Part shown: one piece after another, positions 1-64,000 of the stretch
Layout of the letters: each line of letters starts with the position of its first letter
Position numbering within the stretch: the stretch's first letter is position 1
NCBI GenBank assembly: GCA_018433675.1
Contig: JAHDQS010000009.1
Location: forward strand, 62,001 to 126,000
DNA: 64,000 bases
Source of the DNA: Clostridia bacterium
GTDB lineage: Bacteria; Bacillota; Peptococcia; DRI-13; SM3-B62
Reading direction: 5' to 3'
Position numbers and translations under genes: made by a program
Notes under the pieces: generated by a model
Told to the model about the DNA's origin: nothing
What the model saw: only the letters and a program-made list of their open reading frames with translations
Databases searched by the model: none

Positions 1-1
1 A

Positions 2-448
2 GGAATCACCCGCCAAGAAGCAGTTGATCTTATGGTAAGGGTTTATGAAAAAGCAAAACAAGAGACAATCGAACCTGCAGACCCCCAGCTGATTAAAGAT
101 ACTGAAAATGAAGCCGTACTCAAGGCGGCTGCTTTGGGAATTGTTACGGTTACTTCCGGGGAAATGGTTGAGTTCAGGCCTGATGATATTATTTCCAGGC
201 AGGAAATGGCTGTTTTTATGCTGAGAACCGCATTGGCCGTGAAACCCAAACAAAACTTCGATACAAAAGCGCAGGTTAGCTTTGCTGACGCTGATGAGAT
301 TCAAAGTTGGGCCCAAGAAGGCATCCATTTTGCCTTTAATAATAAAATCTTCAGCTCTTATGAAGAAAGAATAGCCCCCGCCATGACCCTGAACAGGGAA
401 GAGGGTATCATATGTGCACAAAGACTTTACGAAGTATTGGCAAGGTAA
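2..448 (+). CDS. S-layer homology (SLH) domain protein, C-terminal part (5' truncated)
   Basis: The reading frame is already open at the first full codon, so the N-terminus lies outside the window. The visible 148 residues look like SLH repeats. The frame enters at the end of one repeat (ITRQEAVDLMVRVYE). A second follows (FRPDDIISRQEMAVFMLRTAL) and a third, more diverged one closes the protein (FADADEIQSWAQ, then LNREEGIICAQRLYEVL). SLH modules anchor exported proteins to secondary cell-wall polymers, so this is probably a cell-surface protein. Its catalytic or structural part, if any, is upstream. It sits 13 bases before the next gene, a secreted protein, which suggests one transcript. Confidence 0.8.
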   Translation, partial: GITRQEAVDLMVRVYEKAKQETIEPADPQLIKDTENEAVLKAAALGIVTVTSGEMVEFRPDDIISRQEMAVFMLRTALAVKPKQNFDTKAQVSFADADEIQSWAQEGIHFAFNNKIFSSYEERIAPAMTLNREEGIICAQRLYEVLAR

Positions 449-461
449 GGAGGTGTATAGT

Positions 462-1838
462 ATGACTGCAAAAAAATACATATTCTTGATTGGCTTTCTG
501 CTTATCGGCATCTTTGTTAACGGTAATCTGCTGGCAGCAAATACGCCTGAAGTTACAATAGACGAGATTATTGGAACTTGGGAGGGTACTGTGACCACCG
601 AGTTGGCGGAAGGAGACCTGGACCCGGAGTCTGTAAAGAGTATCGGTTACGGTGAGACCACGGTCATGTTTACAAAAGCTATGAACAGTGATGTTATTGC
701 CTTTCGGGGCATCAATTATTACGCCTCCGGCGCCATATTACACCCGGACGGAAAGGTGACGGCGAAACAGGAATTCACAAGCAATGTCGATCCGGCAAAA
801 CCGGTTATTGCAGTTTACAGTATGGAGGGTACTATCGAACGGCAAAATGGGAAGTTGCTTTTAAAATGCAGGATGGAACACATTCAATATGAGTCACCCC
901 ATGGCGGCGCTCACAGATGGGTCACCCATTTTACCGGAACTAAAGATACTACGGTAAAGGAGGCACCGGCTACGGAAAATAAACCGGAAACCAAAGAAGC
1001 TTCGAACCCTGTCACGGTTCCAGCCACAAAAGCACCTGTCGGTGAAACGCCGGACAAAACCGGTCAGCAGGCTGACACTGCAGCATCAAAGCAGGCGGAG
1101 AACAAGTCTGATGCACTCCGGACAAAAGAAGAGTTAGACCGGGAATGGCGTCAAAATTTTATGAAAAGGGATACTTCCGCGGAAATCCTGTTGACACCGG
1201 AAAATGCAGAGACTAAGGGAGATCCCTATGGGAGTACGATGGAAAATGCAACACCCCAAGGCAAAGGAACAGACCCTTTCGAGAGCACCATGGAAAACGT
1301 CGACCCGCAAAAGACCTCTATTTTTGAAATAATGCGCAGACCCCAGGGAGTCGATTTTTATTCGGCGAATGCGGAGGAAAACGAGGAATACGTGAACGGA
1401 GTGCTTTCCAGAACTGCGGATGTAGTTGCTCCTCCTGTGGGCGCGGGGATAGGTTTATGGAGTGATTTTGCCGATAATGTCAGGCGTGGAGACGGGATAA
1501 TCTTATCTGCGGGTAAGTCCTTCTCCGGTAATGCTATTTACGGCCTTACAGGTTTGGTTGGTTCCTCCATTGATTTGGTTACTTTTTCCGCGGGGGGCGA
1601 AAGCCAACACAGCCTTCAGGATGCGGTGAAGGGTAATATTAATCTGGTTTGGGATATCGTCACGAGGGTGGAAAAGGAAGAAAAGATAGCCAGAGCCCGG
1701 GACGGTTATTACAGCTACAAGCACAGGTATTATGATGGCAGCGCCGATTATTTCGATAATAAAAATCCCCAGGACCCCCGGGAACATGAACGGTTCAAGC
1801 ATGATGAGGTGGGCCCCGGAAATGATGCTTTCTATTAA
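462..1838 (+). CDS. Secreted protein of unknown function with STMEN repeats
   Basis: I do not recognise the family. The start is the ATG behind AAGGAGGTG at 447-455; an upstream in-frame ATG at 414 overlaps the previous gene and has no ribosome binding site. The 458-residue product has a clear signal peptide (lysines, then IFLIGFLLIGIFVNG, then an Ala-rich cleavage region near residue 27). A domain of about 140 residues follows, and then a Pro/Thr/Lys/Glu-rich linker. Two copies of a DP-x-x-STMEN-x-x-PQ motif come next (DPYGSTMENATPQ, DPFESTMENVDPQ). The C-terminal third has Gly-rich hydrophobic stretches (GAGIGLW, AIYGLTGLVGSS) and ends in a charged Tyr-rich tail. It follows the SLH protein closely and is probably extracytoplasmic. 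Confidence 0.7.
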   Translation: MTAKKYIFLIGFLLIGIFVNGNLLAANTPEVTIDEIIGTWEGTVTTELAEGDLDPESVKSIGYGETTVMFTKAMNSDVIAFRGINYYASGAILHPDGKVTAKQEFTSNVDPAKPVIAVYSMEGTIERQNGKLLLKCRMEHIQYESPHGGAHRWVTHFTGTKDTTVKEAPATENKPETKEASNPVTVPATKAPVGETPDKTGQQADTAASKQAENKSDALRTKEELDREWRQNFMKRDTSAEILLTPENAETKGDPYGSTMENATPQGKGTDPFESTMENVDPQKTSIFEIMRRPQGVDFYSANAEENEEYVNGVLSRTADVVAPPVGAGIGLWSDFADNVRRGDGIILSAGKSFSGNAIYGLTGLVGSSIDLVTFSAGGESQHSLQDAVKGNINLVWDIVTRVEKEEKIARARDGYYSYKHRYYDGSADYFDNKNPQDPREHERFKHDEVGPGNDAFY

Positions 1839-1870
1839 ATGGTTGAAGATGCAATAAAGAGGAGAGATAG

Positions 1871-2746
1871 ATGGATAATACGGAGTACATGCAAAGGGTT
1901 AATCAGGCTGTTGACTACATTCACAAAAACCTGGACAAGAACCTGACGGTGGAAGAAATCGCAGATTATTGCCGCTTCTCGAGATTTTATTTCAACAGGA
2001 TGTTTAAGGCAATAATGAACGAAAGCGTCTACGCTTTTATAAAAAGGCGGAAGTTGGAGAATGCGGCTTTTCTTCTAAGAGTAAAATCGAACCTGCCTGT
2101 TACCGATATTGCTCTTAGAAACGGTTATAGTCCGTCTAATTTTGCCAGTGCTTTTAAAGACTATCATGGTATAAGACCAACGGAATATCGGAAAAAGAAC
2201 GATATTCCTCTAAAAGATTCCTATCTTGAGGTTGCCGAACATATAAAAAGCATGAGGAAAAGGGCGGATTGCTTTGATGAGGTAAACAATAAAATAAAGA
2301 TAAGAAAAATTGAGAAGATGAACCTTTTGTATGAAAGGTTCATCGGTAATTATATTGACTTATCGGGTTTTTGGAAAGAGTTTTGCCAAAAGGTAACTGC
2401 AAAGCAGATTGTTAACGAAAATACGTGTTTTATCGGAGTATCCTACGATGATCCGCTAATCATTGATGAAAACAGGTGCATTTACGATGTCTGCATCAAT
2501 GTAGAAAACGGAGGCGGTTCTAATGTGCATATAGTAGAGGAAGGGTATTATGCCTGTTATGAATACCATGGGATGGTAGAAAATCTCGTCAAAGCGTACA
2601 ACGAGATTTTTTCTATTTGGTTACCCTTTTGTGGCTATGATGTGGATCATAGGATTCCTCTGGAGATATATAATTGGGTATCGGATGGAAAAGAAGGTAT
2701 GTGGTTGGACCTGGATATCTGCATACCAATAGTTAAAGAGGATTAA
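1871..2746 (+). CDS. AraC-family transcriptional regulator with effector-binding domain
   Basis: The N-terminal 105 residues form the double helix-turn-helix of AraC/XylS regulators: VDYIHKNLDKNLTVEEIADYCRFS with FYFNRMFK, then the second motif ending NGYSPSNFASAFKDYHG and RPTEYRK. Residues from about 150 to 290 look like a GyrI-like (AraC_E_bind) ligand-binding domain, as in Rob- and BmrR-type multidrug sensors. The ATG sits behind AGAGGAGAG. The next gene, 93 bases downstream on the same strand, is a MATE exporter. Drug-responsive control of that exporter is therefore a reasonable inference, but no operator was identified. Confidence 0.9.
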   Translation: MDNTEYMQRVNQAVDYIHKNLDKNLTVEEIADYCRFSRFYFNRMFKAIMNESVYAFIKRRKLENAAFLLRVKSNLPVTDIALRNGYSPSNFASAFKDYHGIRPTEYRKKNDIPLKDSYLEVAEHIKSMRKRADCFDEVNNKIKIRKIEKMNLLYERFIGNYIDLSGFWKEFCQKVTAKQIVNENTCFIGVSYDDPLIIDENRCIYDVCINVENGGGSNVHIVEEGYYACYEYHGMVENLVKAYNEIFSIWLPFCGYDVDHRIPLEIYNWVSDGKEGMWLDLDICIPIVKED

Positions 2747-2839
2747 CCCGATTATTGTTTACAGCACGAATTCAGAAGTTATAAAAAAACTCATGTCTTA
2801 AAATCATTCTATAGAAGTTTGTTAAAAGGAGAAATGCGA

Positions 2840-4168
2840 ATGATTAAGGACAAGAGTAAAAAGGGTTTGCTGAAAACCTTCTTAAACTATTCAATCCCTT
2901 GTATTATCGCGATGTTTCTTACTTCTTTCATTACCATAGTTGACGGCATATTCATTGGGAATAAGTTAGGAGGGAACGGGCTTGCGGCGGTAAATTTGAC
3001 CCTGCCGGTTCTTTACTTGTTGCTAGGTATAAGCGTAATGATTGCACTGGGTGGAGTAACCCTGGCAACTCAAAATTTGGGGGCCAAGGAATATGGTAGT
3101 GCCAGGCAGCGTTTCAGCTTCACGTTATTTTTGAATGCGGTGGCAATTCTGGTAATAGTTCTACTGCTCAGACTGTTTCTTGATGATGTAGTGTGCCTAC
3201 TGAATGCTAAAGGCCATCTTCAGGGATATGTAAGGGACTATTTAGGTACGATGTCGATTTTTTACGTGTTTATGACTACAAATATAATCTTCTCAAGTTT
3301 TATCAGGGGGGAGGGTAAACCACAGCTGTCTTTGTTTTTTGGGGTTGCCGGTAACATTATCAATATATTGCTTGATTATTTGTTCATAATTAAATTGGAA
3401 TACGGTATGAAGGGAGCTGCGTTTGCATCGGGCATTGCAGTGCTTATTCCTTTTCTTCTCGGTCTCTTCTATTTTCTGCTGGGAAAGTCGGTATTTAGGT
3501 TAGTTAAGCTTGTTTTTAACTGCGAAGATTTCAAAAAAATCCTGTTTAATGGTTTTTCGGAGTTTATCGGACAGGTTTCAATTGGATTTACTACATACCT
3601 TTTCAATTACGTTATCTTAAGGAGAATTGGTGTTGACGGCGTTGCTGCTTTTGCAATTATCGGTTATGTGGCCTTTATTCAGTATATGATACTTACCGGT
3701 ATTGCCCAGGGTGTGAATGTCCTTGTCAGTTATAGCTACGGAGCACGGGATTGGGATACGATACTGGGGTTTCTTAAGATAGCACTGAAATCTGTTATTG
3801 TGGTCGGGGTGATTTCGTTCATTATTTCCATCACTGCAAGCGAAGGGATAATAAGGATGTTTGTGGGAGATCGCAGCGGCATAGTGGAAATAGCAAAAGG
3901 TGGCTTGCGGATATTTACCCTGACGTTTCTGTTTAACGGCTATAACTTTATAGCCTCAGCATATTTCACCTCTCTGGGAGATGCCAAGACTTCCGCCACC
4001 ATAGCCTTGCTTAGGAGCATTGTCTTGTTGAGTGCATTTGTTTTGACGCTTCCCCTTATCCTGGGAGATATAGGTGTATGGCTTGCGGCACCGTTGACAG
4101 AAGCCTCAACCCTTATCTTTTCTTATTTATGCATAGCGAAGTCAAAGTCGCAGCTTTCTTTAAAATAA
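2840..4168 (+). CDS. MATE family multidrug/Na+ efflux transporter
   Basis: This integral membrane protein of about 442 residues has around twelve hydrophobic segments and typical MATE features. These include the N-terminal FLNYSIPCIIAMFLTSF helix, DGIFIGNKLGGNGLAAVNL, the ALGGVTLATQNLGAK loop and the second-half counterpart SYSYGARDWDT. MATE proteins export cationic drugs or metabolites using Na+ or H+ gradients. I chose the ATG at 2840 because AAAGGAGA at 2825-2832 is spaced correctly for it. A TTG at 2819 and an ATG at 2834 are in frame but badly spaced. The AraC/GyrI-type regulator just upstream is the likely controller. Substrate is unknown. Confidence 0.9.
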   Translation: MIKDKSKKGLLKTFLNYSIPCIIAMFLTSFITIVDGIFIGNKLGGNGLAAVNLTLPVLYLLLGISVMIALGGVTLATQNLGAKEYGSARQRFSFTLFLNAVAILVIVLLLRLFLDDVVCLLNAKGHLQGYVRDYLGTMSIFYVFMTTNIIFSSFIRGEGKPQLSLFFGVAGNIINILLDYLFIIKLEYGMKGAAFASGIAVLIPFLLGLFYFLLGKSVFRLVKLVFNCEDFKKILFNGFSEFIGQVSIGFTTYLFNYVILRRIGVDGVAAFAIIGYVAFIQYMILTGIAQGVNVLVSYSYGARDWDTILGFLKIALKSVIVVGVISFIISITASEGIIRMFVGDRSGIVEIAKGGLRIFTLTFLFNGYNFIASAYFTSLGDAKTSATIALLRSIVLLSAFVLTLPLILGDIGVWLAAPLTEASTLIFSYLCIAKSKSQLSLK

Positions 4169-4215
4169 TACTGAGGAATACATGACTGGAGTCCTTTCTG
4201 GGATAGTTTATCAAA

Positions 4216-4716
4216 CTATGCTAAATTAAAGAATTGTTCTTGGGATATAGAGAATTGTGTTTCCTTGGCTAAATCCATTTCTTCTCGGAAGCCCACCTTT
4301 TTAAATGCTTTTCTCGATCTTCTGTTTTCTATGTGAATTTTAGCGATTACTTTTTTGTGCCGTAATGTGAAGAAGGCATGTTTTAAACCAAGATATATGG
4401 CTTTATAGCCGAATCCTTTACCCCGGTTCTTTATATCACCGATTATCACAACGATTTCAGATACATCACCATTAGGAACAAGCCTCAAAAATCCTATCGG
4501 CTCGTTCCTTTTTGTAATTACAAAAAAACTGCCGTCTCTATTGAACAAATGGGTAAGAATAGGCATTTTTACCCTGTATATTGCTTGCTTAATTGATTTG
4601 CTGATATTCTGTTCCTCATTAAGATACTGTATTACTTTGAATTCCTCTAACCACTCGGCGATTTTCCAAGCATCAGATGCAAAGATTTCTTGTCTTAATT
4701 GTATTGTAGATGGCAC
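4216..4716 (-). CDS. GNAT-family N-acetyltransferase
   Basis: The product carries the acetyl-CoA-binding motif A of GNAT enzymes, EIVVIIGDIKNRGKGFGYKA, with the R-G-x-G-x-G loop at residues 98-103. A following segment (IENRRSRKAFKKVGFRE) matches the conserved N-x-x-S-x-x-x-Y/F-x-K-x-G-F motif of the RimJ/RimL-like branch. Such enzymes acetylate ribosomal protein N-termini, antibiotics or small amines; the substrate here cannot be read from sequence. The frame is open to a GTG at 4800, but I prefer the GTG at 4716. It has an AGGA-type site upstream and gives a normal N-terminus (VPSTIQLRQEIF). It converges with the MATE gene. Confidence 0.8.
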   Translation of the reverse strand: MPSTIQLRQEIFASDAWKIAEWLEEFKVIQYLNEEQNISKSIKQAIYRVKMPILTHLFNRDGSFFVITKRNEPIGFLRLVPNGDVSEIVVIIGDIKNRGKGFGYKAIYLGLKHAFFTLRHKKVIAKIHIENRRSRKAFKKVGFREEMDLAKETQFSISQEQFFNLA

Positions 4717-4939
4717 AGCTATAATCCTACTTGCATTAGGCTTCTTCTTTGTTTTGATATAACATTTAATGGTATTTATTAAAAAAATACAATAAGACAC
4801 CTCACATGTAAAATGCGAAATGTCTTATCCATTAATATATCACTAATGTTAATGGCTGTCAATTATGGAGCCAAATAACACTTAATAGTAAACAGGATAT
4901 TTCTTGGGCATAAGTCTGAAGAGAATAATATTCAGATAT

Positions 4940-4968
4940 TTACAATACTGTATGGCATACAGTATAAT
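4940..4968 (+). promoter_or_regulatory. padR promoter with palindromic operator
   Basis: A -35 box TTACAA (4940-4945), a 17-base spacer and a perfect -10 box TATAAT (4963-4968) precede the PadR gene. The spacer and -10 box are covered by a perfect inverted repeat at 4945-4965: ATACTGTATG, one G, CATACAGTAT. In half-site form it is ATACT-N11-AGTAT. PadR regulators typically bind dyads overlapping their own promoters, so this is probably the autorepression operator of the downstream PadR-HAAS pair. Confidence 0.75.
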
Positions 4969-4989
4969 GTGACCATGGGGGTATGAAAG

Positions 4990-5331
4990 ATGGAGACAGA
5001 AATTGCCACTAAGTTGTTACAGAACTTTTCACTTGAATTGAGGCGGGGAACTTTAGTGTTGAGCATCCTCAGTCAACTTAAAGAGCCCAAATACGGTTAT
5101 CAGCTTCTTGCGAGTTTTTTTGAAAAAGGAATGGAGCTTGACCAGGGAACCATTTATCCTATGCTTAGAAGGCTGGAACAGCAGGGAATACTGGAAAGCA
5201 ATTGGTCGGTGGAACAGCCTCGCCCACGTAAGTATTATCACTTGACCACGAAAGGCTCCGAAATTCTTGAGTGGTTGATAAAAGAGTGGGAAAAACAGAC
5301 TGAAGTAATGAAGCGTTTGTTGAATGAGTAA
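4990..5331 (+). CDS. PadR-family transcriptional repressor (first of two)
   Basis: This short winged-helix protein (113 residues) matches PadR: LRRGTLVLSILSQLKEPKYGYQLLASF, then the recognition region MELDQGTIYPMLRRLEQQGILES, then the wing RKYYHLTTKGSEIL and a C-terminal dimerisation helix. The ATG at 4990 is 22 bases after a promoter that holds a palindromic operator (4945-4965). It is followed after 17 bases by a HAAS-domain membrane protein, a pairing that recurs at 60.3-61.0 kb in this window. PadR-HAAS pairs are thought to sense membrane or envelope conditions, but the signal is not known. Confidence 0.9.
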   Translation: METEIATKLLQNFSLELRRGTLVLSILSQLKEPKYGYQLLASFFEKGMELDQGTIYPMLRRLEQQGILESNWSVEQPRPRKYYHLTTKGSEILEWLIKEWEKQTEVMKRLLNE

Positions 5332-5348
5332 AGCGAGGAGGTATCGGT

Positions 5349-6365
5349 ATGGATTTGGTAAAAAGATATGTTTATTCTGTTGGGCGCAGGCTTCCGGAAA
5401 AGCAGCGGATTGACATTGAGAAGGAATTGGAGTCATTGATACGGGATACATTGCAGGGGCGGAACCCTGAAGGTGAAAAACCGTCCGAAAAGGATATTAT
5501 CGAGGTTCTGAAGGAGTTTGGATCGCCCAATGAGGTAGCAGCACGTTATACTCAACGTCCAAGGTATCTAATAAGCCCTAGGTTGTATAATGCATATTTT
5601 ATTGTTATGGGCATAGTACTAGGTGCACTTGCACTTGGGCTTACAGTCAGTGACGTGATTGGTTTTATTGGCAGGCCAGAAGGAGCGGGGAACATATTTA
5701 CGGCGATAATCGGTATTATACCCGGCTTTATTTCAGCCTCGTTAAGCGCAATAGGTTCCGTTACAATTGTTTTTGCTATAATGGAACGTGTTATACCGGA
5801 GGATGAATTAATTGAATTTAATGACGGGGATTGGAATCCTTCGGATCTACCTGAAATTCCCGTTAAAAACGAAAGAGTCAAGTTAGGTGAATACATAGCG
5901 GGAGTTTTCTTTATTCTGGTTTTCCTTGCAGTGATAAATCTGTTTCCGGATAAGATAGGGTTATATTTTTATGAAAAGGGAATAGGCTGGCAAGTCATGC
6001 CTTTATTTTCTCAACAGGCCTTGGCAGCATATATTCCTTACTGGAATGTTTTGATGTTTTGCTCACTCGTTCTGCATTTTGTGTTGCTTTACAGACGTCG
6101 CTTTAGTCTTCCTGCACATATTTTTGAAATTGTATTGTCTTTCGGCGGATTAATTGTTTTGTCAGTTATGGTTGCTGATCCGAATTTAGTCAGCTTAATA
6201 CTACCGGTTGGAAAGATTGACGTTGCCGCATTTGAAGGATATAAAGTTGCAGCAGAAATTTTGAGCCGACTCATTAGGGTAGTATTTGTTATCATGATAT
6301 TGATTATTTCAGGAGTAAACATAAAAAAGATATACTATTTATTTAGGCAAAGAGCGGCTGAATGA
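5349..6365 (+). CDS. HAAS-domain integral membrane protein, PadR partner
   Basis: The first 70 residues form a HAAS (permease-prefix-like) helical domain: MDLVKRYVYSVGRRLPEKQRIDIEKELESLI..., with KDIIEVLKEFGSPNEVAARY. About six hydrophobic segments follow, starting with NAYFIVMGIVLGALALGL. Between them lies a soluble loop rich in acidic residues (EDELIEFNDGDWNPSDLPEIP). AGGAGG at 5336-5341 gives a good start. It is directly downstream of padR and almost certainly co-transcribed. HAAS proteins are regarded as PadR-linked signalling membrane proteins; a function beyond that cannot be read. The product is longer than the partner at 60.6 kb and lacks its two-helix repeat. Confidence 0.8.
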   Translation: MDLVKRYVYSVGRRLPEKQRIDIEKELESLIRDTLQGRNPEGEKPSEKDIIEVLKEFGSPNEVAARYTQRPRYLISPRLYNAYFIVMGIVLGALALGLTVSDVIGFIGRPEGAGNIFTAIIGIIPGFISASLSAIGSVTIVFAIMERVIPEDELIEFNDGDWNPSDLPEIPVKNERVKLGEYIAGVFFILVFLAVINLFPDKIGLYFYEKGIGWQVMPLFSQQALAAYIPYWNVLMFCSLVLHFVLLYRRRFSLPAHIFEIVLSFGGLIVLSVMVADPNLVSLILPVGKIDVAAFEGYKVAAEILSRLIRVVFVIMILIISGVNIKKIYYLFRQRAAE

Positions 6366-6376
6366 GAATAGGGGTA

Positions 6377-6749
6377 TTATGTCTGAGAATAAGAAATCGT
6401 TTGTGCTATGCCAATAAAATATTCCGATTCCCGGCGGATGTGGCTAATCACTGTGAGAGCCACAGGATTGTTTCTGACGGCCTCGCTTTTAACGGTAAGT
6501 TCATTTAAGAATATAATAAATTGTTGACTCTGTTCCAAGCAAAAGCAAACCAATTGTAATATTTGTTGTTCCAGCATGAAATTAACAACACCTTACTACC
6601 ATGTCCTCAGTCTGTGAAAAAGCCAGTTGCCACTTTTTCAACTTTTCTACATGATCATTCTCCAAACCAGGTACAATCTCTCGGATTACGACGGTGTGTT
6701 CCGATTCCTGGTGTTTCCAAAACTCGGCTTCATCCAGTACTCTTAGCAA
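6377..6749 (-). pseudogene. Frameshifted remnant of a small helical protein (DUF2935-like)
   Basis: Two pieces in different frames read like one protein. The upstream piece starts with a TTG at 6749 behind AAAGGAG and encodes LRVLDEAEFWKHQESEHTVV through FSQTEDMVVR before a TAA at 6582-6584. The downstream piece (6577 to 6377) continues with LEQQILQLVCFCLEQSQQFI, SEAVRNNPVALTVISHIRRE and SEYFIGIAQ. The junction is shifted by one base and seems to lack a few residues. The composition and the E-H-x7-9-P pattern recall DUF2935-type helical-bundle proteins of Firmicutes; that family name is from memory and uncertain. It fills most of the stretch between the HAAS gene and the Uma2 gene. Confidence 0.5.
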
Positions 6750-6842
6750 GTTTTATCTCCTTTCAAGGGGATAGTTTGTTATATAGTATTCAAAACGGAC
6801 AGGTTTGCCACAAGATCTAAACAGGAGATTATAGGCATAATT

Positions 6843-6883
6843 AAACAGCCTTGATTCAATGAAAGTTCGAACCAAGACTGTTT
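6843..6883 (-). terminator. Hairpin downstream of the Uma2 gene (possible terminator)
   Basis: The arms AAACAGCCTTGATTC (6843-6857) and GAACCAAGACTGTTT (6869-6883) are complementary at 13 of 15 positions, with an 11-base loop. It lies after the leftward Uma2 gene and before the pseudogene remnant. No strong U-run follows, so it may be a weak terminator or only an RNA-stabilising hairpin. Confidence 0.4.
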
Positions 6884-6906
6884 ACCGGCAATTCTATACA
6901 TTGATT

Positions 6907-6993
6907 TTAGGAATTTATAACGACGGTACCGATATGGCTGATAACAAGAATACCTATGCCAAGGACTACTGCGAAAAATGTCAAATCAATCAT
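6907..6993 (-). CDS. Possible 28-residue single-helix membrane peptide
   Basis: An ATG overlapping the stop codon of the Uma2 gene (ATGA) opens a 28-codon frame: MIDLTFFAVVLGIGILVISH followed by IGTVVINS. The peptide would be one hydrophobic helix. The 4-base overlap is the geometry of translational coupling, but there is no separate ribosome binding site, and short hydrophobic frames also occur by chance. I list it only as a candidate. Confidence 0.22.
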   Translation of the reverse strand: MIDLTFFAVVLGIGILVISHIGTVVINS

Positions 6994-7733
6994 CTGAAGA
7001 TGCTGTCAAGTTCAATCTGTAGTTCTTCGAAATGAAAAGATTTTATGATATCTCCCTTTCTGAAGTTGGCGCTGTCACAAATGTCCTTATTTGCAAAAAG
7101 ATGAACGGTGGCTTCTTTAGTCAGGGGGTTGATGAGCCAGTATTCTCTGATACCGCAGGACATATAAAGGTCCAGTTTCTTGACCTGGTCTTTGCTGCGC
7201 GTGCTTTCTGAAAGGATTTCCACTACCAGGACAGGAGTCCCCATGTAGTAGTCCTTTTCATTCAACTTCTCTGCGAGGTCGCAGATGACCATGATGTCAG
7301 GTTGGACTACGTTGATGTCCTCGGGATACCTTCTTAGAGTGATATCAAAAGGGGCAACATAGGGACGGCATTTCTTGTCTTTGAACCGGTTGTAGAAGAG
7401 ACCGAACAGTTCGGTCAGGGTTGCTTGATGTTTAACTTTGGGCGATGAAAGCAGATAGATTTCACCGTCGATGTATTCGTGCCTTTCCTCAGAATCGGCC
7501 GAAAGGGCAAGGAATTTCTCATAAGTTTCTTTCCATCCGCCGTAGTTGCCTTTGGTCATTACCTCGCGGACCTTATCCGGTGATTGGGCAGAGTCGGTAT
7601 AAATACCGGCATCTTTTTTTGCCGATAATACAGCGATCTCCATTCCGTTACGGGTGATGACTATATCTGCTTTAGCGGCCAGCTGTAGGTATTTGCCAAA
7701 GTTGTTTTGCACTTCTGTAGAACTGACTTTCAT
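6990..7733 (-). CDS. Phd/YefM antitoxin domain fused to Uma2-family nuclease-like domain
   Basis: The 247-residue product has two parts. Residues 1-50 (MKVSSTEVQNNFGKYLQLAA, then ADIVITRNGMEIAVL) are a Phd/YefM-type antitoxin DNA-binding domain. Residues 80-240 are a Uma2 (DUF820) domain of the PD-(D/E)xK nuclease fold. Candidate active-site residues are Asp146 in VVQPDIMVI, Glu172 in VVEILSES and Lys185/186, and REYWLINP is the typical following strand. Uma2 proteins are abundant in some bacteria and their substrates are unknown. Phd domains repress their own toxin operons, so the fusion could be self-regulated. A strong terminator of the por operon separates it from porB. The ATG has a GGAGGTGT site. 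Confidence 0.8.
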   Translation of the reverse strand: MKVSSTEVQNNFGKYLQLAAKADIVITRNGMEIAVLSAKKDAGIYTDSAQSPDKVREVMTKGNYGGWKETYEKFLALSADSEERHEYIDGEIYLLSSPKVKHQATLTELFGLFYNRFKDKKCRPYVAPFDITLRRYPEDINVVQPDIMVICDLAEKLNEKDYYMGTPVLVVEILSESTRSKDQVKKLDLYMSCGIREYWLINPLTKEATVHLFANKDICDSANFRKGDIIKSFHFEELQIELDSIFR

Positions 7734-7751
7734 TGGTACACCTCCGTTCTG

Positions 7752-7805
7752 AAAAAATAGGGGTATAGTTACATTAGCTAAAATAGCTAATGTAACTATA
7801 CCCCT
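7752..7805 (-). terminator. Intrinsic terminator of the por operon
   Basis: Read on the minus strand, a perfect 22-bp inverted repeat (arms 7784-7805 and 7759-7780, loop TTT) is followed almost at once by TTTTTT (7757-7752). It lies between the porB stop and the Uma2 start, so it should end por transcription. The unusually long and perfect stem might also serve as a protein-binding dyad for the Phd domain of the next gene. Confidence 0.85.
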
Positions 7806-7867
7806 TGCCGGAAAGTCGTGTCAAGTCGTCCCGCTGCCTATATCTTGTTGTCTGTAGTTGCAATCTT

Positions 7868-8809
7868 TTAAAGTGACTTTTCGCCGCAAAGAACCAAGAG
7901 GTCTTCCCATCTTTGGTCTATTTCTTTCTGGTATTCTTCGATAAGATGTTCATTATCTGGCGTGAACAAATGCTTAAACCTACCTTGCGGTTTCAGGAAA
8001 TCTGCGATGGGTAGTTTCTTTTTCGGAATATAATTCAGCTTCCATTTGCCGTCTTCAACCTCATACAGCGGCCAAAAACATGTATCAACGGCTAATTTGC
8101 ACATTTCCATAATGTCCTCGGTAGGATATCTCCAGCCTCTGGGACAGGGGGCCAAAATGTTTAAGAAGGCAGCGCCTTTTTTGTAAATGGCTTTTTCGGA
8201 CTTTTCGTGTAAGTCTTTGAAGTTCCTGAAGAAGGTGGTTTGAGCTACGTAGGGTATATGATGATTAGCGATTATTTGGGTTAAATCTTTCCTGCCTTGC
8301 GATTTTCCGGTAGATACCTTGCCGGAGGGTGTAGTAGTGGTATCGGCAAATTTCGGCGTAGCCGAAGATCTTTGGATGCCCGTATTCATATAGGCGCCGT
8401 TGTCATAGCAGACATAGACCATGTCATGGCCTCTTTCCATGGCCCCGGAAAGAGATTGGAATCCGATATCGTAGGTTCCGCCGTCTCCCCCAAAGGCAAT
8501 GAATTTGTATTCGCCTTTGATCTTGCCTTTTCTCTTTAGGGCGTTATAGGCAGCTTCAACACCGCTCATGGTTGCTCCGGCATTTTCAAAGGCATTATGG
8601 ATAAAGGAATCCTTCCAGGAGGTATAGGGGTACATGAATGTGGATACTTCCAGACAACCGGTTGCACAGCCGACGACGAGTTTATCTCCTTCTTTGACGG
8701 CTCGCGTGACACCCCTTACTGCAATGGGAGCACCGCAGCCTGCACACATTCTGTGTCCTCCTGCCAACCTTTCAGGCTTGGACAATTCTTGTTTCAGATT
8801 ATATGCCAT
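7868..8809 (-). CDS. porB: Pyruvate:ferredoxin oxidoreductase, beta subunit
   Basis: This 313-residue subunit binds thiamine diphosphate and a [4Fe-4S] cluster. Cluster ligands are visible as CAGC (Cys22, Cys25), a Cys48/Cys52 pair in the GCATGC stretch, and probably Cys226 in LAPCPRGW. The cofactor-binding motif is GGDGGTYDIG (residues 107-116), followed by CYDNGAYMNTG. The YDN-x-AYMNTG-x-QRS signature points to pyruvate rather than 2-oxoglutarate or branched-chain oxoacids. With PorA, PorC and PorD it makes the four-subunit enzyme that interconverts pyruvate with acetyl-CoA, CO2 and reduced ferredoxin in the cytoplasm. Its ATG directly abuts the porA stop (TAAATG). It is the last gene before a strong terminator. 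Confidence 0.93.
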   Translation of the reverse strand: MAYNLKQELSKPERLAGGHRMCAGCGAPIAVRGVTRAVKEGDKLVVGCATGCLEVSTFMYPYTSWKDSFIHNAFENAGATMSGVEAAYNALKRKGKIKGEYKFIAFGGDGGTYDIGFQSLSGAMERGHDMVYVCYDNGAYMNTGIQRSSATPKFADTTTTPSGKVSTGKSQGRKDLTQIIANHHIPYVAQTTFFRNFKDLHEKSEKAIYKKGAAFLNILAPCPRGWRYPTEDIMEMCKLAVDTCFWPLYEVEDGKWKLNYIPKKKLPIADFLKPQGRFKHLFTPDNEHLIEEYQKEIDQRWEDLLVLCGEKSL

Positions 8810-10003
8810 TTATTTTCCCTCCTGATTTCTTACAGAAAGATATCTGTATGTTTCTCCGGTAACACCGGTTGCCAGTATTTCATAGAGGTCTTCATAAACG
8901 CTGCTGATGTCCTCTACCTTGACATCTCTGCCGCCTAAGCCGTAGATATAATTTACTATTTTCGGGGATTTTTCTTCGTGGTACAGGGCTGCTTTAATCT
9001 CGGCTCCCAATGGACCGCCTTGACTGCTGAAGCTTTCGGTCTTGTCCATGGCAGCTAAGACCTTGACATGTTTTAAGGCTTCGGCAATTTCTTCGGCAGG
9101 AAACGGTCTGAAGAGTCTTATTTTCAGTAAGCCTACTTTCTTTCCTTCGTTTCTCATTTTGTCAACTGCGTCTTTAGCCGTGCCTGCTGTAGAGTTAATA
9201 ATCACAATGGCCGCTTCCGCATCCTCTAGCTTGTAGGCTTCAAACAAGCCGTATTTTCTTCCGCTGATCTTTTCAAACTCTTTAGCAACTTCTAAGGCTA
9301 CTATTTTAGCGTTTTTCATGCCTTCCGCTTGTTGCCTTTTATGTTCAAGATAGTAGCTCGGCGTATCATAAGGTCCAACCGACATAGGTTGTTTTTCGTT
9401 TAAAAGATAGCATTCCGGATTGTATTCACCGACGAATTCCTTAACTTTGGCATCTTCAATCAATTCGATATTTTCTACGGCATGACTGGTGATGAAGCCG
9501 TCCTGACAAACCATTGCGGGTAATTGGACGTCTTTATGTTCGACAATTTTAAGGGCTTGGATAAAATTATCATAAGCTTCTTGGTTGTTTTCGGAATATA
9601 TCTGGATCCAGCCGCTATCCCTTGAACCCATAGTATCCGAATGATCCGCGTTGATATTTATTGGTCCTGACAAGGCCCTGTTGATAGCTGCAATTGTTAT
9701 CGGCAGTCTATTTGAAGCGGCTATGTACAGAATTTCGTGCATCAGGGCTAAACCACAGGAGGAAGTAGCCGTCATAGTTCTGGCCCCAGCTGCTTGTGAG
9801 CCCACGCAGGCCGAGATGGCGCTATGTTCACTTTCCACAGGCACAAACTCTGTATCTACCTGGCCATCGGCTACATATTGGGAAAAATACTGGGGTATTT
9901 CTGTGGAAGGTGTTATCGGAAAAGCCGCAACGACATCAGGGTTTATCTGTTTCATGGCAAAGGCGATTGCCTCATTGCCTGATAATCTTTCTCTAATGGA
10001 CAT
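8810..10003 (-). CDS. porA: Pyruvate:ferredoxin oxidoreductase, alpha subunit
   Basis: The 397-residue product matches the alpha subunit of the four-subunit (archaeal-type) enzyme. The N-terminal half (LSGNEAIAFAMKQINPDVVAAFPITPSTEIPQ) carries the pyrimidine-side thiamine diphosphate site with a conserved Glu. ESEHSAISACVGSQAAGARTMTATSS is the conserved substrate-side helix. The C-terminal half is a transketolase-C-like domain (KKVGLLKIRLFRPFPAEEIAEAL). In homologues the alpha-beta pair does the decarboxylation, and gamma and delta complete electron transfer to ferredoxin. It lies between porD and porB in the leftward operon and has a GGAGGCAAT-type ribosome binding site. Confidence 0.93.
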   Translation of the reverse strand: MSIRERLSGNEAIAFAMKQINPDVVAAFPITPSTEIPQYFSQYVADGQVDTEFVPVESEHSAISACVGSQAAGARTMTATSSCGLALMHEILYIAASNRLPITIAAINRALSGPININADHSDTMGSRDSGWIQIYSENNQEAYDNFIQALKIVEHKDVQLPAMVCQDGFITSHAVENIELIEDAKVKEFVGEYNPECYLLNEKQPMSVGPYDTPSYYLEHKRQQAEGMKNAKIVALEVAKEFEKISGRKYGLFEAYKLEDAEAAIVIINSTAGTAKDAVDKMRNEGKKVGLLKIRLFRPFPAEEIAEALKHVKVLAAMDKTESFSSQGGPLGAEIKAALYHEEKSPKIVNYIYGLGGRDVKVEDISSVYEDLYEILATGVTGETYRYLSVRNQEGK

Positions 10004-10025
10004 TGGTATTGCCTCCTTTAACTTC

Positions 10026-10328
10026 TTAATTATCGGCTTTCATTTCAATGGCTTTAACCGGACATACTTTGGCGCAGATGCCACAGCCTTTGCAATATTC
10101 GTAGATAAAATCGCCCCTTTTTCCGTCTTTGACCGGAATTGCCATATCCGGACACACGGGTGCGCATAGTAAGCATTGGTTACACTTATCGGCTATGAAC
10201 ACCGGCTTGATAGTCCGCCAATCACCGGTGTGAAAATCTTCGGAGTTACCGCTGGCGCAAACATTTCCACCCGGGGTGATTTGTTGCCAGCTGATTGTTT
10301 CATCAATATTTATTTTATTTGTCATCAT
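10026..10328 (-). CDS. porD: Pyruvate:ferredoxin oxidoreductase, delta subunit (2[4Fe-4S] ferredoxin)
   Basis: This 100-residue protein has two ferredoxin clusters in its C-terminal half: Cys49, 52, 55, 59 (CNQCLLCAPVCP) and Cys79, 82, 85, 89 (CKGCGICAKVCP). They pass electrons from the catalytic alpha-beta core to soluble ferredoxin. The N-terminal half (SWQQITPGGNV, then DWRTIKPVFIADKC) is the usual delta extension. The frame overlaps the end of porC by 14 bases, and the AGGAGGTT site fits either of two consecutive ATG codons (10328 or 10325). Translational coupling with porC is likely. Confidence 0.93.
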   Translation of the reverse strand: MMTNKINIDETISWQQITPGGNVCASGNSEDFHTGDWRTIKPVFIADKCNQCLLCAPVCPDMAIPVKDGKRGDFIYEYCKGCGICAKVCPVKAIEMKADN

Positions 10329-10896
10329 CCAACCTCCTCAGTGTCATAATCAAAGCATTCATGTTCCCCTCGATAACATTTGGTTTGGCTGCGAATTTGT
10401 GCTCGAAGGAATGCTTCATTTCCTCGAGAAATCTGTTTTCGTCCATTAGTTTACTGACTTTAACCACGGCTGCCAGCATGGGCGTATTGGGGAAATATTT
10501 GCCCAGTGTGCTTTCGGATATTTCCTTAGCATCAATGGTATAGATGCGACAATCATAATTGGGATAATTGCTCTTGATTTCTTCCGGGGTCTTGGCGGTG
10601 TTGATAATAATGGCGCCGTCTTTCTTTAAGCCTTTGGCTACAGGAACCGATTCTAACAAGGATTCGTCAACGACAACTACATAGTTCGGTTCATAGATGT
10701 TGGAGTGGACCCTGATTTTGTCTTCGCTTATTCTGTTATAAGCTGTTATGGGGGCTCCCATTCTTTCAGGCCCGTACTCTGGGAAACCTTGTACATACAT
10801 GCCGGTACTAAAGGCGACATCCGCCAAGAGTAAGGCCGCTGTTTTGGCACCCTGGCCGCCTCGCCCATGCCAGCGGATTTCTGTTAATTTGGACAT
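10315..10896 (-). CDS. porC: Pyruvate:ferredoxin oxidoreductase, gamma subunit
   Basis: First gene of the leftward por operon. The 193-residue product begins with the hallmark of the gamma domain, IRWHGRGGQGAKTAALLLADV, continues FPEYGPERMGAPI, and contains the conserved VVVDESLLESV strand. In other clostridial enzymes this domain is part of one long PFOR chain; here it is a separate subunit as in archaea. The ATG at 10896 has a perfect AGGAGG site. A sigma-54 promoter lies 40-55 bases upstream, so the operon probably depends on the divergently encoded AAA+ activator. Leftward order is porC, porD, porA, porB. Confidence 0.93.
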   Translation of the reverse strand: MSKLTEIRWHGRGGQGAKTAALLLADVAFSTGMYVQGFPEYGPERMGAPITAYNRISEDKIRVHSNIYEPNYVVVVDESLLESVPVAKGLKKDGAIIINTAKTPEEIKSNYPNYDCRIYTIDAKEISESTLGKYFPNTPMLAAVVKVSKLMDENRFLEEMKHSFEHKFAAKPNVIEGNMNALIMTLRRLDDDK

Positions 10897-10935
10897 TAAT
10901 TGAACCTCCTCACGTTTGATTAACTTAATTTATAT

Positions 10936-10951
10936 TGCAAGAAGCATGCCA
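10936..10951 (-). promoter_or_regulatory. Sigma-54 (RpoN) promoter of the por operon
   Basis: On the minus strand the sequence is TGGCATGCTTCTTGCA, which matches the -24/-12 consensus TGGCAC-N5-TTGC with the correct GG-to-GC spacing. It sits about 40 bases before the porC ATG. Such promoters need an AAA+ activator; a sigma-54-type activator is encoded divergently next to it. Confidence 0.85.
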
Positions 10952-10992
10952 AGGATAAAAAAGCCAACATGCAACGTTTTTCTTGAGCAAAG

Positions 10993-11032
10993 ATGTTATA
11001 AATGTTAGAATGATGGCATAAAATGTTATAAA
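10993..11032. promoter_or_regulatory. Candidate activator-binding repeats upstream of the por promoter
   Basis: The 10-base direct repeat ATGTTATAAA occurs at 10993-11002 and 11023-11032, 30 bases apart, which is about three helical turns. It lies 42-96 bases upstream of the sigma-54 promoter, the normal place for enhancer sites, and just before the activator gene. Binding by that activator, with possible autoregulation, is an inference. Confidence 0.5.
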
Positions 11033-11047
11033 CGACGGGTGGTTATA

Positions 11048-12427
11048 TTGCTAAAATATGAAGATTTACATGAGAACAAACTGTTTGAAAGGATTCTTAA
11101 TAGTTGTAATGATGGTATTAACGTAGTAGACAAAAAGGGCATATTGATTTATGCAAATAAAGTGTCTGCTGATTACGCTAATAGTAAACGAGAAGAGATG
11201 ATAGGTAAGCATATTTCCCTTTTTTATCCGCAAGCAGTTGTACTGAAAGTGCTGGAAAATCAAACTGCCATATTAGATGAAAGGATCCATTACGTAGGGC
11301 AAAAAAAGTATGTGATTAGTTCCTATCCTATCTATATTGATAACGAATTTCAAGGGGCATATTCTGTTTTTCAAGATATTCGGGAAATTGATGAGCTTAA
11401 TCGAAGGATTAAGTACTTAGAGCTCCATTTGGCCTTGAGTAAAACAGAAACGAATATCACTTCTGTTATTGGTAATAAGGGGAGTCTGGAAGATGTACTG
11501 ATTAAAGCCAAAAGAACAGTCGGGTCGCTGGCAGGGCCCAGACACTCAATTATTATTGGGGAATCCGGGACAGGGAAAACAATGCTGGCTAATCTTATCT
11601 ATAAATATGCGATAGAAGTAGGCGTTCTTGATAAAAAAGCTCCTTTTATTGAAATAAACTGCGGACAGTTTACCAACTCTGATATTGCCGCACTAGAGAT
11701 ATTTGGCAGTGAAGAAGGAGCCTATACCGGGTCCAAGCAAAAAAAAGGTCTGTTTGAACAGGCCAGTGGTGGAATTCTTTTTTTGGACGAAGCACATGCC
11801 TTAGAAAATTATCAAACTCTTCTTCTTAAAGCTATTGAATCGGGACGTATTCGCAGAATAGGTGGAAATAGAGAAATCCCGGTAGATGTGATAGTTATTG
11901 CAGCCTCTACAAAAAACTTAAAAGAAGCCATGCTTCCGGAACTCTATCAACGTTTGGCCCAATACGAGTTGTATATTCCTTCCTTGACGGAACGAAGTTT
12001 TGCAGAGAAAAGAAGTTTATTTAATCATTTTGTTGAGAATTACATTCGTGCCGTAGAAAGCCTGCATGGGATTAGATTTAAAATCAGCTTTCGTAAAGAT
12101 GCCGAAGAGGCCATATTAAATGCCAACTATCCAAGAAATATACGACAGTTACGTGACGTAATCAATTACAGCATCGACGCGGCAACTCCATTAATAACGG
12201 ATATTAAGGGTGAAAAGACCATCAGTGTGGTTGTTGGTCTTGAACACCTTCCCTTTGAAAAAAGCCATGGTAAGAAGATAAACATCGATACAAGGGCAGA
12301 AGACCTGATAAAGAATTATTATAGACAGGGATACGGACCGAGAAGGATTTCAAAAAAAATCGTTAGTGACGGATATAACATTGAGTACTACAGGGTTGCT
12401 TATTATTTAAAGAAACATATAGGATGA
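11048..12427 (+). CDS. Sigma-54-dependent PAS-AAA+ activator, likely regulator of por
   Basis: An N-terminal PAS domain (ILNSCNDGINVVDKKGILIYAN, about residues 10-115) is followed by an AAA+ domain with Walker A GESGTGKT and Walker B GGILFLDEAH. The sigma-54-contacting loop reads GAYTGS (residues 224-229) instead of GAFTGA. The C-terminus is not the usual Fis-type helix-turn-helix. It ends with DLIKNYYRQGYGPRRISKKI and IEYYRVAYYLKKH, which may be a different DNA-binding helix pair. I prefer the TTG at 11048, five bases after GGGTGG. A GTG at 11039 lies inside that site. Being divergent from porCDAB and its sigma-54 promoter makes it the probable por activator. Confidence 0.85.
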   Translation: MLKYEDLHENKLFERILNSCNDGINVVDKKGILIYANKVSADYANSKREEMIGKHISLFYPQAVVLKVLENQTAILDERIHYVGQKKYVISSYPIYIDNEFQGAYSVFQDIREIDELNRRIKYLELHLALSKTETNITSVIGNKGSLEDVLIKAKRTVGSLAGPRHSIIIGESGTGKTMLANLIYKYAIEVGVLDKKAPFIEINCGQFTNSDIAALEIFGSEEGAYTGSKQKKGLFEQASGGILFLDEAHALENYQTLLLKAIESGRIRRIGGNREIPVDVIVIAASTKNLKEAMLPELYQRLAQYELYIPSLTERSFAEKRSLFNHFVENYIRAVESLHGIRFKISFRKDAEEAILNANYPRNIRQLRDVINYSIDAATPLITDIKGEKTISVVVGLEHLPFEKSHGKKINIDTRAEDLIKNYYRQGYGPRRISKKIVSDGYNIEYYRVAYYLKKHIG

Positions 12428-12480
12428 TTACTTGGAAGCGCCTGGTAGCAATGTATTTGAATAAAGTAAGGATGATTTAA

Positions 12481-13119
12481 TTGTACAAAGGGATAAGATG
12501 CAGATTATGTAATGCTGAAACAACGTTTTTCTTTGAATTTAGGGGTAATCGGTATTACCGATGTTCTTGCTGTTTATCTCTAATGTTGGACCCTCAAAAG
12601 TATCTTTCGCTTGAAAGTGAAAAAAAGCTCTATGAAGAGCACAACAATGACGTGGAAGACCCGAGATACCAACAATTTGTGACTCCTATTCTCGAAAAAG
12701 TTGAACATAGGTTTGATCAAGGACACTTAGGCTTGGATTTTGGTGCCGGAACCGGGCCTGTTATTACAAAACTTTTGCGGGAAAAGGGTTATAATATAGA
12801 GCTCTATGACCCTTTTTTCTGGAATGATCACAAGGTTCTTGAACTGAGGTATGACTTCATCGTTTGTTGTGAGGTAATCGAGCACTTTCATAATCCGGGC
12901 AAGGAGTTTGAATTATTGCGGCTGCTGCTAAAACCCGGTGGTTCCCTTTATTGTATGACGATAGTTTATAGTGAGGATATTGACTTTGGTAAGTGGCATT
13001 ATAAAAATGACCCAACTCATGTGTTTTTTTACCATGAACGTGCGCTGGCGTGGATCAAAGAACATTATGACTTCTCGGCACTGAGAAGAGAAGGCAGATT
13101 GATTCAATTTGAAGTTTAG
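12481..13119 (+). CDS. Zinc-ribbon class I SAM-dependent methyltransferase
   Basis: The N-terminus has four or five cysteines in zinc-ribbon spacing (C-R-L-C, then C-S-C-C around residues 28-31). It is followed by a Methyltransf_23-type domain. The SAM-binding glycine motif LDFGAGTGP is near residue 85, the acidic strand is IELYDPFF, and YDFIVCCEVIEHFHNPGKEF is the typical post-motif region. LLLKPGGSLYCMT closes the Rossmann core. The substrate is unknown. The start is the TTG at 12481 with AAGGATG upstream. It lies 53 bases after the activator gene and ends at a strong hairpin, so it could be the second gene of that transcript. Confidence 0.75.
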   Translation: MYKGIRCRLCNAETTFFFEFRGNRYYRCSCCLSLMLDPQKYLSLESEKKLYEEHNNDVEDPRYQQFVTPILEKVEHRFDQGHLGLDFGAGTGPVITKLLREKGYNIELYDPFFWNDHKVLELRYDFIVCCEVIEHFHNPGKEFELLRLLLKPGGSLYCMTIVYSEDIDFGKWHYKNDPTHVFFYHERALAWIKEHYDFSALRREGRLIQFEV

Positions 13120-13129
13120 CAATAAAGAT

Positions 13130-13166
13130 GGGGCTGTAACGAAACTTAGCTTTTCGTTACAGCCCC
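13130..13166 (+). terminator. Hairpin after the methyltransferase gene
   Basis: Perfect 15-bp arms GGGGCTGTAACGAAA (13130-13144) and TTTCGTTACAGCCCC (13152-13166) with a 7-base loop lie just after the methyltransferase stop. The U-run after it is poor, but its strength and place support a terminator that insulates the spore operon. Confidence 0.7.
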
Positions 13167-13204
13167 TTAGTATTGATTCATCCGCATTTGCATTCGCATT
13201 TATG

Positions 13205-13235
13205 TGAATTATTATCGTGACTGTTTGGCATAATA
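13205..13235 (+). promoter_or_regulatory. Sigma-G-like forespore promoter of the spoVA operon
   Basis: The sequence TGAATT (13205-13210), 18 bases, then CATAATA (13229-13235) closely matches the sigma-G consensus TGAATA-N17/18-CATACTA. It lies about 35 bases before the first DUF1657 gene. SpoVA operons are transcribed by sigma-G in the forespore of Bacillus, so forespore expression is expected here. Confidence 0.75.
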
Positions 13236-13270
13236 GTTCAGGGCGAGACGATTCAAAGGAGGAAAATGCT

Positions 13271-13477
13271 GTGACTGTCGGTTCCCAGGTCAAACAAACG
13301 CTTGCCGGTCTCAAAGGTGTCCGGGCTACTTTGAAAATCTGTGCGGCACAAAGCGAAGAAGAAGATAGTAAAACCGTTTTTACAGATGCAACCGGAATTA
13401 CCGAAAGCGTCAGTAAAGACTTGGAAGAACGAGTCAAAGTATTGGAATTTCAGGAACCACAATACAAGGGTCATTAG
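13271..13477 (+). CDS. DUF1657 small spore-associated protein (first copy)
   Basis: The 68-residue product starts at GTG 13271 behind AAGGAGGAAAA; an upstream start in the same frame has no ribosome binding site. It reads TVGSQVKQTLAGLKGVRATL and ends VLEFQEPQYKGH. This E-PQYK terminus is shared with the second DUF1657 gene at 15983, which ends ESQEPQYKQH. DUF1657 proteins are small helical proteins of unknown function that accompany SpoVA genes in Firmicutes. First gene of the spore operon. Confidence 0.85.
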   Translation: MTVGSQVKQTLAGLKGVRATLKICAAQSEEEDSKTVFTDATGITESVSKDLEERVKVLEFQEPQYKGH

Positions 13478-13489
13478 TGAGGGATATAT

Positions 13490-14095
13490 ATGCCGGAATG
13501 GATCAATGGGAAACCCACCACCCTGATTAAGCAAGGTAAGGTGATGGAAGAGAACTTGGCCCAGGTCAGACTGAACGGGGAAGAGCTTTTACGCGAACTG
13601 CGGGCCAAAGATGTTTTTAGACTGGCAGACGTGGAATTTGCCATCATGGAACCAACCGGTGCGGTAAATGTCATGCTCAAAGCGGATAAAAAACCTTTGA
13701 CTCCCCATGACATAGGAAAACAGGTTTCACCCCAAACTGAACCCCAAACGGTGATCCTGGACGGTAACGTTATGGATGAGTCCTTAGCTAATATGGGTTT
13801 AAACAAGAACTGGCTGGAAACCCAATTAGCCGGGATCGGCGTGTCCTTAGATAATGTATTCATTGGTCAGATTGATACCACCGGAGACTTGTACATCGAT
13901 TTATATGATGATGCAATCCAGATGCCTCAGCCTAAGGTAAAGGAGCTTCTTTATGCTAACTTAGAAAAGTGCCAAGCTGATCTATTGACGTATGCTCTGG
14001 AAACAAAGGACAAAGGGGCTAAGGCCATGTATGATAAAAATTCCGAAAAACTGGAGCAACTGATAAAGATATTAAAACCTTATTTGTTAAGATAG
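13490..14095 (+). CDS. DUF421/YetF-type cytoplasmic domain protein of the SpoVA operon
   Basis: The 201-residue product corresponds to the soluble C-terminal part of DUF421 (YetF-like) proteins and lacks their N-terminal membrane helices. It begins PEWINGKPTTLIKQGKVMEE and contains LNGEELLRELRAKDVFRLADVEFAIMEPTGAVNVML, the typical two-subdomain core. The helical C-terminal half (VKELLYANLEKCQADLLTYALETKDKGAKAMY) resembles a DUF1657-like helical region. DUF421 proteins with DUF1657 partners occur in mobile SpoVA operons. It lies 12 bases after the DUF1657 gene and 14 before spoVAC, so it is clearly operonic. Function is unknown, probably linked to the spore inner membrane. Confidence 0.75.
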   Translation: MPEWINGKPTTLIKQGKVMEENLAQVRLNGEELLRELRAKDVFRLADVEFAIMEPTGAVNVMLKADKKPLTPHDIGKQVSPQTEPQTVILDGNVMDESLANMGLNKNWLETQLAGIGVSLDNVFIGQIDTTGDLYIDLYDDAIQMPQPKVKELLYANLEKCQADLLTYALETKDKGAKAMYDKNSEKLEQLIKILKPYLLR

Positions 14096-14109
14096 CGGGT
14101 GATTGTTTT

Positions 14110-14589
14110 ATGTCCAATAAGAAAAAGAAAAAGTTGACACCAACTCAACAGGAATACCAGGCTTTAGCTAATAACCTGGAACCCAAAAGACCTGTTATGG
14201 CAAACTGTTTAAAAGCCTTTTTGGTTGGTGGGATTATTTGCACCTTAGGTCAGGGGTTGCAGTGGATGTTCATAGAGTATTTTAATTTCACGGAAGACAC
14301 GGCAGGTGACCCCACTGTTGCAGTATTGATCTTTATTTCCGCCTTGCTTACCGGTTTAGGGGTATATGACCATATAGCCCAATTCGGTGGTGCCGGCACA
14401 GCCGTACCTGTCACCGGATTTGCCAATACCATCACTTCCGCTTCCATCGAACACCGCAGTGAAGGATATGTCTTGGGAGTGGGAGGCAATATGTTTAAGT
14501 TGGCGGGATCAGTGATAGCTTTTGGGGTGTTTTCAGCCTTTGTAGTTACCCTGGTGAAAATAACGATCAAAAAGTTAGGTGGGATGTGA
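14110..14589 (+). CDS. spoVAC: Stage V sporulation protein AC
   Basis: The 159-residue product has the SpoVAC pattern. A basic N-terminus is followed by TPTQQEYQALANNLEPKRPV. Several membrane helices come next, with LVGGIICTLGQGLQWMF, LTGLGVYDHIAQFGGAGTAVPVTGFANTITSASIEHRSEG and GNMFKLAGSVIAFGVFSAFV. SpoVAC is an inner spore membrane protein that behaves as a mechanosensitive channel in the release and uptake of dipicolinic acid. Its gene overlaps nothing but lies directly against spoVAD, with no gap between the stop of one and the ATG of the next. Confidence 0.95.
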   Translation: MSNKKKKKLTPTQQEYQALANNLEPKRPVMANCLKAFLVGGIICTLGQGLQWMFIEYFNFTEDTAGDPTVAVLIFISALLTGLGVYDHIAQFGGAGTAVPVTGFANTITSASIEHRSEGYVLGVGGNMFKLAGSVIAFGVFSAFVVTLVKITIKKLGGM

Positions 14590-15591
14590 ATGCTCAAGGG
14601 TCATCAAACCTGGGTTTTTGAATCCAAACCTGTTATTGCGGCCTCCTCTGCGGTGGGAGGGCCCTTTGAAGCCCAGGGGGCTTTAGCCGGTGATTTTGAT
14701 AAGCTGCACGAAGATATCTGGTTAGGTCAGGATAGTTTTGAGAAGGCGGAAAAAAGATTGCTGGAAGAGGCCTGCGAAGTTGCCATTAATAAAGCCGGCA
14801 TGAAAAAGGAAGATGTGCAGTTTTTTTTAAGCGGCGATCTAATGAACCAGATAATCTCCAGCAGTTTTGCTGCCCGCACGCTGGGAGTTCCTTTCCTGGG
14901 CCTTTTTGGGGCATGTTCCAGTTCTATGGAGGCATTATCTTTAGCGGCCTTGCTGGTTGATAGCAAGGCGGCCGAAAATGCCTTGGCTGCGGCATCCAGT
15001 CATAATGCCACTGCTGAAAAGCAATTCCGTTATCCCACAGAATACGGGGCGCAAAAACCGCCCACCGCCCAATGGACGGTTACGGGAGCAGGAGCGGCAT
15101 TGCTGAAAGGAGAGGGAGATGGTCCTCGAGTTGTCGCCGCCACTATTGGCCGAATCGTAGATATGGGTATTTCAGACCCGTATAACATGGGGGCAGCTAT
15201 GGCACCTGCTGCCGTTGATACAATCCAGGCCCATTTTCGGGATTTAAACAGAGAGCTTTCTTACTATGACATTATAGCTACCGGAGATTTGGGAAAAGTA
15301 GGTCATCAAATCGCTTCAGCCCTCTTAGTCAAACATGGCATGGAAATCCCGCCCGACATATTTACCGATTGCGGCATTTTAATATATAACCAAGAACAAC
15401 CCGTTTTGGCCGGAGGCAGTGGATGTGGTTGTTCGGCTACGGTGACTTTTGGTCACTTTCTGAATAGATTGCGAAAAGGAGACTTAAGAAGACTTCTTAT
15501 CGTAGCTACAGGGGCATTGATGTCACCTCTATCTTATCAACAGAAGGAAAGTATACCCTGTATTGCTCATGCTGTAGCAATTGAGATATAA
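14590..15591 (+). CDS. spoVAD: Stage V sporulation protein AD
   Basis: SpoVAD has a thiolase-like fold but binds dipicolinic acid rather than acting as a thiolase. It starts MLKGHQTWVFESKPVIAASS and contains EEACEVAINKAGMKKEDVQFFLSGDLMNQ. The thiolase-type nucleophile region is FGACSSSMEALSLAA near residue 107, followed by SSHNATAEKQFRYPTEYG and the C-terminal ATGALMSPLSYQQKESIPCIAHA. The length of 333 residues is normal. The protein loads dipicolinic acid at the forespore inner membrane together with SpoVAC and SpoVAE. It sits between spoVAC and spoVAE, as is universal in spore formers. Confidence 0.95.
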   Translation: MLKGHQTWVFESKPVIAASSAVGGPFEAQGALAGDFDKLHEDIWLGQDSFEKAEKRLLEEACEVAINKAGMKKEDVQFFLSGDLMNQIISSSFAARTLGVPFLGLFGACSSSMEALSLAALLVDSKAAENALAAASSHNATAEKQFRYPTEYGAQKPPTAQWTVTGAGAALLKGEGDGPRVVAATIGRIVDMGISDPYNMGAAMAPAAVDTIQAHFRDLNRELSYYDIIATGDLGKVGHQIASALLVKHGMEIPPDIFTDCGILIYNQEQPVLAGGSGCGCSATVTFGHFLNRLRKGDLRRLLIVATGALMSPLSYQQKESIPCIAHAVAIEI

Positions 15592-15607
15592 CGAGGGAGG
15601 TGTGGCT

Positions 15608-15961
15608 TTGGAAAAGTTCTTGTGGGCTTTCGTGATAGGCGGAGGGATATGTGTAATTGGGCAGATTATGATGGATGTATTTCGCTTGACACCTTCACAT
15701 ACTATGAGCACATTGGTTGTGGCAGGTGCTGTTTTGGGCGGCCTAGGTTTATATGAACCGTTGATCAAATTTGCCGGAGCCGGGGCCTCAGTTCCTATCA
15801 GCAGTTTCGGAAATTCCTTGGTCAAAGGCGCTCTGGCCGAAGCAGAAAAAACCGGCATTATCGGAGTATTAACAGGTATCTTTGAGGTAACCAGCGCAGG
15901 TGTATCTGCCGCTATAATTTTTGGTTTCATAGCTTCTTTGCTATTTAGACCAAAGGCATAA
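15608..15961 (+). CDS. spoVAE: Stage V sporulation protein AE (SpoVAEb type)
   Basis: The short membrane protein (117 residues) matches SpoVAEb: FLWAFVIGGGICVIGQIMMDVF, then GAVLGGLGLYEPLIKFAGAGASVPISSFGNSL, and a C-terminal helix GVSAAIIFGFIASLLF. It is a paralogue of SpoVAC, with which it shares the FAGAGxxVPxxxFGN segment. I chose TTG 15608 because GGGAGG at 15595-15600 is correctly spaced; an ATG at 15581 overlaps spoVAD. It completes the minimal C-D-Eb set needed for dipicolinic acid movement across the inner spore membrane. Confidence 0.9.
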   Translation: MEKFLWAFVIGGGICVIGQIMMDVFRLTPSHTMSTLVVAGAVLGGLGLYEPLIKFAGAGASVPISSFGNSLVKGALAEAEKTGIIGVLTGIFEVTSAGVSAAIIFGFIASLLFRPKA

Positions 15962-15982
15962 AAGCTTGAGGAGGTGATAACA

Positions 15983-16189
15983 ATGACTGTATCTACCCAG
16001 CTTCAACAAGCCATTTCCAGTATCCAAAGCGTGTCTGCCAGCATGAAGACATTTGCTTTAGAAACTGAAGACCAGCAAGCAAAACAGACCTTTGAGCAAT
16101 TGGCTCAGACCATGGATTCATCTCTGGAAAGTCTGAAACAAAGACAGCAATATATTGAGAGTCAGGAACCTCAATATAAACAGCACTAA
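15983..16189 (+). CDS. DUF1657 small spore-associated protein (second copy)
   Basis: The 68-residue product (TVSTQLQQAISSIQSVSASM, ending YIESQEPQYKQH) is a paralogue of the operon's first protein. Both share the length, the TVxxQ start and the EPQYK end. The ATG at 15983 follows GAGGAGGTGATAA. It is the last gene of the SpoVA operon and is followed by a strong hairpin. Having DUF1657 genes at both ends is typical of the spoVA2mob arrangement. Function unknown. Confidence 0.85.
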   Translation: MTVSTQLQQAISSIQSVSASMKTFALETEDQQAKQTFEQLAQTMDSSLESLKQRQQYIESQEPQYKQH

Positions 16190-16223
16190 ACTGTCATTGA
16201 TTAAACAAATAGTTATGAGTAAG

Positions 16224-16273
16224 GAAATGAAAAGGGATACTCTTATGCATTTAAGAATATCCCTTTTCATTTC
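16224..16273 (+). terminator. Hairpin ending the spoVA operon
   Basis: Perfect 16-bp arms GAAATGAAAAGGGATA (16224-16239) and TATCCCTTTTCATTTC (16258-16273) with an 18-base loop follow the second DUF1657 gene. There is no long U-run, so termination could be partial. Confidence 0.6.
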
Positions 16274-16359
16274 ATAATGAAGGTAATATGACTGTCACGT
16301 ATAGACATTACCTGGCATAATATGAATTATCCAAAAGTTAAAAAGGAGGAACTAAAAAT

Positions 16360-16488
16360 ATGGCACAAGAAGTTTCCGGTGGCTATGGAGCATTTGGTGG
16401 TTTTGGGCAAAGAGGATTTGGCATCTTCTTTCTAGTTATTCTTATTCTCCTTTTATTCCCCAGCTTTTTCGGCGGATATGGTTACTAG
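16360..16488 (+). CDS. YjcZ-like small hydrophobic sporulation peptide
   Basis: A 42-residue peptide too short for routine gene finding: a Gly/Phe-rich N-terminus (MAQEVSGGYGAFGGFGQRGF), one hydrophobic helix (IFFLVILILLLFP) and the tail SFFGGYGY. It has an excellent AAAGGAGG site 9 bases upstream and an intrinsic terminator 33 bases downstream. The Gly/Tyr-rich ends around a single helix match YjcZ-type sporulation peptides of Firmicutes. A CATAATAT box at 16316-16323 resembles the -10 of sporulation sigma factors and repeats the GGCATAATA seen before the spoVA operon; no convincing -35 partner was found. Function unknown. Confidence 0.75.
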   Translation: MAQEVSGGYGAFGGFGQRGFGIFFLVILILLLFPSFFGGYGY

Positions 16489-16520
16489 AACTCGTCATGA
16501 GTTCTCAGATTTTCAACAAA

Positions 16521-16558
16521 ATAGCTATCAAGCGGCAGCGCTTGATAGCTATTTTTAT
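16521..16558 (+). terminator. Intrinsic terminator after the YjcZ-like gene
   Basis: Perfect 13-bp arms ATAGCTATCAAGC (16521-16533) and GCTTGATAGCTAT (16540-16552) are followed by TTTTTATT, a standard rho-independent terminator. Confidence 0.9.
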
Positions 16559-16692
16559 TACATGCAAAAAATATTATTATTAAACATTATGTAAAATCAA
16601 ACAGAAGAGCAGGAAATTTGCCGGTGTAAAGAGAATAAGTTTTCATGATGTGCAGATTATTGCGCAACTTGAAGGGGCAGGAGGCGGGAAAA

Positions 16693-18528
16693 GTGATTTC
16701 AAGAATGAGTTTAAGGGTCCGCCTTATTGTCATCTTACTTTTCACGGTTACGGTTCCTATCCTTTTCACCGGGTATTTTATGATGAGCCGGGCTGAAACC
16801 GCCCTTCTCAGTGAGAAGGAGGCTAAGCTGTTTGGATATGCTCGCTTGTTAGACAAACATTTGGAAGGTTCATATAATGATATTTTGGCCAGAGAAGGAG
16901 TTCTTAACAGTGACCGGGATACTAAAATCAAAACACTGAACCGGGTCTTGCGCGATTATACGGACCGGGTGGCTTCAACTCATCCGGGACTTGGCATCGG
17001 TTACTACTCTAAAGAACTAGATGCTATACTGACTTATGGTCCCAGCAAGGAATTTGACGAAACGGTAGGACAGTCAATTTTTACCGGTCATCAGGGCTAC
17101 ACTGTCATGGAATCAGGGAAGGAAATGGTGCAATCAGGGCCTTTGGTGCGGGGAACCATCATGAATTGCATGGTGCCCATCATTCGGGAGGGAGAGGTTA
17201 TAGGATATATTTGGTCAAATGAGTTGTTGTCTGACATCGAAGCACAGATTTCCGGCATGGAAAACCGGGTTCATGAAAGCATTGTCATCGGTATTTTTTG
17301 TGCTTTGTGTTTGGCGTATCTCTTAACTGCAAATATTGCTCGGGGCGTGGAGACAATAAAAAATGGTCTAAAAACACTCCAAAAAAACATTTCCTACCGC
17401 CTTCCACCACTTAAGGCGGAAATGGGGGACATTGTCGAAGCTATCAACGAGATGTCCGATGCCTTGAAAAACATGAAAACACACACCGAAAACATTGTAG
17501 CCAGTACCCCTAATGGGCTAATTACCGTTAATAATCAGGGTATTATTACAATTTTTAATTTGCAGGCAGAACGTTTTACCGGAGTATCCGCCCGAGACAT
17601 CATTGAACGGCCATATATGGAAGCTTTTCGGCCCTGGTCACAGCTTGTGGAAATTTTCAAGAACGCCTTTGCGGGTGAGCCTTTTCAAAACAAGGAATTA
17701 ACGCTTTCTTTTCAAAACAGGCAAACGCCACTGCTGATAACTACTTCTGCCTTGTTAAGCGCCAATGATGAGCAAACGGGTATCCTCATGATTATTCGGG
17801 ACCTTACCGATACTAAAAAGCTGGAAGAGCAGGTGCGAAGGGCCGATCGCTTGGCCGTTACAGGTGAGTTGGCCGCCGGTATAGCTCATGAGGTAAGAAA
17901 CCCTCTTACCGCGATTACCGGTTATCTCCAGCTTCTAGCCGTTGATATGCAGCAAAGTGACCCCCGACACGAATTCACCAGAATAATTACCAAAGAAATA
18001 GTCCGGCTCAATTACTTAATCGACCAGCTCCTTTATTTCCCCCGGCCTCTGCCTCCCCAGTTCTTGACTACTGATTTGCATAAAGTAATAGAGGAGTGCC
18101 TGCTGTTAATAAATAATCCGGCGATTCTAAAGAAGGTTAATATTGTAACCGATTTTAAGGACAATTTACCACCGGTAAAATTAGATGCTGTTCAATTCAA
18201 GCAGGTTTTGTTTAACATCATGCTTAACGGAATTCAAGCCATCAAAGATTCCGGTTCCCTGTTCCTACGTACCTGTTATGATAGTACTTCTTCTCATGTA
18301 TGTCTGCAAATCGAGGATACCGGAAGCGGTATTCCGGCCGAAAACATTCCCCGGCTCTTTGATCCCTTTTTTACCACAAAAGAAAAGGGAACAGGATTGG
18401 GGTTATCTGTTGTAGATAAGATTATGGAGGTACATCAGGGATTTATTGAGGTAGAAAGTGAAATAGGAAAAGGAACTTGTTTTTCGTTATACTTGCCTGT
18501 GCAAGAGGAGGTAAAAGAGAATGGCTGA
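16693..18528 (+). CDS. Membrane sensor histidine kinase, AtoS-like
   Basis: Domain order: TM helix (LIVILLFTVTVPILFTGYFM), an extracytoplasmic sensor of about 160 residues, a second TM helix (SIVIGIFCALCLAYLL), HAMP, PAS (IVASTPNGLITVNNQGIITIF), HisKA with the phospho-acceptor His in GIAHEVRNPLTAITGYLQLL, and HATPase_c (DTGSGIP, GTGLGLSVVDKIM). I chose GTG 16693 because AGGAGG at 16679-16684 is well spaced; the ATG at 16645 has no such site. The last 8 bases overlap the response regulator, so the two are translationally coupled. With the downstream short-chain fatty acid transporter the set resembles AtoS-AtoC-AtoE, and the sensor may detect a short-chain acid. That ligand is an inference. 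Confidence 0.9.
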   Translation: MISRMSLRVRLIVILLFTVTVPILFTGYFMMSRAETALLSEKEAKLFGYARLLDKHLEGSYNDILAREGVLNSDRDTKIKTLNRVLRDYTDRVASTHPGLGIGYYSKELDAILTYGPSKEFDETVGQSIFTGHQGYTVMESGKEMVQSGPLVRGTIMNCMVPIIREGEVIGYIWSNELLSDIEAQISGMENRVHESIVIGIFCALCLAYLLTANIARGVETIKNGLKTLQKNISYRLPPLKAEMGDIVEAINEMSDALKNMKTHTENIVASTPNGLITVNNQGIITIFNLQAERFTGVSARDIIERPYMEAFRPWSQLVEIFKNAFAGEPFQNKELTLSFQNRQTPLLITTSALLSANDEQTGILMIIRDLTDTKKLEEQVRRADRLAVTGELAAGIAHEVRNPLTAITGYLQLLAVDMQQSDPRHEFTRIITKEIVRLNYLIDQLLYFPRPLPPQFLTTDLHKVIEECLLLINNPAILKKVNIVTDFKDNLPPVKLDAVQFKQVLFNIMLNGIQAIKDSGSLFLRTCYDSTSSHVCLQIEDTGSGIPAENIPRLFDPFFTTKEKGTGLGLSVVDKIMEVHQGFIEVESEIGKGTCFSLYLPVQEEVKENG

Positions 18529-19903
18529 TTTTCCTTATACCATACTGGTTGCTGATGATGAGTCCAGTGTGCAATCCTTGCTATGCAGTGTTCTGCAAAA
18601 GGAAGGTTACAATGTGGTCACAGTGGATAATGGACGAGAAGCCCTGAAAGCTTTTCACAAGTACACTCCCGATTTGATTCTTCTGGACATACGTATGCCA
18701 GAACTAGATGGTATCGAAACATTTAAAGCCATACGTCAGGAGAATCAGGATATACTTGTCATCATGGTCACGGCTTACGGTACTATTGAAACTGCGGTGC
18801 AAGCTATGAAAATGGGAGCTTTCGATTATCTGGTAAAGCCTTTTAATATTGAGGAAATAAAGGTTGTTATTAAGAAGGCCCTAAAAATGCGTAACATCAG
18901 TAAGGAATTGACTGTCCTCCGACAAGAACTTTCTGAGAAAAACACCAGGAATCTGGTTCTTTCCAAGAGCCCCCGCATGCAGGAAATAATCAAGCTAGCC
19001 AGCATTGTAAGTAAAAGTGATGCCACTGTATTGCTGCGCGGGGAAAGCGGTACCGGGAAAGATTTGCTGGCCCGTTTTATCCATGCTAATAGCCCAAGGG
19101 CTAAGGGACCTTTTGTTAAAATACATTGCGGAGCTTTGCCGGAAACGCTGGTAGAAAGCGAACTTTTCGGCTACGAAAAAGGCGCTTTTACAGGAGCCGT
19201 TAACCGCAAGCAGGGCAAAATAGAGCTGGCCCGAGGAGGTACTCTTTTTCTGGATGAAATCGGGGAAATTAATCCCGGGGTACAAGTCAAACTTTTACGA
19301 ATACTTCAGGACAAGGAGTTTGAAAGAGTGGGGGGGACGGATGTTCTCAAAACAAATGCTCGCATTATTGCGGCTACCAATAAAAATCTGGAAGAGGCAA
19401 TGCAACGCAAGGAATTCCGGGAGGATTTGTTTTACCGCCTCAACGTAATCCCTATTCATTTGCCCCTCCTAAGAGAAAGAAAGGAAGATCTGCCTAAGCT
19501 TGTAGAATATTTTATCGATTTCTTCTGTAAGGAACTGGGTCGTTCTTCCCTGGAGGTAAGCGAAGAAGCTCTTGCTATTCTAATTTCTTATGATTGGCCG
19601 GGAAATATCCGGGAGTTGGAAAATACCATTGAGAGGGCAGTAATCCTCACAACCGGTTCTGTTATCACCCCTCAAGTTTTGCCTCACAACATTTATCAGT
19701 ATAAGCAGCGATCAACACAGTTTTTGTCTTCCTCCGGTGAGCGTCCTCTGAAGGAAGTTATGTCGGATATTGAAAAGCAAATCATTATAAAAATCCTGGC
19801 GGAAACAGGTGGGAACCGCTCAAAAGCCGCGCAGCGTTTAGGAATAAGTCGTCGCTCCCTTCATTATAAACTGGTGGAATATAAATTGGATTTTGACGAA
19901 TAA
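18521..19903 (+). CDS. NtrC-family sigma-54 response regulator, AtoC-like
   Basis: The 460-residue product has the canonical three-domain structure. The receiver carries the phosphorylation Asp in [10 protein letters not shown] and the conserved Lys in YLVKPFN. The AAA+ domain has GESGTGKD, the sigma-54-contacting GAFTGA near residue 221, and [12 protein letters not shown] Fis-type helix-turn-helix closes the protein ([22 protein letters not shown]). It pairs with the overlapping kinase gene. The next gene downstream has a consensus sigma-54 promoter 120-135 bases before its ATG, so this regulator very probably activates that transporter gene. Confidence 0.93.
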
Positions 19904-19935
19904 TGGATGAATAATGATTGTAATATTTTGCTCAG

Positions 19936-19963
19936 AGTGCGCAAAAGCATGCGCACTTTTTTG
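19936..19963 (+). terminator. Intrinsic terminator after the response regulator gene
   Basis: Arms AGTGCGC (19936-19942) and GCGCACT (19951-19957) are followed by TTTTT. It separates the two-component genes from the transporter, which then depends on its own promoter. Confidence 0.85.
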
Positions 19964-20062
19964 TTTATTCAATATTGTTTAAATATCCTTTTAGGTTCGG
20001 AAGATACCGTCGAATAAGAATCCCCAAGGGGTATAAATATTTTCAATTATCACAAAATTATA

Positions 20063-20078
20063 TGGCCCGGTTCTTGCA
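20063..20078 (+). promoter_or_regulatory. Sigma-54 promoter of the AtoE-like transporter gene
   Basis: TGGCCCGGTTCTTGCA matches the -24/-12 consensus with exact spacing. Transcription should begin near 20090, giving a leader of about 105 bases. The leader holds a second perfect anti-SD match, AAGGAGGTGA at 20114-20123, with no ATG behind it. No clear enhancer dyad was identified upstream. Confidence 0.85.
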
Positions 20079-20196
20079 ATATCATACCTACAGGGCTTGG
20101 AAAATATCCGCTTAAGGAGGTGAAACGGACGCCTTAATCCTAGTCCTAACTACCATTATTATTCTTTAAGATTTAATAATTCAAGGAGGTATAATA

Positions 20197-21519
20197 ATGA
20201 TTAAAAAACTCACCAAAGGTTGTGTGGCTTTAGTCCAGCGGTATTTGCCCGATCCCTATTTGTTTGCCGTTATCCTGACACTTATTGTGTTTATAATGGG
20301 CTTGGGTATTGCTCATAATTCACCGCTGCAGATGGTGCAGCACTGGGGTAATGGATTTTGGAGCCTACTGGCCTTTTCCATGCAGATGGCTTTGGTCTTA
20401 GTAACTGGACATACTTTAGCGAGCAGCCCACCCTTTAAGAAACTGTTGGGTAGCATTGCCGGAGCTATGTCAAGCCCGGCTCAAGCCGTTATGACCACTA
20501 CTTTTATAGCATTAATCGCAGCCTGGGTCAACTGGGGATTCGGCCTGGTTATTGGTGCCCTGTTAGCGAAAGAAATGGCCAAAAAGGTCGAAGGAGCCGA
20601 TTATCCTTTGTTAATAGCTGCCGGATATATTGGTTTTCTCATTTGGCACGCAGGTTTTTCCGGCTCGATTCCGCTGACCATCGCTACCGCAGGTCACTTT
20701 ATGGAAGAGACCATGGGTATTGTTCCTACGTCGCAAACGATTTTTGCCGTCTTTAATATTGTGCCCATGCTCATTATCATCATCACCATGCCCTTTTTAG
20801 TTAGGGCTATGATGCCTGATAAGGATAAAGTAATTACTATTGATCCGGCTTTGCTGGTTGAAGCTCCGGTGGCAGCGACGGTGGATAAGGCTGATCAGAC
20901 TCCTGCCGATAAACTTGAAAACAGCACAATAATTTCGATGATTACTGGTTTATTGGGCATGTGCTATATCGTCTGGTACTTTGCCACTAACGGTTTTGCT
21001 TTGAATTTGAACATTGTTAATTTCATTTTCCTGTTCGTTGGCATTATCTTCCACGGTACTCCTCGGAGGTTCTTGGATGCGCTCGCTGTAGCAGCCAAAG
21101 GTACCGGGGGCATTATCCTCCAATTCCCCTTTTATGCAGGAATTATGGGGATGATGACCGGATCTGGTTTAGCGGCCATAATTTCCCTGTGGTTTGTAAA
21201 TATCTCTACCCCTACAACCTTCCCTCTCTTTACCTTCTTGAGCGCCGGACTGGTTAACTTCTTTGTTCCTTCCGGCGGGGGTCAATGGGCAGTGCAGGCA
21301 CCGATCATGGTACCGGCCGGTTTAGACTTGGGCGTATCTATGGCTAAGACATCTATGGCCGTGGCCTGGGGCGATGCCTGGACCAATATGATCCAGCCTT
21401 TCTGGGCCTTGCCTGCTTTGGGCATTGCCGGTTTAAGTGCTCGTGACATCATGGGCTATTGTGTGGTTGCTATGCTTTATAGCGGGATAATCATTGGGCT
21501 TTGCTTGATGTTTATCTAG
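20197..21519 (+). CDS. atoE: Short-chain fatty acid transporter, AtoE-like
   Basis: This 440-residue membrane protein matches the AtoE (short-chain fatty acid transporter) family. It starts LTKGCVALVQRYLPDPYLFAVILTLIVF. Family blocks include TTTFIALIAAWVNWGFGLVIGALLAKEMA, WHAGFSGSIPLTIATAGH and SAGLVNFFVPSGGGQWAVQAPIMVPA. The family is linked to uptake of acetoacetate or butyrate-type acids. The start has AAGGAGGT at 20183-20190. A sigma-54 promoter and the AtoS/AtoC-like pair upstream suggest induction by the acid itself. The direction of transport (uptake or export of a fermentation or syntrophic product) cannot be told from sequence. Confidence 0.9.
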   Translation: MIKKLTKGCVALVQRYLPDPYLFAVILTLIVFIMGLGIAHNSPLQMVQHWGNGFWSLLAFSMQMALVLVTGHTLASSPPFKKLLGSIAGAMSSPAQAVMTTTFIALIAAWVNWGFGLVIGALLAKEMAKKVEGADYPLLIAAGYIGFLIWHAGFSGSIPLTIATAGHFMEETMGIVPTSQTIFAVFNIVPMLIIIITMPFLVRAMMPDKDKVITIDPALLVEAPVAATVDKADQTPADKLENSTIISMITGLLGMCYIVWYFATNGFALNLNIVNFIFLFVGIIFHGTPRRFLDALAVAAKGTGGIILQFPFYAGIMGMMTGSGLAAIISLWFVNISTPTTFPLFTFLSAGLVNFFVPSGGGQWAVQAPIMVPAGLDLGVSMAKTSMAVAWGDAWTNMIQPFWALPALGIAGLSARDIMGYCVVAMLYSGIIIGLCLMFI

Positions 21520-21569
21520 TATAAAATCTGATGTTTTTTTGGGGATTACAAAGGGTTTAAACGTGACTG

Positions 21570-21602
21570 AGGCCTGTACAATGCCGTGCAGGCCTTTTTT
21601 TT
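21570..21602 (+). terminator. Intrinsic terminator of atoE
   Basis: Arms AGGCCTGTAC (21570-21579) and GTGCAGGCCT (21586-21595), with one G-U pair, are followed by a run of eight T including the last arm base. It ends the atoE transcript. Confidence 0.9.
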
Positions 21603-21745
21603 GGTTCTTATTATATTAATGCCCCTGTATAATATATAGGTAAAAAAGTACAGCATAGAAGGGAAAGCCTGGTACTTGACGAATATAAAAAGATAAGCAT
21701 GAAATTGTTGGTAAAAATATTTTGATCTAAAGGAGGAAATATTTA

Positions 21746-22133
21746 ATGAACAAGGTTGAAAAAGCCTTGATGCATGGACTTTTTGTACACTTGCATCTTT
21801 GGGGGCGACCGGCATAGGGGTGGCAGTGTCTGAATCAGCTCGTTTCGGTGGTTTTGGCGCAAGAATAGACTTAACGAATGTACCAGTCAGGGATAAAGAG
21901 ATTACCCCAGAGGAGATACTAATTTGCGAGACCCAAGCTCGTATGCAGTTCCAGGTTAACCCGCAGGACGTGGATGAAGTCCTGGAAGAAATTCATTCCC
22001 AGAACGTAAAGACTACTATTATCGGGGAATTACTGATGACGACAAAACAGTTTTCGAGTACAACGGAAAAGTAGTTGCCTCAATTCCCAACAAACCCTCC
22101 GAAGAAATCATTGCAGAGCTTAAGAAGTATTGA
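21746..22133 (+). pseudogene. Frameshifted AIR-synthase C-terminal domain (PurL-like) fragment
   Basis: An AAAGGAGG site and ATG at 21746 open a frame that soon stops. The next frame, from about 21784 to 22074, encodes LASLGATGIGVAVSESARFG, GARIDLTNVPVRD and ITPEEILICETQARMQFQV, then DVDEVLEEI and TTIIGE. A third frame continues DDDKTVFEYNGKVVASIPNK to a TGA at 22133. Joined, this resembles the C-terminal lobe of a PurL (FGAM synthase) AIRS domain: the E-I-L-L-S-E-S-Q-E-R-M-L-F and GL-G-A-E-I-D-L signatures are recognisable. At least two frameshifts break it. It seems too short ever to have been full PurL and may have been a stand-alone domain. Confidence 0.65.
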
Positions 22134-22198
22134 CCATGCAGGGTTATATAAGCCATGATGTTTTAAGCCGGATAAACTGAAATCTAAAGGTGGTCAAA

Positions 22199-23278
22199 AT
22201 GGATCATATAATCGGTTTTTATCATTCAATTGATAGCATTGTCGTTGATGCAGGTATCGCTGCAGCTATATTTTTGTCATTCCTTGTATTCAGGAAAATT
22301 TTTGTAAATTACATATTCAAATTGCTATTGAAGTTTGCAAAAAAAACAAAGACGGAGTTAGATACCGCTGTTGTAGTGTCTTTTGAAAAACCCTCAAGAG
22401 CATTTTTGGTTATACTGGGAATGTATCTTGCCCTTATGTATTTGCCCTTGCAACTTAAATATGACTTAGTATTGCTGAGTTTGTTTCGCATTTCTGTTAT
22501 TATCCTTATTGCCTGGGGCCTGTATAATCTTGTCGAGAGTTTTGCCGTCCTTTTTGCGGAAGTGGAAAACAAGTTCAACATCAGTGTTGATAATGTTTTG
22601 GTGCCGTTCTTTTCCAAGGTAATAAAGTTTGTTGTAGTTTTCCTTGCGTTGATGCTGGTTATTAGTGAACTGGGTTATGATATTAACGGGTTCATCGCCG
22701 GTTTAGGTTTGGGTGGTCTTGCTTTTGCGTTAGCTGCTCAGGACACGGCAGCCAACATATTCGGCGGCATTGTGATTATTATTGATAAGCCTTTTTCAAT
22801 AGGAGATTGGATTGCTGCCGCGGATATTGAAGGTACGGTGGAGGATATAAACTTCAGAAGTTCAAGGATCAGGACATTCGCCAATGCTTTAATAACCGTA
22901 CCAAACTCTACGTTAGCAAACCAACCGATAACAAACTGGACGAGGATGGGCAAGAGAAGGGTCACCTTCAATTTAGGAGTGACCTATACCACACCCAAGG
23001 ATAAGCTGCAAAAGTGCGTCGAGAGGATCAGGGAAATGTTAGAACGCCATGAGGGCGTTCACCAAGATACAATATTTGTAAGATTTGATAAGTTTAACGA
23101 CAGCAGTCTTGATATTCTTCTATACTTTTTCACTAAGACAACGGCTTGGGGAGAATTTCTTAAGGTTAAAGAAGAAATTAATTTTAGAATTATGGAGATA
23201 CTTGAAGAAGAAGGCGTTTCGGTTGCGTTTCCCAGCAGAAGCTTGTATTTAGAAACACCTTTGGAAAATTCCAAGTAA
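22199..23278 (+). CDS. MscS-family mechanosensitive ion channel
   Basis: The 359-residue membrane protein has several N-terminal helices and the conserved MscS pore and beta domain: GLGLGGLAFALAAQDTAANIFGG, then IVIIIDKPFSIGDWI and VEDINFRSSRIRTFANALITVPNS. The C-terminal alpha/beta domain follows. MscS channels open on osmotic downshock to release solutes. I chose the ATG at 22199 because AAAGG is upstream; a GTG at 22190 is in frame but lies on the binding site. Its end is 4 bases from the convergent superoxide dismutase gene. No terminator separates the two. Confidence 0.93.
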   Translation: MDHIIGFYHSIDSIVVDAGIAAAIFLSFLVFRKIFVNYIFKLLLKFAKKTKTELDTAVVVSFEKPSRAFLVILGMYLALMYLPLQLKYDLVLLSLFRISVIILIAWGLYNLVESFAVLFAEVENKFNISVDNVLVPFFSKVIKFVVVFLALMLVISELGYDINGFIAGLGLGGLAFALAAQDTAANIFGGIVIIIDKPFSIGDWIAAADIEGTVEDINFRSSRIRTFANALITVPNSTLANQPITNWTRMGKRRVTFNLGVTYTTPKDKLQKCVERIREMLERHEGVHQDTIFVRFDKFNDSSLDILLYFFTKTTAWGEFLKVKEEINFRIMEILEEEGVSVAFPSRSLYLETPLENSK

Positions 23279-23282
23279 TTAC

Positions 23283-23927
23283 CTAAGTACGCAAAGGTAT
23301 TTGAGCCTGCAACGCCCACAGCAGACGGTTTTCAACTTCAGTCCAATTTATCAACTTCCACCATTCTTCAATGTAATCGGCACGGCGATACTGATAATCG
23401 AGATAATAGGCATGCTCCCAGACATCCAGTACAAGAAGGGGGATACCTCCCCATTGGGTAAGATTCTGATGCTTTTCGGCCGTTAATATTTCCATATGCC
23501 TCCAGGTGGGATGCCATATCAGGATTGCCCATCCGGAGGCTTCAACGTCTGCAGCTGCTTTGCTGAACTGCTCTCGAAAAGCCGGGAAGCTACCGAAATA
23601 AGCGTTTATCATATTGAGGGTGTTGGTTTGTGGTTCCCCTCCTGTTCCAACAGGAGCCATTACAGTCCAGAAAATGCTGTGCAGGATATGACCGGAGCCG
23701 TGAAAGGCCAGTTCGCGCTCCCAGTGCTTTACAAGGGAAAAATCTCTATTCTGTCTGGCTTTAACCAGTTTGAGTTCGGCTTTATTTAATCCTTCCACAT
23801 AGGATTTATGGTGCCGGTCATGGTGCAGTTGAAGCAAAGTGGAGCTTATGACCGGTTCAAGAGCATTATAGGGGTATGGAAGGGGCGGCAGTTGGTGGCC
23901 CCCAGGTGGAATCATATAGTAAGGCAT
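23283..23927 (-). CDS. Superoxide dismutase, Fe/Mn family
   Basis: The 214-residue product has all four metal ligands of Fe/Mn superoxide dismutases: His35 in LQLHHDRHHKSYV, His83 in GHILHSIFW, and Asp168 and His172 in LDVWEHAYYLDYQ. The sequence HDRHHKSYVEGLNKAE is the standard N-terminal hairpin. It converts superoxide to oxygen and peroxide in the cytoplasm. A Pro/Tyr-rich N-terminal extension of about 20 residues precedes the usual LPPLPY start; such extensions occur in spore-forming Firmicutes. Whether Fe or Mn is used cannot be read safely. AAAGGAG lies 10 bases before the ATG. Confidence 0.92.
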   Translation of the reverse strand: MPYYMIPPGGHQLPPLPYPYNALEPVISSTLLQLHHDRHHKSYVEGLNKAELKLVKARQNRDFSLVKHWERELAFHGSGHILHSIFWTVMAPVGTGGEPQTNTLNMINAYFGSFPAFREQFSKAAADVEASGWAILIWHPTWRHMEILTAEKHQNLTQWGGIPLLVLDVWEHAYYLDYQYRRADYIEEWWKLINWTEVENRLLWALQAQIPLRT

Positions 23928-24067
23928 AAAAAAGATACTCCTTTGAATTTACTTAATGTCATTTGAATTATTAGTATGCGAATTATTATAATTTGTTTCG
24001 GTAGCTGTGATAATTATATTTTATATTGTATGTTAGTTGAGATGAATTAGAGTTTGTGAGGATTTTA

Positions 24068-24099
24068 GACTAGGGATTAGTTCCTTAGTCAATTTTTTT
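24068..24099 (+). terminator. Orphan intrinsic terminator in a 380-base intergenic region
   Basis: Arms GACTAGGGA (24068-24076) and TCCTTAGTC (24082-24090), with one G-U pair, are followed by AATTTTTTT. It points rightward, yet no rightward gene lies upstream, since the superoxide dismutase gene reads left. It may end a small RNA starting near 23940 or be an attenuator for the chemoreceptor gene that starts 210 bases later. I see no gene in 23928-24307 otherwise; the sequence is AT-rich. Confidence 0.5.
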
Positions 24100-24307
24100 A
24101 TACGTTTAATTAACAAACATATAAATTTCTAATAAACAATTAACAAAAATATTCGATATATATATAAAAGCATATTGTTGATTTTCAGTAAAAAACGGGA
24201 ATAAGTGAATAATTCAAGCCTGACCCCGTTAGGGTTTTATCGAAAATTGTCGAATAAAGTCACATACTGAAAGTAATCTAATATGACTCTAAGAAAGGGG
24301 AACAGTT

Positions 24308-26317
24308 ATGAAAAGGTATTTAAAAAGTTACTCTTTTACGCTTGTCATTCTTATTAGTATTATCTTGGCGGTGGTATGTGTAAGTCTCGGTGTTATAAGT
24401 TATAATTCGGCCTCACAGGCAGTTGTTAATGAGGTCGATAAAGCTTTGTTAGAACTAGCCAAACAGGGTGGAAATCTTGTGCAATCCTATCTTGATTTGC
24501 AAATGGAAAAGTTAGAGATGGTCGCTGACGATGGAATTATCAAAGATGTCGATAAAACTTGGGAGGAAAAGCTTGAGGTATTAAATAGGGAGATAGCACG
24601 GGCCGGACATGTTCGCATGGGTATAGCCAATCTTAACGGAGAACTTACGAGCTCAAATGGTGTTGTTTCGGACATTACGACTCGCGATTATTATCAAGAT
24701 GCCAAAGCAGGGAAAACGGCGGTTTCGGATCCGATAGTCAGTAAAGTTGATGGCTCGGTAATTATTATTTATGCGACCCCTATTAAGAATGGCAATCAAA
24801 CTGTCGGTGTTTTGGTGGCCATTCGGGACGGTAATGATTTGAGTGAAATTACCGATAGGCTTTTATTTGGAGAAACGGGTGACGGTTATATGATTTCGAA
24901 GGAAGGTACTATAATAGCTCATAGAGACCGAGAAATGGTCACAACAATGTACAACCCCTTCGAAGAATTGGAAAACGATTCAAGCTTGTTAGGATTGACG
25001 GAACTATTTAAAGTTATGCTGGAAGGGAAAACAGGAACATGGGACTATTTGTTTGGCGGAGGAAAAAAGTATGCAGGGTTTACACCTGTGCCGGGAACGA
25101 CATGGTCGCTAGCAATCAGGGCCGATGAAGAAGAGGTAATGAAGAGGGTATATGATTTAAGAAATAAAACTGTTATGGCTTCGCTACTCTTTATTATCCT
25201 TGGTATTGTGCTTGCTGCTGTGTTAGCCAACAGAACTGTTCGTCCTTTGAGAAAAGCCACTGCGCTGACACAACAGTTAGCTGGTGGAGATTGGCGGCAA
25301 GAAGTATCTGAAAAGGATCTGCAACGCGGTGACGAGTTTGGAGAGCTGTCGCGTTCTATCAATGAGATGATTATTAACATTCGTAAATTGGTATCAGGTA
25401 TCGTTACAATGGTAAATGAAGTAGCAGCTTCTAGTGAGGAGTTAATGGCTACCAGCCAGAGCACGGCGGCTAATATGGAAGAAGTTTCGGCTTCAACCGA
25501 AGAAATGGCAGCCAGCCTGGAGGAAGTGTCAGCTTCGGCTGAGGAAATCAGTGCTTCCAGCCAGGAGATGAACGGAACGGTCGAGAACCTCAACAACGAA
25601 ATGAAAAACGGCAGCGATAAAGCTAAGGCAATCGAGAATAACGCTTCTGAAATTCAGAACCAGGTATTGCAGAGTCAAAAAACAGCTACGGAAGTATATA
25701 CGGATTTAGAAGGAAGAATGAAGGCTGCTATTGAAAAAGCAAAGATTATTGATGAAATATCCAGTATGGCATCGTTAATATCCGATATTGCTTCTCAGAC
25801 TAACTTGTTAGCCTTGAATGCCGCTATAGAGGCGGCCAGAGCTGGTGAACAAGGACGAGGATTTGCCGTTGTGGCGGAAGAGGTCCGCAAACTGGCAGAG
25901 CAATCCGCGGAGACGGTTACGAGAATTCAGGCTCTTACTGAACAGGTACACGCTAATGTGGGGGATTTGACGAAGGATGCCCAGGCCTTGCTTGAATTTA
26001 TGAGTACTGATGTGGATAAGGATTATAAGGAATTTGTCAATACGGCGGATAAATACAAAATGGATGCGGCTGCCTTCTATAATCTTGCCCAGAGAGCTGA
26101 GCAGCAAAGCCAGCACTCCATTGAGGTTGTAACTCAGGTAGCAAAGGCAATCGAAGAGGTAACGAGCAGTATCAATCAGAGTAATTTGGGTGTGCAACAG
26201 ATTGCACAGAGTACGGATCACTCCAGTAAGTCTATGGTGCAGATTAATGACGCAGCCGTGAAATTAGCTGAAATGGCTGAAGAGTTGTCTCACGCGGCCG
26301 GAAAATTCAAGGTATAG
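24308..26317 (+). CDS. Methyl-accepting chemotaxis protein with dCache sensor
   Basis: The 669-residue receptor has TM1 (residues about 9-31), a periplasmic-type dCache sensor (about 33-275; [18 protein letters not shown] and [20 protein letters not shown] are typical), TM2 (about 287-308), HAMP, and a long cytoplasmic coiled coil. The signalling tip is [20 protein letters not shown] near residue 500, followed by [17 protein letters not shown] heptad-rich stretch with [12 protein letters not shown] lies before it. The receptor controls CheA/CheW and so flagellar motility, implying that the cell is or was motile. Ligand unknown; dCache receptors often sense amino acids or organic acids. It stands alone, with its own terminator. 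Confidence 0.93.
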
Positions 26318-26341
26318 GAATATCTACGGTAAAAGCTACAC

Positions 26342-26385
26342 CATAAAAGTAGGGGCATTAATTGCCCTTACTTTTATGATTTTAT
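26342..26385 (+). terminator. Intrinsic terminator of the chemoreceptor gene
   Basis: A 16-bp stem (CATAAAAGTAGGGGCA with TGCCCTTACTTTTATG, one G-U pair) at 26342-26378 is followed by ATTTTAT. Confidence 0.8.
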
Positions 26386-26453
26386 AGCATAATGTGGTAG
26401 TATAAATTTGATTGAAGCGTAGAGGCTATTTTACGTATGCGAGGAGGTATGTA

Positions 26454-26840
26454 ATGAATACGGGATTGTACGCTGCTATTGCCCTGGGAGGTGCTTTGGG
26501 AGCTTTATGCAGATATTTTCTTGCTACTTGGGTATATAGTAAGTGTGATTTTGTTTTTCCTTGGGGAACATTCGTGGTCAATATTCTTGGTTGTTTCATT
26601 CTTGGTATGGTTTTCATCTGGGGTACGGAAAAGATGATGATAGGACCAAATATGAAAGCATTTCTAGCTATTGGATTATTAGGTGCCTTTACAACTTTCT
26701 CCACCTTTTGTTTAGAAACAATAAATATAATCAAAGATGGGGAGATAAAATCAGCCTTGATTAATACTGTGGGAAGCGTAATATTGGGTTTGTTGGCTTT
26801 GTGGTTGGGGACGGTTATTGCTGAATTGTTATCAAAATAG
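26454..26840 (+). CDS. crcB: Fluoride channel FluC/CrcB
   Basis: The 128-residue, four-helix protein matches Fluc channels: LGGALGALCRYFLATWV, then FPWGTFVVNILGCFILG with the conserved Asn, and FLAIGLLGAFTTFSTFCLET with the phenylalanine-box motif. Fluc dimers export fluoride passively. The ATG is preceded by GAGGAGG. A DUF190 gene follows after 25 bases, a known partner in fluoride operons. I searched the leader for a fluoride riboswitch and did not recognise one. Confidence 0.93.
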   Translation: MNTGLYAAIALGGALGALCRYFLATWVYSKCDFVFPWGTFVVNILGCFILGMVFIWGTEKMMIGPNMKAFLAIGLLGAFTTFSTFCLETINIIKDGEIKSALINTVGSVILGLLALWLGTVIAELLSK

Positions 26841-26865
26841 ATTAGACTCACGAGGAGGTGCCTGT

Positions 26866-27204
26866 ATGGTTAAAATATCGGGTAAAGCAAGAAGGTTGCG
26901 GGTTTATCTTGGTGAAGCCGGTAAGTATAAAGGGGTCCCGGTGTATCACGCTATTGTACTCAAGGCCAAAGAATTGGGGCTGGCGGGTGCTACCGTTTTT
27001 CACGGTGTTGAAGGGTTTGGGGCCAATAGCAGAATAAAAACAAGCAGAGTGCTGGAATTATCCAATGACCTGCCTCTAGTAATAGATATTGTGGATAGCA
27101 TTGAATACATAGAAAAAATCATGCCGTTTTTAGATGAAATTGTGACGGAGGGATTAATAACTATCGAAGATGTTGAAATAATTAAATATACAAATAAAGG
27201 ATGA
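26866..27204 (+). CDS. DUF190 protein, FluC partner
   Basis: The 112-residue protein matches DUF190: GKARRLRVYLGEAGKYKGVP, then YHAIVLKAKELGLAGATVFHGVEGFG and LPLVIDIVDSIEYIEKIMPFLDE, a PII-like ferredoxin fold. DUF190 genes often follow crcB, sometimes as a fusion, and are thought to modulate the channel. It starts at the ATG behind CGAGGAGGTG and should be co-transcribed with crcB. No separate terminator was seen in the 196 bases that follow. Confidence 0.88.
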   Translation: MVKISGKARRLRVYLGEAGKYKGVPVYHAIVLKAKELGLAGATVFHGVEGFGANSRIKTSRVLELSNDLPLVIDIVDSIEYIEKIMPFLDEIVTEGLITIEDVEIIKYTNKG

Positions 27205-27400
27205 CGAATATCGCCGGTACTTCCCATGTATTCTTCTCGCACCGGGAGCATATGATGACACAGTGGCCAAGATAATTGAAAACGTTAACAGTCCTTGCAG
27301 GTGGAAAAAAATAATTATTACTGTGTAATGAATCCAGTCCATTCGGTACTAATATATATAGTAAGATAATAGCGACAAAGTGAGTTCGGAGGAGATGCCC

Positions 27401-27826
27401 GTGGGTTTATTGCAGTATGATGAGAAAAAGCGATTCGAAACCGAAGAATCTTCGTGTATCGAAAGGATATACAATTTTATTTATCGTTTGTCAGGCAATA
27501 CAGAGGTGGCAGAATCGTTAACGGAAGGAGTTATTTTCCGGCACTGTGACAATCGGGGGGACGAACTTTTTTTGCTGAAACAGGGCTGGCTTGATTTTTT
27601 CAACTGTTATCAAGGGAATGAGTTTGAGGGAAAAGAATTTATCCAGCGGTGCTTACTGCAGTTAGCGCCGGAGCCTCGTTGTGCCTTGATTCTTCGTGAT
27701 GTTTTCGGTTATTCTTATAGACAGATTGCCTTTGTTTTAGATAAAGTAGAGCCGGTGGTAGTTTCCCTTGTTTCTTCGGGCAGACGTGAAATGACGGAAA
27801 ACAACCGTATTTTAGCAAGTCTCTAG
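27401..27826 (+). CDS. Divergent ECF-type sigma-70 factor
   Basis: The 141-residue product has a recognisable region 4 in its C-terminal half: LAPEPRCALILRDVFGYSYR followed by QIAFVLDKVEPVVVSLVSSG, the PExxxALxLRDxxGxSYxEIA pattern. Its region 2 (IERIYNFIYRLSGNTEVAES) is degenerate and short. I chose GTG 27401 because GGAGGAG is placed for it. An anti-sigma-like zinc-finger membrane protein follows after 30 bases, so the pair is probably a sigma/anti-sigma system for envelope stress. It is weaker than normal ECF factors, so altered or lost function is possible. Confidence 0.75.
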   Translation: MGLLQYDEKKRFETEESSCIERIYNFIYRLSGNTEVAESLTEGVIFRHCDNRGDELFLLKQGWLDFFNCYQGNEFEGKEFIQRCLLQLAPEPRCALILRDVFGYSYRQIAFVLDKVEPVVVSLVSSGRREMTENNRILASL

Positions 27827-27856
27827 GATTATTGTTTGTTGGAGGGGTGATGACAG

Positions 27857-29353
27857 ATGACTTCAAAAGAATGCAAACTAATCCGCGAGTTGTTACCCTT
27901 ATACGCGGAAAAACTGGTTAGTGAAGAAACAGTTGAACACATTGAGGAGCATTTGAGAAAATGTGATGATTGTACCTGTGAATGGGAGACATTCAGCAGG
28001 TCTCTTCCCGATCCTTTACCAACAGGAGAGATATCCTTTGCTAAGACAGTCGAAGACAATTTACTTAACAAATTAAGAAAAACGGCTTTTGTGGCGATGT
28101 TGCTTTTAGTTGTTTGCGGAGCCGGTCTGACCTACGCTTCATATAACGCGGGAAAACACGTCGGAACTGATGATCCCATTTACCGTTTTGCTCAGGAATT
28201 GGAGTTGTTCACGGAGATCGGGCAGACAAAAATGATGGATGACATACAGGTTACCGTAGAGAAAGGTCTTTTTGAGGGTACGCGTAGCATTCTTTTTGTC
28301 CAGTTTTCTAAACCGGTGGAGCCCATGTTTCAAGCTTTGCTTACTGATGAGCAAGGACAATGGTACGAGCAAAAAAGCGGTAAGGGTTGGCAAAATAAGT
28401 ATTTTATGCTGGAATTTGAACCAATTAAGGTGGAAGCAGAACAAGTGAACTTCTCTTTGGATATGAACGAAAACGATCACCTGGAATTCACCTTTCCCGT
28501 TGATATGGTTAAAACAGCCCAATATACGAAAATTATTTATCCCAATCAGGAGAAAAAGACCTCCAATCTCAGGATTACCTTTGATAAGGCTGTGTTAGGA
28601 GTGAGCGAGGCGGAGTTCAAAGTGCGGCTCAATTGGCCGGTGGATGGGTCGGTAGCGGGAATTGCTCTGGGTGAAGGTGCGGCTCATTTCCACACTTCTG
28701 TCTTTGAGGTATCCGATGAAACTTCCTCCTCAAGTCCGGGTGCCCCTCCGGGTGGATTGAGTTCCGGATATGCAGCCGCACACGGAGAGTTCTACCGTCC
28801 ACAAGACCCATCTATGAACCGTCCTGTGCTTTATGACTTAACCGATCGTCAGGAGGTAATGGCGGAAAGCAGTGAGTACCGGACCACTCAATTTCCCTGC
28901 CAAGTCGAGGCTATCATGAAATTTGCTCCGGTAAAGCAGGAAACCGAGCACTTGGAATTACACCTGCCGCCTATATACGTATATCAAGAGGTGGAAGATT
29001 CACCTCAGTTATACCTTGACTTTCAAGATGATGACGAGATTAAGCTGGTGAGAGTTTTGCCTTATCATGGAGGGAATGTAATCGTTGAGAAGGTATGGAT
29101 AAAAGACGGCAGAGTTTATCTTGCTTACAAGACAGAACCCTATGCTGCCGACGAGATTACCTTGCCTCATTTTGTGCTTACCGATGTACAAGAAATTAAG
29201 CAAGGGAAACCCTACTTTGACAGAGAAAGGTCTCAAGTAATCATGTTCCACGTCTTTAATGAGGAAAACAAAGAATTCTATCTTACACTGGACAGTATGG
29301 GTTATCTGCAGCCCAGGGAAAAATTCACCTTGGATCTGCGGGAAAACCAATAA
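27857..29353 (+). CDS. Zinc-finger anti-sigma factor with large extracytoplasmic domain
   Basis: The N-terminal 45 residues contain a zf-HC2 anti-sigma motif, His-x3-Cys-x2-Cys, in HIEEHLRKCDDC. A transmembrane helix (TAFVAMLLLVVCGAGLTYAS, about residues 75-96) leads to roughly 400 outside residues. These are beta-rich, with TRSILFVQFSKPVEPMFQAL and a Gly/Pro/Ser-rich linker (SSSSPGAPPGGLSSGYAAA), and recall DUF4179/DUF5643-type sensor domains. It would hold the upstream sigma factor at the membrane and release it on a surface signal. Start ATG 27857 fits GGAGGGG at 27841-27847. The signal is unknown. Confidence 0.8.
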   Translation: MTSKECKLIRELLPLYAEKLVSEETVEHIEEHLRKCDDCTCEWETFSRSLPDPLPTGEISFAKTVEDNLLNKLRKTAFVAMLLLVVCGAGLTYASYNAGKHVGTDDPIYRFAQELELFTEIGQTKMMDDIQVTVEKGLFEGTRSILFVQFSKPVEPMFQALLTDEQGQWYEQKSGKGWQNKYFMLEFEPIKVEAEQVNFSLDMNENDHLEFTFPVDMVKTAQYTKIIYPNQEKKTSNLRITFDKAVLGVSEAEFKVRLNWPVDGSVAGIALGEGAAHFHTSVFEVSDETSSSSPGAPPGGLSSGYAAAHGEFYRPQDPSMNRPVLYDLTDRQEVMAESSEYRTTQFPCQVEAIMKFAPVKQETEHLELHLPPIYVYQEVEDSPQLYLDFQDDDEIKLVRVLPYHGGNVIVEKVWIKDGRVYLAYKTEPYAADEITLPHFVLTDVQEIKQGKPYFDRERSQVIMFHVFNEENKEFYLTLDSMGYLQPREKFTLDLRENQ

Positions 29354-29500
29354 GGGAATGGGTTTAATACACATATTATGCTTCATATGTAATTCAATGG
29401 GGATTCCTTCCGGGGGTTCCCTTATTCATGTTACATTGGTTTAAAAAGTGGGATAGGATTTATCTTTTCTTTGTCGAAGTAAGAAGGTCAGGGGGATACC

Positions 29501-30022
29501 ATGGAGAGAATCAAGAAGCTTTATGTGCTTCATAAAGAGGCTGTATATCGTTATTTTTTGCGTATGACCGGCAATGGTGAAGAGGCTGGAGAATTAACCC
29601 AGGAAACATTTTACCAGGCCTGTCTGTCCATCTACCGCTTTAAAAAAACAGCCTCCTTAAAAACCTGGCTTTTTTCTATTGCCCGCAATGTATATCTCAA
29701 AAACCTCCGCCAAAAAGGTGCTCATAAAATGTTGCCCTGGGGACAGGAAGAATTTCCCGACGGTGTGGATATGCATATTAGGGAAGGGTCCTTGCCTGAC
29801 CAAGCTTTGATTTTAAAAGAGGATAAGGAAAGGATAAGGAAGGCTCTGCTTTGTCTTTCCGAGAATGATAGGACTATCATTATTTTGAAAGAGTATGAAC
29901 AGCTTTCCTATGAGGAAATTGCCGGGGTTTTCGGTCAATCAGTCAACTGGGCCAGGGTGACCTTTTTCCGGGCCAAGAAACGTTTAAAACAGTTTTACGA
30001 AGAATCGGAGAGTGGAAAATAA
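29501..30022 (+). CDS. ECF RNA polymerase sigma factor
   Basis: The 173-residue protein has both ECF regions. Region 2 is YRYFLRMTGNGEEAGELTQETFYQAC and the TWLFSIARNVYLKNLRQK segment. Region 4 is ALLCLSENDRTIIILKEYEQ, then LSYEEIAGVFGQSVNWARVTFFRAKKRLKQ. Unlike the sigma factor 2 kb upstream, both regions are well conserved. No anti-sigma gene is next to it, but 97 bases downstream lies a Cys-rich protein that may be its target or partner. The ATG follows an AGGGGGAT site. No ECF-type promoter was recognised. Confidence 0.88.
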   Translation: MERIKKLYVLHKEAVYRYFLRMTGNGEEAGELTQETFYQACLSIYRFKKTASLKTWLFSIARNVYLKNLRQKGAHKMLPWGQEEFPDGVDMHIREGSLPDQALILKEDKERIRKALLCLSENDRTIIILKEYEQLSYEEIAGVFGQSVNWARVTFFRAKKRLKQFYEESESGK

Positions 30023-30118
30023 GAGTTGTACAACTTCCCAAAAAGTGAATAGGCACGTATCATATACCATCACATTATTGTTTAGTTTAAAAGCTGTTCT
30101 AACGGAGGTGATGGTTTT

Positions 30119-31249
30119 ATGATTTCTGATGAGGCGGGTGTGAGGCAAAATCAGGTCGTGCCCGGGGAGTGCCCGCCGGATGGCTGTCCTTCTCCTACAC
30201 GAATAGAATGTATTGATGTTGATAAGGTATACGACAGTTGCTTTCAGGTAGAAAATATAGTGAGGAATATCGCGGTTTCCAGAACAGAGTTTACCAGTCC
30301 TTTTGTAATCGGTGAGGAAATATTTTGCAGTCCTTTCGGTCATATCACTTGCAGCGAGTTGGCACGAGTTGAGGTGGGCGAAGGTTTTCTTAATAATACC
30401 CTTTTAATTACTATCCCTGTAGCTTTAATGAACTTGCAAGATCCTCCGGAAATGGTTTTAAGGAACGTAATCTTAATCAAGACTGTTACTCTTTGCTGTC
30501 CGGAAGGCGTTGATATTACTTGTGGAGAAAATAATATCATGTTTTGTAATTGTCTGGTTTCCGGTCTTACCGCAGAAGATGTCATTTTGACCTGCGAGCT
30601 GCAGGTGTGTTTATTTTTAAATTGTGTTTCAACGGTACAGCTTTTGGTGCCAAGCTACGGGTTTTGCCAGCCTTCTCTTTGTCTTACTCTGCCCGGGGAG
30701 TGTCCTCCCCCTTTTGCCAGGCCCACAACGACTACGACAACCACAACAACCACAACAACGACGACTACGACAGACACAACGACGACCACAACAGACACAA
30801 CGACGACCACGACGGTGCAAACGGAGTGTGAATGTTTTGCCACAGGTGGCGGCAATGTCATACTGCCAAACGATGCTTTTCCGGAAGGAGCCAGGGGAGA
30901 AAGGGCCAACCTTGGTTTGAATTCTTGCCCGGGGTGTAACTTTAACTCCAATGTTACTTTCCTGACGGAAATCGATAATGAGGTGGCAAGGCTTTTGGGA
31001 CCTGACCTTATTTCTATGACCTGCGATGCAGCGGACACCGAAGCCACGATAACAGGTTCCGGTACGTTTGAAGTGGGGACTGATATTCAGCCGGTGACCT
31101 TCATTCTAATTGTAAATGACCCGAACAATACCTTCGTGTTGAGGATATTTGATGCGAGTATGGAGTTGTTGTTCAGCAGCAGCGGAAGTCCTATCGAATT
31201 ATCCGGGGGACCGCCGATCATGGTACGCAGTTGTCCTTTAGGGCCCTAG
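30119..31249 (+). CDS. Cysteine-rich two-domain protein with polythreonine linker, probable spore-surface protein
   Basis: I do not recognise a named family. The 376-residue product has 23 cysteines and no signal peptide. The first domain (about 1-195) begins with a GECPPDGCPSP segment and contains IECIDVDKVYDSCFQVENIV. The linker at residues 203-232 is 28 threonines with two aspartates, encoded partly by two tandem 21-base repeats (30771-30812). A second domain (about 235-376) has a CECFATGGG start. A PGECPP motif occurs at both ends of the first domain. Cys-rich composition without a secretion signal in a spore former suggests a coat or exosporium protein made in the mother cell. ATG 30119 fits GGAGGTG. 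Its end overlaps the convergent gene by 12 bases. Confidence 0.65.
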   Translation: MISDEAGVRQNQVVPGECPPDGCPSPTRIECIDVDKVYDSCFQVENIVRNIAVSRTEFTSPFVIGEEIFCSPFGHITCSELARVEVGEGFLNNTLLITIPVALMNLQDPPEMVLRNVILIKTVTLCCPEGVDITCGENNIMFCNCLVSGLTAEDVILTCELQVCLFLNCVSTVQLLVPSYGFCQPSLCLTLPGECPPPFARPTTTTTTTTTTTTTTTTDTTTTTTDTTTTTTVQTECECFATGGGNVILPNDAFPEGARGERANLGLNSCPGCNFNSNVTFLTEIDNEVARLLGPDLISMTCDAADTEATITGSGTFEVGTDIQPVTFILIVNDPNNTFVLRIFDASMELLFSSSGSPIELSGGPPIMVRSCPLGP

Positions 31250-32521
31250 CAGAGGTTCCAGTTGATTCTTCCAGATCCAGGACGGAGAGTACCGTTGTCT
31301 GATCAGAGTCTTGCCATAGATTACAGAATCCTCCCGCATAAGGTTTACTACCCGTTTTCCATGCTCTGCCAGGTAGGCTTTTTCGGAAGGATGGTACTTT
31401 TCCTTTGTGTCGTAGCCGAAATTCCTGGCATCCCAGCGCATAAAGTAGGCGTGCAGGTGTTTGCCCAGTTCCTCTAAAGCCGGTACGGCTTGATTAAGTA
31501 CAAGGAAATTTCCCCTGCTGGCAGCTTCCAGGACAGTAAGGCCGAATGATTCGGAATATGAGGGGCACACAAACAGATTGGAGAGGATAAAAAGTTCCAA
31601 GACACTGTCGCGCGGAAAACCGTGGGGATAACCAAGATCAGAGGTAAAAAAGAGGTCATTGTTGTCAAGTCCGAAGTCTATGCCAACCGAACGAATCCTC
31701 TTTTTATATATTTCGGGTTCAATATCCAGAGAAGGGAAGTCGCAATAAATAACGCGGACTTCTCTTTCTGTTTGTTTTTTTATAGCTCCGGCAAAGGCGG
31801 CCAGTTTTTCAAACTGTTTTCCGGGAGTCAGCCTGCCGGGATAGATCATGAGGATATCGGGGCAAAAGAGGTCAATATTTTTGGCGATGTCATGAAGGGA
31901 GTTGCTCATACCTGCGAGCAGGTCAAGACTGTTGTTTACCACGCGACATTTGCCTTCCGGCACATCGTACTGTTTGGCCAGAGCGGGGAGGCCGGATTGG
32001 GTGGGATAGACGTAAACCGTCTTGGGCAAGGGGGTAAAGCGGGCTGCGAAAGGCCATTGAGGTTGGGGAGGGCGGTTAACGGGCAGGGAATGGGTAAAGG
32101 CCACAAACCTGGTATCAGGAAGGTGGTCTTGGGCTTTTCTTAGGGCAACGTTGTGGACAAGGTGCCAGCCCTGATAGAGGATATCATGGAGGAAACAAAC
32201 CTCCACATCGGCAAGGTGTTTGACAAGGTCAACTGCGATGTGTTCAGCTTCAGCAAAAAAGGTGTCGTGCGGTTTGCAGTTGGGCCGGGAGTAATCATGC
32301 CACTTAATCTGTTTGTTGTTCAATCGGTTGGTGATCGTGCACCATTCCAGCCGCGGATCAAGAAATACCCCGAAACGTTCCTGAAAAGGGCAGTCTTCGC
32401 TTACTAGCAATTTTGTTTTTATTCCGGCGTTAAGAAGCATGGTGAGCTGCTCGGCAACAATATTTACTAAAGAATATGTCCTGTTAAGACCGTTAAACAT
32501 GGTTAAGATTCCCACCTTCAT
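31238..32521 (-). CDS. Glycosyltransferase, GT4-like
   Basis: The 427-residue product fits the GT-B fold. It opens MKVGILTMFNGLNRTYSLVN. A middle segment gives DILMIYPGRLTPGKQFEKLA, the usual start of the nucleotide-sugar domain. LSNLFVCPSYSESFGLTVLE then AASRGNF carries the E-x7-E motif of GT4 enzymes. It probably transfers a sugar from a nucleotide donor to a cell-surface glycan or protein. It converges with the Cys-rich threonine-linker protein and overlaps its last 12 bases. O-glycosylation of that polythreonine linker is an attractive guess with no direct support. Confidence 0.8.
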   Translation of the reverse strand: MKVGILTMFNGLNRTYSLVNIVAEQLTMLLNAGIKTKLLVSEDCPFQERFGVFLDPRLEWCTITNRLNNKQIKWHDYSRPNCKPHDTFFAEAEHIAVDLVKHLADVEVCFLHDILYQGWHLVHNVALRKAQDHLPDTRFVAFTHSLPVNRPPQPQWPFAARFTPLPKTVYVYPTQSGLPALAKQYDVPEGKCRVVNNSLDLLAGMSNSLHDIAKNIDLFCPDILMIYPGRLTPGKQFEKLAAFAGAIKKQTEREVRVIYCDFPSLDIEPEIYKKRIRSVGIDFGLDNNDLFFTSDLGYPHGFPRDSVLELFILSNLFVCPSYSESFGLTVLEAASRGNFLVLNQAVPALEELGKHLHAYFMRWDARNFGYDTKEKYHPSEKAYLAEHGKRVVNLMREDSVIYGKTLIRQRYSPSWIWKNQLEPLLGP

Positions 32522-32593
32522 TTACTCGTCACCTTTCTCTATTCACAATATTTGCTTATTCCTATGTTTATGAAAAGAAGGTGAAATAGATGC

Positions 32594-32655
32594 ACAGGTA
32601 GCAATCATACAGGTAGCAATCTTATATGGACAATCCTAAAACCCTGTGGCATAAT
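32594..32655 (+). promoter_or_regulatory. Desulfoferrodoxin promoter with upstream direct repeats
   Basis: A 13-base perfect direct repeat, ACAGGTAGCAATC, occurs at 32594-32606 and 32609-32621. Five bases later comes -35 TGGACA (32627-32632), a 17-base spacer and -10 CATAAT (32650-32655). The tandem repeats in activator position suggest control by an unidentified, possibly redox-sensing, regulator. Confidence 0.6.
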
Positions 32656-32683
32656 ATAACAAACAACGAAGGGAAGTGCGAGA

Positions 32684-33064
32684 ATGAAGACGAAAGTAGA
32701 ATTCTACCGTTGTGAAGTGTGTGGCAATATTGTAGGCCTTATTAAGGATGGGGGAGGACAGCTTGTCTGTTGCGGCCAACCGATGATAAAAATGGAAGCC
32801 AACACCGTTGATGCCTCATACGAGAAGCATGTTCCTGTTGCCACAAGAAAAAATGGCAAGATAGTTGTTGAAGTAGGTTCCGAAGCGCATCCGATGACTG
32901 AACAACACTATATCGAATGGATTGCAGTGATTTCCGAAGAGGGGACCGAAAGGATTTCTCTTTCTCCGGGCGAGGAGCCGAAAGCTGAGTTCTGTGATAA
33001 GAAAAATGCAGAGGCTTATGCCTATTGCAATTTGCATGGTTTGTGGAAGAGTGACATCAAATAA
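32684..33064 (+). CDS. dfx: Desulfoferrodoxin (superoxide reductase)
   Basis: The 126-residue product has both iron centres of class I desulfoferrodoxin. The rubredoxin-like centre I uses CEVCGN and CCGQP. Centre II, the catalytic Fe(His4Cys) site, uses His in EKHVPV, His in EAHPMTEQHYIEWI (two), and Cys and His in YCNLHGLW. It reduces superoxide to peroxide with electrons from rubredoxin and is typical of anaerobes. AGGGAAG precedes the ATG. It stands alone between its own promoter and a strong terminator. Together with the Fe/Mn dismutase at 23.3 kb the cell has two superoxide-removing routes. Confidence 0.96.
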   Translation: MKTKVEFYRCEVCGNIVGLIKDGGGQLVCCGQPMIKMEANTVDASYEKHVPVATRKNGKIVVEVGSEAHPMTEQHYIEWIAVISEEGTERISLSPGEEPKAEFCDKKNAEAYAYCNLHGLWKSDIK

Positions 33065-33070
33065 TTGTTC

Positions 33071-33105
33071 AAGGGGGGTCCTAAAAAAATTAGGACCCCC
33101 CTTTT
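33071..33105 (+). terminator. Intrinsic terminator of dfx
   Basis: Perfect 12-bp arms GGGGGGTCCTAA (33073-33084) and TTAGGACCCCCC (33090-33101) are followed by TTTT. Confidence 0.93.
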
Positions 33106-33171
33106 GCATACCCTCATGGTTTTTGAAATCCTTGTGGTGCATGGAATATGTGGTTTTATAGATATCAAATA

Positions 33172-33201
33172 TTGACAAATAACGCCGCAAAAGGTTATAC
33201 T
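33172..33201 (+). promoter_or_regulatory. Sigma-A promoter of the soluble chemoreceptor gene
   Basis: TTGACA (33172-33177), 18 bases, TATACT (33196-33201). The leader of about 135 bases holds a small hairpin, AGCAGGT (33293-33299) with ACCTGCT (33305-33311), before the AAAGGAGG site. Confidence 0.75.
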
Positions 33202-33343
33202 CAATACAGAATTTAAAATATCCAAAATATTATGCGTGGATTGTATATTGGTGTTTTTTATTTTTAATTCTATAGTGGAGATAGAGGGACGGAGCAGGTT
33301 TCATACCTGCTGATGTTCCTTTATTTATAAAGGAGGAGATTAT

Positions 33344-34192
33344 ATGCAAGAATTACAGGGTAAAGAGCTTTTGGAACTATTTATTAAACTCGCTCCATAC
33401 ATAAACGAGTTTATTCCGACGGATTTTGGTATTGCGATAGTTGAAGACGGCAAATATGTTCACTATACCCCGGCAAGAGGACTGAACCTGGGCACCAAAG
33501 TAGGAGCCCCTGTGAATCCGGGAGCGGCGAAGCAGGCTATTGATACCGGTAAGCCTGTTTCGCGTATAATTCCTATTGATAAATCTGCCTATGGTGTAGC
33601 ATACACAGCCTTCGCCACACCCATCAAAGAAGACGGTAATGTTGTGGGTTGTGTTACTATTACTCAAAGTGTCGAACTCTTAGATCAAATAAACGGTATT
33701 TCAAACGAAGTTGCATCCTCATCCCAAGAGCTTACCGCAGGGATGCAAGAATTAGCAAGTCAGGCAACGGAAGTATCAAACAACAGTTCGGAATTGGATA
33801 TGTTAAGCAAGAAACTCATTGATTCTGCACAACGTACCGATGAGATTGTAAGTTTTATTAAAAATGTTGCGGACCAAACTAATCTCCTTGGTCTTAATGC
33901 CTCCATTGAAGCGGCCAGGGTTGGCGAGATGGGACGTGGTTTTAGTGTGGTTGCCGAAGAAGTTCGTAAGCTTGCAGCGGCCAGTGCGGAATCTGTCAAA
34001 AGCGTTACGGCATCACTGAATGAAATTCATGAAGCAATAAAGGTTCTATCCCAGAAGTCTAATATTATTGATAATGCTGTCAATGGCCAGAGTTTGGCCA
34101 TAAACGAGATGACTGACTCAAGCCAGAGCCTGGCAGAGGTAGCGGGCAAACTGGCAGACATTGCTAAACAGCTTTATGAGATAAAGGATTAG
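33344..34192 (+). CDS. Soluble methyl-accepting chemotaxis-like protein
   Basis: The 282-residue protein has no transmembrane helix. The N-terminal 115 residues form a small sensor domain ([28 protein letters not shown], then [21 protein letters not shown]). The rest is a short MCP signalling domain with the conserved tip [20 protein letters not shown] near residue 185, then [16 protein letters not shown]. At about 155 residues the signalling part is much shorter than in standard receptors, and there is no HAMP. Such proteins may signal to a cytoplasmic chemosensory array or a non-flagellar Che pathway. AAAGGAGGAGA precedes the ATG. Confidence 0.88.
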
Positions 34193-34204
34193 TTCGCTTG
34201 CTAA

Positions 34205-34233
34205 TTGACTTACCGCCATATTTTATATATAAT
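34205..34233 (+). promoter_or_regulatory. Sigma-A promoter of leuS
   Basis: TTGACT (34205-34210), a 17-base spacer and a perfect TATAAT (34228-34233). Transcription should start near 34240, at the beginning of the T-box leader. Confidence 0.85.
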
Positions 34234-34244
34234 CGGATTTATCA

Positions 34245-34503
34245 GCAGTGATATGGGAAATGGCTGTGAAAGGAAACAGTAGGCTGCAGCAGTATTTCAC
34301 AGAGAGTTGCCGGTAGGTGCGAGGCAACGGATACAGGCAGTCGAACTCGTCCTTGAGTTGCAGGGGCAAAAGCTTGTTCCTGTCGGGTGGGTCCGTTATT
34401 AGCCCGCAAGGTGGACGGTTTGGCCGGTTAGTCGTCTGGCCGTCAATTAGGGTGGTACCGCGAGCAGGCTCTCGTCCCTTAGAGGATGAGGGCATTTTTT
34501 TTG
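34245..34503 (+). promoter_or_regulatory. T-box riboswitch (leucine) in the leuS leader
   Basis: The leader holds the invariant T-box AGGGTGGTACCGCG at 34449-34462, followed by a terminator stem (CTCGTCC with GGATGAG) and a TTTTTTT run ending at 34503. Stem I includes AGAGAGTTGCC and a GAA-CTC segment, in which CTC (34346-34348) is the likely leucine specifier codon. Uncharged tRNA-Leu binding would form the antiterminator and let RNA polymerase reach leuS. T-box class is certain; the specifier is assigned by pattern and by the downstream gene. Confidence 0.93.
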
Positions 34504-34547
34504 TGAATACAACATGTTTCTTATTATTTTCTAGGAGGATGAAGAGA

Positions 34548-37019
34548 TTGAAGGAACGCTATTGTTTTGACGAAATCGAAAAGAAATGGCAGGATAAGTG
34601 GGCAACGGAGGGCTTGTACAGGGTTAAAGAGGATCTTGATAAGGAGAAATACTATTGCTTGGAGATGTTTCCTTATCCCTCCGGAAATCTGCATATGGGC
34701 CATGTCAGAAACTATTCCATCGGCGACGTGGTGGCGCGCTTTAAGACAATGAATGGTTTTAATGTTCTTCATCCCATGGGCTGGGACGCCTTTGGTCTTC
34801 CGGCGGAGAATGCGGCTATCAAGAATAAAATCCCACCCGCCGAATGGACTTTATCGAATATAGATAATATGCGCAGTCAGCTGCAGTCGATGGGTATCAG
34901 TTACGATTGGGAACGTGAGGTAGCCACTTGTCTTCCTGATTATTATAAATGGACCCAGTGGTTGTTCCTACAGTTATATCATAACGGTCTTGCCTATAAG
35001 AAAAAGTCCCACGTCAACTGGTGCCCCAGTTGTGCCACTGTTTTAGCCAACGAACAGGTGGTTGAGGGAGGATGTGAACGATGCGGTACGGCTGTTGACA
35101 AAAAAGCCCTTGAACAGTGGTTCTTTAAGATTACAGATTATGCACAGGAGCTTTTAGACAGTCTTCAGGATATACCCGGCTGGCCTGAAAAGGTTAAAAT
35201 CATGCAAAAAAACTGGATCGGACGCAGTGAGGGAGCGGAAATCGTCTTTACCGCCCAAAAGACACAGGAGAAGATGCCGGTTTTTACTACCAGACCGGAC
35301 ACGGTGTATGGTGTGACCTATATGGTGCTGGCTCCTGAGCATCCTATGGTGGAGGAGCTTATTGCCGGAACCGAATATGAAAATGCGGTGTGGGAGTTTA
35401 TTAAAAAGGTACAGCAGATGTCAGATATCGACCGCACCTCGACAGAAACGGAGAAAGAAGGTATCTTCACAGGAGCCTATGTAATAAATCCTCTTAATCA
35501 AGAGAAGGTCCCGATTTGGGTAGCAAATTATGTTCTGTATGAGTATGGCACTGGTGCAGTCATGGGTGTGCCGGCCCATGACGAAAGGGACTTTGCCTTC
35601 GCCAAAAAGTATGATCTGCCCATTCATATAGTAATTCAACCCGAAAACGAAGAGTTAAAGGTAGAAAAAATGACTGACGCCTACACTGAGGAAGGGCTAA
35701 TGATCAATTCAGGGCCTTTTGACGGAATTTCAAATAAGGAAGGGATCAGGAAAGTTGCTGACTACCTTGCGGAAATCGGTAGCGGTGGACCGAGGATTAC
35801 CTATCGTTTGAGAGATTGGCTTATTTCCCGGCAACGTTATTGGGGGGCACCTATTCCTATCGTTTACTGTGAAAAATGCGGTGTGGTACCTGTTCCGGAG
35901 GAGGAACTGCCAATCAGGCTGCCTCTTGATGTCGAATTTCAGCCGACAGGGGAATCGCCCCTGAATCATATTCCCGACTTTTTGCATACTACTTGCCCCC
36001 GGTGCGGGGGAGCGGCCCGCAGGGAGACCGATACGATGGATACCTTTGTTTGTTCTTCCTGGTATTTTTTGCGCTACACGGATCCTAAGAACGATAAAGA
36101 GGCTTTCGGCAAAGGGTCGGTAAACTATTGGATGAATGTCGACCAATATATCGGCGGTGTTGAGCACGCTATTCTACACCTGATGTATGCCCGTTTCTTT
36201 ATGAAGGCGCTGTCTGATTTCGGTTTGGTTGACAAGCGCGAGCCCTTTCAAAACCTCTTGACTCAGGGCATGGTTTTGAAGGACGGTACTAAAATGTCAA
36301 AATCCAAGGGTAATGTGGTCAGCCCCGAGGAAATCATCAAAAAGTACGGAGCCGATACGGCCAGACTCTTTATTCTTTTTGCCGCTCCGCCGGAGCGTGA
36401 CTTGGAGTGGAGCGATCAGGGAGTGGAGGGATGCTACCGCTTCTTGAACAGGGTGTGGCGTCTCGTGTACAGCTATGGGGAAGAACTAAAAAATCCCGGT
36501 CAAGAGGGAAAAGAAACTCTTGCCGGGGAAGATAAAGAACTGCGTCGTCTTGTTCATACAACGATAAAAAGAGTCACGGATGATATCGAGCAGCGCTTTA
36601 ATTTCAACACCGCTATTAGTGCGATCATGGAGCTTGTCAATGGTTTGTACCATTACCGGGAAAAGGAAGAACAGAACATTTCCCTTGTTAAGGAAGCCGT
36701 TGAGACTTTGATCGTTCTGCTGGCTCCGTTTGCACCGCATTTTGCCGAAGAGCTGTGGGAAGTAACAGATCATCAGGGAAGCGTTCATTGCTTGTCGTGG
36801 CCGCAATACGATGAGGAAGCCCTGGTGGCCGATGAGGTGGAAATTGTTTTGCAGATTAACGGAAAGGTTCGTGACAGAGTGAAGGTACCGGCCAATCTCA
36901 GCCGTCAGGAACTGGAAAAGGTGGCCTTATCCCTGGAAAAGGCCCAGGCTGCCGTGGCGGGCAAAAAGATCAAAAAGGTCATCTCTGTACCGGATAAACT
37001 TGTCAATATCGTTGTTTAG
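34548..37019 (+). CDS. leuS: Leucyl-tRNA synthetase
   Basis: The 823-residue class Ia synthetase charges tRNA-Leu. It carries HMGH at residues 49-52, a CP1 editing domain ([20 protein letters not shown]) and KMSKS at about 582-586. Zinc-binding cysteine pairs are visible ([13 protein letters not shown]) and a second set further on (CEKCG, CPRCG). The C-terminal anticodon-binding domain follows. I prefer TTG 34548, which gives the family-typical [14 protein letters not shown] start with AGGAGG nine bases upstream. The ATG at 34539 is too close to that site. The open frame reaching back to 34317 runs through the T-box and is not coding. Controlled by the leucine T-box. Confidence 0.97.
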
Positions 37020-37081
37020 TATCTTACCGCAGTGCGGGTATAATATTAGGTAACTAAATGGTTTAGCGGGAGTGTAAAGAT

Positions 37082-38398
37082 TTGACTGTCGGATGCGGGG
37101 GACTCCAAGAACTGAAAAGGGAGTTGGAAGTCGACCCTGATGAAATGAAAAGGATTGCCGCTTCTTTTCAGCGGGAGATGGAACTGGGACTGGAAGGTCG
37201 TTCCGGTTCCTTGCCGATGTTGTCCTCTCATGTAGGGAGTCCCACCGGAGATGAGCGAGGTGATTACCTCGCTTTGGATTTTGGAGGAACAAATGTCAGG
37301 GTCCTTCTGGTGGAATTGAGAGGGGAAGGGGTATATAGGGAGAAGCAGAGGCTGTCCGTTCCTCTTAAGGATAGTAAGGCGGGTTATGATTTGACCTGCT
37401 GTGTGGCTGACGGTGGACAATTGTTTGACTTTATTGCCGAAAAAATCGGCTTAGTAGCAACGGGAGAGATTTCATACCGCTTGGGGTATACCTTTTCTTT
37501 CCCCTGTTGTCTTTTGGAACCCGGTAAAGCCGTTTTGCTGCGCTGGACAAAGGAATTCAGCACAAGGGATGTTGTAGGCCGGGACGTGGGGGAATTACTG
37601 CAAAACGCTTTACGGCGGAATGGTATCAACAATGTTCAGCTTGGGGCTATCCTCAATGATACGGTAGGAACACTGCTGGCAGCGGCCTATCAGGATAAGA
37701 ACTGTGATATCGCTAGTATTCTGGGGACCGGTCACAATACCAGTTATCTGGAGAAAAATAAGCATTGGTGTGAACGTCCGGTTATCATTAATATTGAAGC
37801 GGGTAATTTCGATAAGCTCAAAGGTTCCAGGTACGACCGTATCCTGGATGAGAATTCGGAAAATCCGGGAAGACAGCTTTTGGAGAAGATGGTGAGCGGC
37901 AGATATCTCGGAGAACTGGTAAGAATCGTGCTGATCTCTTTTTATCAAGAGGGGTTGATATTTGGCGGCAATTGGGGTGAGGCGTTCGCCGCAAAGGATA
38001 TTTTTACCGCCAAACATATCTGCAGGATCCTCGGAGATGAGTCCCGTGGTTTAAAAGTGATTGACGAGGTTTTGCATAAGGATTTTTCACTTATTGATAC
38101 CGATTTGGAGGAACGCAGATTACTGCGGGACATTTGCGGCTTGGTGGTTGAACGGTCCGCGAAGCTTGCCGCGGCAACATACCATGGGGTAATATGCCAT
38201 CAAGGGTTTCCCTGCGGTACAGAGCGTACTATTGCTGTTGATGGCTCGCTTTTCGAAAAAATACCCTTCTTTCCCGTTTTTCTCGATGCCGCCTTGGAAA
38301 AATTGAGAGAAAATGAGGGGGCCCCGACGAGGATGAGGCTGGTCAAAGACGGCTCAGGAATAGGTGCGGCTGTGGCAGCCGCTTTGGCCAAAAATTGA
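37082..38398 (+). CDS. Hexokinase of the eukaryotic (HK) family
   Basis: The 438-residue product is not a bacterial ROK or Glk glucokinase; it carries the signature blocks of eukaryotic hexokinases. These are phosphate-binding DFGGTNVR (residues 66-73), sugar-binding TFSFP (137-141), LNDTVGTLLA with the catalytic Asp193, GTGHNTSYLE (214-223), and NIEAGNFDKL in place of the N-x-E-W-G-A-F segment. It should phosphorylate glucose or other hexoses with ATP. Such enzymes are sporadic in Firmicutes. TTG start with GGGAG upstream. It stands between leuS and the competence genes, 62 bases after leuS. Transfer from another lineage is possible but cannot be shown here. Confidence 0.88.
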   Translation: MTVGCGGLQELKRELEVDPDEMKRIAASFQREMELGLEGRSGSLPMLSSHVGSPTGDERGDYLALDFGGTNVRVLLVELRGEGVYREKQRLSVPLKDSKAGYDLTCCVADGGQLFDFIAEKIGLVATGEISYRLGYTFSFPCCLLEPGKAVLLRWTKEFSTRDVVGRDVGELLQNALRRNGINNVQLGAILNDTVGTLLAAAYQDKNCDIASILGTGHNTSYLEKNKHWCERPVIINIEAGNFDKLKGSRYDRILDENSENPGRQLLEKMVSGRYLGELVRIVLISFYQEGLIFGGNWGEAFAAKDIFTAKHICRILGDESRGLKVIDEVLHKDFSLIDTDLEERRLLRDICGLVVERSAKLAAATYHGVICHQGFPCGTERTIAVDGSLFEKIPFFPVFLDAALEKLRENEGAPTRMRLVKDGSGIGAAVAAALAKN

Positions 38399-38489
38399 TA
38401 GATTTTACAAAAAGTCACAATGCTAAGCAGGAAAAAGAGAAAAAATGACGAAATATGAAAAATATTACATATTCTTAGCGGGGTGGATT

Positions 38490-39107
38490 ATGCTGAATAA
38501 ACTTTCTTACAGGGCGCAAATCATCGTGGTGGCGGTGTTTGGCGTTCTGCTTTTTTTTTGCGGTGTTAAATATCACCAGATGAGGTTGGATGATATTCGT
38601 GTTGAGACGACTGTTAAGGTGCAGGGAGATATCACTGAAGGAGAAGAGAAGGAGTCAGGAATACAGAGAGAAGAAAAGCCGGAGACCGTCACGGTCCACG
38701 TGGCGGGAGAGGTTGTCAATCCCGGTGTTTATACCTTGGAGAAGGGCAGTAGGGTTAATGATGCGGTAGAGTTGGCAGAGCCGACAGAAAAAGCTGATTT
38801 AAGCCTGTTGAATCTGGCCATGTTGCTGGTGGACGGCAAGCAGATATATGTGGCGTGTAAAGGGGAAAGGGAAAAAAGGGACGGAGGTTATGCGCAGGTC
38901 TCAACGGAGTCGGGAATAATCAATATTAATACGGCGGGGAGCTCTGAATTGCAAGAACTGCCCGGTATAGGACCGGCGTTGGCTCAAAGGATTATTGACT
39001 ATAGAAAAAGCAACGGCGATTTCAGGAGTGTGGATGACCTGCTGAATGTTAAAGGCATAGGATCGGCCACGTTGGAGGAAATACTGGACAGGATTGCTGC
39101 GGAGTAG
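38490..39107 (+). CDS. comEA: Competence protein ComEA (DNA-binding receptor)
   Basis: A membrane anchor (AQIIVVAVFGVLLFFCGV), a variable linker, an SLBB domain (VTVHVAGEVVNPGVYTLEKG, about residues 65-125) and a C-terminal pair of helix-hairpin-helix motifs (ININTAGSSELQELPGIGPA, then VKGIGSATLEEIL) define ComEA. It binds double-stranded DNA outside the membrane and hands it to ComEC. I chose the ATG at 38490 after GGGTGG; the frame is open to 38445. ComEC follows after 6 bases, forming the normal comEA-comEC operon. Confidence 0.92.
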   Translation: MLNKLSYRAQIIVVAVFGVLLFFCGVKYHQMRLDDIRVETTVKVQGDITEGEEKESGIQREEKPETVTVHVAGEVVNPGVYTLEKGSRVNDAVELAEPTEKADLSLLNLAMLLVDGKQIYVACKGEREKRDGGYAQVSTESGIININTAGSSELQELPGIGPALAQRIIDYRKSNGDFRSVDDLLNVKGIGSATLEEILDRIAAE

Positions 39108-39113
39108 GATGGG

Positions 39114-41429
39114 ATGAGGCCGAAGCGGTATTTAGTCCTGATTGTGAGCTTTTTTGTCTTGGGAATAGCTGTTGGAAACGCTATAAGTCTGGGGACAGAA
39201 TGGTGGTTGTATTTGGCTTGTGGGGCTGCTCTCGTTAACGTGTTTTTGCTTCTGTGTTGCGGCAGGCTGAATAGCGTGGCTTTGCCGGTGTTTTTGGTTT
39301 TGCTGGGAGCCCTTTGGTGCTCCTTGAGTTTGCTGCCGGCGGGATATTATGATGATTATCTGGAAGGCTTTATCCGTGGAGAAGGTATTGTCGTTTCCTA
39401 CCCTCGAAAGGGGGAGTACTATACCACATTCACTTTAAAGACGGAAAGGGTTTTTGCCGACGGGCGGGAACTGCCGGTTTGTGGGAAACTGAAGCTTAAG
39501 GTATCGCCTGCCGACGGTTTTAAGCCTGTTTTTGGCACAAGAATAGCTTTTACGGGGAAGCTCCTTAAACCGGAGGGCAGAAGGAATCCCGGTGAATTTG
39601 ACTATTATGGCTATCTCATCAATAAAGGAATATTCTATGAGGTGAAATGCGCTGCAACGGCTTGTACGGTGCTGGAACAGAGTGGGGGTATGAGAGGATT
39701 TGCGGCTGCCGGCAGGGAGAAGGTGGAGTCTTATCTTTCGGTCGTTTTGCCGCCGGAGGAAAGGAATCTCATGTTGGCCTTGCTTTTTGGCGACGTTGGT
39801 GGCATGGCAAAGGAGGAATGGGAAGGCTATCGACGGGCGGGGGTACTGCATCTGTTTGCTGTTTCCGGCTTTAATGTAGCCTTTGTTTTAGGGTTGGCCT
39901 GGTTTTTTCTTTTAGGCATTACGACTGACAGGATTATTCGCCTTATCTTGGGAAGTACCGTTTTGCTGTTTTTCTACTTTATGATAGGTTGGTCGGCTTC
40001 CATCGTGCGGGCCTCTTTAACGGCTTTTGTGGGGCTCTTGGCTCTCGCGGTCGGAAGGAAGCCGGATATCTATACCGGTTTGGCCGTGGCGGCACTGGTG
40101 ATTCTATTAGCCAATCCGGGGGAGTTGCTTTTATCCGGTTTCCAGCTGTCCTTTGCCGCCACCATAGGTATTGTTTATTTAACACCCTGGTTAAAAAGAC
40201 AAGGCATCGGTAAAAAGCTTTCCGTACCCTTGGCGGCATATTTGGCAACACTGCCCTTGATAGCCTACCATTACAACATGCTTTCGCTGATTGCCCCTTT
40301 TCTCAATGTTATAGCCGTGGTAATCAGCGGGATTGTCATTGTTCTCGGTTTTATCGCTTCAATACTGACCTGGATTTTTTCAGTTTTAGCCGAACCGGTA
40401 TTTCTTGCGGCGGGAGCTCTAATATATGTTTTCAGCAGGTTTGTACTGTGGTGTGCCAAGTGGGAAGGGGTAAGTCTGGTTGTTGCTTCTCCTTCTCAGA
40501 TTTTCATAGTGGTGTACTATTCTTTGCTTCTTGTGCTCCCTCATGTTTCGCGCCTTTGGCCTTGGTGGAGAAAACAATCGCCCAGACTAAGATTAACCTC
40601 TTACTTATTAGCTTTTTTGCTTCTTGTCTTCGTATTATGGCCGTCCCCCGGCAAAATGGAAGTGATATTCCTGGATGTGGGACAGGGGGATAGTATTTTT
40701 ATCAGAACACCCTCCGGACGTACCATGCTGGTTGACGGTGGAGGCACGCCCTCTTCCGATTATTCCGTAGGGCTTAACGTAGTCCGGCCCTTTTTGCTGC
40801 ACAAAGGGGTCGGAAGGCTTGATGCTTTTGTGATGACCCATAATGACTATGACCACAGCGAGGGTTTATTAGAGATACTGCCATATTTTCAGGTAGGGAA
40901 GTTTTTAATGCCGCCGGCAGAGGATGATAACGAGATTGAGGGAGAGATTCTTTCCCTTTGTCGGGAAAAGAAAATTCCCATCGTCGAACTGACGGCAGGA
41001 GAGAGGGTCTTCTTAGATGATGAGGTTTTTGTGGAGGTGTTGCATCCGGACGCTTCCGACCAATCCAAGGGTAATGAGCATTCTCTTGTTTTGCGGCTTG
41101 TTTATCGGCAGACGGAGTGGCTGTTAACGGGGGATGTGGAGAATGAGGCCATAGAGAGGATGCTGTCCGCAGGTGGCAATTTACAGGCGGATATGTTGAA
41201 GATACCTCATCACGGTGGTCTTTCTTCTTTTAATGAAGACTTCTATCAAGCGGTCAGACCGGAGGCTGTTGTTATTTCTGTAGGGGTCAATAATTATAAC
41301 CATCCTCACAGTGAGGTGACGGAATATTTTTCTCAAGCCGGGATACCCTGCTATATCACAAAAGAAAAAGGTGCGGTAATGACAAAAAGCGATGGTGTAA
41401 CTATAGTAATACGTACCATGCTGGAGTGA
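39114..41429 (+). CDS. comEC: ComEC/Rec2 DNA internalisation channel
   Basis: This 771-residue membrane protein has the expected three parts. They are an N-terminal OB/DUF4131 region, the Competence domain (LFGDVGGMAKEEWEGYRRAG, then LHLFAVSGFNVAFVLGLAWF), and a C-terminal metallo-beta-lactamase domain (VIFLDVGQGDSIFIRTPSGR, MTHNDYDHSEG, LKIPHHGG). It forms the channel for single-stranded DNA entry, and the C-terminal domain probably degrades the other strand. All parts are present, so natural transformation genes seem intact. The ATG follows the comEA stop by 6 bases. Confidence 0.95.
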   Translation: MRPKRYLVLIVSFFVLGIAVGNAISLGTEWWLYLACGAALVNVFLLLCCGRLNSVALPVFLVLLGALWCSLSLLPAGYYDDYLEGFIRGEGIVVSYPRKGEYYTTFTLKTERVFADGRELPVCGKLKLKVSPADGFKPVFGTRIAFTGKLLKPEGRRNPGEFDYYGYLINKGIFYEVKCAATACTVLEQSGGMRGFAAAGREKVESYLSVVLPPEERNLMLALLFGDVGGMAKEEWEGYRRAGVLHLFAVSGFNVAFVLGLAWFFLLGITTDRIIRLILGSTVLLFFYFMIGWSASIVRASLTAFVGLLALAVGRKPDIYTGLAVAALVILLANPGELLLSGFQLSFAATIGIVYLTPWLKRQGIGKKLSVPLAAYLATLPLIAYHYNMLSLIAPFLNVIAVVISGIVIVLGFIASILTWIFSVLAEPVFLAAGALIYVFSRFVLWCAKWEGVSLVVASPSQIFIVVYYSLLLVLPHVSRLWPWWRKQSPRLRLTSYLLAFLLLVFVLWPSPGKMEVIFLDVGQGDSIFIRTPSGRTMLVDGGGTPSSDYSVGLNVVRPFLLHKGVGRLDAFVMTHNDYDHSEGLLEILPYFQVGKFLMPPAEDDNEIEGEILSLCREKKIPIVELTAGERVFLDDEVFVEVLHPDASDQSKGNEHSLVLRLVYRQTEWLLTGDVENEAIERMLSAGGNLQADMLKIPHHGGLSSFNEDFYQAVRPEAVVISVGVNNYNHPHSEVTEYFSQAGIPCYITKEKGAVMTKSDGVTIVIRTMLE

Positions 41430-41504
41430 AGAAAAAAACATCTTAATCTGTTATAATGATGAAGAAGAAATACAACAGCAACAATTAATCCGGAGGTAAA
41501 AAAC

Positions 41505-42524
41505 GTGCGGTATCAAGCAATTATCAATAGTATCAACCGTGGGACAGTTTCACCCGTTTATCTTATCTATGGGGAAGAAGAATACCTTCAGGAAATGCTG
41601 GTGAAGGCTTTACAGGAGAAACTGGTGGGTTCCGGGATAGGAGCCTTTAATTACGATGAAATAGACGGTTCCAAGGTGGAAACAGAAGAAATAGCGGAAA
41701 GGGCAGCCACTTTTCCCCTTTGTGCGGAGAAAAGGCTGGTTGTTGTTAAGGAACCGGTGTTTTTAGCGGCAGGGAAAAGAGAAGCAGGGAAACAAGAAGC
41801 AGGGAAACAAGATAAGCTGCTGTGCGAATACCTGGAGAACCCGTCTGTTTCTACTTGTCTTGTTTTTTGGATGAAGGGCTCTATTGACAAGAGAAGAAAA
41901 ATTGTTAAATTAGCAGAGAAGGCAGGTGCCCTGGTCGAGATATCTTCATTAAAGGGAAAGAGCCTCAGCGATTGGATTCAGCAAGAGGCTAAGCTTTTGG
42001 GCAAACGCTTAGAACCAAAGGCGCTGGAACATTTGATCCTGAATTCGGGCTATGGATTGCGCTTTTTGAAAAACGAACTGGAAAAGCTAGCCCTTTACAT
42101 GGGAAACGAGGGAACAATAACTTATGCTGCAGCCGAACAGGTTATGACAAGAACGAGTGAGTCCAATATTTTTAACTTGGTTGACAATATTGGACAAAAA
42201 AAAATCGAGAAAGCCTTGCTTGAACTGAGAAGGATTTTGGACAACGGCGAGCCTGCGGTAAAGGTGTTATTCATGATAACCAGGCAGTTCAGGCTGATTC
42301 TACAGGCTAAAGAGCAAAAGCTGAAGGGTTTAAGCGAAAAGAGAATAACCGCAGAGCTTGGTTTGCACCCCTTTGTCACCGGAAAGGTATTGCGGCAGGC
42401 GGAGAATTTCTCCTTTACCGAACTGGAGGAAATCATGGAGTGGCTTTTAAAGAAAGATGTGGATTTAAAAAGAGGGATAGATGCTGCGGTAGCAATTGAA
42501 GGTTTTATTGTAGACAGAAGATAG
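41505..42524 (+). CDS. holA: DNA polymerase III, delta subunit
   Basis: The 339-residue product follows the HolA pattern: VYLIYGEEEYLQEMLVKALQ, an Asp-rich strand, AGALVEISSLKGKSLSDWIQ, and the C-terminal helical collar (ILDNGEPAVKVLFMITRQFR, then LGLHPFVTGKVLRQAE). It is part of the clamp loader that opens the beta ring. GTG start with GGAGGTAAAAAAC. Near residue 90-100 a tandem 15-base repeat (41781-41810) encodes EAGKQ twice in a row, an apparent slippage expansion in a surface loop. The gene precedes rpsT, as in many Firmicutes, but rpsT reads the other way. Confidence 0.93.
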   Translation: MRYQAIINSINRGTVSPVYLIYGEEEYLQEMLVKALQEKLVGSGIGAFNYDEIDGSKVETEEIAERAATFPLCAEKRLVVVKEPVFLAAGKREAGKQEAGKQDKLLCEYLENPSVSTCLVFWMKGSIDKRRKIVKLAEKAGALVEISSLKGKSLSDWIQQEAKLLGKRLEPKALEHLILNSGYGLRFLKNELEKLALYMGNEGTITYAAAEQVMTRTSESNIFNLVDNIGQKKIEKALLELRRILDNGEPAVKVLFMITRQFRLILQAKEQKLKGLSEKRITAELGLHPFVTGKVLRQAENFSFTELEEIMEWLLKKDVDLKRGIDAAVAIEGFIVDRR

Positions 42525-42541
42525 CTGCGCAAGAATGAAAA

Positions 42542-42571
42542 AAAGCTGTTGACCGTATGGTCAACAGCTTT
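42542..42571. terminator. Bidirectional terminator between holA and rpsT
   Basis: Perfect 13-bp arms AAAGCTGTTGACC (42542-42554) and GGTCAACAGCTTT (42559-42571) with a 4-base loop. A-rich and T-rich flanks allow termination in both directions between the convergent genes. Confidence 0.9.
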
Positions 42572-42575
42572 CGCT

Positions 42576-42842
42576 TTAACTGGCTATTGAATTCAGTTTT
42601 TTCGACAAACGTGATTTTTTGCGGGCAGCAGTGTTTTTGTGAATAATTCCTCTGCTGGCGAGCTTGTCGATAATCTGTAAAGTCTTTTGCAGGTTCATTT
42701 TCGCGCTTTCAGGGTCTTCACCCTGCAGGGAGGTCTCAAAACGGCGGATCGAAGTCTTCATCATCGATTTATATGCAGCATTCTTTGTAGTGCGAATGCG
42801 GGCTATCTGCGCTCTTTTTAAAGCTGATTTGATGTTTGCCAT
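42576..42842 (-). CDS. rpsT: 30S ribosomal protein S20
   Basis: The 88-residue basic helical protein is S20: MANIKSALKRAQIARIRTTK, NAAYKSMMKTSIRRF, and the C-terminal LASRGIIHKNTAARKKSRLSKKLN. It binds 16S rRNA at the base of the small subunit. The start is the ATG at 42842 behind AAGGAGGTGG; the frame extends further up but has no reason to be used. Its leftward orientation, opposite to holA, is the usual one in this neighbourhood. Confidence 0.97.
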   Translation of the reverse strand: MANIKSALKRAQIARIRTTKNAAYKSMMKTSIRRFETSLQGEDPESAKMNLQKTLQIIDKLASRGIIHKNTAARKKSRLSKKLNSIAS

Positions 42843-43042
42843 ACCAATAATCCACCTCCTTCTATGCAAAAAAACTAGATATGATAAATTTTCACGAACT
42901 AAATAATATCATTCTTATGAATAAAAGGCAAGAGAATATTGGTGTTAAGAACAAAATTTGTAGAATAAAATATTTAAGATAAGACTATCATAACTAGAGT
43001 AAGTTGATTTTATCCTTGTCATTAGTAAAGGAGAGGAAATAA

Positions 43043-43372
43043 TTGATTAGGACTGTGATAAGGTTTTTGGTTTCCGCCGTGGTCTTACTGGTTGTTGGCT
43101 GGCTTGTACCGGGAGTTTCCGTATCGGGCTTTGGGGGGGCGTTAGTAGCTGCAATTATCATTGCCATTTTGGGCTATGTCGCGCAAGCACTTTTAGGTAA
43201 AAAGGCCACACCTCAAGCCAGGGGGCTTGCGGGTTTTCTTGCGGCAGCAGTAGTGATATATCTGGCCCAATTTATTGTGCCGGGCAGCATAAAGGTATCC
43301 GTGATTGGGGCGTTGCTGGCCTCGCTGGTAATAGGGGTGATTGATGCTGTGGTGCCGACGGAAATAAGATAA
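43043..43372 (+). CDS. Four-helix membrane protein, phage-holin family 4_2-like
   Basis: A 109-residue, almost wholly hydrophobic protein: IRFLVSAVVLLVVGWLVPGV, an AIIIAILGYVAQALLG helix, GLAGFLAAAVVIYLAQFIVP, and SVIGALLASLVIGVIDAVVP. This matches the small four-helix proteins labelled phage holin family 4_2 (YvlD-like), which in chromosomes are not phage genes. The start is TTG with GGAGAGG. Its place between rpsT and spoIIP is where many spore formers carry gpr, the spore protease gene; gpr is not in this window. Role unknown, possibly in the sporulating cell membrane. Confidence 0.7.
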   Translation: MIRTVIRFLVSAVVLLVVGWLVPGVSVSGFGGALVAAIIIAILGYVAQALLGKKATPQARGLAGFLAAAVVIYLAQFIVPGSIKVSVIGALLASLVIGVIDAVVPTEIR

Positions 43373-43386
43373 ACGACTGCTAAGTT

Positions 43387-43414
43387 ATATTGCTTTTCTC
43401 CCGTTCATATAAAT
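43387..43414 (+). promoter_or_regulatory. Sigma-E-like mother-cell promoter of spoIIP
   Basis: ATA (43387-43389), 16 bases, then CATATAAAT (43406-43414) matches the sigma-E consensus ATA-N16/18-CATACANT. It lies 20 bases before the spoIIP ATG. In Bacillus spoIIP is expressed under sigma-E, which agrees. Confidence 0.6.
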
Positions 43415-43434
43415 TAGAGAAGGGACGGGAGATT

Positions 43435-44520
43435 ATGCTTTTTAGGCGACAAAATAAGGTATATTTATTCACCGGGGGACGGGTTAAGACGCGAAGGTTT
43501 ATCAAAAAAGCTTTTTACTGTGCTTTGCTCCTGGTCTTTTTATTGTTGTTATATAAAAATAGCGGAGGCGTTTATGCGGCTGCGAAAAACATGCTTAACG
43601 ATGAAGATAGGCTCAAGACAGTATTTTGTCAGGTCCTGCCAGTGAGTTCCATGGTCGGAAGCGGTTCCGGCATAAATCAGGGTTCTGAATTGGAAAGGCT
43701 CGTTTATGCCGTAACCGGGGTCAGGACCGGTGAGCCCCGAGCTATTCTAGGGGCTGAGCTAAACCTGAGTACGGCGGATTTTGCAGTCGGAGCTGTCTTC
43801 CGCACTGCGCTGACGATTGAGGAGGAAGGCGGAGAAGAAGACTTTTTTCTGCCGGAACAGGAAGAGAATCTTGAAAATTGGCTTACTATACCGGAAGACG
43901 GTTTTCCTCCTGTCCAGCTGAATGGAGAGCCGATGATTCTTGTTTACAATACTCATAATGCGGAAACCTATAAGCCAAGTGACGGTACTTCCCGCGTGGA
44001 AGGGAAAAATGGCGGTGTAGCTGACGTGGCCCAGGCTTTAAGTTTTGCTATGGAAAGAAAACACTCTATCAAAACCTTGTACAGCAGCGTGATCCATGAT
44101 TACCCGGATTGGGCCAAATCTTATGTAAATTCCATGCAGACTGTGAAAAGTATGTTGGAAGAATACCCTTCAATACAAATGGTGGTAGATATCCACCGGG
44201 ATGCCGGCCTGGCTTTACGGTCCGATACGCTGGTCAAAATAGGGGATAAAAGCTGTGCCAAGGTGATGATTGTCATTGGGAAAGAGCACCCGCGGTGGCA
44301 GGAAAACCTTGCCTTTGCGGAAAGGATCGAGCAGCATGCCAACAAGATGTATCCGGGACTTATTAAGTGTATCCGGGTCTGCAAGGATAGGCGATACAAT
44401 CAACAATTTCATTCCCGGGCTCTTCTATTTGAGTTTGGGAGTGATTTAAACACCCGGGAGGATGCCTTGAATTCGGCAGAGATGATGGCAGACGTTTTTG
44501 CCGCGGTTTTAAAGGAGTAG
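43435..44520 (+). CDS. spoIIP: Stage II sporulation protein P (engulfment endopeptidase/amidase)
   Basis: The 361-residue product has one membrane anchor (FYCALLLVFLLLLY) and a C-terminal SpoIIP catalytic domain: ILVYNTHNAETYKPS with metal-binding His and Glu, VVDIHRDAG, and LLFEFGSDLNTREDALNSAE. SpoIIP cleaves peptidoglycan together with SpoIID and SpoIIM during engulfment. I chose the ATG at 43435, after ACGGGAG; the frame opens at 43390 inside the promoter. A sigma-E-like promoter sits directly upstream. Confidence 0.93.
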   Translation: MLFRRQNKVYLFTGGRVKTRRFIKKAFYCALLLVFLLLLYKNSGGVYAAAKNMLNDEDRLKTVFCQVLPVSSMVGSGSGINQGSELERLVYAVTGVRTGEPRAILGAELNLSTADFAVGAVFRTALTIEEEGGEEDFFLPEQEENLENWLTIPEDGFPPVQLNGEPMILVYNTHNAETYKPSDGTSRVEGKNGGVADVAQALSFAMERKHSIKTLYSSVIHDYPDWAKSYVNSMQTVKSMLEEYPSIQMVVDIHRDAGLALRSDTLVKIGDKSCAKVMIVIGKEHPRWQENLAFAERIEQHANKMYPGLIKCIRVCKDRRYNQQFHSRALLFEFGSDLNTREDALNSAEMMADVFAAVLKE

Positions 44521-44574
44521 TAGTTTATTGACCCTGATTTATGGTTAGCTTATTATCAAGGGGGTCAGACTGCT

Positions 44575-44862
44575 ATGACAACATACCGCAAACAGGTCAT
44601 TTTGATTTTATTGTTTGTTTTTATATTAATGCTCGGCGGATTGTATGGAACAAATCATGTTATGAAAAGAAACACCATGTATGCCAACGACGATTTTTTC
44701 TATTATGCGGCGGACAGCGAAACATTGGCTGTTAAGGTACTGGGCCTAAGCTTTACGGCGCAAACAAAGCAGGGAAAAGATAAATTTCTGGAGACGGTTG
44801 ACAGGCTGAAAAGTGTCTGGGGCAGAATAAAAAACATAGACAAGCGTGAGGACTTTCGTTAG
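44575..44862 (+). CDS. Small single-pass membrane protein of unknown function
   Basis: I do not recognise this 95-residue protein. It has an N-terminal helix (VILILLFVFILMLGGLYG) and a short soluble tail with ANDDFFYYAADSETLAVKVL and a basic C-terminus. The start has a GGGGGTC site 8 bases upstream. It lies 54 bases after spoIIP and 37 before murJ, so it is likely in the same transcript. The topology (signal-anchor with the tail outside) would suit a cell-envelope role, but nothing more can be said. Confidence 0.6.
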   Translation: MTTYRKQVILILLFVFILMLGGLYGTNHVMKRNTMYANDDFFYYAADSETLAVKVLGLSFTAQTKQGKDKFLETVDRLKSVWGRIKNIDKREDFR

Positions 44863-44899
44863 AATTATCTTGACCTGTCAAATAAAGGTGTGACCATAA

Positions 44900-46474
44900 A
44901 TGACTGCAGGCAGAAAAGTTGCCAAGGCAGCGGGTATTTTAATGATTGCCATGTTCCTGTCGCGTATATTGGGCTATGTGCGGGATATGGTTATTTATGC
45001 CCAGTTTGGGCAGAATAATCTGACCGATGCCTATAACGCTGCTTTTTCCATACCTGATTTTATTTATTCTTTATTAATAGGGGGGGCTTTGAGCTCAGCC
45101 TTTATTCCTGTTTTTTCGAGTTACTTGGCTGTGGAAAAAGAAAAAGACGCTTGGCGCGTTGCCAGTACGGTTTTTAATCTTATCATCATTCTGATGCTGG
45201 TGGCAATAGTCTTTGGTATTATCTTTACCCCGTCTTTGATTCGACTTTTAGTTCCCGGTTTTGATGCGGAAAATATCGCGTTGACGGTAATAATGACCAG
45301 AATCATGTTTGTCCAAACCTTTTTTATGGCGCTAAACGGAATATCTATGGGGATACTTCATTCTTATCAAAATTTTTTGGCTCCTGCCGTCGGTTCGGTT
45401 TTGTATAATCTGGGTATTATCATCGTCGGTCTTTTGTTGATGCCTTATTTTGGCCCTGATTTTGGTATTATAGGTTTTGCCGTCGGGGTAGTGGGCGGTT
45501 CGATCTTTTATTTTGCCATGCAATTCCCTGCTTTGCTCAAGATAGGGCTTCGTTACCGTCCGGTTATTGATTTATCGCACCCCGGCGTCAGAAAGATAGG
45601 CAAGCTGATTTTACCTGTTTTGATCGGGCTTTCTGTTACACATTTCAATTTGTTTGTTAACCAGAATTTATGTTCTACGCTTCCTCAGGGGATGATTTCG
45701 GCCTTGAGAGCGGCACAACGGATAATGCAGTTGCCCATCGGTGTTTTTGCGATTGCCATTGCCGCCGCTATGTTTCCAACCTTGACGGGTTATGCGGCCC
45801 GTGAAGAAAAAGAGGACTTTAAAAAAACAATGTCCTTGGGCGTGCGTACCATCATTTTTATTACCCTTCCGTCGGCGGTAGGTTTGATTGTGTTGAGGGA
45901 ACCGATTGTCAGATTGTTGTTTCAACAGGGGCGTTTTACGGCTGAGGATACGGCTGCCACTGCCTATGCTTTGCTTTTTTATTGTTTCGGTCTGTTTGCT
46001 TATTCTGCCATCCAACTGTTGAACAGGGTTTTTTATGCTTTGCAGGATACAAAAACGCCCGTTACAACGGGCATATTAACCATTGTGGTCAATATCATCT
46101 TGAATTTTGCCCTTGTTAAACCAATGGGTCATGGAGGCTTGGCTTTGGCCTATTCCTTGGCCGGTCTTTTGAATATGGTAATGCTGCTTCTCGTTTTGAG
46201 GATGCAGATCGGGTCTATTGACGGGAGAAGGATGCTGGCCTCATTTGTGCGAACCCTGGGCATCTCCGTTGTGATGGGAATGGCAGCCTACTATTCCGCT
46301 CTTGGGATGGAAAGGGTGGTTGATACCGGGACAAAGCTGGGACAATTTTTGCAGGTAGATGTAGGAGTTTTTACAGGTGCCTTGGTCTTTTTTATCCTGG
46401 TGTACCTGATGAAAATGGAGGAAGGGCAACTGGCCTTCTCGCTTTTTTCAAAAAGGATTAAGCGCAAGGCTTGA
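44900..46474 (+). CDS. murJ: Lipid II flippase MurJ
   Basis: The 524-residue protein with about 14 helices matches MurJ/MviN: AAGILMIAMFLSRILGYVRD, FGQNNLTDAYNAAFSIPDF with the conserved Arg and Asp, RIMFVQTFFMALNGISMGIL, and the later LLNRVFYALQDTKTPV segment. It moves lipid-linked peptidoglycan precursor across the membrane. The ATG has an AAAGGTG site. A MurJ gene next to spoIIP could serve cortex synthesis during sporulation or be the general flippase; the sequence does not decide. Confidence 0.92.
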   Translation: MTAGRKVAKAAGILMIAMFLSRILGYVRDMVIYAQFGQNNLTDAYNAAFSIPDFIYSLLIGGALSSAFIPVFSSYLAVEKEKDAWRVASTVFNLIIILMLVAIVFGIIFTPSLIRLLVPGFDAENIALTVIMTRIMFVQTFFMALNGISMGILHSYQNFLAPAVGSVLYNLGIIIVGLLLMPYFGPDFGIIGFAVGVVGGSIFYFAMQFPALLKIGLRYRPVIDLSHPGVRKIGKLILPVLIGLSVTHFNLFVNQNLCSTLPQGMISALRAAQRIMQLPIGVFAIAIAAAMFPTLTGYAAREEKEDFKKTMSLGVRTIIFITLPSAVGLIVLREPIVRLLFQQGRFTAEDTAATAYALLFYCFGLFAYSAIQLLNRVFYALQDTKTPVTTGILTIVVNIILNFALVKPMGHGGLALAYSLAGLLNMVMLLLVLRMQIGSIDGRRMLASFVRTLGISVVMGMAAYYSALGMERVVDTGTKLGQFLQVDVGVFTGALVFFILVYLMKMEEGQLAFSLFSKRIKRKA

Positions 46475-46490
46475 TTAATAGTAAGTGTCC

Positions 46491-46519
46491 TTGCAGCTGT
46501 GCGTTGTAGTTGATATAAT
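46491..46519 (+). promoter_or_regulatory. Sigma-A promoter of lepA-hemW
   Basis: TTGCAG (46491-46496), 17 bases, TATAAT (46514-46519), 25 bases before the lepA ATG. Confidence 0.7.
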
Positions 46520-46544
46520 GGTTTGCGTACTATAAGGAGGAAAT

Positions 46545-48347
46545 ATGGACCAAAAACGAATTCGCAACTTTTGTATAATAGCTCATATAGACCACGGTAA
46601 GTCTACCCTGGCCGATCGCTTGCTGGAGTATACCGGTGCGCTGACGAAACGGGAAATGACCGAGCAGGTCCTCGACAAGATGGATTTGGAGAGGGAGCGA
46701 GGTATTACCATTAAGCTGCAGGCAGTTCGCATGAACTATCAGGGGAAAGACGGACAGGAGTATTTATTGAATCTTATTGATACCCCAGGCCATGTGGATT
46801 TCACTTACGAGGTTTCCCGGAGCCTGGCGGCTTGTGAGGGTGCTATTCTTGTGGTTGACGCCTCTCAGGGCATTGAGGCACAGACCCTGGCTAATGTTTA
46901 TCTGGCCTTGGAACACGATTTGGAAATAATTCCGGTAATAAACAAGATAGATTTACCGGGGGCTGAACCGGAAAGGGTTATGCAGGAGTTGGAAGAAATT
47001 ATCGGACTGGATTGCAGTGAAGCCATTCTTGCCTCGGCCAAAGAGGGGACAGGAATTGCAGAAGTATTGGAAGCTGTCGTTGCCAAGGTGCCGTCCCCTG
47101 TGGGGAATAAGAAAGAGCCTTTGAAGGCACTGATCTTTGATTCGCACTTTGACCCATATAAAGGGGCCATTTCATATCTCAGGATTGTTGATGGTGTGGT
47201 CAAAAAGGGAGATCACATCAAGATGATGTCGACCGGACTGACTTTTGAGGTAACGGAGGTTGGTGTTTTTACCCCGGCCATGAAGATTGTTGAGGAATTG
47301 CCTGCCGGGACGGTAGGCTTTTTGGCGGCAGGGATAAAAAATGTTAAAGATACCCAAGTGGGGGATACGGTGACCTCCGCTGAAAATCCCACCAAGGCTG
47401 CTTTACCCGGTTATCGCAAGGTTACACCGATGGTTTATTGTGGTCTCTATCCCTTAGAGACAAGTGATTATGCTAATCTGCGGGATGCTTTGGAAAAGCT
47501 GAAGCTTAATGATGCTTCCCTGCTTTATGAGCCGGAAACATCGTTGGCTCTTGGGTTCGGCTTCCGTTGTGGGTTTTTAGGACTATTGCATATGGAAATC
47601 GTCCAGGAGCGTCTTGAACGAGAATACGACTTGGAACTTTTAACAACGGCACCCAGTGTTGTTTACCGGATTAAAAAGACAGACGGCGAAGTCGTGCAGA
47701 TAGATAATCCTACCAAGCTGCCGCCGGTGCAGCAGGTGGAAACTATCTCGGAACCGTATGTCCAAGCTACGGTCATGGTTCCCAGTGATTATGTCGGACC
47801 GGTGATGGAATTGGCACAAGACAGAAGGGGTACTTTCATTAACATGGAGTACCTTTCTATCGGTAGGGTGATGATTAAATATGACCTGCCCTTGAGTGAG
47901 ATCATCTTTGATTTCTTCGACCAGTTGAAATCGCGCACGCGGGGTTACGCTTCTCTTGATTACGAGCTCAGCGGTTACAAGGAGTCCAAGCTGTGCAAGC
48001 TCGATGTTTTGGTAAACGGAGAGAACGTCGACGCCCTTTCCTTAATCGTGCACAGCGATAGAGCCTATCTGAGAGGTCGGGCTTTGGTGGAAAAACTCAG
48101 AAGAATGATACCGCGGCAGATGTTTGAAATTCCCATCCAGGCTGCGATAGGCAATAAAGTTATTGCCCGGGAAACAATTAAGGCTTTGCGAAAAAGCGTT
48201 TTGGATAAGTGTTACGGCGGAGATATTACTCGTAAAAGGAAACTGTTGGAAAAACAGAAGGAAGGTAAAAAGAGGATGAAAATGGTGGGGAGTGTTGAGA
48301 TTCCCCAGGAGGCTTTTATGGCTGTTTTAAGTCTTGATGAGAAATAG
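46545..48347 (+). CDS. lepA: Elongation factor 4 (LepA)
   Basis: The 600-residue translational GTPase shows all G motifs: [29 protein letters not shown], and [11 protein letters not shown]. The LepA-specific C-terminal domain follows ([17 protein letters not shown]-like, with [20 protein letters not shown], then [20 protein letters not shown]). LepA acts on ribosomes during back-translocation, stress or 30S assembly. AAGGAGG precedes the ATG. HemW follows after 11 bases; lepA-hemW-hrcA-grpE-dnaK order is widely conserved in Firmicutes. Confidence 0.98.
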
Positions 48348-48358
48348 GTGAGGCGGCT

Positions 48359-49534
48359 ATGACCCTGGCTTTGTATGTGCATATTCCTTTTTGTGTGGCT
48401 AAATGCTATTACTGCAGTTTCCATTCCTATGCCATCGGTCGGGAAAACTGTGTCTTAAAAGGGTTGGGCCAGCGTAATACCTTGCTGGAACGTTATGTAA
48501 GAGCCCTTTTGCAAGAAGGAGAAAAATACAGCCGCAGTGATTATTTAGCGGGGGAATCATTTAACAGCCTATATATCGGAGGAGGGACGCCCACCTGTCT
48601 TACGGGTGGGCAGTTGTATCTTTTGCTCGCTTCTCTGCGGGAGTTGTTTGGAATTTCCGCAGAGGCTGAAATAACGGTGGAGGCCAATCCCGGGACCTTG
48701 GATAACGGCAAGCTACGTAAGTTAAGGGAAGGTGGCTGCAATCGTCTCTCCCTCGGTGTGCAGAGTTTTGATCCGAGGGAACTCGAGGCCTTGGGGCGCA
48801 TACATCAAGCTTTGGACGTATATAATACTTTCAGTGAGGCCCGGAAGGAGGGTTTTACAAACATTAATATCGATTTGATGTACGGCTTGCCCGGACAGGA
48901 TTTGCGGCAGTGGGCTGCAAACCTCAAGGAGGCCGTGGCGCTTAATCCGGAGCACATTTCCTTGTACCAGTTGAGCCTCGAAGAAAACACTCCTTTTTAT
49001 GATCTTTTACAGAAGGGACTGTTGACCGAATTCGACGAGGATACTGCTGCCGGGATGTATGACCTGGCCCAAGGGTATTTGGCTGCCAATGGATACGGGC
49101 ATTATGAAATCAGCAATTATGCCAAGTCCGGCCGGGAAAGTGTTCATAACAAGACATACTGGAAATATGGGGAGTATGTAGGACTGGGGGCTGGGGCTAC
49201 AGGCTTTTTTGGCGGGAAACGTTATACAAATCATTGCGATATCCATGCCTATTGTGACGCGGTTATTACTGACAAAAGGCCGGTTGAAGCTGAGGAGATA
49301 CTTGAGAAAAGGACAGCGATGGCAGAAATGATGTTTATGGGTTTGAGGCTTAGGCAAGGGGTAAGTAAGAAGGATTTTGCGGAGAGATTTACGGAAAGAA
49401 TTGAGGATATTTTTGGTGAGACAATTAAAAGGCTTAAATCAAAGAGACTTTTGGAGGAGTCTGCCTCTCACATTTTTCTTTCTGAAAAGGCCATACCTCT
49501 CGCGAATATGGTTTTTATAGAATTTTTACCTTAA
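48359..49534 (+). CDS. hemW: Radical SAM heme chaperone HemW
   Basis: The 391-residue product has a radical-SAM CxxxCxxC cluster motif, CVAKCYYCSF, then YIGGGTPTCLTGGQL, NRLSLGVQSFDPRELEALGR and the C-terminal HemW domain (TYWKYGEYVGLGAGATGF). HemW binds heme and is no longer regarded as a coproporphyrinogen oxidase. Compared with typical HemW there is an extra stretch just after the cluster loop (ENCVLKGLGQRNTLL). It lies 11 bases behind lepA. The hrcA promoter starts right after it. Confidence 0.93.
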   Translation: MTLALYVHIPFCVAKCYYCSFHSYAIGRENCVLKGLGQRNTLLERYVRALLQEGEKYSRSDYLAGESFNSLYIGGGTPTCLTGGQLYLLLASLRELFGISAEAEITVEANPGTLDNGKLRKLREGGCNRLSLGVQSFDPRELEALGRIHQALDVYNTFSEARKEGFTNINIDLMYGLPGQDLRQWAANLKEAVALNPEHISLYQLSLEENTPFYDLLQKGLLTEFDEDTAAGMYDLAQGYLAANGYGHYEISNYAKSGRESVHNKTYWKYGEYVGLGAGATGFFGGKRYTNHCDIHAYCDAVITDKRPVEAEEILEKRTAMAEMMFMGLRLRQGVSKKDFAERFTERIEDIFGETIKRLKSKRLLEESASHIFLSEKAIPLANMVFIEFLP

Positions 49535-49547
49535 TTGGCAGTAGACG

Positions 49548-49576
49548 TTGACAAAAAAATGAGCAAGTGGTATTTT
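49548..49576 (+). promoter_or_regulatory. Sigma-A heat-shock promoter of the hrcA operon
   Basis: Perfect -35 TTGACA (49548-49553), 17 bases, -10 TATTTT (49571-49576). It is followed at once by the CIRCE operator. Confidence 0.85.
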
Positions 49577-49589
49577 TAAAGAGATAGAT

Positions 49590-49616
49590 TTAGCACTCAA
49601 AGAAGGAGAGTGCTAA
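49590..49616 (+). promoter_or_regulatory. CIRCE operator (HrcA binding site)
   Basis: The exact CIRCE consensus TTAGCACTC-N9-GAGTGCTAA lies 13 bases after the -10 box and 16 before hrcA. HrcA binds here and represses until heat shock. It therefore governs hrcA, the archaeal-like chaperonin, grpE, dnaK and dnaJ together. Confidence 0.97.
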
Positions 49617-49632
49617 CAAGAGGTGGAGCGAT

Positions 49633-50661
49633 ATGAAAATGGATGAGAGAAAACGACGTGTTCTTTTGGCTACCATCCTAGACTACATTGCTACCGCAGA
49701 TCCCGTCGGGTCAAGGACAATAGCGCGCAAGTACAATTTGGGAGTAAGCCCTGCGACTGTGCGTAATGAAATGTCCGATTTGGAAGAAATGGGCTATCTT
49801 GAACAGCCCCATACATCTGCAGGCAGGATTCCCTCACAATTAGGTTACCGTTACTATGTTGACTTTTTGATGAAAAAAGAACCTATTGAAGGTGAAATCA
49901 GGGATATTATTTATCAGACGTTATTAAACCGTATCAGAGAAACAGATGAGCTCATTCAATTGACGAGTAAGCTTTTGTCGCAGCTAACGAATTATACAGC
50001 CTTTATTCTGGCACCTTTCTGTGGGGAAAATACCCTCAGGCACATTAAATTGCTTCCTATCGAAGAAGGCAAGGCCGTCGTTATAATTGTACTGGACAGC
50101 GGGCATGTGGAGCACCGAATAGTGGAAGTCCCGGAGTATCTGAATGAAGGTGATTACGCGGCTATCTCCGCCATTCTCAACGGGCATCTTCAAGGCTTGA
50201 CTCTGGAACAGTGGCATCCGGGTATCATCCAGGCGGTTTACCGTGACCTTGATAGGCAGCGGGAGACGTTGAAGCAGATTATTGAGGTGATTGAACAGTC
50301 TCTTGATTATGAGCATGAGCAAAAGGTCTTTCTCAAGGGCACTTTGAATATTCTTGATCAGCCGGAATTTAAGCAGATAGAGAGGGTAAAAGCGCTTTTT
50401 GAACTTTTTGAAGAAGAAGAAACAATCAAGAATCTGTTGCATTGTGACCATGAAAACGGTATTGTCATCAAAATAGGTACGGAAAACCGTCATGAATCCA
50501 TGAAGGGTTGCAGTCTTGTCACAGCCGCTTACCACCGACAAGGAAAGGTGATTGGCAATATTGGTTTGCTTGGTCCCACCAGGATGGAGTATTCTAGAGC
50601 GGTAAGTATTGTAGAGCTAGTTACTTACGCCTTGACGGATATGTTGGAGAAAATGAGATAA
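49633..50661 (+). CDS. hrcA: Heat-inducible transcription repressor HrcA
   Basis: The 342-residue repressor has an N-terminal winged helix (KRRVLLATILDYIATADPVG, then VSPATVRNEMSDLEEMGYLE and QPHTSAGRIPSQLGYRYYVD) and the GAF-like dimerisation domains (GNIGLLGPTRMEYSRAVSIV). It represses its own operon through the CIRCE site 16 bases upstream. Classical HrcA needs GroEL for activity. Here the adjacent chaperonin is of archaeal type, and no groEL is visible in the window, so feedback may come from a different chaperonin. First gene of the heat-shock operon. Confidence 0.97.
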   Translation: MKMDERKRRVLLATILDYIATADPVGSRTIARKYNLGVSPATVRNEMSDLEEMGYLEQPHTSAGRIPSQLGYRYYVDFLMKKEPIEGEIRDIIYQTLLNRIRETDELIQLTSKLLSQLTNYTAFILAPFCGENTLRHIKLLPIEEGKAVVIIVLDSGHVEHRIVEVPEYLNEGDYAAISAILNGHLQGLTLEQWHPGIIQAVYRDLDRQRETLKQIIEVIEQSLDYEHEQKVFLKGTLNILDQPEFKQIERVKALFELFEEEETIKNLLHCDHENGIVIKIGTENRHESMKGCSLVTAAYHRQGKVIGNIGLLGPTRMEYSRAVSIVELVTYALTDMLEKMR

Positions 50662-50689
50662 AACGGAAACATGTTCAAACGGAGGATAA

Positions 50690-52261
50690 ATGATGAGTGT
50701 TAAGGACAGAGGTGCGCAAAATTCTGAGGTTGATGAAAAGATAGCAGCCCTATTAACAAATTCTAATGCCATCAAAGCCCTGGCCCGGGCCGTAGAGGGA
50801 ACAATAGGTCCCAAGGGCTTGGATACCATGCTGGTAGATCAGATTGGTGATGTGGTTATTACCAATGATGGCGTAACGATTTTGGATATGATGGATATTA
50901 GTCACCCGGCTGCCAGACTGCTGATCAAAACGGCAAAAGCCCAGCAAGAAGAGATAGGGGATGGAACCACGACGGCAACCATCATGGCCGGGACTTTGGT
51001 GGAGGAGGGTGTGGCCCAGGTAATGAAAGGAGTGCCGGTCATCAAGGTAATCGAAGGAATGAGACTTGCTTTGAAAACGGCGCTGGATGTTTTGGATAAG
51101 AAGACTGTCCAGGTTGAAGACACTAGTGATGATGTCCTAAAGAATGTAGCGCAAATAGCCGGCAGAGGTCATGAAGACATTGCCCGGCTGGTGTACGAAG
51201 CACTTGGAATTATCGGCGGAGAAAAGCTGCTGGAGCCTTCTTTTAAACTGGCAGATACGATTCGTGCTTATGAGGGTGCGGAAAATCAAGTGATTTCCGG
51301 AGTGGTTTTGGATAAACCGCCTCTGAATATGGAAATGCCTAAAAAGTTGAAGGGTGTAAAGCTGTTAGTGATAGATGATGCCTTGGAACCTGAAGAAATT
51401 GATGATGAAGCGTTGGCAACAGAGGTTGGTGTGAATAGATACATACAATTCCAGGAAGAGTTTAAAGAAAACATCAGAAAAATTGTCGGTCTGGGTGTGA
51501 ATATGGTTCTGGTAGACAGGGGTGTCCACGATGCAGCGGAAGAGATCCTGACGGATGCTCATGTTATGGTGCTGCAGCGTGTTCCCAATAAGGAGTTGTA
51601 CCGGGCTGCTGAACACTGCGGGGCAAAGATGTTAAAAAGGACAGGCTTAAAGAAAAAAGAAGAAGAATTGCTGGCCGGTTGCGGTAAGGCAGATGAAGCT
51701 TTTTACGATGAGAAGTTAAAGCATGTCCGTCTCTTGGGAGGCGAGGCTAAAACACAAGCCACTATTCTTGTTGGTGCTTCTACACAGGAGGTTGTGGGAG
51801 AACGGGAAAGAATAGCTAAGGATGCTGCCTCCGCCGTGCAGGCCGCGGTAAAAGGCGGCATTATGGCGGGTGGTGGAACTGTTGAACTTGCCGTTTCCAG
51901 AGAGGTGGAAAAAGCACGCAGAGAAATCAAGGGAATGGCTGTTTATGGTATGGATTGTGTGATTGCCGCTCTGAAAAGGCCTTTTTCGCAAATTGTGATG
52001 AATGCCGGTTTTAACCCCCTGGAGAAAATAGGTGATGTTACCGCGGCACAAGTCGAGTGTGGGAAAGATTCCCTCGGTATCGATTGTGATACCGGAGAGA
52101 TTGTCGATATGGCCAAAAAGGGTGTCTACGACCCAGCACCGGTAAAAAGATACGCTTTGTCGGCAGCAGGAGAAATTGCGGAGGCCATTTTAAGGATCGA
52201 TACCATTATTAAAAAGAAGGATGAAAGCGGTTCGGGTTTACCCAGAGCCGATGAAATATGA
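50690..52261 (+). CDS. Archaeal-like (Group III) chaperonin inside the dnaK operon
   Basis: The 523-residue product is a thermosome/TCP-1-type chaperonin, not GroEL. Visible motifs are GTIGPKGLDTMLVD (residues 37-50), TNDGVTILDMM with Asp60, and GDGTTTATIMAG (90-101) with Asp91 for ATP hydrolysis. GRGHEDIARLV and GGGTVELAVSREVEK follow, with YDPAPVKRYAL near the end. The usual GroEL marks such as a GGM tail are absent. It is somewhat shorter than archaeal subunits. No groES is needed by this type, as it has a built-in lid. Between hrcA and grpE it falls under CIRCE control. This arrangement is known from Carboxydothermus and relatives. GGAGG serves either of two adjacent ATG codons (50690 or 50693). 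Confidence 0.93.
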   Translation: MMSVKDRGAQNSEVDEKIAALLTNSNAIKALARAVEGTIGPKGLDTMLVDQIGDVVITNDGVTILDMMDISHPAARLLIKTAKAQQEEIGDGTTTATIMAGTLVEEGVAQVMKGVPVIKVIEGMRLALKTALDVLDKKTVQVEDTSDDVLKNVAQIAGRGHEDIARLVYEALGIIGGEKLLEPSFKLADTIRAYEGAENQVISGVVLDKPPLNMEMPKKLKGVKLLVIDDALEPEEIDDEALATEVGVNRYIQFQEEFKENIRKIVGLGVNMVLVDRGVHDAAEEILTDAHVMVLQRVPNKELYRAAEHCGAKMLKRTGLKKKEEELLAGCGKADEAFYDEKLKHVRLLGGEAKTQATILVGASTQEVVGERERIAKDAASAVQAAVKGGIMAGGGTVELAVSREVEKARREIKGMAVYGMDCVIAALKRPFSQIVMNAGFNPLEKIGDVTAAQVECGKDSLGIDCDTGEIVDMAKKGVYDPAPVKRYALSAAGEIAEAILRIDTIIKKKDESGSGLPRADEI

Positions 52262-52277
52262 ATAGGTGGTGAGCAGT

Positions 52278-52877
52278 GTGAAAAAAAAGAAAACAGAAGG
52301 AGAAGTGGTCGAAGATACGTTACCGGAGGAAGAGAGAGTAGATATAAAAGAGCAATCTGAAAAAGACATTGGAACTGAAGAAACGGTTTCCCGGAAGGAA
52401 CAGGAAGAGGAGCCGGAAAGCAAAATGTTAGAAATCAAAGAGGCAGAGGTCAAAGAATTAAATGAAAAGATATTAAGGATTCATGCTGATTTTGATAATT
52501 ACAGAAAGAGAGCGCAAAGAGAAAAAGAGGAGTGGGTTAAGTATTCCTCACTGGATTTAATTAATAAAATGCTTCCGATTATCGATAATCTGGAAAGAGC
52601 GGTAGAATCTCTTGAACAGCAAGATGAGACAATCAAAAAGATTTTTGCCGGCATTGAAATGATTTACCGGCAGTTGATGGAGGTGCTGGGGGAAGAAGGA
52701 CTGTTGAAAATCGAATCCCTTGGCAAGGTTTTTGACCCTCAGTTTCATGAGGCCATGATGCAGGTTGAGGCTGAGGAAGGCCAAGAGGACAATGAGATAG
52801 TAGAAGAATTGCGTAAAGGATACTGCTTTAAAGATAGGGTAGTACGTCCTACCATGGTGAAGGTAGCAAAAAAATAA
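52278..52877 (+). CDS. grpE: Nucleotide exchange factor GrpE
   Basis: The product (199 residues) has a long acidic N-terminus, a coiled coil (LNEKILRIHADFDNYRKRAQ) and the C-terminal beta domain ending YCFKDRVVRPTMVKVAKK, the GrpE signature. It releases ADP from DnaK. I chose GTG 52278, eight bases after TAGGTGG; two more GTG codons upstream lie on that site. It sits 16 bases after the chaperonin and 38 before dnaK. Confidence 0.95.
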   Translation: MKKKKTEGEVVEDTLPEEERVDIKEQSEKDIGTEETVSRKEQEEEPESKMLEIKEAEVKELNEKILRIHADFDNYRKRAQREKEEWVKYSSLDLINKMLPIIDNLERAVESLEQQDETIKKIFAGIEMIYRQLMEVLGEEGLLKIESLGKVFDPQFHEAMMQVEAEEGQEDNEIVEELRKGYCFKDRVVRPTMVKVAKK

Positions 52878-52915
52878 ACCTAGTTTTATTAATTTGAACA
52901 TAGGAGGGAATAAAA

Positions 52916-54760
52916 ATGGGCAAAGTTATTGGAATTGATTTAGGCACGACAAATTCTTGTGTGGCGTTTATGGAAGCCGGCGAGCCTGTTGTAATAACAA
53001 ATTCTGAAGGAAACAGGACGACACCTTCGGTGGTTGCCTTCGCCAAGGATGGCGAAAGGTTAGTGGGGCAGGTGGCAAAACGCCAGGCGATTACCAACGC
53101 CGATCGTACCGTGCAATCTATTAAAAGACATATGGGGACCGACTACAAGGTGAAGATTGATAACAAAGACTATATGCCGCAAGAAATTTCGGCGATGATA
53201 CTTCAAAAGCTGAAGGCAGATGCCGAAGGTTATCTTGGCACGAAAGTGGATAAAGCTGTAATCACGGTACCTGCATATTTTAACGATTCCCAGCGTCAGG
53301 CGACTAAGGATGCGGGGAAAATAGCCGGGTTGGAAGTGTTAAGGATCATCAATGAGCCTACGGCTGCCGCGCTTGCTTATGGTATAGAAAAAGAAGAAGA
53401 TCAAACCGTTTTAGTTTACGACCTGGGTGGAGGAACCTTTGATGTTTCGATACTCGAATTAGGTGAAGGTGTGTTTGAGGTCAAAGCCACCAGCGGTAAT
53501 AATAAGCTGGGTGGGGATGATTTTGATGAAAGAATAGTACAGTGGATGACAGAGGAATTCAAGAAACAGACCGGGGTGGATTTAAAGAAGGACAAAATGG
53601 CTATGCAGCGCTTAAAAGAGGCTGCTGAAAAAGCAAAACATGAACTGTCCTCAGTTGTAACATCAAATATCAATCTGCCCTTTATTACCGCAACCTCTGA
53701 CGGACCGCAGCATTTAGATTTAAACCTAACCAGGGCTAAGTTCAATGAGATGACTGCCGACTTGGTGGAAATGACAATGGGGCCGACGCGCCAGGCTTTA
53801 AAAGATGCGGGTATAGAGGTTGGAAAGATCGATAAGATCCTTTTAGTAGGAGGTTCAACAAGGATTCCGGCGGTTCAGGAAGCCATTCGCAACCTGCTTG
53901 GCAAAGAGCCTTTCAAAGGGATCAACCCCGATGAGTGTGTGGCTCTTGGTGCAGCAATTCAAGCAGGAGTTCTGGTAGGGGATGTCAAGGATGTGCTTTT
54001 ACTTGATGTAACACCGCTCTCGTTGGGTATTGAAACTTTAGGGGGTGTATTCACCAAGTTAATCGAAAGAAATACGACGATACCTACCTCCAAGAGTCAG
54101 ATTTTCTCAACTGCCGCGGACAATCAGACCTCCGTTGAGATCCACGTTTTACAGGGCGAAAGGGAAATGGCTGCTTACAACAAGACCTTGGGACGTTTCC
54201 AACTGACTGGCATTCCGCCGGCTCCCAGAGGCGTACCGCAAATCGAGGTTAAGTTTGACATCGACGCTAACGGAATAGTCAACGTATCGGCCAAAGATAT
54301 GGGGACAGGGAAGGAGCAAAAGATTACTATTACCGCTTCCACCAGTCTTTCGAAAGAGGAAATCGACAGCATGGTTAAAGAATCTGAAAAACATGCCGAG
54401 GAAGACAAGAAGAGAAAAGAAGAGGTTGAATTGAAGAACCAGGCCGATAACCTCATTTATCAGGCTGATAAAACCTTAAAGGATTCCGGCGACAAGGCGG
54501 ACCAAGAGGATAAGGATAAAATAAACGCCGCCAAGGAGGACCTGCAGAAGGCTGTTCAGGGAGATGACACGGAGGCCATCAAGCAGAAGACCGAGGAACT
54601 GACTAATGCTTTGTATCAACTGACTTCAAAGCTCTATCAGCAGACAGGGCAAGAGCAAGCAGAAGCAGGTGCTAATGCGGCGGGAGAAGCAGGAAACACA
54701 GGCGAAAATGATGATGAGAACGTAGTCGATGCCGACTATAAAGTGGAGGAAGACAATTAA
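52916..54760 (+). CDS. dnaK: Molecular chaperone DnaK (Hsp70)
   Basis: The 614-residue protein shows the full Hsp70 signatures: [12 protein letters not shown] at the start, [17 protein letters not shown], and [17 protein letters not shown]. The substrate-binding domain begins [20 protein letters not shown], and the C-terminal acidic end reads [13 protein letters not shown]. It is the Gram-positive form, which lacks a segment in the nucleotide-binding domain. It works with DnaJ and GrpE in folding and disaggregation. AGGAGGG precedes the ATG. A perfect hairpin follows before dnaJ. Confidence 0.98.
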
Positions 54761-54766
54761 AAGCCG

Positions 54767-54789
54767 GAGGCTGACTTCCTGTCAGCCTC
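54767..54789 (+). terminator. Hairpin between dnaK and dnaJ
   Basis: Perfect 9-bp arms GAGGCTGAC (54767-54775) and GTCAGCCTC (54781-54789) with loop TTCCT. Only TCTCTTTAATT follows, so it is probably a partial terminator or an RNA-processing and stability element that lowers dnaJ relative to dnaK. Confidence 0.5.
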
Positions 54790-54817
54790 TCTCTTTAATT
54801 GTTTGTTGACGGAGTGA

Positions 54818-55975
<1,158 letters not shown>

Positions 55976-55986
55976 GAGAGGATATC

Positions 55987-56925
55987 ATGGATTGGCAGGA
56001 AGTCGTGATACAAACGGAGAAGGAAGCGGTAGAGGCTGTGGCCGAAGTTTTTCATCTGTTGGGCTCCGGGGGTGTTGTTATTGAAGATCCGGAGTTGATA
56101 CAGTATATGACAAAGTCCGGACAGTGGGATGCCTATGAACTCCCGGAGGTATTAATCGAGTCTACCGTTTATTTAGTTAAGGGTTATTTCCCCCTTGACC
56201 AGAGACTGCCTGCAAGACTAGAAGGTCTAAAGAGTGAACTTGATGCAATAAGGCTACGTTTGGGTCATACGCCATACGAAGCGGCTTTTGCGGTTATTAA
56301 CGAAGAAGACTGGGCGAACTCTTGGAAGGCGTATTTTAAGCCGATCAAAATCGGCGATAGAATTGTGGTGCGTCCTACTTGGGAAGAATACACACCTGAT
56401 GAAGGCGAGATAGTGCTGGATATTGACCCGGGAATGGCTTTTGGTATTGGGAGTCACGCTTCGACGGCAATGTGCGTTCGTTTGCTGGAAAAGTATGTCG
56501 GTGACGGAGACTATGTTATTGACGTGGGCACGGGAACGGGAATTCTGTCCATGTCTGCTGTCCGCCTGGGTGCAAAGGGTGTGCTAGCCCTTGATTACGA
56601 CGATACTGCTGTTAAAGTAGCTCGGGAAAACGTTTGTTTGAATCAATTGGACGGTATAATAGATGTGAGATGTAATGATTTGTTGAATGGATTGGCAAAG
56701 AAGGCCGATTTGATAACTGCGAACATTACTGCCGACATTATTAAAAGACTCATGCCCCAGGTCAAAGGTTGTCTAAAGCCGGGCGGTAAGTTTATCACTT
56801 CGGGGATCATTGTCGAACGGGAACCGGAAATTAAAAAGGTTGGTACAGACTTAGGCTTTGTATTATTGGAGGAATTAATCCAGGAAGGATGGGTAGCCTG
56901 TGTCTGGCAGCTTAAGGAGTATTAA
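55987..56925 (+). CDS. prmA: Ribosomal protein L11 methyltransferase
   Basis: The 312-residue enzyme trimethylates L11. Its N-terminal L11-binding domain starts MDWQEVVIQTEKEAVEAVAE. The catalytic domain contains IVLDIDPGMAFGIGSHASTA, VIDVGTGTGILSMSAVRLGA (SAM site) and ITANITADIIKRLMP, with the conserved N-I. I chose ATG 55987 after AGGAGAGG. It follows dnaJ in the conserved dnaJ-prmA-rsmE-mtaB order. Confidence 0.95.
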   Translation: MDWQEVVIQTEKEAVEAVAEVFHLLGSGGVVIEDPELIQYMTKSGQWDAYELPEVLIESTVYLVKGYFPLDQRLPARLEGLKSELDAIRLRLGHTPYEAAFAVINEEDWANSWKAYFKPIKIGDRIVVRPTWEEYTPDEGEIVLDIDPGMAFGIGSHASTAMCVRLLEKYVGDGDYVIDVGTGTGILSMSAVRLGAKGVLALDYDDTAVKVARENVCLNQLDGIIDVRCNDLLNGLAKKADLITANITADIIKRLMPQVKGCLKPGGKFITSGIIVEREPEIKKVGTDLGFVLLEELIQEGWVACVWQLKEY

Positions 56926-56926
56926 G

Positions 56927-57667
56927 ATGCACAGATTTTACGTACCACCGCAGGATATAAGGGAAAAAGAGGCTTATATCAGAGGAGAGGAAATGAAGCA
57001 TTTATCCAGGGTGCTGCGTTTAGTTACCGGCGACCCTGTTGTAATATTTGACGGTCTTGGTTGGGAATATGAGGGTGTGATTGAAGGCTGCGGAAAGAAT
57101 GAGGCTTGTATAAGTCTCAAGCCGGGCAGTTACATGACTAAAGAGAGCTCCTTGAATGTAGTGCTGGTACAGGGTTTGCCCAAGGGAGACAAAATGGAGT
57201 TAATAATTCAAAAGGCAACGGAGTTGGGCGTGAAAAAAATCGTGCCGGTAATGTTACAGCGCAGTGTCGTAAAACTTAACGAGAAAAAAAAGGCAGAAAG
57301 GCTGCTGCGCTGGCAAAAGGTAGCGGTGGAAGCTGCTAAACAGTGCAGGAGAACGGTGGTGCCGGAGGTATCACCTGTTTTTGAACTTAGGGGATTCCTT
57401 GGCGCTTTGCCTTCTGAGAGAGTCTTGCTAACCCCTTGGGAAGGGGGAGGGAGACCTCTAAAAGATGTGTTGGAAGAAATAACCCCCGCTAAAAAGCCTG
57501 TTTATGTTCTCATTGGGCCGGAAGGAGGTCTGGCCGGTGAAGAAGTGCAAGCAATCACGGAAAGCGGAGGAATGACGGTTGATTTAGGACCGCGCATCTT
57601 GCGTACGGAAACGGCAGGACTGGCTGTTTTGGCGAATATTATGTGCCGGTGGGGAGACCTGGGCTGA
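56927..57667 (+). CDS. rsmE: 16S rRNA m3U1498 methyltransferase RsmE
   Basis: The 246-residue SPOUT enzyme starts MHRFYVPPQDIREKEAYIRG and has EEMKHLSRVLRLVTGD in the PUA-like N-domain. The C-terminal knot domain is clear: VLVQGLPKGDKMELIIQKAT ELGVKKIVPVM, LLRWQKVAVEAAKQCRR, VYVLIGPEGGLAGEEV and LGPRILRTETAGLAVLA. The ATG 56927 lies 1 base after the prmA stop and 7 after AAGGAGT. Its TGA overlaps the mtaB ATG (TGATG), implying coupled translation. Confidence 0.95.
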   Translation: MHRFYVPPQDIREKEAYIRGEEMKHLSRVLRLVTGDPVVIFDGLGWEYEGVIEGCGKNEACISLKPGSYMTKESSLNVVLVQGLPKGDKMELIIQKATELGVKKIVPVMLQRSVVKLNEKKKAERLLRWQKVAVEAAKQCRRTVVPEVSPVFELRGFLGALPSERVLLTPWEGGGRPLKDVLEEITPAKKPVYVLIGPEGGLAGEEVQAITESGGMTVDLGPRILRTETAGLAVLANIMCRWGDLG

Positions 57668-58980
57668 TGGAAAAAAGAAAAAAGGTAGCCTTTTATACTT
57701 TAGGTTGTAAGGTAAATCAATATGAGACAGAAGCTTTAAAAGCGCTTTTGATTGGGAAGGGTTATGAAATAGCTAAGCCCCAAGAACCGGCAGATGTCTA
57801 TATTATCAATACGTGTACGGTAACAAATCTTGCCGAAAGGAAGTCTCGTCAGATCATTCGCCGTTGCAGTAAGGGGAATCCCCAGGCAAGGGTAGTAGTG
57901 ATGGGTTGTTATGCTCAGGTTTCACATGGGGAAGTAAAGGAAATAGCCGGAGTGGATCTTGTCGTAGGCGTTGATGGTCGTAAAAAGATTCCTGCCTGGC
58001 TTGAAGAGACGGAAAACAGTAAAGGTGTCTTGGTAAAGGTAACTAAAAACGAAAACGTAAGGGCATTTGAAGAGATTGGAGCCGCACCTTATCTATCTGA
58101 GAGAGTCAGAGCATATCTCAAGGTGCAGGAAGGCTGCGATCAGTTTTGCTCGTACTGCATTATTCCTTATGCCAGGGGTCCCCTGCGGAGCAGGCCTGTT
58201 GAGAAAGTGTTGTCTGAAGCCGGTGAGTTGATTGCTAAGGGATATCGGGAAATAGTACTGGTGGGGATTCATTTAGGGGCATATGGTCGAGATTTTGGCA
58301 AGGAATTGTTGTTGGAAGCTTTGCTGGAAAAACTCCTGAATCTAACAACCTCAGTTCGTTGGAGGTTGAGTTCCTTGGAACCCGTGGAGGTTAATGAGGA
58401 GTTAATCAGACTTATGGAGGATTATGATAATTTCTGTCCTCATCTTCATTTACCATTGCAAAGTGCACATGATGATATTCTCAAATCAATGAACAGACCC
58501 TATACAACCGAACAATATCGTAATATAGTAGAGGGTGTAAGGAAGAGGATTCCTGATATTTGTATTACCACGGATATTATGGTCGGTTTTCCCGGTGAAA
58601 CCCAAGAACATTTTCGTGCTTATATTGAGTTTGTGAAGGAAATGGGTTTCGGGGGTATTCATGTTTTTCAGTATTCGCCCAGAAAAGGGACGCCTGCGGC
58701 AGACTTTCCAAAACAGGTGCCGGCCGCAGTGAAGGCTGAACGCAGCAGTCTGTTAATCGATACGGCCGGAAAGCTGGCTTTTCGATATTCTGCCCGGTTT
58801 GTCGGAAAAAAGCTGCAAGTGCTGGTTGAAAACCCTGTGGGGCAAAATATCTGGGAGGGACATAGTGAAAACTATTTGAACGTCAGGTGCTATGGGGAAG
58901 AACAGCAGAGAGGCCAAATCGTGCCTGTTAAAATAACCAGAAACGAAGGCAAGATATGTTTTGGTGTAAAGGAGGTGTAG
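57667..58980 (+). CDS. mtaB: tRNA (t6A37) methylthiotransferase MtaB
   Basis: The 437-residue radical-SAM enzyme adds the 2-methylthio group to t6A37 of tRNA. The N-terminal UPF0004 domain carries cluster cysteines in YTLGCKVNQYETEAL, NTCTVTN and MGCYAQ. The radical-SAM cluster is CDQFCSYC, followed by IPYARGPLRSRP, and a TRAM domain closes the protein. The ATG overlaps the rsmE stop by one base. It is in the normal place behind rsmE. Confidence 0.95.
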   Translation: MEKRKKVAFYTLGCKVNQYETEALKALLIGKGYEIAKPQEPADVYIINTCTVTNLAERKSRQIIRRCSKGNPQARVVVMGCYAQVSHGEVKEIAGVDLVVGVDGRKKIPAWLEETENSKGVLVKVTKNENVRAFEEIGAAPYLSERVRAYLKVQEGCDQFCSYCIIPYARGPLRSRPVEKVLSEAGELIAKGYREIVLVGIHLGAYGRDFGKELLLEALLEKLLNLTTSVRWRLSSLEPVEVNEELIRLMEDYDNFCPHLHLPLQSAHDDILKSMNRPYTTEQYRNIVEGVRKRIPDICITTDIMVGFPGETQEHFRAYIEFVKEMGFGGIHVFQYSPRKGTPAADFPKQVPAAVKAERSSLLIDTAGKLAFRYSARFVGKKLQVLVENPVGQNIWEGHSENYLNVRCYGEEQQRGQIVPVKITRNEGKICFGVKEV

Positions 58981-58983
58981 GTT

Positions 58984-59325
58984 GTGTCTGATTGTATTTT
59001 TTGCAAGATTATTGCAGGTGAAATTCCAAGCCAAAAGGTTTATGAGGATGATCGGGTCATAGCAATACATGATATCAATCCGGCGGCACCGGTGCATATT
59101 CTTGTGATGCCGAAGGAACATATTGCCAGTATGGAAGAAGTCTCAGATGATCATTTGCCCTTGCTTGGACATATCCATGGGGTAATACGCAAGGTAGCAA
59201 GAGAGCTGAAACTTGATAAGGGTTATCGCATAGTCAATAATTGTGGCGAACAGGGTGGGCAGGAAGTGCCACACATCCATTTCCATTTATTGGGAGGAAG
59301 AAGTTTAACTTGGCCTCCCGGTTAA
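58984..59325 (+). CDS. hinT: HIT-family nucleotide hydrolase (HinT)
   Basis: The 113-residue protein is HinT-like: CIFCKIIAGEIPSQKVYEDD, then HILVMPKEHIASM, and the histidine triad HIHFHLLGG near the C-terminus, preceded by VPH. Such enzymes hydrolyse purine nucleoside phosphoramidates and aminoacyl-adenylates. GTG start, 3 bases after the mtaB stop, with AAGGAGGTG inside the end of mtaB. It is the last gene of the heat-shock transcript before the rpsU promoter. Confidence 0.95.
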   Translation: MSDCIFCKIIAGEIPSQKVYEDDRVIAIHDINPAAPVHILVMPKEHIASMEEVSDDHLPLLGHIHGVIRKVARELKLDKGYRIVNNCGEQGGQEVPHIHFHLLGGRSLTWPPG

Positions 59326-59328
59326 TTC

Positions 59329-59357
59329 TTGACCCTCATCTTGTGTTGCAGTATAAT
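59329..59357 (+). promoter_or_regulatory. Sigma-A promoter of rpsU-yqeY
   Basis: TTGACC (59329-59334), 17 bases, perfect TATAAT (59352-59357), starting right after the hinT stop. The leader of about 95 bases holds no structure I recognise. Confidence 0.8.
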
Positions 59358-59456
59358 ATAACATGTGCATTTTTAGGCTAAATCTCATTTTTCCTGGTGC
59401 GAGATAATGCAGCACATCTACGGCAAGATGGTCTTAGTGGAGGGAGGGAAAAATGC

Positions 59457-59633
59457 ATGAGTGAAATAAAGGTTGGTAAAAATGAAACCCTTGACAGCGC
59501 ATTGCGGCGCTTTAAACGGACTTGCCAAAAGGCAGGTGTATTGTCTGAGGTTAGGAAGCGGGAGCATTATGAAAAACCAAGCGTCAAAAGAAAAAAGAAA
59601 TCAGAGGCAGCAAGAAAGCGGAAATTTAAATAG
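59457..59633 (+). CDS. rpsU: 30S ribosomal protein S21
   Basis: The 58-residue basic protein is S21: [20 protein letters not shown] followed by [20 protein letters not shown] and a Lys/Arg tail. The start is ATG 59457, behind GGAGGGAGGG; another ATG three bases upstream is out of frame and the frame is open further up. It has its own sigma-A promoter and is followed after 12 bases by yqeY, the normal Firmicute pair. Confidence 0.97.
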
Positions 59634-59645
59634 GGGGTCCCTTAA

Positions 59646-60104
59646 ATGAGCCTCAAAGAAAGACTTACAGCGGACATGAAGGACGCCATGAAGGCCAAGG
59701 AAGAAGGAAAGCTTAGGCTTTCTGTTATCCGGATGACGAGGGCAGCTGTTAAAAACCAGGAAATTCAGTTAGGGCGTGAATTGAATGAAGAAGAGATGCT
59801 TCAAGTCCTAACAAAAGAAGTAAAGCTGCGGCGGGATGCCATACCGGAATATGAGAAATCAAATCGTCCTCAAGCCATTGAAGATCTTAAACGCGAAATT
59901 GCGGTGCTAATGGAATATCTCCCTCAACAAATGACCGAAGAAGAAGTTGTTGAACTTGTCAAAAGGGTGATTAACGAAGTTAAGGCCGAGTCGCCTAAGG
60001 ATATTGGAAAGGTTATGGGGAAGGTAGTTCCTCAGACTAAAGGCAAAGCCGATGGCAGACTGGTAAGTGAAATAGTTAAGAGCCTGTTAAATGATGAAAG
60101 ATAG
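59646..60104 (+). CDS. yqeY: GatB/YqeY domain protein YqeY
   Basis: The 152-residue protein starts MSLKERLTADMKDAMKAKEE and contains LSVIRMTRAAVKNQEIQLGR, EYEKSNRPQ and LMEYLPQQMTEEEV, with KDIGKVMGKVVPQTKGKADG near the end. This is the YqeY family, related to the tRNA-binding tail of GatB. Its exact role is not known; an effect on tRNA-dependent amidation has been proposed. It closes the rpsU operon before a strong terminator. Confidence 0.93.
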   Translation: MSLKERLTADMKDAMKAKEEGKLRLSVIRMTRAAVKNQEIQLGRELNEEEMLQVLTKEVKLRRDAIPEYEKSNRPQAIEDLKREIAVLMEYLPQQMTEEEVVELVKRVINEVKAESPKDIGKVMGKVVPQTKGKADGRLVSEIVKSLLNDER

Positions 60105-60113
60105 GTAAAAAAA

Positions 60114-60152
60114 AAGGCCGGTAACGAAATTTTTGATTTCGTTACCGGCCTT
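60114..60152 (+). terminator. Terminator of the rpsU-yqeY operon
   Basis: Perfect 17-bp arms AAGGCCGGTAACGAAAT (60114-60130) and ATTTCGTTACCGGCCTT (60136-60152), loop TTTTG. An A-run precedes and TTCTC follows. It closes the conserved core region. Confidence 0.85.
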
Positions 60153-60219
60153 CTCAAATATAAAACCGGTGTTGAGGGAGGGATAGGCACCTCCACGCTG
60201 AAAAAAAACGAAATTCAAA

Positions 60220-60255
60220 TATTACTTTGACAGGTATAGTAATACGTGATAATAT
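60220..60255 (+). promoter_or_regulatory. Promoter and operator of the second padR gene
   Basis: A perfect -35 TTGACA (60227-60232), 17 bases and TAATAT (60250-60255) form the promoter. Around the -35 box lies the inverted repeat TATTACT-N11-AGTAATA (60220-60244). The same operator with the same N11 spacing, and with TTGACA (either strand) inside it, occurs before the PAP2 gene at 62502-62526. Confidence 0.75.
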
Positions 60256-60289
60256 TTTAACAGATAATGTAACGAACAGAGGTGATATA

Positions 60290-60619
60290 TTGATTAGCAG
60301 TGATATTATTCGTGGCCATTTAGATGCTATAATTCTACGCTTAATTTATGAAAAGGACCGTTATGGATATGAAATGTCAAAAGAAATCAGCCGGCGAACA
60401 GATAATCAATTTCAAATAAAAGAAGCATCTCTGTATGCAGTGTTTCAAAGACTTGAAAAAAAAGGAATTATCGAGTCCTATTTAGGGGGTGTTTCTTATG
60501 GGGGCAAAAGAAGATATTATAGAATTACCAGTCTTGGAAAAGCATATTTCAAAGAGCAAATAGCAGAATGGGAGGAAACAAAAAAAATAATCGATATCTT
60601 TATGGAGGTATTAGAGTGA
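60290..60619 (+). CDS. PadR-family transcriptional repressor (second of two)
   Basis: The 109-residue winged-helix protein reads ISSDIIRGHLDAIILRLIYE, KDRYGYEMSKEISRRT, then the recognition helix KEASLYAVFQRLEKKGIIES and wing GKRRYYRITSLGKAYF. This is PadR-s1/LmrR-like. The start is TTG 60290 after GAGGTG; the frame opens earlier, at the TTGACA of its own promoter. The TGA overlaps the GTG of the next gene (GTGA), so PadR and the HAAS protein are translationally coupled. It probably represses its own promoter and the shared operators at 62.5-62.6 kb. Confidence 0.9.
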   Translation: MISSDIIRGHLDAIILRLIYEKDRYGYEMSKEISRRTDNQFQIKEASLYAVFQRLEKKGIIESYLGGVSYGGKRRYYRITSLGKAYFKEQIAEWEETKKIIDIFMEVLE

Positions 60620-61017
60620 AGAAAATAGAAATTTATGTGGATGAGCTGTTTAAAAAAATTCCTCAAAGCCAACAAAAAGAAAATATTGTAAAGGACATTA
60701 AACAAAATCTTGAGGAAAAAGTTTTGGATCTCATGAGTCAAGGAAAATCCGAAGAAGATGCAATCAATAAAGCAATTGTTGATTTTGGAGATATTGAAGA
60801 TATTAAAATGGAACTTGGGAGCAATCAATCGAAAAAAATTGAACAAGCTCGTATACAACTTGGTTTTTCAATTTGTGGAACTGTGTTAATAACCGCTTTG
60901 TTTATCTTTATCAATTTTAATTACACGCCCGATATAATATGGTTTGTATATCCAACCTTTGCAGTATTATGGTGGCCTTTGTTTATGTTATACCGTTGGC
61001 TTGGATTAAGGCAATGA
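60616..61017 (+). CDS. HAAS-domain protein with one two-helix YP-WWPL module
   Basis: The 133-residue protein has an N-terminal HAAS-like domain (IEIYVDELFKKIPQSQQKEN, DGINKAIV-type helix with DFGDIEDIKMELG). It ends in one two-helix membrane module: LGFSICGTVLITALFIFINF, then DIIWFVYPTFAVLWWPLFML. That module is the same unit found four times in the convergent neighbour (61.1-61.8 kb) and recalls 2TM-type domains. GTG start with GGAGG, overlapping the padR stop. It is much shorter than the HAAS partner at 5.3 kb. It is probably the membrane-side signalling partner of PadR. Confidence 0.75.
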   Translation: MKKIEIYVDELFKKIPQSQQKENIVKDIKQNLEEKVLDLMSQGKSEEDAINKAIVDFGDIEDIKMELGSNQSKKIEQARIQLGFSICGTVLITALFIFINFNYTPDIIWFVYPTFAVLWWPLFMLYRWLGLRQ

Positions 61018-61092
61018 AGTATAAAATGCTGCAAGACATTTTTTTATTATCCACTTTGTTTTGTGTTTTGAGAAAACAAACCTAAAGCAAGA

Positions 61093-61126
61093 AAAAAGAG
61101 ATGCGACAAAAATCGCATCTCTTTTT
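61093..61126. terminator. Bidirectional terminator
   Basis: Perfect 14-bp arms AAAAAGAGATGCGA (61093-61106) and TCGCATCTCTTTTT (61113-61126), loop CAAAAA. It lies between the convergent HAAS and four-repeat membrane protein genes. Confidence 0.9.
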
Positions 61127-61137
61127 AAAAGCTATTC

Positions 61138-61776
61138 TCAATCATTAGATTTACTTTTTACCTTGAAATAATAGTAAGAAAGCGGCCACCATAATATAGC
61201 AAATGCAGGATAAACTGCCCAGATCTCATCCGGCGAAGAGCATATGTTAACAATTGTAAAGAAAAGTATGGTTAGTAAAGCGCCAAAAATTGAAAACCCA
61301 AAATACTGTTTTCTTTTTATAAAGTATAGAGTAGAAGGCCACCAGATTGCTACATAGGCTGGATATATAGCCCAGGGATAACCTGGTGATAGCACTATAT
61401 TTAATGTAGAGTAATATAAGATGATACTTATACATCCAATAACAGCATAACCTATCAGTGCTGTTTTCTTTCCCATGCAGACGATAATCGGCCATAACAA
61501 GGCAGGAAACACTGCATACCAAAACCATGGATGAGAGGGCGAAAACAGGTAGTTTGAGAGAATAAAAAAGGACGAAAGGAGTAGCCCCCCCATAATAGAA
61601 AAAGCTCTAATATCTCGTTTGAAAAGATAATGTAAAATCAAAGGAATACATAGAATACAAAATGACGGATAGACGAACCACGGATAATTCCTACTGGTTA
61701 GTAGATTAATAATGGCTAAGAACGAAATGGTCATGATACTACCCGACCATACAAAACTCATTGTGTATTTATTCAT
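61138..61776 (-). CDS. Membrane protein of four two-helix YP-WWPL repeats
   Basis: The product (212 residues) is almost entirely membrane helices arranged as four repeats of about 50 residues. Each has a short loop and a signature like S-P-x-x-P-W-x-x-YP-x-F-x-x-L-W-W-P-L. Examples are RNYPWFVYPSFCILCIPLIL, SPSHPWFWYAVFPALLWPII, SPGYPWAIYPAYVAIWWPST and SPDEIWAVYPAFAILWWPLS. Between them are GF-S-x-x-G-x-LL helices. I know no named function; the repeat resembles 2TM-type modules. I chose ATG 61776 behind AAGGAGG; a TTG at 61812 is in frame. It lies behind the PAP2 gene on the same strand. Confidence 0.7.
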   Translation of the reverse strand: MNKYTMSFVWSGSIMTISFLAIINLLTSRNYPWFVYPSFCILCIPLILHYLFKRDIRAFSIMGGLLLSSFFILSNYLFSPSHPWFWYAVFPALLWPIIVCMGKKTALIGYAVIGCISIILYYSTLNIVLSPGYPWAIYPAYVAIWWPSTLYFIKRKQYFGFSIFGALLTILFFTIVNICSSPDEIWAVYPAFAILWWPLSYYYFKVKSKSND

Positions 61777-61816
61777 TTCAGACTTTTTCCTCCTTTTTTC
61801 TGATTGAGTCAAGGGA

Positions 61817-62452
61817 TTAATGGATTTGAATAGCTACTGCAAAGGCAGTTCCAAGAATACTTCCCGCGAGAATGTCTGTGGGATAATGATGCCCAAGATA
61901 GATCCGTGACACTCCAACCAATAAAGCTATGAAGAGTAAAGGAAGGGTGAGGGAAGGGTAGGGAATAGCGTAATTTACCGCAAGGGTAAATACTGAAGCA
62001 GTATGGCCCGAAGGAAAGGCATAATCTTTGAACACAGTTCCGCCGATATATGTATTGGGGAAGATAAGATAAGGTCGCTGGCGCATCAGCATTCTTTTCA
62101 ATACAAACCCAAGCAGAGAACTGCCTGCTAGTGCAAATAAGCCTCGGGTTGCAACCATTTCCAGCTTTCCACGCCCGAATAGCATGAAGATAAGGGAAAG
62201 CCCTATAGTGAAAATTGCCCCTCCTATATTAGTGATTCTTGGCATAGCTCGATTGAGAACTCTACAGTGCCAACGTTGATTCAAGTAGCAAAAGAGATTC
62301 GCATCAGTTGTTTTTAACCTAAGCAGAATATCTTTCATAAGAACACCAACCTTTGTTGACCAATCTTTGATTTTAGAACCTGCTTCAATATCTTTAAGAA
62401 TATGTTGAGTTAAATCAGAAGCTTTAATAAAGGCAGCTGGTTTATTTTTCAT
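61817..62452 (-). CDS. PAP2-family membrane phosphatase
   Basis: The 211-residue protein has the three PAP2 motifs: KRMLMRQRP, FPSGHTAS and SRIYLGHHYPTDILAG, with the catalytic His in GHT and the second His in the last motif. Family members dephosphorylate undecaprenyl pyrophosphate, phosphatidic acid or phosphatidylglycerophosphate; the exact substrate is open. An N-terminal extension of about 60 residues precedes the first helix. Upstream lie two promoter-operator units with the ATTACT-N11-AGTAAT dyad, tying it to the PadR gene nearby. It is divergent from a GT2 glycosyltransferase. Confidence 0.9.
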   Translation of the reverse strand: MKNKPAAFIKASDLTQHILKDIEAGSKIKDWSTKVGVLMKDILLRLKTTDANLFCYLNQRWHCRVLNRAMPRITNIGGAIFTIGLSLIFMLFGRGKLEMVATRGLFALAGSSLLGFVLKRMLMRQRPYLIFPNTYIGGTVFKDYAFPSGHTASVFTLAVNYAIPYPSLTLPLLFIALLVGVSRIYLGHHYPTDILAGSILGTAFAVAIQIH

Positions 62453-62486
62453 ATGGAATATTCCTCAAATTAAATTCTTTATGAGA

Positions 62487-62625
62487 TATTACTCTATGAG
62501 ATATTACTCTGTCAAATATAGTAATACCCGCTGGAATAATAATAGTCAATATTACTCTATCTGTCAAGATAATCCTTGACAAAAACTTAAAACAAATATA
62601 AAATTACTCTATCAGAAATAATAAT
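62487..62625. promoter_or_regulatory. Divergent regulatory region with ATTACT half-site array
   Basis: ATTACT occurs at 62488, 62503, 62551 and 62603. A perfect dyad ATTACT-N11-AGTAAT lies at 62503-62525. Imperfect ones are at 62551-62573 (right half GATAAT) and 62603-62625 (right half AATAAT). A leftward promoter, TTGACA (62567-62562), 17 bases, TATTAT (62544-62539), serves PAP2. A rightward one, TTGACA (62576-62581), 17 bases, TAAAAT (62599-62604), serves the glycosyltransferase. Both overlap operator sites, which suggests coordinate repression by the PadR at 60.3 kb. Confidence 0.65.
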
Positions 62626-62735
62626 GTCACGTAGAGCAATTTTAAAAGTAGTTTACACCAATTGAAGGATGAATTTTTTTGTTCCTGATTGGTAAGGGAG
62701 ATCATGGCTATAAGCACATGGCAAATGGAGGAATA

Positions 62736-63380
62736 ATGAAAAACGTTACAGCTATAATTCCTGCGTATAATGAGGAACAAGCAATAGGAAAAGTTCTGGA
62801 ATGCCTCAAAAAGGTTGATAGTATAGGCAAAATCATTGTTGTAAGCGATGGGTCGACCGACAAAACTGTTGATATTGCAAAGGTATACGATGTTGATGTT
62901 ATTGAGTTATCGAAAAATATTGGTAAAGGCGGAGCGATAAAGGTTGGAGTAAATGAGTGTGAAACTGAGATAATACTTTTTCTTGACGCTGATCTGGTAG
63001 GGCTAAAGGAAGAGCATGTGGTCGGACTGATTCAACCGGTGATAGACAACGAAGTCGATATGACGATTGGTATCTTTAAAAAAGGCAGAAGGGTGACCGA
63101 CCTGGCCCAAAAGGTGGCTCCTTGTCTTTCGGGGCAAAGGGTTATCAGGAAATCAATAATTGATAGAATGCCCAATATTGATGTGACAAGATACGGCGTG
63201 GAAGTTGCACTTACAAAATATGTGAATAAATTCAATATAAAAGTCAAGGAAGTATATCTTGAGGACATGACACACATCACAAAGGAAGAAAAACTGGGAA
63301 TCCTGAGGGGTGTGAAGGCAAGGCTGAAAATGTATTGGGATATAGTTAAAATATTTAGCAGCTTCAATATTAGGAAATAG
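62736..63380 (+). CDS. GT2-family glycosyltransferase, DPM1/GtrB-like
   Basis: The 214-residue product has the GT-A fold signatures: VTAIIPAYNEEQAIGKVLEC, VVSDGSTDKTVDIA, IGKGGAIKVGV, and the metal-binding DAD in ILFLDADLVGL. There are no membrane helices, unlike longer GtrB types. It likely transfers a sugar from a nucleotide donor to a polyprenyl phosphate or other carrier. ATG 62736 follows GGAGGAATA; an earlier start at 62679 has no site. It is transcribed from the divergent region that carries PadR-type operators. A VTT membrane protein follows after 88 bases. Confidence 0.85.
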   Translation: MKNVTAIIPAYNEEQAIGKVLECLKKVDSIGKIIVVSDGSTDKTVDIAKVYDVDVIELSKNIGKGGAIKVGVNECETEIILFLDADLVGLKEEHVVGLIQPVIDNEVDMTIGIFKKGRRVTDLAQKVAPCLSGQRVIRKSIIDRMPNIDVTRYGVEVALTKYVNKFNIKVKEVYLEDMTHITKEEKLGILRGVKARLKMYWDIVKIFSSFNIRK

Positions 63381-63468
63381 TCGAAGTTTAAAATTGATTA
63401 TATAGAAAATAATCAGAAAGGAAAATGTATGATGGAAACCCTATATTTGCATTATACAAGGTGATTTA

Positions 63469-64000
63469 ATGAGTGCAGTGGACAAAGCAACCAAACGATC
63501 TATGATTGCAGCCGTGGTTTTCCTTATCTCAATGGTTGCACTGACCTTAGTCGCGTTGCCATATATAAAACTTTTATTTGAACCAAAAACTCAACAGAAA
63601 TTTATATCCTGGATTATTTCTTTGGGCGGGTGGGGATGGATTGTTGTCCTGGGGATCCAGGTGGTACAGATTATCATTGCATTCATTCCCGGTGAACCAA
63701 TTGAGATTTTAGCGGGGTTGTTGTATGGTGGGTTTGGTGGTTTGCTAATCTGTCTTGCAGGGTGTGTCGTTGCTTCTTCCGGCATTTTTCTTCTGTCAAA
63801 AAGATTTGGCACCCCTCTTGTGGCGAAACTATTCAGGAAAAACAAGCTCAATGAATTTGTTTTTCTAAAAGATTCCCGGAAACTGGAAACGATTGTTTTT
63901 ATTTTGTTTCTCATTCCAGGCACTCCCAAAGACATGCTGACCTATATAGTCGGAACAAGCCCCATGAAAATATCAAAGTTTTTATTAATTTCTACTTTTG
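63469..64000 (+). CDS. VTT (DedA/TVP38-type) membrane protein, 3' truncated
   Basis: The window ends inside this gene; 177 codons are visible. After a basic N-terminus (MSAVDKATKRSM) come a helix (IAAVVFLISMVALTLVALPY) and the VTT core: QVVQIIIAFIPGEPIEILAG, then LLYGGFGGLLICLAG, GIFLLSKRFGTPLV and FLIPGTPKDMLTYIVGTSPM. The F-I-P-G-E-P and F-L-I-P-G-x-P-K-D segments are the conserved re-entrant motifs. VTT proteins scramble or flip lipids, including undecaprenyl phosphate in some bacteria. This fits a locus with PAP2 and a glycosyltransferase. AAGGTG precedes the ATG. Confidence 0.85.
   Translation, partial: MSAVDKATKRSMIAAVVFLISMVALTLVALPYIKLLFEPKTQQKFISWIISLGGWGWIVVLGIQVVQIIIAFIPGEPIEILAGLLYGGFGGLLICLAGCVVASSGIFLLSKRFGTPLVAKLFRKNKLNEFVFLKDSRKLETIVFILFLIPGTPKDMLTYIVGTSPMKISKFLLISTF

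Follow-up and report, generated by a model that had tools for sequence, protein, structure and literature searches.

A PadR-type repressor with a HAAS-like membrane partner and a predicted 23-bp operator over the promoters of membrane-lipid genes in a Clostridia bacterium

The window analyzed here, a 64-kb stretch of 64,000 nucleotides from a Clostridia bacterium (contig JAHDQS010000009.1, positions 62,001 to 126,000), contains near its end a padR gene followed by several genes for membrane and lipid-related proteins, which raises the question of whether a single repressor governs all of them and which process it serves. A preliminary description of the sequence had placed one dyad, ATTACT-N11-AGTAAT, over the padR promoter and before the PAP2 gene with identical spacing, and both copies were confirmed there. 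The answer that we consider likely is that an autoregulated PadR repressor, together with a membrane partner, controls a local membrane-lipid switch. The features on which this reading is based are listed in Table 1.

Table 1. Features of the padR-GT2 region, in window numbering
Feature	Position	Strand	Remarks
Hairpin terminator between yqeY and padR	60111..60155		Strong; 20-pair stem, reported on the minus strand; hairpin near-symmetrical
Operator A of padR	60221..60243	+	ATTACTTTGACAGGTATAGTAAT, exact dyad across -35; matrix score 25.3
padR promoter	60227..60255	+	-35 TTGACA 60227-60232, -10 TAATAT 60250-60255, spacer 17
Decayed second padR operator	60251..60273	+	Score 10.2, 8 mismatches, 30 bp from A; weak
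padR, PadR-type repressor	60290..60619	+	TTG start, 109 aa; PF03551 68.3 bits (cut-off 27)
HAAS-like partner	60616..61017	+	GTG start; 4-base overlap (GTGA) with padR stop
Hairpin terminator between convergent HAAS-like and four-hairpin genes	61093..61126		15-pair stem
Four-hairpin membrane protein (4 x 2TM)	61138..61776	-	Behind PAP2, 40-bp gap
PAP2 lipid phosphatase (undecaprenyl-diphosphatase-like)	61817..62452	-	PF01569 76 bits
Partial operator	62488..62510	-	Near -10 of PAP2 promoter 1; score 14.7
PAP2 promoter 1	62515..62486	-	TTGACA 62515-62510, TAATAT 62491-62486
Operator, exact dyad	62503..62525	-	ATTACTCTGTCAAATATAGTAAT; across -35 of PAP2 promoter 1; score 25.4
PAP2 promoter 2	62567..62539	-	TTGACA 62567-62562, TATTAT 62544-62539
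Operator	62551..62573	-	Across -35 of PAP2 promoter 2; score 23.1
GT2 promoter	62576..62604	+	TTGACA 62576-62581, TAAAAT 62599-62604
Operator	62603..62625	+	Across -10/+1 of GT2 promoter; score 23.8
Partial operator	62618..62640	+	15-bp shift relative to 62603-62625; score 13.9
GT2 glycosyltransferase	62736..63380	+	PF00535 83 bits
VTT (DedA-type) membrane protein	63469..64000, continuing to 64203 past the window	+	PF09335
C92/YiiX-like protein (weak)	64200-65348 (L015:10201-11349)		4-base overlap with VTT

The full operator is longer than the dyad. Relatives have two operators in their padR promoters, with a spacing of 33 bp in almost every case; the first (ATTACTTTGACAGATAGAGTAAT) covers the -35 box, the second (ATTACTCTATCAGATAGAATAAT) lies downstream over -10/+1, and the two combined give a 23-bp palindrome, ATTACTCTATC-N-GATAGAGTAAT. 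At the two exact dyads of the window, one extra matching T/A pair on each side extends the 23-bp sites to 60220-60244 and 62502-62526. Both include the inverted repeat TACT-N11-AGTA, which at 60221 lies on the -35 box of padR. The two imperfect copies previously noted at the PAP2 and GT2 promoters are also real; they start at 62551, with two mismatches to ATTACT-N11-AGTAAT, and at 62603, with one mismatch. A TTGACA hexamer had been described inside or beside every site. It is present inside the sites at 60221 and, on the minus strand, at 62503 and 62551, but not at 62603, where the nearest TTGACA is the -35 box of the GT2 promoter, 21 bp upstream, and the site overlaps the -10 box of that promoter instead. 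The hexamer occurs inside the first operator copy because the -35 box is built into one operator arm, and this accounts for the earlier remark on TTGACA. Three good sigma-A promoters, with 11/12, 11/12, and 10/12 matches, lie in the 283-bp region between PAP2 and GT2, and an operator overlaps each of them; the partial site at 62488-62510 overlaps that at 62503-62525 by 8 bp, through a 15-bp shift. The padR promoter of the window has lost the intact operator B that relatives carry 33 bp after operator A. From their position over -35 and -10/+1 boxes, we infer that the operators, if bound as predicted, would repress by occlusion, and the operators about three helical turns apart, together with the overlapping 15-bp-shifted ones, suggest cooperative binding of dimers.

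In a whole-genome pattern scan, the exact ATTACT-N11-AGTAAT motif occurs just twice in 3.0 Mb, at the padR and PAP2 sites described before. The bare 12-base motif with one mismatch allowed showed no enrichment in the window's own genome (14 places versus 24 for the reversed control), so the significance of the operator comes from the exact copies and from the longer form, and the mismatched motif, which did not rise above the control, was dropped in favor of the longer palindrome. With up to three mismatches, ATTACTCTATC-N-GATAGAGTAAT has two matches in the genome (62503 and 62603) and none in the control, and a degenerate version has four matches, which are exactly the two exact and two imperfect sites, against two in the control. 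A scoring matrix was built from 55 distinct sites in the padR promoters of other genomes, with none from the window. It finds six sites in the 64-kb window, all at the padR-GT2 locus, four of them scoring 23 to 25 and two partial ones about 14; no other position in the window scores 12 or more, and no score of 18 or more occurred in 6 Mb of simulated first-order sequence. The matrix scan covered the window, and the pattern scans covered the entire genome. The operator derived from padR promoters of other species points, in the tested own-genome sequence, only to the padR-HAAS, PAP2/four-repeat, and GT2/VTT units, in agreement with the proposal that one operator type covers all three. Several candidate sites were rejected: one-mismatch matches in the same genome on C5, C28, C34, C42, C48, C50, and C53, none of which scores 10 or more by the matrix; a half-site at C7:233546, which is within a gene and has no matrix match; and a Virgibacillus match (C1:173500) within a glycerophosphodiester phosphodiesterase-like gene, which was judged to be due to chance. 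As a search term for whole genomes, the 23-bp operator gives almost no false matches, which makes the regulon testable in many Bacillota.

The padR product matches solved PadR chains with E values down to 1e-30. It belongs to a Bacillales-centred subfamily whose orthologues, 57 to 78% identical, occur mainly in Bacillaceae, Paenibacillaceae, and Thermoactinomycetaceae and in a few Clostridia; the window PadR is 70 to 78% identical to the Bacillales/Paenibacillales orthologues and 62% identical to the L. newyorkensis homologue, which falls in the same large clade of the tree. In that tree, the window PadR stands beside a Clostridia metagenome-assembled genome (MAG) and outside the Bacillales fork, a placement that speaks neither for nor against horizontal transfer of padR. 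The partner protein scores 55.9 bits against the NCBIfam model perm_prefix_1 (cut-off 30), and its match to the HAAS profile PF22564 (E value of 0.019, 15.8 bits) is under the cut-off of 27. It is predicted to consist of a cytosolic three-helix domain and one membrane hairpin, the modeled helices spanning residues 2-11, 19-41, and 46-56 (medium confidence, pLDDT 78), and a fold search with the model gave no PDB match. The GxP motif of HAAS domains, located at the kink of helix 3, is absent; across 22 homologues, G58 is invariant and the motif reads GDI (as in the window), GDL, or GNL, without proline, and the protein is therefore called HAAS-like rather than a strict HAAS protein.

Three units carry operators, namely padR-HAAS, PAP2-4x2TM, and GT2-VTT-C92-like, with terminators before padR and between the two convergent genes. 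The protein encoded behind PAP2 consists of four repeats, each homologous to the single membrane hairpin found in the HAAS-like protein; the best match reaches 52% over 42 aa. Eight helices are predicted for the four-hairpin protein with high confidence (pLDDT 93), with no solved relative in a PDB fold search. The best NCBIfam match of PAP2 is SepP, at 76 bits and below the cut-off. GT2 is a second copy in its genome, with a paralogue (52%) at G000:C42:52994; its homologues at 29 loci in other genomes have no operator nearby, so that the control of GT2 appears to be particular to this genome. The HAAS-like, four-repeat, PAP2, GT2, and VTT genes that had been assigned to the module all stand under operators, and the assignment has to be widened by the C92-like gene, which lies just past the window end.

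Relatives support part of this arrangement. Operator presence is fairly judged from the 29 loci selected by the PadR protein alone: in 28 of them, operator-like sites lie at padR or at a desaturase gene that begins its operon (weak at L066 and L072, none at L071); at the 36 loci chosen by the operator alone, an orthologous padR is present in 34. The operator was found in 44 of 695 Bacilli genomes (two orders), with one control match, and nearly all of these occurrences are at one locus. In distant PadR subfamilies (40 to 47% identity), just the outer TAC...GTA arms are kept, around the same -35 box. At L183 6643-7767, a different subfamily with the same outer arms precedes a fusion of a HAAS-like domain with pentapeptide repeats. 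The HAAS-like gene follows padR in 64 of 64 loci and is never separated from it, and the four-hairpin gene comes next in 56 of the 64, normally as the third gene of the padR operon. PadR control of the four-hairpin gene is therefore expected, although here it lies behind PAP2. Conserved synteny extends to padR, the HAAS-like gene, and the four-hairpin gene but not to PAP2, GT2, and VTT, which were not found within about 6 kb of the relatives' padR, so that the case for their control comes from the operators of this one genome.

The genes linked to the operator elsewhere indicate what the system may regulate. Of the 64 loci, 12 have a fatty-acid desaturase gene in the padR cluster, downstream or upstream (L063 and L192 are the same locus). 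Heyndrickxia-like, Paenibacillus, and Brevibacillus loci have it downstream; in Seinonella and Shimazuella it opens the operon, with the operator pair in front of it. Evansella has an unlinked desA, above the NCBIfam cut-off, with its own operator pair at 33-bp spacing, and a second operator before two glycosyltransferases whose best matches, below cut-off, are the glucosyldiacylglycerol synthase and IagA/BgsA families. The counts are uncorrected for relatedness, but the desaturase gene is linked in three different ways, and these occur in separate PadR clades of the tree. In four loci (L178, L180, L181, and L182), plsX directly follows the padR-HAAS-like(-four-hairpin) cluster; there it stands apart from the usual fapR-plsX-fab cluster. 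A C92-like protein is encoded after the four-hairpin gene in L051, L053, L153, and L173, and in L. newyorkensis a second pair of HAAS-like and four-hairpin genes, lacking padR, stands under an operator pair. Judged by their predicted functions, the common theme of the relatives' targets is membrane lipid. A genome search found no FA_desaturase-family gene in the window's own genome, and its targets therefore differ. The module had been characterized as an envelope response; its genes and the targets in relatives indicate membrane lipids, not the envelope in general.

Parts of the system are already known. In Listeria monocytogenes, LltR (Lmo0599) lowers expression of the lltR-DUF1700-DUF4097 operon, to which it belongs, about 150-fold, and cells that lack it cannot grow at 6 C, an effect that runs through the DUF1700 protein (PMC6624303). 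The likeness to the window lies in a PadR repressor gene with, next after it, a gene for a membrane protein that has a DUF1700/HAAS-type domain, in a small operon with strong autorepression and a role in low-temperature growth; the sequence comparison with Listeria was made with the 62% identical L. newyorkensis homologue. LltR differs in its third gene, DUF4097, and is reported without a defined operator and without a PAP2, GT2, VTT, or desaturase target (PMC6624303). In PMC11237479, the HAAS domain is proposed to change shape on a membrane signal and free PadR, and HAAS-PadR pairs are proposed as stand-ins for two-component systems. As there, the window has a stand-alone PadR encoded beside a protein whose N-terminal helical domain is of the HAAS type and is joined to membrane segments, 2TM included (PMC11237479; VanZ version in PMC12419801), but GxP is replaced by GDI. 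The accessible parts of these two papers describe gene neighborhoods and give no operator or regulon, and lipid-enzyme targets are not among the contexts therein. In Clostridioides difficile, cdPadR1 was shown by gel shift to bind TACT-N11/12-AGTA, of which its own promoter has two copies (PMC5050560). The window likewise has a PadR-s2-type protein and a TACT-N11-AGTA site, here predicted from sequence, over its own promoter; however, the inner arms in C. difficile form an AT-rich core and about 200 sites are predicted, whereas here CTATC/GATAG arms are conserved and the sites are at one locus. The suggestion that the module is undescribed consequently does not apply to the PadR-HAAS pair (PMC11237479), LltR, or the TACT-N11-AGTA site (PMC5050560). 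What appears to be new is the longer form of the operator, the set of membrane-lipid genes that it covers, and the connection with desaturase. In a literature search of partial coverage, no paper was found on the 23-bp operator, the paired 33-bp layout, or a lipid/desaturase regulon, nothing relevant on PadR with a desaturase, and no described operator, regulon, or signal for this PadR subfamily.

The proposed switch builds on direct observations, namely, the operators, their specificity, their overlap with promoters, the gene order, and the relatives' targets. A PadR dimer would bind the 23-bp palindrome over the -35 or -10/+1 region of four sigma-A promoters: one before padR itself, two before the PAP2-four-hairpin operon, and one before the GT2-VTT-C92-like operon. 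In the resting state, PadR would shut all four, as suggested by the promoter overlap and by the related repressors LltR and cdPadR1. The HAAS-like and four-hairpin proteins probably sense the membrane state (packing, thickness, or lipid make-up), and upon a membrane change, the HAAS-like domain may titrate or release PadR through a hypothetical HAAS-PadR contact. Release by the HAAS domain is adopted from the proposal in PMC11237479, to which we add, as a hypothesis, the hairpins as the likely sensor. The output would be a remodelling of membrane lipids and lipid-linked sugars, through desaturase, glycolipid synthases, and plsX in Bacilli and through PAP2, GT2, and VTT in the desaturase-less host. 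Through the 23-bp operator, the system is connected with desaturase, glycolipid, and lipid-phosphate genes, and the cold defect of the Listeria LltR mutant would be put in a membrane-lipid context. In Bacillus subtilis, the histidine kinase DesK and the response regulator DesR connect the membrane state to a desaturase gene. These proteins are unrelated to the PadR system, and the resemblance is one of role only. As a possibility that we hold tentatively, PadR/HAAS-like/2TM-hairpin systems may serve in Bacillota as a widespread alternative to the DesK-DesR pair: a membrane-state sensor that needs no phosphorylation and acts directly, through the conserved 23-bp operator, to repress fatty-acid desaturase and other lipid genes. 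In hosts that lack a desaturase, its control would have been shifted to genes for a lipid phosphatase, a glycosyltransferase, and a VTT protein.

In the main rival explanation, the same regulon would instead respond to a small hydrophobic drug or antibiotic that binds the PadR dimer directly, as in LmrR, with the lipid genes serving as a resistance response and the HAAS-like protein as an output. LmrR-type proteins are among the closest relatives with structures, LftR responds to aurantimycin, the authors of the LltR study favor envelope-active compounds, and the DUF1700 protein is the effector of the cold defect in the lltR mutant. This explanation nevertheless seems rather unlikely, as the unit has no efflux pump, the HAAS-like gene never parts from padR in the 64 loci, and desaturase and plsX suit membrane homeostasis better than drug export.

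The genomic surroundings bear on whether the PAP2 and GT2 sites are functional at all. In a sister species, identity is 94% as far as the yqeY stop; beyond it (window 60105 onward; L223 1960 onward), the sequence is unrelated and contains transposase fragments. The GC content of the module is 0.32 to 0.41, versus 0.44 to 0.45 in its flanks, and the module looks like an insertion or a local loss. Just beyond it is an IS200/IS605-type TnpB-like gene (L015 11456-12400, minus strand; about window 65455-66399). PadR might then control just padR-HAAS, with the other operator copies being relics of a rearrangement that moved the four-hairpin gene along with pieces of the padR promoter. In favor of this are the place of the four-hairpin gene in the padR operon of relatives, the lack of the module behind yqeY in the sister species, and its higher AT content compared with the flanks. 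The relic reading is nevertheless improbable, since the high-scoring copies are no copied promoter (their inner bases differ, and their spacings are 48 to 52 bp, not 33) and the sites lie, with their symmetry kept, on the -35 or -10 boxes of three good promoters facing both ways.

Additional PadR-related loci were observed in the same genome. At L046 (G000:C25:1-8000; 1618-2633, minus strand, site 2663-2685), a paralogous padR and a HAAS-type membrane protein are preceded by a related but distinct operator, ATTACATTGACACACGTAGTAAT, and the set is conserved in the sister species (L020). The related site in its own promoter would speak for control of the PAP2 and GT2 sites by this second PadR (C25:2298-2615). 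Such control is highly improbable, because that site scores only 15.3 and does not have the inner CTATC/GATAG arms, which are common to the PAP2/GT2 sites and the operators of the window PadR's orthologues. At L151 (G000:C57:10000-23000; 4284-6958, minus strand), a second set without padR and without an operator encodes a four-hairpin protein (37%), a C92-like protein (56%), and a DUF4097 Toastrack protein. Finally, a perfect palindrome, ATACTGTATG-G-CATACAGTAT, is present at window positions 4944-4966, just upstream of another PadR-family gene (about 5035-5310 of the window; G000:C9:67035-67310), and is probably the gene's own operator, of a different type.
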